A stretch of DNA of 24,432 bases from contig LT649465.1 of assembly GCA_900128395.1 (NCBI GenBank), positions 1 to 24,432 of the forward strand. The letters run 5' to 3'. This document shows, piece after piece, positions 1 to 24,432 of this stretch (positions within the stretch are counted from its first letter, which is position 1; each line of letters begins with the position of its first letter). Below the pieces are notes generated by a model, which worked only from the letters and a program-made list of their open reading frames with translations, was not told where the DNA came from and ran no database searches. The stretch comes from Stramenopiles sp. TOSAG23-2. Taxonomy: Eukaryota > Sar. The translations under genes were made by a program, and so were the position numbers.

Positions 1-2520
1 GAGAAATATAAAGCATTAGTTGAAAGCCACAAATCAATGATAGGCATGGTTGCTCACAATAGTATGAAAGCAGAAAGAGAAGCTGTTGTAAAAAAACTGA
101 AAGTAATGAAAGATATATTTCTTGGGAGTAATGAAGACGCAATGAAAATAATTGTAGAGCAGCTTGGTACTGGGGCAACAGAAGAGGTCAAATCGTTAGT
201 GGATGTTGCAGTGCAGAAAATCACTACTGTGCAGGATAAACGAGAAAAAGCCACGGAGAGATGGCGTCAAATTAGACGTATATCGATGCCTCAATTAGAA
301 CACAATATGTCTAGAATTACCAACAGATTAGTCGAGCAAAAAAAAAAATCCGATGAATTCAATCAAATGCGCGAAGTGATGGCACAACCTGTAACAAGCG
401 CTGATCCTAGAGATGGGCATTTTGTAGAAGATTTTCATAAACACTCGCGTGCTATGCACGATAAATTTGCCGGGCAATTGAAGGATGCTAAAAAAGAAAA
501 TGAGGATTTGAATCAAACGATTGAAGATTTACGAGAGGACATAATTGATAAGAATGTACAAATGGATGAATTAAACGCTACGATTACAAAATTAAAGGAA
601 GAAGTAAGAACAAAAAGCGAATTGGAAGATGAAATTGTAATTCTTAAGGAGCAAATTTTAGGCTTGAATTCGGAAAAAAAAAGGTTACTTTCGCATCATT
701 CGCAAGAGACTACAAATTTCGAAGTTCAAATAGAAGGATTACGTGCTGATTTGAAACGCAATGAAGAAAAAATGGCAGAGGTAAATCAAGACGTTGCAGA
801 GTTAACCGAAGAATATAAAAAAAAACAAACTTGAAAAACAAGATATGAAAAAAAGTTACGATGAACAGCAAAAAGCCATTCGGAATGTACAAATGAAATT
901 ATTGAACGCTACAAAGAAAAACGGAAAACGAAGTAGAAGAATGTCAATGGCGGCATTAGATTTACAATGGCCGGCAGTTGAGAAAGCGGTGGATGATTTT
1001 CTTGATGAGCGGAAAAGGCTGGATAAGGATATCAAACGGAATGAAAATATGAAAAAAGAAGTTGACTCGACTAAAGCTAGAAATAGAAAGTGGGAACGTG
1101 AAATAGATGAAAAAAATGAAAAAACACAACATCAATTAGATGCATTGAAGCACCAACAACGTGAATTACGAACCTTAAAAGAAGATTTAGATAATAGACA
1201 AGCAACTTTAAAGACGAATGAAGAGAAATATATGGAAAAAGATGTGATACTCAATCATAGAGAGCAAGATATCATTAAAACAGAAACGCATTTACACAAT
1301 TTGGAAACTACATTGCAAGAGCAAAGCGAACAAAACGAGGAAGAACAAGAAAAGTTAAGAGCTGATTTAATGGATTTCCATAAACGCGAGCATAATTTGA
1401 AAGTACAATTTCTTAAAGTAGACGCGGCAACTGCAATACAGCGTGTTATAAGACAAGCATTATTACGCAAAGCCTCTTATAATTCGAAAAAAGTTTTGAA
1501 AAAATTAGCAGACGTCGAGGAAAAATCTAAGATAGTTGAAGCTCAGTTAGTTAAACAACGTGAGAAAAACGAGGATATTCATAGTAAAGAACTTCAATTA
1601 AATTTTCTGGAGGAAGATTTGAATAGAAGAAAACATGATATAGATGACCGTCAAGCTAGAATGGAAAAGTTACAAATCGATTTAAATAAACTTGAAAAGC
1701 AAGAGAAAAAGATTCAAGATGACTTAGATAAGCGTACGATGGAAGTTGCATCGGAGCAACAACAATTAAACGATTGGAGGCAAGACTTAGCAAAAAAAGA
1801 TGCTGAAAATCGTGATTTGGAAAAACAATTATCAGAATTGAAAATTGAAGTTGATGAGAAATTAAAGAAACAACAGCAAGACTTTTTAGTTTTGGAACGG
1901 GAGAAAACAACATTAGCAGTGGAACGGAGTGCCATTAAAAGCAGAAAACAACAAATCGAAGAAATGACTAAGAACAAATTAGCATTGAACGTGGTGAAAT
2001 TAGAGATTCAAAAGCAAAATTAGGAGCAGTGGAAGTGGCATTGCGTTCTAGAGAAGAATCGGTAGATAATAAATTGGCAAAATTAAGCAATATGAAAGTA
2101 GATATTGAGGAAAGAGAAGAGAAAGGAAAAGGAATAGCTGCCAAATTATCTCAATTAGAACGTAGAGAGCATTTATTATCAGAGTCAGAAAATGAATTTT
2201 ATACAAGGAAAGCGGCAACGTTGGTTAAAAAATACAAAAATGAAATCAACAGTTTAGAAGAGCAATTAAATGCATCATGTGATTCGGTCACTCGGTACAA
2301 AAATAAAAATGCTGCGTTGACAAAGGAATTGACCGACTTAAGAAGGACATTGCAATCAAGTAAAGAGGAGGAATTTGGCATGTCCAGGGAAACTGCCATG
2401 AAAAGCTTAAATGAAGCAAGGTCATTGCTACGATCAATGCAAGATTCCATGCAAGAAAGTTCAAGTAGAAAAAATTACAAGACTACTCGTATTGCAGAAG
2501 TGATAAATGTAGAATTATGA
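1..2520 (+). CDS. Large coiled-coil protein with IQ motif, 5'-truncated, two apparent frameshifts
   Basis: One long coiled-coil protein is spread over three consecutive frame segments (1-834, ~836-2023, ~1972-2520). The first is open from base 1, so the N-terminus lies outside the window. Nearly all of it is Lys/Glu/Gln-rich heptad-type sequence, as in basal-body, centrosomal or axonemal scaffolds. An IQ motif (AIQRVIRQALLR, about 1435-1470) predicts calmodulin or centrin binding. The frame moves by +1 near an A9 run at 817-825 and back near 1972-2022. Coiled-coil character continues across both breaks and the third segment is in the frame of the first, so I treat them as one gene. The stop is TGA at 2518-2520. 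The breaks could be sequencing errors, a decaying gene or, less likely, programmed frameshifting. I do not recognise the specific orthologue; coiled coils give little family information. Confidence 0.75.
817..841 (+). other. Frameshift site 1 in the coiled-coil gene (A9 run)
   Basis: The first frame ends at TGA 832-834 just after nine A residues. Removing one A joins EEYKKK to NKLEKQDMKKSYDEQ in the next frame with no loss of coiled-coil character. Alternatively a +1 slip at ACT-TGA gives QT-EKQDMKK. Homopolymer length error is the simplest reading. Confidence 0.65.
1972..2023 (+). other. Frameshift site 2 in the coiled-coil gene
   Basis: The second frame ends at TAG 2021-2023. The third frame is open from 1972 and reads IERGEIRDSKAKLGAVEVAL, a better heptad-type sequence than the second frame's LALNVVKLEIQKQN end. 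A one-base loss between about 1980 and 1995 would explain the change. It restores the original frame, compensating the first break. Confidence 0.55.
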
Positions 2521-3295
2521 AAAATTAGAAGAAAAATATAATATAATAGGATTAAGTTACAGTATTTCAAACCCATTCTAATATAATTAAGGATGTTATT
2601 TTATTATATATGTAATAAATATAATATATCTAAAGATACAAACATCTATCCTTAAAACAATCCCTTTTCTTCTTTTTGGTATTTATTATTTATTATCATA
2701 CTAGTATTATTTACTATTCAATAATTTACTATCGATAGTCGATTTAGATTAGTGGCTTTTGTGGGCTATACCAGGTATTAATATAGCACAATATACCTGG
2801 TAGTATAATAATAATAATAATATAAATATTTTATTATTATTGCATGGCACCATGCCATTATTATATGCATTCCAGGCATTGAAGAATGATAGACTAATCT
2901 AACTAATGCACTAATGATGATGCCAGAAAAAATAATAATGCATGCATTATTATTATTATTATTATGATGTATTATATTGTTTTTTAAAAACAGAAATATA
3001 TAGAATCTATTTATTTGGACCACACACTATAATATTAATATATATCATATATTCGTAAATTCTTGGCATTGTTTGTTTTTGTAATATAATACAATTATAA
3101 TTTTTGTTATTTATATTGGTGACATCATACTTTTTTGTTCGTTTGGTTTTTTTTTTGTGCACCACCTTGTTGTATATATTTTTTTACATTTTTGTATAAG
3201 ATATTAAAATATATATATATATACGTCAACTGTTTTTTTGTATAATATATTTTTGTCTTTTTTACAATAATATAGAAAGAAGAAACAAGAGAAAG
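2521..3295. other. AT-rich spacer with hairpin and TAA microsatellites
   Basis: No gene is supported here. The stretch holds a hairpin formed by TACCAGGTA (2769-2777) and TACCTGGTA (2794-2802), ATT/TAA triplet runs around 2804-2840 and 2945-2965, a TGCATTCCAGGCATT segment near 2866-2880, T-rich runs at 3130-3190 and an AT run near 3208-3222. It should contain the terminator of the coiled-coil gene and the promoter of the peptidase gene; neither can be placed precisely. Confidence 0.6.
2769..2802. repeat. Inverted repeat TACCAGGTA / TACCTGGTA
   Basis: Two nine-base reverse-complementary copies separated by 16 bases could form a hairpin. The same nine-mer pair recurs at 8516-8524 and 8558-8566 in another intergenic spacer, so it is probably a dispersed repeat and not a local accident. 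Confidence 0.6.
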
Positions 3296-6200
3296 ATGTA
3301 TACTATCAAACATAATTTATTATTGCAACTGCATATTTTTCTGATCCTAATTATGCAAATGTATATAGAAATTAATGGAATTGAAAATAATGTTGGTGTT
3401 TTAAATACATGGCTGGTTAGTGGAAACTCAGAGAATGCACTGGATTTAGTATTTTTATCCGAGGGATATACCGATAGAGAAAAAGATAAATTTCTTAATG
3501 ATGTAAAACGTTTTAAAAAAGAAGGATTCGAAGAAGGGGGGCTGTATTTCAATTATAGTCCATTTTTTAATTTACACAGTGTCTTTACCCCGTCAAAATT
3601 ATCAGGTGTTGGTACAAATGGAAGCCCAAAAGATACCGCATATCACCTGTATCGTGATTCAGGTAAATTGCGGTCTATACTTCCTGTAGACGATTTTTCA
3701 TATCCAAAGGCACTAAGGCTTTGTAGAAAACACGCGCCAGAGTGTGATATTGCTGTGATTTTAGTCAATGATCCATTTTATGGTGGACTTGGGGACGAAG
3801 TAGCGATTTTAAGTGCGTCGAAATCTACAGGTTCGATAGCATTTAGGCATGAACTAGGTCATATATTGGCTGATATTGGCGAGGAGTATGATGGTGGAGA
3901 TGATTACAGCGGTGCAAATTTTGCAAAAACAAATAGATTATGTAAAGAAAATGAAAAACCTGAGAAGAAGGTATTGTTTGATGGTGTTGAACGCATAGAG
4001 TGGCCATGTGTACCATGGGGTAAATGGTTGAGCAAACCATTGAAAAGTGGAGAAAATAAAATTACTCCACAACCTATACGTATGGTATATATGGAACATC
4101 CTTGGGCCAGTTTTGATAAAGACGACGATGAACTTCATGAATTAATTTGGAAAAATAAGTTCCACTCCAAAGGGAAACCGTCATTTTTAAATTTAGAATT
4201 TAGTGCATCTGGTATAAGTGGATCTGGAAAAATAAAATTATTTGTTGATGAACATGAAATTGGAGCATTAGATTTGCCAAAAGACAATGATCGGCATTTT
4301 TTTGAATTTCATACGAAAAATAATGTCGATTTTATGTACAGTGAGGAAGATTCGGAACATGAAATTGTGATTGCAATTGAGAGTACTGTTAAAGGAAATA
4401 TAGGCTCCGCATTTCCTAAACACCCACCTCCGATGTTATGTCATATTGGAATTTGGGAATATTTTGAACCATTTGACTCAAAGGAAGGATTTATTGGCGC
4501 GTTTCCTGTTTATCAAAAGGCAGGTGGGGAAATAATAGGATACCGACCAACTGATAATTCATGTTTAATGCGAGAAATGCAATCAAAAAAATTATGCCCA
4601 ATCTGTAGAGAAGCAATATGGAAACAGCTATTCGCAAAAACACAAATATTGGAATCCATACAATACACAGTTGTGTCAAATGATGTGACCATATCATTAA
4701 AAACATTACCTTTTAGCATAATGCGTCGTTTGGAAAATGTGAATGCACATGATTCGCTTCAAAATGAAGAATTTCAAATTCGGTGGGAAAGATGCAATGA
4801 AGTTAGTAACAATGTAAGAAGAAAAGCATGGCAACAAAATGCAAATATGTTCTCCATAGATACAAAAGTTAAAACTGCAATTGGCTGCTGGAAAGTTTAT
4901 TTACAATTAATATCTGATGAAGTAAGGAACGGAAGAATGCTTCTAGGTGCTAAATTTAATATACCAGCAAATATGACTTCAAATGCAGTAAAATTTGCAA
5001 TCATTCCGGCGGATGACAGTTTAAATTTATTAGAAAGTAAAAAGGATAAAAAAATAGGCGATATGCCTGGAAAAGAAGAAGAGAGGGATGAACTTAATTT
5101 GAAGAAGAGAAAGGACATGGCGAGGACGAAACAGCATTTTAGTAATATTGAACAAAAATCTTCAAAAAAAGATAAACATGTTGTATCAATATTAAAACAG
5201 GAAAAAGTAATTGCAGTACAATCTAAAAAATCAAATTTTGGTATATATCTGGTTTATAAAGTTGATTTTTGTGTAGTAGCAACTATTTTGATATTTTATT
5301 TGGTTGGTGGTTCAAAAATTCGAAGTTTAATCAGGCGAAATAATATCGTTCTAATATTTTTATTTGTACTTGTCCATGTAAGTTTGATTGCTTTTTATCA
5401 ATATGAAATTGAAAATCAACCATACCAATCATCTGTCTTAGTACAAAATGTTAAAAACAACCAAAACCAACAACATATTACAAATAAAAAAAAAATAGAA
5501 ATACAAAGATTACCAACAAAGAAAGTTGTAAATGCTGTACAGAAACATGAAAGTAAGCAATTGCAAGGAGATAAAAAAGATATACAAGATCAAAAAGAAG
5601 AAAAAGTCCCTACTTCAAATAAATTAAATGATATGATTAAGACCAACACAATAAATTTAGCAAAGACCATACGTCGAGAGAAATGTAAAAGTGCACATTA
5701 TGGACCAGAGAAATTAGTTGATGAAGATGGTTACATTTGTCCGCTGGTATTAGCTGATTTTACCAATGGTTGTTGCCCACGACAGACTAGTTCATTATTA
5801 TTGAAGAAAAAAGCAATATCAAAACGATATCAATGTAATAATTGTCACAAAAAAATGCAATGTTGCAAAGAATATGAGACTTGTATATCTTGTTGTATTG
5901 GCAAACTTGAGGAAGAAAAAGAACAAAATGGCAATAATGATAAGAGCACAATCAAGAATGCAAAAGATAATATGGATAAAACGAAACCAATAGAATTAGT
6001 TTATGATGGAATTAAAATTTTTAAACCACCCCAATGCTATGATGAAAATCCATTTATTAAATGCCAATGTAGATGTAAAACACATAGTCAATTGTCAAGG
6101 CATGAAAATTCATATAGAACACCTTGGCATTTTTGTTATCACGAGACCCCACCCTCACGTCCACCATATGAATTAATAATAGCCAATCGTGAGGAATCGT

Positions 6201-6448
6201 GTGTATCAGCTTGTCATCGTCATCAAGGTATGATATGTGAAGACCATGATCTAGTAGCGATTAATAATTGTGCATATTTAAAGAAAACATTTTCATGTAA
6301 ATCGTGTAACGGGAATCGAGGTAGTGATCAACCGGCATTTAACCCAAAAGAAAAATCATGTCTCTTTAACAATAATTTACAATACATAAGTTGTTCTGGG
6401 CAACATAAGGATACTAAACGGTTGTGCCCGTGCAGAAAACCATGGTAG
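3296..6448 (+). CDS. Predicted M64-type metallopeptidase fused to SPRING (C12orf49)-like and MGAT5-C-terminus-like domains
   Basis: A 1050-residue protein. A hydrophobic N-terminus (about 8-25) looks like a signal peptide. Residues about 45-260 resemble peptidase M64 (IgA peptidase family): LVFLSEGYT, then HELGH at 185-189 followed by EEY at 196-198, giving two His zinc ligands, the catalytic Glu and a likely acidic third ligand. Two hydrophobic helices (~658-672 and 684-701) flank a basic loop (KIRSLIRR), so both ends are predicted lumenal. Residues ~797-951 match SPRING: C-x-GY-C, NGCCP, CCKEYETCISCC, CRCKTHSQLSRHENSYR and FCYHE. Residues ~968-1046 resemble the Cys-rich C-terminus of MGAT5/GT18 proteins (CVSACHRHQGMIC, INNC, GSDQPAF, LCPC). 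Animal SPRING is a single-pass ER/Golgi protein that licenses site-1 protease. Its role here (proteolysis in the secretory pathway) is inferred. The frame is uninterrupted, arguing for one polypeptide. Confidence 0.85.
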   Translation: MYTIKHNLLLQLHIFLILIMQMYIEINGIENNVGVLNTWLVSGNSENALDLVFLSEGYTDREKDKFLNDVKRFKKEGFEEGGLYFNYSPFFNLHSVFTPSKLSGVGTNGSPKDTAYHLYRDSGKLRSILPVDDFSYPKALRLCRKHAPECDIAVILVNDPFYGGLGDEVAILSASKSTGSIAFRHELGHILADIGEEYDGGDDYSGANFAKTNRLCKENEKPEKKVLFDGVERIEWPCVPWGKWLSKPLKSGENKITPQPIRMVYMEHPWASFDKDDDELHELIWKNKFHSKGKPSFLNLEFSASGISGSGKIKLFVDEHEIGALDLPKDNDRHFFEFHTKNNVDFMYSEEDSEHEIVIAIESTVKGNIGSAFPKHPPPMLCHIGIWEYFEPFDSKEGFIGAFPVYQKAGGEIIGYRPTDNSCLMREMQSKKLCPICREAIWKQLFAKTQILESIQYTVVSNDVTISLKTLPFSIMRRLENVNAHDSLQNEEFQIRWERCNEVSNNVRRKAWQQNANMFSIDTKVKTAIGCWKVYLQLISDEVRNGRMLLGAKFNIPANMTSNAVKFAIIPADDSLNLLESKKDKKIGDMPGKEEERDELNLKKRKDMARTKQHFSNIEQKSSKKDKHVVSILKQEKVIAVQSKKSNFGIYLVYKVDFCVVATILIFYLVGGSKIRSLIRRNNIVLIFLFVLVHVSLIAFYQYEIENQPYQSSVLVQNVKNNQNQQHITNKKKIEIQRLPTKKVVNAVQKHESKQLQGDKKDIQDQKEEKVPTSNKLNDMIKTNTINLAKTIRREKCKSAHYGPEKLVDEDGYICPLVLADFTNGCCPRQTSSLLLKKKAISKRYQCNNCHKKMQCCKEYETCISCCIGKLEEEKEQNGNNDKSTIKNAKDNMDKTKPIELVYDGIKIFKPPQCYDENPFIKCQCRCKTHSQLSRHENSYRTPWHFCYHETPPSRPPYELIIANREESCVSACHRHQGMICEDHDLVAINNCAYLKKTFSCKSCNGNRGSDQPAFNPKEKSCLFNNNLQYISCSGQHKDTKRLCPCRKPW

Positions 6449-6880
6449 TTATGCATGTGTATATGTATCATACGAGAAAGAAGAAACACGTGTATGGAGA
6501 AATATGACACATATATTTGCATATCATCTATCAATAGTGTGTGTGGAAGTTTTATACGGTATGCTATCAGGTACGAAGTGTTCGTACGACATTAAAATTT
6601 TTACAAATAATTGTACGCGTCAATATCTTACTGAAGAATGAAGAATCGTTTTTCATGTATTCGAGAGATTAATTAAATCAATACTACTCTAGAATTTAAT
6701 TTATACACTCACACACCGCAAAAATTTATTTTATTTTTACGAACTTGTACGAGTCGTAATATTTACTCACATGTGATTAATTTCCTACTCTTCAAAAATC
6801 TACGTTCGTAAGAAATTACAACAATAACTGAGGCGCAGTAATATCTATCTCACACTATAGGGCTTTCTCCCCTATAAAAA
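6449..6880. other. Convergent intergenic spacer
   Basis: AT-rich spacer between two convergent genes (peptidase on +, DUF4485 gene on -). It must hold both 3' ends and cleavage signals. Short TACG/CGTA-containing words are frequent, but I see no gene or clear structured RNA. Confidence 0.5.
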
Positions 6881-8338
6881 TTACAACTCACTTATGTTCA
6901 TAACACTACTAGTATTATCATGGATATCACTTAAGATACGAATTTCATCAATATTACCCCCGTTAATATTGCTACTACTATTATACGAGGCGTAATTATC
7001 TTTTTCCTCATAATTATTTTTATGCCCATTGTTTAAACTATTCATTGTGACTGACAGATTTAATGAGTTTGTTTTATTTTCCAGCACAATTTGTTTCATA
7101 CTTTGTTGAAATTTATCTAAATAATTGAAATAATCCAATTCATTTGGCTGTTTATTAAATAAAACAGCCGCATCTTTATCATTCGTTTCATTTGGAGCTA
7201 TGAAGCTTTGTAATCCTTTTCTATTTGAAGCGACTTGAATAGTATCAGCTTTATAATTCCTGTTGGTAGAATATTGCTTCTTTTTATTTTTGGTTTTATC
7301 ATTTTTGTTCAAATTTATTTGCGATAATGTTGTATAAAATGACTTCGCCTCATTCTTTTCTTCGTGTTGATTCAAAGGAATGCTTTTAGCAGCCGACAGA
7401 ACCGCATCAAATTCAAACATCGCATTTCCAGGCATAGAAATAAGCTCTTTTTCAGCTGGGTGAAGTTCTTGAACCTCTTTTAATTTTTTTAAGTTATTAG
7501 TTTGTACACGACTGAGATCATCAATTTGAACTTCATGGAATTTTTCTAACCTCTCTATTTCTCGACTTTGTCCCGCTTTTAAATATTTAAGTTCTTGTTC
7601 TAAATGGATGATCCTTATTTTTTGCCCCGCGACAATTTTTTCAAGCTGCATAGCTTTTGTTCGCCAACGCTTTGTACTTTGCTCTATTATGATATTTTTT
7701 GTACTAGTAAACTGATTTTGTCTATTGGAGTTGTCGTCTTTCATTTCATGTGTTTGTTGTAAATAATAATTATTATTACTTTTATCCTCTATATTGTCAC
7801 TTTTTCGATAATTATGACTTTGTTGATGATTGTGTGTTTCATGTTGGTTATGTGAATGGCTATAATTGCTATTATTGGTATCGTGGTGATTAGCTTTCGA
7901 CATTTCTCCTAATGTTTCAAGATACGAGGAATGAATATGATGTTCCTCTTGCGAATTTCTATGTCCTTCATTGTTTTTAGTTATATTTCTAGTATTGCTA
8001 TTATTATTTACATTGTGATTGTTACCCAAATGTATATGTTTTCGGTAATGTTTCTTTTGATATTTTACTTTACTTTCCGCTTGAAAATTCTTTAGCACAT
8101 CAGGTGCATTTTTATTAAATGGAAAGCTAAAATCCTTTTCAGTTGTCATTTGTTTTACAAGATTTTTGGCATATTTGTTTCTTAAACGCTGCCACGTTAA
8201 AACAGTGGTAGGCTCATCTAGCTTTTTCAACCAATTTTTAACACGAACTTGACGTCTTCTATGAATATTCGGCTTTAACTTTACAATTTTCTTTCGTGTT
8301 GTTTCATATTCGTGGTCTAATTTATGCGATAAAGACAT
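6881..8338 (-). CDS. DUF4485-domain coiled-coil protein (CEP112-like)
   Basis: I choose the ATG at 8338 (MSLSHKLDHEYE), giving 485 residues. An upstream in-frame ATG at 8410 would only add a hydrophobic, Asn/Ile-rich stretch typical of spacer. The first ~85 residues resemble DUF4485, the N-terminal domain of centrosomal CEP112/CCDC46: LDHEYETTRKKI, IHRRRQVRVKNWLKKLDEP, RNKYAKNLVKQM, then FPF. A His/Asn-rich low-complexity region follows (about residues 125-225). A coiled coil comes next (about 230-300: KAMQLEKIVAGQKIRIIHLE, then LKYLKAGQSREIERLEKF). The rest is Asn/Lys-rich and probably disordered. CEP112 is larger and mostly coiled coil, so this is a relative sharing the N-terminal domain, not a confident orthologue. 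Centrosome or basal-body location is inferred from the family. It is convergent with the peptidase gene. Confidence 0.75.
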   Translation of the reverse strand: MSLSHKLDHEYETTRKKIVKLKPNIHRRRQVRVKNWLKKLDEPTTVLTWQRLRNKYAKNLVKQMTTEKDFSFPFNKNAPDVLKNFQAESKVKYQKKHYRKHIHLGNNHNVNNNSNTRNITKNNEGHRNSQEEHHIHSSYLETLGEMSKANHHDTNNSNYSHSHNQHETHNHQQSHNYRKSDNIEDKSNNNYYLQQTHEMKDDNSNRQNQFTSTKNIIIEQSTKRWRTKAMQLEKIVAGQKIRIIHLEQELKYLKAGQSREIERLEKFHEVQIDDLSRVQTNNLKKLKEVQELHPAEKELISMPGNAMFEFDAVLSAAKSIPLNQHEEKNEAKSFYTTLSQINLNKNDKTKNKKKQYSTNRNYKADTIQVASNRKGLQSFIAPNETNDKDAAVLFNKQPNELDYFNYLDKFQQSMKQIVLENKTNSLNLSVTMNSLNNGHKNNYEEKDNYASYNSSSNINGGNIDEIRILSDIHDNTSSVMNISEL

Positions 8339-8458
8339 CTGAGCAATAATTTCAATTTTGCTTCTTATTGATTTATTTAAGTTTATGTATATATATAACT
8401 GGCAAAACAAAGTTTGTGTGCGTTGTTTCTATTATTAATAAATATGACAATATTATTT

Positions 8459-8566
8459 TACCAGGCTTATAACTGTTGTTGTTATTATATTATACCTAAG
8501 CCAGGTAAGTACTAATACCTGGTAAATAATAATAAAAATGAAATACAAGAATAATGATACCAGGTA
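8459..8566. repeat. Cluster of ACCAGG/CCTGGT palindromes
   Basis: Four occurrences of the ACCAGGT-type word lie within about 110 bases, two being the full nine-mers TACCTGGTA and TACCAGGTA in inverted orientation. A nearby GGAATGCCTGTGGAATGCA (about 8593-8611) resembles, in reverse complement, the TGCATTCCAGGCATT at about 2866-2880. Both spacers therefore seem to hold members of one repeat family. Confidence 0.5.
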
Positions 8567-8954
8567 TACTATGATATATATTAAAATAGAATGCTGGAAT
8601 GCCTGTGGAATGCACTCTATTAGACTAGTAATTATTATAGTACAATACACCTGATGGCCCCTGGCCTGGCCAACTAACTGGCCAGCTGCACAGCCTAAAA
8701 ATATCAGATTTTTATGTAGGAGTTTTTATTAGGAGTTCTCTATAGGGAGCGTCGTGTGTTCCGAATATAAAATACGTTTTTCGGTTTAAGATATCCTCAA
8801 TACACTTTGGAGCGGCCGAAATCAATTCCAACAGTTTAATGCTGAGTGGTGTTAAAAAAGGGTTCGTTGGTATTAGACAGTCCGGTTTTTAACACGGCTG
8901 ACTGGCTGATGGCTGATGATTACCGGGTAAAATTATGTGGTGATACTAGGTATT

Positions 8955-9224
8955 CCCTGCCCTGAAGGAAGTGTGTGGGTGTCAATAATGTATCTTGTGT
9001 TTCTATATGCTGTTTTTAATATTATAAGGATTTATTTATTTGTAACACTACAGTATAATATCTTATAGTTTATATAGTGTAAAAGTATCTATTAATGTAG
9101 TTAATCTATTTAATACTATGGATTTTACCATTTCATAAGCATATCGGCAATCTACTATGAGAACCTTAAATTGATTAAAATTTTATAAACTAAAAGTAAT
9201 TACTTATGATATTTCAGGGCAGGG
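8955..9224. repeat. Possible short element bounded by 12-bp inverted repeats
   Basis: CCCTGCCCTGAA at 8955-8966 and its exact reverse complement at 9213-9224 bound a 270-bp AT-rich, non-coding segment. The geometry would fit a small non-autonomous element, but no target-site duplication is evident and the match does not extend beyond 12 bases. Confidence 0.3.
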
Positions 9225-9549
9225 GTCTTATTAATTTCATTAATAAAGAATTTTAAATATTATTAAATATATACATTATACATTATATAATATATAAAGA
9301 GTATAAGAAGGAAAAAGCATAATCATAACAATACATACGTAAATGACAACAACATCCTTACATTTATTACAACAATACAAAAGTCACGTAAACAAAACGA
9401 AATAAAACCACCTAGACGAGATAAGTTTTGTCTGCTAATAATCAAAACACCAAGTAAAGCTACATCTAAGTAATTGTAAGAACGTATTTTATTTACTATT
9501 AATACTATAGTATTAACTATTAAAAGAAGAAATAATACAATATAATACA

Positions 9550-12500
9550 ATGCAGCCGCAACCAATGGTGCAACAACGGCAGATGGCGCAACAAATGGTG
9601 CAACAACAACAAATGGTGCAACAGCAACCAATGGTACAACAACAACCAATGGCACAACAACAACCAATGGCACAACAACAACCAATTAAGAAGGAAGTAG
9701 AACTAGTACAGCAGCAACAAGAACAATTAAGTTCTTTGTATGAAAAAGAAATGACTGAAGAAGAACGCAAAAAGGCAGAGAAAGCAGCAAAAAAAGCAAA
9801 ACTGAAAAAACACGTTGGAATGGCAATGGCATGTAAGAAAAGAATCACTAGATTAAGAATATATTATGTAATAATGGCGTGGCTCAATGTTGCAGCGTTA
9901 GGTTCAATGTTTGCTTCGCTAGCTATTCTTGATGCACCTGTTGCATTTGATGAAGATCCTCTAATTGTACAAGCAACCTTTCAACCGAATGCTGATATAC
10001 CTGCGAGTAATGCATTGTTTGAGGCACTTGCTGCAGCTTCAACTAACGAAAAATTGAAAGATACGTACTACATCTACGCTTATCAGCAAGGAAAGTCGCA
10101 AGTACGAGTATGCACCGATCTGACAAGAGAAGAGTTTGAAGAAACGACTAAAGTAACTGAAGATGAATATTTTCGATGGGATTGGATTCGTAGTAAAAGT
10201 TCAACATTTTTTAAGAATTGTTTAAATGCAACTACTTTAGCATATAATGGTGGTTGTACTGAAAGAATCGCGTACCAAGATGGTCATAATTTTCATACAC
10301 GAGGAGAAGGGCAAAAAGGTAGATGCGGCAAACCCGGCACTCAGACGAAATTATTCTCTCCACCAGTTGATGATATCCCAACGGATCTAAAGCCGGATGA
10401 ACAGAATGGTCTTAATAACGGTTGGCTGTGGAATCACATGTTACGGTTCAAAGATCCAATACCATTTCATTCTGAAGTAAAAACTCAAAATTGTTCCTCC
10501 GATCTATGCACCACTGCTCAATGTGAAGATGGAAACTATTATAATCCAAGTGCAACATGTTTGGGGTGGTTTACTGCTGGTGAAGTTTCACATAGTTGTG
10601 AAGGACGAACGGATGAAACAAAGATACCAAAATATGCTAAAGACAAGGAAAATTACAGGGCAACCGTAGACAGACAAAGTAATCCACAAGTAAATGCAGA
10701 TATAATAAAAGAATGTCAAGCTACGCGACCTAATCCCGATGCAAACTATGGGTATTGCTTATGTAAAGACCCCGGGGCAGCATCTGGAACAAAAAGACGA
10801 AAGTGGATGTGTAAGGTTGGTGTTGAATTTACATGCGAAGAAGCATGTAAATGTACAAGTGAAAGTGGAACTGGAAGTTCGAGTACGGACGACACGGACG
10901 ACAGAGTATACTTCAATGGTGTTAAAATATATTGTGCAGCAGGGCAAAGTTGTAACAATTGGAATTGTAATGATTATAGGTGTAATAAGTGTAATAAGTG
11001 TTGTGGGGAAGAGCAGCAAGGAAAATGCGGAGATTATTCGAACATTCCAAATAATCAATGGATAAATTTAGAAGACGGAGAAAAAGGGAGCGATTTTTTT
11101 CGTGTTGGATATCAAAATATACCAGGCAGTCAAATCCAGATTATAGTATCAAAACAACCCAATGGAGGAGGTCAAACGTGGACGTATACCCGTAGTTTCC
11201 AAGTATTGGAGAACAACGGACCTGGCTACGATGAAATACGCTCCTTTAAAGTAATATATAGCGAAGACACTACAATAGAAGTGTTTTGTGGTAGTCAATG
11301 TTGGTGCTCTAGAGCACCAAATGTGCTTTCAGCCTGCTGGGGTGGCACGACCGATGTTGCTAAAGGAAAATGTGGTTCATACGAAAACCCTGAAGTAAAC
11401 AAATGGATAAATTTAGATGGCGCTGGAGCTGGTGCTGGTGGCGTTGATTTCGTTAGAAATAATGGGCATAAACAAAGAACTATTGAAGTTGCAAACCAAC
11501 GCGATGGCGGTGGAGAAACGTGGACGTATTCGAGTAGTTTTTGCGCAACTGAAAAGGATATGAATGAAAAACACGGACCAGGTTTTGATCGTATAAAATC
11601 GTTTAGAATTCGTCCAGATGCTGGTAGTGTTGAACAATGTTCTTGCAACGATGTAAGTGAGATTAAGGATGATACTGGGTCAGATTATCCCGAGTTTATG
11701 AAGAATACAGAATTTGAGAATCCAGAATGTAAAGCAATATTTGCTCAATTTCACAAAGGAGTTTGCAAACCTGGGCATACGGTTCTGAGTTATGGTTTGG
11801 AAAATGAAACCATCATTACGTTTTTTGTCATGGGCACGGTCTTTCGTATATGCAGTGTAATTTTTTCGATCACCTGGGCTTTAGATGCAAAAAACCAAGA
11901 TCAAAGAATTCTTTTTGCCTCATTAAACCCATGGGCAACTTTCATAGTTTGCTGTTACAAGATTAAAGACATTAATTTTGCAATGGAAAATGAATATTTA
12001 CAAGGTTTCCCATGGTTGCTCGATTTTCTTGATACTGCATTTGTAGCTGGTGCATTAGCTGGTGTGGCATTTGGTGCAAATCCATTTCCAGGAATTCCAA
12101 GAGGAAAATGGGGTATGTTTTTCCTTTGGGTTAATGCATTTAGGGAACTTGGAAAACTCGCTATGGTGTTACGTACAACAAAAAAACAAGAAGCATGGAA
12201 TGTTATAGGAGAGAAACGGCTTGTGCGTTTGCCATGGGCAATATTTTGTGATATTGGTCGCAAATGTTGCAAACGTTGCGTACCAAATTTTTGTGTTTCA
12301 GCAATACCATGGTGTTGTGTAAAACGAGAATTCATGATTATCATCGATAAACCTTCTTCTGATTTTGAAAAAGGTGATAAGTTAAAGCGAAAGGGTAAAA
12401 AAGGTAAATGGGAAACAGTAGGACGTCTTGAGGATCACGGTAGTGGTCATTCAGTTCATGTGGCGGAGCTTAAAGGCAAATTCAAAATAAATGACACGTT

Positions 12501-13965
12501 TAAAGTTACAAAAAAAACTATAAATAAAGACAACAAAAAAGAAGATACAAGTGGAAAGGACAGCAAAACAGAAAAAAAGGATAAGAAAGAAGAAGAAGAA
12601 CCAGAAGGTGTGGATTGCAAAATTTTAAGTATACCAGGAGACCCGGACGATAAAGGGTTTGATGGCAGGGGTCCCATTGTCATTGAAAAAGCCAATGTCA
12701 ACGTGTCATTTGATGGCCAAATACAACACGCAGCGTTAAAAGAAGGCAGATTATTAACTGTGCAGGAAAGCAAAGCATTTATCAAGACCCAATTGAGAGG
12801 TTGCTTGTGGTTGGATCAAGTGCTTGATAAAGGAAAGCTTGATAAAGGGACAATGGTACCTAAAGGCAAATATTTTGCTGCATACAAAAACACTAATATT
12901 GGCGTAGCGAAAGCATGGGTTAGCGCGCGGACAGGTAAAAAGGGTGAATCCGGGAAGACATATACGGAAACCGAAGGTAAATATCCAGACTGGGGTGATA
13001 AAAAAATCACATCTTATGGTTTTACATATGGTCCTGGAACTAATTTGATAGTGTATCGTTTGTATAAACGTGGCTTGCCACAAGGAAACGGTTATTTTAA
13101 TACGGTAACGGTGAATGTACAAATAACGGCACCACATAATAAAAAGAAGGGCAGAACTATGACTATGGAAGTGCCATTACCTGATGGTAGCGGAAAGACA
13201 GAAAAAGTGACAGTACCAAAGAATGTTGCCGCTAATCAACAATTTATTGCATCTGTTCAAGTTCCAATAAAGCAAAACTCACAACAGCAAATCTTGCAGC
13301 AACAGCAGCAATCAATACAACAACAGCAATCTGCACCAATGCAGCAACAACAGTCGGTGGTGCAGCAGCAGCAACCTGCACCAATGCAGCAGCAACAGCC
13401 GGTGGTGCAGCAGCAACAACCGATGATGCAACAACAACAGCCGATGCAACAACCAATGCAACAACCAATGCAACAGCAGTCAATGCAGCTGCAACAGCCG
13501 ATACAGCAGCCGGTGATGCAACAGCAACAAGTGCAACGCAGCTCTTCATACGTTGTGCAGCAGCCACAGCAACAGATGAACGTTCAGCAACAGCAGGTCC
13601 AGCAGCAGCAAATGCAACAGCAGCAACAGCGAATGATCCAGCAACAGCAAATGCAACAGCAGCAACAGCAGCAACAGCAAATGCAACAACAGCAACAGCA
13701 GCAACAGCAAATGATCCAGCAACAGCAAATACAAATGCAACAACAGCAGCAACAGCAAATGCAACAACAGCAGGTACAACGCCAGCCAAGTGCACAGCGA
13801 TACGCAGTACAACAACAACCACAACCAGTAGTAATGAATATTACTATTCCACAGGGAGTAGTAGCAGGGCAAGTTTTGCAGGTTCAAACCCCAGATGGAA
13901 GAACTGTTCAAATTCCAGTACCTGCTGGAGCCCAACCTGGGATGGTATTTCAAGTTAGAGTTTAA
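9550..13965 (+). CDS. Gln-rich multi-pass membrane protein with Cys-rich ectodomain
   Basis: A 1471-residue protein of unknown family. Residues 1-60 are Gln/Met/Pro-rich, and 65-103 are highly charged. A hydrophobic helix lies at ~104-127. A large Cys-rich segment follows (~128-750), probably extracytosolic. It includes two diverged copies of a ~90-residue unit starting near 491 and 606 (GKCG, N-x-WINL, DF-R, GGG-TWTY, GPG-D-I-SF). Hydrophobic segments follow at ~755-777, 786-806, 819-842 and 853-873. Then come a Cys-rich juxtamembrane stretch, a basic/acidic region, a globular-looking part (~1050-1200) and a long Gln tract (~1240-1420). A P-G-V-x-x-G-Q type beta motif occurs near 1204-1240 and again at the very C-terminus (~1427-1471). 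The parity of membrane helices is unsettled, so the side of the C-terminus is uncertain. Function unknown; a surface role is inferred from topology only. Confidence 0.8.
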   Translation: MQPQPMVQQRQMAQQMVQQQQMVQQQPMVQQQPMAQQQPMAQQQPIKKEVELVQQQQEQLSSLYEKEMTEEERKKAEKAAKKAKLKKHVGMAMACKKRITRLRIYYVIMAWLNVAALGSMFASLAILDAPVAFDEDPLIVQATFQPNADIPASNALFEALAAASTNEKLKDTYYIYAYQQGKSQVRVCTDLTREEFEETTKVTEDEYFRWDWIRSKSSTFFKNCLNATTLAYNGGCTERIAYQDGHNFHTRGEGQKGRCGKPGTQTKLFSPPVDDIPTDLKPDEQNGLNNGWLWNHMLRFKDPIPFHSEVKTQNCSSDLCTTAQCEDGNYYNPSATCLGWFTAGEVSHSCEGRTDETKIPKYAKDKENYRATVDRQSNPQVNADIIKECQATRPNPDANYGYCLCKDPGAASGTKRRKWMCKVGVEFTCEEACKCTSESGTGSSSTDDTDDRVYFNGVKIYCAAGQSCNNWNCNDYRCNKCNKCCGEEQQGKCGDYSNIPNNQWINLEDGEKGSDFFRVGYQNIPGSQIQIIVSKQPNGGGQTWTYTRSFQVLENNGPGYDEIRSFKVIYSEDTTIEVFCGSQCWCSRAPNVLSACWGGTTDVAKGKCGSYENPEVNKWINLDGAGAGAGGVDFVRNNGHKQRTIEVANQRDGGGETWTYSSSFCATEKDMNEKHGPGFDRIKSFRIRPDAGSVEQCSCNDVSEIKDDTGSDYPEFMKNTEFENPECKAIFAQFHKGVCKPGHTVLSYGLENETIITFFVMGTVFRICSVIFSITWALDAKNQDQRILFASLNPWATFIVCCYKIKDINFAMENEYLQGFPWLLDFLDTAFVAGALAGVAFGANPFPGIPRGKWGMFFLWVNAFRELGKLAMVLRTTKKQEAWNVIGEKRLVRLPWAIFCDIGRKCCKRCVPNFCVSAIPWCCVKREFMIIIDKPSSDFEKGDKLKRKGKKGKWETVGRLEDHGSGHSVHVAELKGKFKINDTFKVTKKTINKDNKKEDTSGKDSKTEKKDKKEEEEPEGVDCKILSIPGDPDDKGFDGRGPIVIEKANVNVSFDGQIQHAALKEGRLLTVQESKAFIKTQLRGCLWLDQVLDKGKLDKGTMVPKGKYFAAYKNTNIGVAKAWVSARTGKKGESGKTYTETEGKYPDWGDKKITSYGFTYGPGTNLIVYRLYKRGLPQGNGYFNTVTVNVQITAPHNKKKGRTMTMEVPLPDGSGKTEKVTVPKNVAANQQFIASVQVPIKQNSQQQILQQQQQSIQQQQSAPMQQQQSVVQQQQPAPMQQQQPVVQQQQPMMQQQQPMQQPMQQPMQQQSMQLQQPIQQPVMQQQQVQRSSSYVVQQPQQQMNVQQQQVQQQQMQQQQQRMIQQQQMQQQQQQQQQMQQQQQQQQQMIQQQQIQMQQQQQQQMQQQQVQRQPSAQRYAVQQQPQPVVMNITIPQGVVAGQVLQVQTPDGRTVQIPVPAGAQPGMVFQVRV
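13267..13800 (+). repeat. CAG/CAA glutamine-coding tract
   Basis: About 530 bases of mixed CAG and CAA triplets interrupted by ATG, CCG/CCA and GTG codons encode a Gln/Met/Pro-rich tail. Mixed codons and constant in-frame interruptions suggest retention of the amino-acid bias, not pure triplet slippage. A second, shorter Gln tract lies at 9550-9730 at the other end of the same gene. Confidence 0.85.
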
Positions 13966-14407
13966 TTATGCTACACGAAACCGTAAAAAATATACTATAT
14001 CGAAGTTCCAAATATTTCGTACAGTACGGCTAAGCAACTTAACATGTAAATTATGATCATTTTTATTTTTAAAATACGAATCCTAAAATCCTTAAATATT
14101 GTATTCAATAAGTATAGATTAAAGTATACACTATTTATTAATATTCTAATTATAGCTCTATATCTAATTTACATTTTTTTTTTTGAATTTGCAAGCTCGA
14201 ATGCATCAGCATCATGTGCTCATCATCACACACAACATACCACACCTGTATATTGTTGGTTTAATAATAATTAATATATCTATATCTAATTCCACTAATA
14301 TAGTTGTGAATTAATAGAGTAGTCTAAAATAACATAATCATAGTTTGAATTGCAAGAGTAGAATATAACACGATCCTAAAATAATATATATATATAGTAT
14401 CTTACCG
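13966..14407. other. Spacer upstream of kinase gene
   Basis: AT-rich spacer between two co-directional genes. It contains AT runs, a CA/AC-rich stretch near 14218-14250 and an AT run at 14383-14397 just before the kinase start. Short open frames here have intergenic composition; no gene is supported. Confidence 0.5.
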
Positions 14408-16990
14408 ATGTCTGCAATAACGCGTTCAACTTCCTCGGAAGATGAATTGCAAATGGCATTGAATACGAATAATGTAAATAAAAATAAATTATTACATGGA
14501 TATGAAGTACTAAGGATATTAGGGAAAGGTAATTATGGCAGTGTAGTGCTAGCGTCAAGACCACCGGGTGCAGTACAAAATGTCAATGGTGGTGAAGGAG
14601 ACCATGGGAATGAAGATGGCGAAGAATATTTTAATAAAAATTTATGTGTAATTAAATCTGTGAAACATACACGGAAAAGAGATGGAGCAAATGTTGACGC
14701 AATTAAAGAAGTCTACGTATTGAAAGATTTAAAACATCCGTGTATTGTAGAATATATTGATAGTTTTTTTAACGAAAGTGAGACCAGATTGTTTATAGCA
14801 ATGGCATATTGTGATTCTGGCAATTTATCTGATCGCATTAAAAATTCTATTGAAAAACAACAATGGATCCCAGAAAAGCAAATAGTTGCATGGTTTGCAC
14901 AATTATCATTAGCCTTAGCATTTATTCACGAGAAAAAGCCAAGTATATTACATCGTGATATTAAACCAGAAAATATTTTTTTAACATATGGTGGAACATG
15001 TGTTAAGTTAGGCGATTTTGGATTTACTAGAACATTGGCAAACACAATGGAGCTAGCATTAACTCGTTGTGGTACACCGTATTATTTGTCACCAGAGCAT
15101 TGCATGAATAAAGCATATAATGCAAAAGCAGATGTTTGGGCAGCTGGTATTGTATTGTATGAATTATTAACACTTCAAGTACCATTTAAAGGGAAAACTA
15201 TTTTGGAGTTAAGAAATAATATATTAAGAGCACCATTGAAACGACCAGCAGCGCATTACAGCAAGGATATATGTAGTTTATTATTGCAAATGTTAGCAAG
15301 GGAACCTGAAAAAAGGCCGAAAATGCGAGATGTAGTGCGCCGGCCGATCCTTCAAACATTTTTGAGATCATTTTTAGCCAAATATGGATATAATAATAAC
15401 AATAATTTAATGAGCAATGGTAATAATAATAATAATAATAATAATAGTAATAATAATAATAATTACAACGGCAACAACAGTAACAACAATTGTAACAACA
15501 ACATAAAAAAACAAATAGCAATACCAGAAAAAGGCCCATTTCAACCACAAAGGCCGCCAAAAGGACCATCTCCAACTAAACCAAAACGTTCCATATCATT
15601 ACAAGCTGCAAAAACAAATGACACAAGAGATGCTACTAATATGTTCATACAACAATTGGAAAAGGAACGAATGTCAATTTTATCAAAAATGAATAATGAT
15701 CGAAATAAATTAATTTCTATAAGACAAAAGCGCCCAAGAGAAAAGCGTGGAAGCAGCCGTTTAAGACGCGAGGCGTCAGAGCCAATTCCATCATCTTCAA
15801 CACAAACCCAATCCACCAATAATGCCATACGGAACCGTACATTTGTGAAGCCACGTGGTTCACCACCACGAAAAACGGGAAAAGCAAATATTAACCATTT
15901 GAAATTGACACCAGAAAAAAAATTAAGTGCTTTAAGTACAAATGAACAATTCAACAATCAATCCTTTGTATCCAATCCATCTCCACAAATGAAACGTATG
16001 CGTTCCGAATCCCCTGCCATGACAGGTAAAGTGCGTTTTAATTATAATGTCAATGATAATGAGAATGAACTTGTCAATTCTCTTAATTTTTTAAGAAATG
16101 AATTGGCAGAAAAAGAATTGAAGTTACATGATGCAAGACAAAGTCAACATTATGATCAAAATATGCGTAGTATGCAAAATTTATTTCGATCATCATTAGT
16201 CCTTGATATTGATGAAGACATTGATAATAATAACAATAACAATATTGGTAACAACAACAAATATAATGAGTTAAACAACAACAATAACAATAACGATCAA
16301 AATTATTTCAACAATAGTTATGCAACAGCAGCGTCAATTCAAATAAATTCAAAATCACGTAAATCTAGCTCAAGCAATGATTATTCCGACGATTTTGAAC
16401 ACGATGATGGTAATTTTGATGATGACAACGTATATCAAATTAAAAGTAAAAATATTGGGAATACATTAAGTGATCTTGAGATGGATAGTGATGATGATGA
16501 TGAAAGTAGTCTGCGAAATCAAGTATCGGAGCTAGGAAAATCTGTTTTTCAAATGACTGTTGATGATGATAATTATGGTGATAATGATGACGAGGATAAC
16601 AATATTCAATCATCTGGCAAGTTTTTAATGAGTGGCAATTCGACATTAATTCATCAAGGTGCCAATCCAGATAATGTGCTAGATACAAGTGTTGATCGTG
16701 ATTTATTTCATAGCTTATCTTCTGATCATTTAGATGATGGTGATGGTAATGACATGTTCTTTGATGAAGGCAAAATGAATGATATGGATGAAGATAGTTA
16801 TAGAAACGATAATAATAGGATGAACAGTAACAACAATAATACTATGCAATCATCTCTTGCTAATTTAAAAAATAAACATGGTAATAGAAGGAAAAAATTG
16901 CCACCACCATCACCAAAAGCACGTGGAAATGGTATCAATGCATTAAGGCGATTAAAACAGCGTGAAAATAATCGTTATGGTAAGAAGTAA
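14408..16990 (+). CDS. NIMA-related (NEK-like) Ser/Thr protein kinase
   Basis: An 860-residue protein with an N-terminal kinase domain (about 30-320) that has every catalytic element: glycine loop GKGNYG (39-44), VIK lysine K83, probable alphaC Glu 101, HRDIKPEN (182-189, catalytic D184), DFG (203-205), activation segment ending LTRCGTPYYLSPE (218-230) and ADVWAAGIVLYEL. The LTRCGTPYYLSPE segment and overall pattern are NEK-type. An acidic Gly/Asn insertion (~51-78) separates beta2 and beta3. The C-terminal half is low complexity: poly-Asn (~329-360), basic Ser/Pro regions with possible phosphosites, a short helix (~560-590), several Asp-rich blocks and a basic tail. NEKs act in mitosis and in cilium or basal-body control; with the CEP112-like and CCDC81-like genes nearby, a ciliary role is plausible but inferred. 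Confidence 0.9.
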   Translation: MSAITRSTSSEDELQMALNTNNVNKNKLLHGYEVLRILGKGNYGSVVLASRPPGAVQNVNGGEGDHGNEDGEEYFNKNLCVIKSVKHTRKRDGANVDAIKEVYVLKDLKHPCIVEYIDSFFNESETRLFIAMAYCDSGNLSDRIKNSIEKQQWIPEKQIVAWFAQLSLALAFIHEKKPSILHRDIKPENIFLTYGGTCVKLGDFGFTRTLANTMELALTRCGTPYYLSPEHCMNKAYNAKADVWAAGIVLYELLTLQVPFKGKTILELRNNILRAPLKRPAAHYSKDICSLLLQMLAREPEKRPKMRDVVRRPILQTFLRSFLAKYGYNNNNNLMSNGNNNNNNNNSNNNNNYNGNNSNNNCNNNIKKQIAIPEKGPFQPQRPPKGPSPTKPKRSISLQAAKTNDTRDATNMFIQQLEKERMSILSKMNNDRNKLISIRQKRPREKRGSSRLRREASEPIPSSSTQTQSTNNAIRNRTFVKPRGSPPRKTGKANINHLKLTPEKKLSALSTNEQFNNQSFVSNPSPQMKRMRSESPAMTGKVRFNYNVNDNENELVNSLNFLRNELAEKELKLHDARQSQHYDQNMRSMQNLFRSSLVLDIDEDIDNNNNNNIGNNNKYNELNNNNNNNDQNYFNNSYATAASIQINSKSRKSSSSNDYSDDFEHDDGNFDDDNVYQIKSKNIGNTLSDLEMDSDDDDESSLRNQVSELGKSVFQMTVDDDNYGDNDDEDNNIQSSGKFLMSGNSTLIHQGANPDNVLDTSVDRDLFHSLSSDHLDDGDGNDMFFDEGKMNDMDEDSYRNDNNRMNSNNNNTMQSSLANLKNKHGNRRKKLPPPSPKARGNGINALRRLKQRENNRYGKK
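15405..15505 (+). repeat. AAT/AAC asparagine-coding microsatellite
   Basis: A run of AAT and AAC codons inside the kinase gene, just after the catalytic domain, encodes an almost pure Asn stretch. Similar shorter runs occur near 16225-16310 in the same gene. They are likely length-variable between strains. Confidence 0.8.
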
Positions 16991-17731
16991 AAAGTATTTT
17001 TGTTTTTTTTTATTTTATATATAATTTTTATAAAAAAAAATACGAATTCGTAAAAATTAAAAAATACGCTCGTATGTAACGGTGCTACGAAGTTAATAAT
17101 TAATCTCTCTTATATATCATATTTTACGACGAAGTGTATCATATATATTATATTATACAGAGTAATATATATAGCACTATACGATAATTCGAATAATATG
17201 GTACGTAAAAATTATTTTTAGCAAATCTGGAAAAATTCTTCGTAATTGATGGAGGCCGCTTCCCTCCATGTTGGTTTCATAAATGTGCAAATAAATTTCA
17301 TTAAAAAGAAAGTGCAAAACCATAAATCTAATAGGTATTTGTAGTAATTAGACTAATACATCACGGAAACTATTTTTAACTCATGCCTCAAAACCATCAC
17401 ATCATGGTGCCTCTTTTTTTTTTGTTCTTCCACTTTTTGTTAATGATAATCATATGCTAATGTGCCAATTATCTTTATTAAAAATCGTTTAATTTACACT
17501 CTCTTAATACAGTCCATATCACAAACATATATCATATTAGTACGAACAGATATTATATACATCCATTGTATTGTACAGGGAGTTTGATATACTTTATTCA
17601 AATCTAAATCGTATATATATCATCAACTGTACCATGTTTTTTACCGAGGAATAATCAATGCTAATATAGCAGTATTGTGCTATTTACTCAGGAAACCTTA
17701 ACGAGCAAATCCACTACGCTCCTCAGTATTA
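16991..17731. other. AT-rich spacer downstream of kinase gene
   Basis: About 740 bases with no supported gene. Visible items are T-rich and A-rich runs right after the kinase stop (17000-17040), a small GC-richer hairpin-like patch around 17252-17270 (GGAGG / CCTCC arms) and a T10 run near 17413. I see no RNA gene signature. Confidence 0.5.
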
Positions 17732-18091
17732 TCAGCTATTCGATAAATAATAATGTTCAAAATAAGGTGATTGATAATGACACAAAATAATTTTATAATT
17801 GAAGAACACGTGTTTTATTGAAAAACATATAATTATTGAAATAATTATGTGTGTAAATGTTGTTTGTGCTTTTGTCATTAATACAAAAGAGGGCATACGT
17901 TGTCTCGCAGTTGTACTTAACTTGGCCGTTTTGGCTAATCTGGATTTACTCGGTCCTGGTTTTCGTGGGGAACTTTTAAACGCATTGTGTGGCGCAGGCA
18001 ATTTTGGTGGTGGCGGTTGACGTCTATCACCAGTTGGTGTACATCGCATCATACGAAAGTTAACATCATTATCACGTTGCACAAAGGACAT
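17732..18091 (-). CDS. Small Pro/Lys/Arg-rich hypothetical protein; 3' end doubtful
   Basis: The frame of 119 residues starts at the ATG at 18091. The first ~65 residues look coding: Pro/Ser/basic-rich with lower AT content than the surroundings (TPTGDRRQPPPPKLPAP, SSPRKPGPSKSR). After about residue 75 the composition turns Ile/Phe/Tyr-rich like translated spacer. A GTATGC word near 17900-17895 on this strand could be an intron donor, which would put the true C-terminus in a later exon, but no acceptor is convincing. I do not recognise a family. Confidence 0.4.
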   Translation of the reverse strand: MSFVQRDNDVNFRMMRCTPTGDRRQPPPPKLPAPHNAFKSSPRKPGPSKSRLAKTAKLSTTARQRMPSFVLMTKAQTTFTHIIISIIICFSIKHVFFNYKIILCHYQSPYFEHYYLSNS

Positions 18092-19034
18092 ATTGTTATT
18101 TTATATAGTAATATTTTTTTAATTTTTTTTTCAACTATGATAGTCCTTTCGTTGTTTTTGTTGTTGTTATATATATATATATATATAGACTTAAATATGA
18201 TTCTATTATTGTTATATACACGAATGAATGTCTCTCACTTTGTCTATATATATATTTATATATGTTTGCATGTGTTTGTTATATCATGTTTCTATCCTTT
18301 TGTTTTAACTATATAGTATGTATAATAGTTAAATGTGTTCGGGCATATCGTTTGCAAGTTTATTTTTATTCATTTTCATCATTTTTGCAATATTGGATAG
18401 GGTAATACTAAATATTAAGTATAAAATATTGGTAAAGTAATGAACGGTGATATTATTAGATCACAGGCGGTTTTATAATTAATCATTGCAGCGTTAGCAT
18501 AAACATAGCATTACAACCCGATTTTTAGATACCAAATTGAACATTTAGAGAGGGATAGGAATAATAATATCCGATAATTAGTAATTTGCAATGTATTTAA
18601 TAATCTTACTTTGATAATTATTTTTAGATGATGAAAATTCCTGAAATGTTATTGATTTTTTTTAAGGCTAGCTAAGGCTAGCGAGGGGATAGCTTTGCGA
18701 ATGACACATATATAGGCATAAAATAATTCGATTTTAAGTCACAATAATTGTATACTCATTTTTTACCAGGAGGATAAAGGATACAATTATAAGATCGTCC
18801 AGGGATTTTTTCAGTTTAAAAAATTACAATCTGTTGGGTTGGTTGGGCTTTGGCCGGGGGCGCTATTTATACTTGTATGCAAATAGTATACAGGTATAAT
18901 ACTCCTAGCACAATAAAAAAAAAATCTACTATAAAATGCGAATAATATTATAAAAAATAATAATAATGTTACTAATAACCCAATTTTAGTTGAAATAAAT
19001 TAGAGTATGGTGATAGAAGGTTGTGTTTTTACAT

Positions 19035-19065
<31 letters not shown>

Positions 19066-19087
19066 TACACGTAATTATTTCACAACC
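18092..19087. other. Spacer with AT runs and a G-rich patch
   Basis: About 1 kb with no supported gene. It contains AT dinucleotide runs (18165-18187 and about 19035-19066), a duplicated AAGGCTAGC word (18665-18682) and a G-rich patch at ~18834-18862 with several GG/GGG runs, about 230 bases upstream of the next start codon. It separates two divergent reading frames, so promoters are expected here. Confidence 0.5.
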
Positions 19088-19676
19088 ATGCGCCGATCAT
19101 TATTAAATCGAAGTACAAGCTACAGTGATAGTAGTAGTAGTAGTAGTAATAGTAGTAGTGATAGCAGCAGCAGCGCTTCAAGTTATGAAAGAAGTGATGA
19201 AGATGAAAGGTCCAGTGAGGAGGAGGAGCAGGATGAAACAAGACGAAGAAGAATGCGTTTAAGACGTCGTATTAGAAGTCATCGAGCTTCTGCACCAACA
19301 CGGACTGCTAGTGAGGAGGCCCGGGAACGACGGACTAGGATAAGGTTGGCTAGGAGAAGAAATACGTCACGTGAAAATAATACAGAACGTCCACAAAGAC
19401 GACAAAGTACTCGTACACAAAATATTCTTGCAAGAGTGAGGAGAAGAAGAGAATCAAGAATTAGTCCTTCAGAAGTTAACCAAATAATGGAACGACAACA
19501 ACAAAGCAACAACAGCAATAATAGTGATAATAATGATGATGATGATGATAATAATAATAATAGGGATGATGAAAGCAGTAGCGACAGCTACACCAGTTCC
19601 AGTAGTGATATCTTCGATGATACCGACCGCGAGGATGACGGAGATGTCCCACCACCACGGAGAATAAAACCCTCCT
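19088..19676 (+). pseudogene. N-terminal piece of a Ser/Arg/Asp-rich gene (same sequence as the 5' part of the PH-domain gene at the window end)
   Basis: Start ATG at 19088 (MRRSLLNRSTSYSDSS); an ATG at 19007 would add only AT-repeat translation. About 196 residues follow: poly-Ser, an acidic block, an Arg-rich section and an Asn/Asp run, ending DDTDREDDGDVPPPRRIKPS. After IKPS (about 19676) the frame continues to 19786 but reads the antisense of the neighbouring HU/EF-hand gene, so that tail is not meaningful. The last 55 bases before the divergence are identical, in inverted orientation, to the window's right end, where IKPS continues into LGLTLFRVATGDG and a PH domain. This piece is therefore the 5' part of that PH-domain gene or a duplicate of it, cut off by a rearrangement or chimeric junction. 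Confidence 0.65.
19611..19665 (+). repeat. 55-bp exact inverted repeat, copy A
   Basis: These 55 bases are identical to the reverse complement of 24378-24432, the last 55 bases of the window. The next ten bases match at eight positions, and both changes are synonymous (ATA/ATT Ile, CCC/CCA Pro) before the copies diverge completely. Confidence 0.95.
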
Positions 19677-22600
19677 CGATTATTACCACTTGGTCGCTTT
19701 ACCCTTGCTTGTTCTTTTGCTCTCATTATTTCCTCCTCTTCTTGCATCTTTTCTCTTGTAACTTTACATCGTTTTTTATATGCTAAGACTTTTTTTGCTT
19801 TATGTTTTCTAAACAATGATTGTAACTTCATGACAGCGCGTAATCGCAACATACGCCTATACATTAAACCGTCTTTTTTAGATGGTTTCTTCGACCTACC
19901 CTTGCGGTATGCTTTTAAAGGGTCATCTCTTTCCTTATTTTCACCACGGCTACGATTGATTTTGCTACGATTATTATTTCTACTATTATCACTACGACGA
20001 GATCCATTATTACGTGCTGACTTTCGTCCAACTGCTTTATTCGCTGGCCGTGTATTATTACTACTACTTTTTCTTGCTGTCGGTCTATTTTTAAATTGAT
20101 CTTTGCCTTTTTGAGCACCAAATTGATTCTTTTCGTCATCTAATTTAGCATATAATTCCATTTTATCGAATTCTAAACCTTGATCTCTTAAATTTTGCTC
20201 CATTGCTTTTTCATCATCTTTCCCAATGAACAAATCATTTTTAACCTCTTGTATCGTTTGTTTCCCATCTTTCCCCGTCACGACTACACGGCGATTTGTA
20301 GTATTGGCAGTTTGCCCAGTACCACCAGAAATATGCCATGCATTTCTCATCATCAATTCCCAATAATCGTCCCCGTCAATCGATGCACTTAAATTTTGAT
20401 AGTATTGTACAAATTCCTCAAATGTTACGACACCGTCTTTATCTATCGTATCAAATTGAGATAAAAATTCCGTTAAATATTCATCTGATTTGACTTTCCC
20501 CGTTTTTACGCTCGGATGATGATCTGCATCGTAATTATATTTCAAATCATCGATAGTACAAGTTCCGTCTCCATTTCGGTCCAACAGCTTAAATGCCATT
20601 TTCACAAACTTCATGCGCCTGGCATCCATCGGCGGGGCTAACGAAAGCACGAGCTCGTCAAAACTTATCGATCCATTTCGATCGCGGTCAAAGACGGTCA
20701 TGCAACTATCTACTTCTGTTAATGTCAATTCTACGCCGTAATCTTTCATCCCATTTTTAAATTCCTCCTTTGATAAACTTTTATTTCCATCGTCATCCAT
20801 AATTTTCAACACTCTAGACAATGCATGTAAACCGTGTGAACCAGCTCTTGCTATTATCTTTTTACGTATCTTATCGACAATATTGGAGGAACTTCCAACG
20901 GGAGCTACGCCACCAGTGGAAGAAGCGCCTTTTGAGCCACGGGAGCCGAAACGTCGAACCATCTCATCATGCAAGTCACTGACATCGACTTGATTTGCCC
21001 CTAACGTAGCTGTTTGAGCAATTCTATCGCATGCTCTTTTATTCAAATTTGCACCCTTAATACTTTTAATTTTCAATGCAAACGTAGATGGAAACATTTT
21101 ATCATCACTGACTGACATATTCATACCTAACTTTTGCATGAAAATCGGTAAATTTGCTGGCGGTGTAAATAAAATTTTACGTAAAATATCCCAATCAGTT
21201 GGAGCTTCCACTTTCGTTGATCCTGTTTTATTACTTGCGATTTTCACCTGTTGTCTTGTATTATTACTACTACTTTTTCTTGCTGCCGGTCTATTTTTAA
21301 ATTGATCTTTGCCTTTTTGAGCACCAAATTGATTCTTTTCGTCATCTAATTTAGCATATAATTCCATTTTATCGAATTCTAAACCTTGATCTCTTAAATT
21401 TTGCTCCATTGCTTTTTCATCATCTTTCCCAATGAACAAATCATTTTTAACCTCTTGTATCGTTTGTTTCCCATCTTTCCCCGTCACGACTACACGGCGA
21501 TTTGTAGTATTGGCAGTTTGTCCTTTGCCACCACTCATATGCCATGCATTTCTCATCATCAATTCAAAGAAATCCGTATTATCAATCGATGCACTTAAAT
21601 TTTGGTAATATTGTTTCCATTCGTCCCATGTTACAATGCCATCTTTAACATCGGTTTCGAATTCATTCAAGTACTTAGTCAACCATTCATCTGGTTTCAT
21701 TTTGCCTCGTTTCACTTCATCATGACCAGTTGGATCAACATTTAATTTCATATCCTCAATTGTAATGGTTCCATCTTGGTTATAATCCATTAAATCAAAC
21801 GCTGCTTTGACCAGATCTAAGCGTCTTTGATTCATTGGCGGCGCCATGCCAAGTAGAAATTCATCAATATCTACTGTGCCATCGTGGTTCCTATCAAAGT
21901 ATGTCATAACCGCATCCAATTGCTTATTGCTTAAATCTATGCCATAATCACGCAATCCATATTTCAATTCTTCTCGACTCAACACTTTATTGCCATTGTC
22001 ATCCATGATTTTCAACACACGGCCCATTGCATGTATCCCATGCGATCCACCACGTTTTATAATCGCAGCTTTTACCTTTTCAATAATACTTTCGCCATGT
22101 GCATCGGCGGCAGCTGATTGTCCCCGTTTTGGTGTACCTATGGATTGCACTGCTTGGCGCCTTGAACCGGATTTTAAGCTGTACTTGTCGTTGCCATGGT
22201 TCGACCGTCGACTACGTTGGCTGCCACGAACACTACCACCATCATAACCGCTACGTCTACTACTACGAATGCTTCCACCGCCACGAGCGCTAATTCGTCG
22301 GCTACTAGCATGGCTTGGCACTGGAGATTGCTCGGAGCGTCTTGATGATGCCCGTGTACTTTGAATTTGGGCTGCATCTTGCTGTACTTTTTCTGCAAAC
22401 GTGCTTAGCGCCGGTTGTGTGCCTAGACGTGCTAAATTTCTGGGATTTAGACGTGCTGCACCTTGACGAGCTAAAAAATCATTAAAGTAAGTTGAGCCAA
22501 TCTTCATATCATTGCAGGTCACTTCACCTACTGGATTAAAGCTTAAACGTACGCTTTTTCCACGTCCTTTGTTCACAGTAATTGTAAACGTCTCTATAAT

Positions 22601-22957
22601 GCATTTCATAACTTCTTCAACAATATTTTTTGGTTGAGTCGTTTCCCTTGCAACTTTTGAAAGGTTTAACTTGCCATTTGGCCTTGAACCGGCTAATGAT
22701 GATTTTGCTTGCACGGCTCGTGAATTCCTGGCAAAAATATTGGATACGATAAAAATTGGTTTCCCAGCAGCATTGAATGTGAATTTCCCAAGTTTTGGTA
22801 CATCAACACCACGTTTAGCACTCAACTCTTGATCAATTACTGGACCAATTCCACGCCATACTTTTGAAAACTCTGAAAAGTTATATTGTTTTTTCAAAGA
22901 TTTTTTAAAATTTTCATATGCTTTTTCCAATACTTGATGTGAGGATATATCAATCAT
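19677..22957 (-). CDS. CCDC81-type HU protein with two calcyphosin-like EF-hand modules
   Basis: Starts at ATG 22957 (MIDISSHQVLEKAYENF). Residues ~1-75 and ~105-175 resemble the paired HU-type domains of CCDC81 (WRGIGPVIDQELSAKRGVDV, LGKFTF; second domain ending STYFNDFL). A basic Ser/Arg-rich linker follows. Two calcyphosin/CAPSL-like modules (~290-475 and ~692-885) each carry four EF-hands: good calcium loops DDNGNKVLSREE (319-330), DRNHDGTVDIDE, DYNQDGTITIED, and DDDGNKSLSKEE (721-732), DRDRNGSISFDE, DRNGDGTCTIDD. The fourth loop of each is degenerate. Each module ends with the same ~88-residue linker. A basic tail and an IQ-like segment (~1037-1060) follow. The frame stays open to 19469, but beyond ~19677 it is antisense of the Ser/Arg-rich gene, giving an Ile run; the true C-terminus is unknown. 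A Ca2+-responsive ciliary or basal-body role is inferred. Confidence 0.85.
20051..20314 (-). repeat. 264-bp intragenic repeat, copy 2
   Basis: Differs at a single base from 21257-21520 over 264 bases by my reading. It encodes the linker after the second EF-hand module (TNRRVVVTGKDGKQTIQEVK onward). Flanking module sequence is far more diverged, so this stretch was copied or converted recently. Confidence 0.9.
21257..21520 (-). repeat. 264-bp intragenic repeat, copy 1
   Basis: Partner of 20051-20314, offset by exactly 1206 bp (402 codons), so both are in the same frame. It encodes the linker after the first EF-hand module. The only difference seen is one base, which changes Ala to Thr (NRPAARK versus NRPTARK). 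Confidence 0.9.
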
Positions 22958-23210
22958 ATTTCTTTAAATATACAAATGTCTAATGTTTGGTGGTATATTA
23001 TCTATTATATGGATATATCTTACACGTTTGTTCTTCTTGTTTCAATTTTTCTAAAGAAAGTTCTATATTGATATTCTATCTACATTCATCCATTTATCTT
23101 GACTGTTATTCAATATAATAAAAATGACTTTTTTTTCGATTTGTTGTTTTTTTTTCTCAAGCACTCAACGGCAGAAATAATCAAACAACAACAACAACAA
23201 ATACAGAAAT

Positions 23211-23248
23211 TTAGCACTACATAGTACTAAAAACAAGATTTCAGGTGA
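23211..23248 (+). repeat. Left terminal inverted repeat of MITE-like element
   Basis: Pairs with 23489-23526 in inverted orientation with two mismatches (positions 15 and 32 of the repeat). Confidence 0.8.
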
Positions 23249-23488
23249 AAATATTTATCGACGAAACCGAAATGACACTTATTGTAAATATTAATTTTAT
23301 TAAATAGAAAATATCCGAATAATTTATGGTATAATTATTTATAAAAATACAAACTATACATTGAGAAAATATCATCAAAATTCCAATAAATACATGATGA
23401 TAGATGCAAAAATCTGATGAAAAATGAAAATATTTCATTTTCGATTTCATGCAACTCATGTGCTCATCAAATTTTCATGATAAATGCA

Positions 23489-23526
23489 TCACCTAAAATC
23501 TTGTTTTTAGTGCTATGTAGTGCTAA
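23489..23526 (-). repeat. Right terminal inverted repeat of MITE-like element
   Basis: Reverse complement begins TTAGCACTACATAGCACTAA and matches the left end at 23211-23248 except for two bases. Confidence 0.8.
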
Positions 23527-23611
23527 GTCTATACAATAAATAGAAGTCCTTGATGTGATATAATTTTCAATCACATCCAGATGTTTAATCAATATATATA
23601 TATCATTTTAT

Positions 23612-24432
23612 TCATGAAGAAGGCAAGACAAACGATTTCACATTACTAAATGCTTGTAACCATCGATAAAATACACTTGTGGAACTACAGGAAAAAGTCA
23701 ATAATGTTACTAAATTATTGATGTTTGTATTATTAATTGGCTGTGCTTGTCGAACTAAAATGATATTTTTTCGTCCATAAGTTTCCACATCAGGAGTCAA
23801 TGGCTGAATTCGTATATCAATTTTTGATAAATTGAATTCCTTATATGGAGTTGTATTATCTTCATCGTCTTTTGATATAGATAATAAGCCATTACTTATA
23901 TCAAATTTCATAAAACGATGATGCCAACTTTCCCTACCCAACAACTTATTTTTCGCTAATTTATACATCCATCCTGATATTATCGAATCATCATATGATA
24001 AATCATTTATAATAGTATTAGACGTATTGGCATTTGCTTGTATCATATTATCAACCTCATTAGGTGAAATTTGTTCAACAACAGTAGCTATTGGTATTGC
24101 ATTATTATTATTATCATTATTTAAATTTGTTTTCTGTTCATCATCAGCAATGTCATTATTATCATTAGTGCTATAATTATTGTTATTATTATTATTGGAT
24201 GGGTTGGGACGAGGTGATTCTTGGCTTGTAACAACCGCTGTATACGTTTCCGAGTTTTGAGGGGTAAGTTGTGATAATGCTTGAATGTTTTGAACTTTAA
24301 TCAGATTATTATTATCACTTGATGATAGTCCGTCCCCTGTTGCTACACGAAACAAAGTTAATCCTAAGGATGGTTTAATTCTCCGTGGTGGTGGGACATC
24401 TCCGTCATCCTCGCGGTCGGTATCATCGAAGA
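23612..24432 (-). CDS. PH-domain protein, N-terminus beyond the window end
   Basis: Stop TGA at 23612-23614. The frame is open to the last base of the window. A methionine at 24355 is not the start, because upstream residues continue in frame (DDTDREDDGDVPPPRRIKPS, then LGLTLFRVATGDG). The middle is Asn/Ser/Asp-rich. The C-terminal ~115 residues resemble a pleckstrin-homology domain: SGWMYKL, W-x-x-RFMKFD near the start, a Lys/Asp-rich beta turn, FNLSKIDI, and a final helix FYRWLQAFSN containing the conserved Trp. PH domains bind phosphoinositides or proteins at membranes; the ligand cannot be read from sequence. The upstream sequence is identical over 55 bases to the Ser/Arg-rich piece at 19611-19665, so the full gene probably begins with that Ser/Arg/Asp-rich N-terminus. 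PH assignment is by pattern and fairly likely, not certain. Confidence 0.7.
   Translation of the reverse strand, partial: FDDTDREDDGDVPPPRRIKPSLGLTLFRVATGDGLSSSDNNNLIKVQNIQALSQLTPQNSETYTAVVTSQESPRPNPSNNNNNNNYSTNDNNDIADDEQKTNLNNDNNNNAIPIATVVEQISPNEVDNMIQANANTSNTIINDLSYDDSIISGWMYKLAKNKLLGRESWHHRFMKFDISNGLLSISKDDEDNTTPYKEFNLSKIDIRIQPLTPDVETYGRKNIILVRQAQPINNTNINNLVTLLTFSCSSTSVFYRWLQAFSNVKSFVLPSS
24378..24432 (-). repeat. 55-bp exact inverted repeat, copy B (window end)
   Basis: Reverse complement equals 19611-19665 without a mismatch and stops exactly at the last base of the window. An exact 55-base overlap ending at a sequence end is what a de Bruijn graph assembler with k=55 leaves at an unresolved branch. 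Confidence 0.95.

Follow-up and report, generated by a model that had tools for sequence, protein, structure and literature searches.

An M64 metallopeptidase and a SPRING domain are joined in one predicted membrane protein of a stramenopile

We analyzed a 24,432-nucleotide contig of Stramenopiles sp. TOSAG23-2 (LT649465.1, hereafter the window) and found that a single gene encodes an M64 (igalysin-type) peptidase, a predicted membrane hairpin, a SPRING (CREST) domain and a cysteine domain resembling the C-terminal tail of MGAT5 (Table 1), and that this fusion is conserved in seven distinct proteins. Our tentative reading, which we regard as possible, is that the protein is a membrane-tethered lumenal M64 metallopeptidase with its own CREST cofactor domain in cis.

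Table 1. Features of the M64-SPRING gene (positions in the window)
Feature	Residues	Position	Strand	Basis or remark
Whole ORF: M64, membrane hairpin, SPRING, MGAT5-type tail	1050 aa	3296..6448	+	frame, Pfam, coding signal, fusion relatives
Signal-peptide-like hydrophobic start	1-30	3296..3385	+	hydropathy
M64 (igalysin-type) peptidase domain	38-451	3407..4648	+
Zinc motif HELGHILADIGEEYD	185-199	3848..3892	+	kept in 7/7 fusions
Beta-sandwich inserted between zinc motif and Met-turn	259-392	4070..4471	+
Met-turn C-L-M with C434 and C437	423-437	4562..4606	+	7/7 fusions
Beta-rich domain C-terminal to peptidase	452-570	4649..5005	+	structure model
Two predicted transmembrane helices and basic loop	649-704	5240..5407	+	hydropathy, charge, model
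SPRING (CREST) cysteine domain	794-948	5675..6139	+
MGAT5 C-terminal-tail-like cysteine domain	945-1050	6128..6445	+	without glycosyltransferase catalytic domain

The first-pass annotation had proposed M64-like, SPRING-type and MGAT5-tail-like domains from the letters alone and had named a profile search among its checks. Matches above the Pfam cut-offs bear this out, for M64 (PF09471, residues 42-202, 72 bits vs. a cut-off of 26, 6e-20), SPRING1 (PF10218, residues 794-948, 73.3 bits vs. 22, 2.6e-20) and GT18 (PF15024, residues 945-1046, 39.1 bits vs. 28, 4.8e-10), so that the M64 and SPRING matches looked for are both significant. Sequence matches in the PDB were to human SPRING (8uw8_B, 2.6e-9), MGAT5 (6yjq, 3e-9) and M64 (3p1v, 5.3e-9), and the fold matches agree with the three profile calls. 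An NCBIfam scan gave no match. We consider the domain identities well supported by sequence comparison. Each of the three families has one match in the source genome (17.45 Mb, 793 contigs), in every case in this gene. The GT18 match covers only profile positions 454-557 of 557, and unlike MGAT5 itself the fusion tail has no glycosyltransferase catalytic domain. Two MGAT5-type cysteine tails also form the end of an endonuclease/exonuclease/phosphatase-like protein on contig C255 (L002, 14179-14718, minus strand).

The unbroken 1050-residue frame of the first-pass annotation stands: it has an ATG start and no internal stop, with 72 and 127 stops in the remaining two forward frames across 3296-6448, and residues 651-790 would be stop-free by chance with a probability of about 1e-6 at their own base composition. 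Third codon positions have a GC content of 17-33% in all 11 blocks of the frame, lower than that of the first and second positions in 10 blocks, and this coding signal runs on through the low-complexity linkers.

Relatives were searched in two ways. With the C-terminal part, among 353 candidates of similar length, two relatives were found, both with the three Pfam domains: P0002 (1037 aa, 100% identical over the searched region) and P0003 (1028 aa, 49% identity). With a profile, 33 proteins were obtained at E <= 1e-5 among the 8000 candidates sharing most words, and PF09471 and PF10218 occur together in seven of these (P0002, P0003, P0004, P0005, P0006, P0007 and P0011). When the window's protein (P0001) and its near-copy P0002 are counted once, this makes seven distinct fusions, so that relatives in other public sequence data carry the fusion which the first-pass annotation had proposed to look for. 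All seven have M64, SPRING and the hairpin of two helices around a basic loop, and six have the tail. P0006 fell just under the cut-off when rescanned (M64 25.4 vs. 26 bits, GT18 26.5 vs. 28 bits), P0005 has no GT18 match though its tail cysteines align, and P0011 matches M64 best over no more than the Met-turn end of the profile and ends before the tail. Overall, the six further fusions are 28-43% identical to the window's protein; identity is 45-68% in the M64 core and 30-52% in SPRING, and falls to 4-20% in the linkers and 9-30% in the hairpin.

Conserved architecture together with freely diverging linkers is the pattern given by a single functional protein. An apparent fusion might also arise if one frame spanned two adjacent genes, or if the assembly had joined unrelated pieces. 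A chimeric-looking inverted repeat does lie at the contig end, and one protein of 416 aa (P0035) is listed without the peptidase, yet has both membrane helices. This explanation was dropped as extremely improbable, given seven distinct fusion proteins and a coding signal that continues unbroken across the frame. Judged from these comparisons the M64-SPRING fusion is not a gene-model artefact, and the same fusion in relatives and the continuous coding signal uphold the earlier view of one gene.

The M64 domain has the igalysin catalytic fold, and its catalytic and structural zinc residues are intact in all seven fusions. By alignment, the catalytic zinc ligands are H185, H189 and probably E196, with E186 as the catalytic residue, and E197 is a structural zinc residue that forms the structural site with C434 and C437; H185, E186 and H189, C423 and M425, and E197, C434 and C437 are present in 7/7 fusions. 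The motif maps to H539/E540/H543/D550/E551 of the T. ramosa IgAse, and the igalysin zinc motif is given as HExxHxxxGxxD (PMC12237041). The Gly (+4) and Asp (+7) that follow the second His in igalysins are absent, as all seven fusions have D193 and E196 at these places. Glu occupies the place of the third ligand in 34 of the 35 M64 rows of our tree and appears to be a variant common to fungal, oomycete and bacterial M64 relatives. The fusion protein is like the igalysins (T. ramosa IgAse, BF3526 and BACOVA_00663) and the fungal and oomycete M64 proteins in fold, HExxH, Met-turn and a second zinc site of E and three Cys, but its third ligand would be Glu and not the Asp of studied igalysins.

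The M64 tree was built from 30 proteins, of which 29 were fetched and one is the window's, and five bacterial frames. Left out were the near-copy P0002, P0034, the SPRING-only P0035-P0038, and P0032 and P0033, whose sequences begin within the peptidase. All seven fusions fall inside one branch of 11 rows (support 100/100), separate from the M64 rows of fungi, oomycetes and bacteria in that tree. P0011, P0012 and P0015 have long branches and the order inside the fusion branch is therefore unsure. M64 and SPRING trees were also built over the seven fusions, and that of SPRING gave no supported fork. Unlike the fusions, the named fungal and oomycete M64 rows have no CREST domain listed and no C-terminal membrane helix above the hydropathy threshold. 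The four other rows of the branch (P0008, P0009, P0012 and P0015) have no listed SPRING, being fragments or SPRING-free, and M64 may therefore work without SPRING. In viral contigs 82 pattern matches contained no relative, whereas 91 pattern matches in prokaryote genomes, searched with M64, contained five M64 relatives at 26-31% identity, by title one from Deltaproteobacteria, one from a bacterium and three of Bdellovibrionota type. These five (L016-L020, from Bdellovibrionota-type and other bacterial MAGs) share the GEEYD motif, carry Asp where the last Cys of the structural zinc site would stand, and cluster with some metagenome rows in the M64 tree.

Hydrophobic segments were found by hydropathy at residues 6-27 (signal-like), 647-679 and 675-705, and the helix limits 649-671 and 684-704 were set by hand. 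The loop between the helices (672-683) has a net charge of +4, and the corresponding loops range from +4 to +11 in all seven fusions. A signal peptide and two helices with a basic loop had both been predicted at first pass: the former holds as a signal-like start by hydropathy, above the same threshold in three of seven fusions (P0001, P0003 and P0007), and the latter recurs as a hairpin with a basic loop in every fusion. Human SPRING has a basic stretch directly before its single helix, and by analogy the second helix of the hairpin may be SPRING's own anchor. Taken together, the signal-like N-terminus and the hairpin with its basic loop predict that M64 is in the lumen, the loop in the cytosol, and SPRING and the tail again in the lumen, so that a lumenal location of both M64 and SPRING is moderately supported.

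Following this topology, we suggest that the signal peptide would direct the protein into the secretory pathway, presumably the Golgi or ER, where the zinc-dependent M64 peptidase would be active on the lumenal side. The chain would then cross the membrane twice, with a short basic loop in the cytosol, and return to a lumenal CREST domain and MGAT5-type tail, and CREST could in cis contact and position or activate M64, or present membrane-protein substrates to it. The cofactor role is proposed by likeness to animal SPRING, which acts in trans on site-1 protease (S1P). The lumenal protease-cofactor unit of the first-pass annotation fits the domains and the predicted topology, and its cofactor part is what we infer. 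In line with it are the significant matches and agreeing folds of the three domains, a fusion kept in seven proteins whose linkers diverged as M64 core and SPRING were conserved, the retained zinc residues (7/7), SPRING cysteines (14/15) and basic loop (7/7), the single 100/100 M64 branch, and the activation of a protease by animal SPRING; on the other side, the S1P-contact surface of human SPRING is partly altered, the structure model gives moderate confidence for CREST and disordered linkers, the third zinc ligand would be Glu vs. Asp in studied igalysins, and only 3/7 fusions have a signal-like start above threshold.

The established role of animal SPRING is protease activation (PMC11231238; PMC12419022). 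It has been described as lacking any substantial homologue among other human proteins (PMC7048761), and matches to its predicted ectodomain were reported to be confined to SPRING from other species (PMC11231238). Human SPRING/C12ORF49 differs from the fusions in being a stand-alone protein of 205 aa with neither peptidase nor MGAT5-type tail. Of its 15 ectodomain cysteines 14 are kept in the window, and C115 is missing in 7/7 fusions. Mutation of R95, R174 or V180 in human SPRING is reported to weaken S1P binding. The window's protein has Leu, Lys and Ser at these positions, and so lacks R95 and V180 of a SPRING that binds a subtilase, while the other six fusions have R at both R95 and R174 and T, L or S at V180 (R95 and R174 6/7 each, V180 0/7). 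The two arginines could mean that CREST still binds S1P in trans and that the fusion couples M64 to S1P, so that the targets of M64 would be S1P, the S1P pro-domain or the substrates of S1P, and S2P would act downstream. Only 15 of the 81 non-Cys positions compared match the human residue in at least six of the seven fusions, and R95 and R174 are among them; the genome also has an S2P-like M50 gene. However, R76 is likewise kept in 6/7 and is not named as a contact in the section consulted on human SPRING, so that the interface cannot be told from conservation by itself. Together with the substitutions in the window, and with only a secreted 555-aa subtilase but no S1P found in an assembly that looks about half complete, this makes coupling to S1P unlikely.

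The genes of the pathway were searched exon by exon, with only the best candidates scored. The single M50 match in the genome has S2P-like motifs by eye. S1P was not found: the human S1P query matched only the gene of the secreted subtilase (L007), the best of seven PF00082 subtilase profile matches, two of which were inspected. L007 was rejected as S1P, as its S1P match is confined to the catalytic part and S1P ranks below two other subtilisin-like chains; L008 was rejected as sedolisin-like by eye. PF23001 (MBTP1_N) had no genome match, and the controls were equally without one. SREBP was not found among two bHLH matches, neither of which has a membrane helix by eye and one of which also matches PAS weakly, nor SCAP among three sterol-sensing matches, of which the two inspected look like RND/patched-type transporters by eye (the third is L021). 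Two bZIP matches likewise have no membrane helix by eye. Proteasome matches number seven, and 14 subunits are expected, which suggests that the assembly is about half complete or that introns hide genes; with an assembly apparently half complete, the absence of S1P, SREBP and SCAP carries little weight.

The system resembles the S1P-SPRING-S2P cascade in combining a lumenal protease with SPRING and in having an S2P-like gene in the genome, but the protease is unrelated and in cis, and S1P, SREBP and SCAP were not found. The suggested protist counterpart of S1P-SPRING stands as far as the S2P-like gene goes, and is set back by the missing S1P, SREBP and SCAP (in an apparently half-complete genome) and the loss of two of three S1P contacts. 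That CREST is an ancient general lumenal protease cofactor, and that M64 performs the site-1 cleavage in place of S1P and feeds an S2P cascade, we regard as quite improbable.

SPRING might also have no role in regulating the protease. The protein would then be an ectopeptidase anchored in the membrane, and its Cys-rich modules would contribute to stability or bind glycans or substrates. The doubled MGAT5-type tail of the C255 protein points to shuffling of such modules, and the beta-sandwich in the peptidase has carbohydrate-binding modules among its fold matches. We hold this to be fairly unlikely, since the one SPRING family member that has been studied activates a protease, and since fusions with just 28-43% identity to the window's protein have retained the pairing.

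Elsewhere in the window, two 66-nt arms of an inverted repeat (19611-19676 and 24367-24432, 97% complementary, one arm at the contig end) code for the same peptide in ORFs 19007-19786 (+) and 23612-24430 (-), which looks like amplification or an assembly chimera at the contig end. A 1162-aa ORF (19469-22957, -) with CCDC81-type HU domains and EF hands holds a 300-nt direct repeat (20051-20350 and 21257-21556, 97% identical) that probably arose by a recent duplication within the ORF. Another of 1471 aa (9550-13965, +) has Q-rich ends and by eye a cysteine-containing membrane-like middle, with no Pfam match at E <= 0.01, and a 509-aa ORF (6881-8410, -) carries DUF4485 (3e-10). Scans of the window for composition, tRNAs and promoters/terminators gave nothing useful.

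The first-pass annotation knew of no description of the M64-SPRING combination, and by title or abstract we found none among the papers listed from the open-access PMC literature. Forty oomycete M64 proteins are in print, 21 of them with signal peptides (PMC5700374), and fungal and oomycete M64 form one network cluster (PMC12402451); the passages on them in both papers do not mention SPRING. The fusions define a membrane-anchored eukaryotic branch of M64, and the conserved fusion of SPRING with a zinc protease unrelated to S1P gives independent evidence for a tie between this domain and lumenal proteolysis. This suggests that the role of SPRING with proteases is wider than sterol control, and the fusion provides a single chain in which the action of CREST can be tested.
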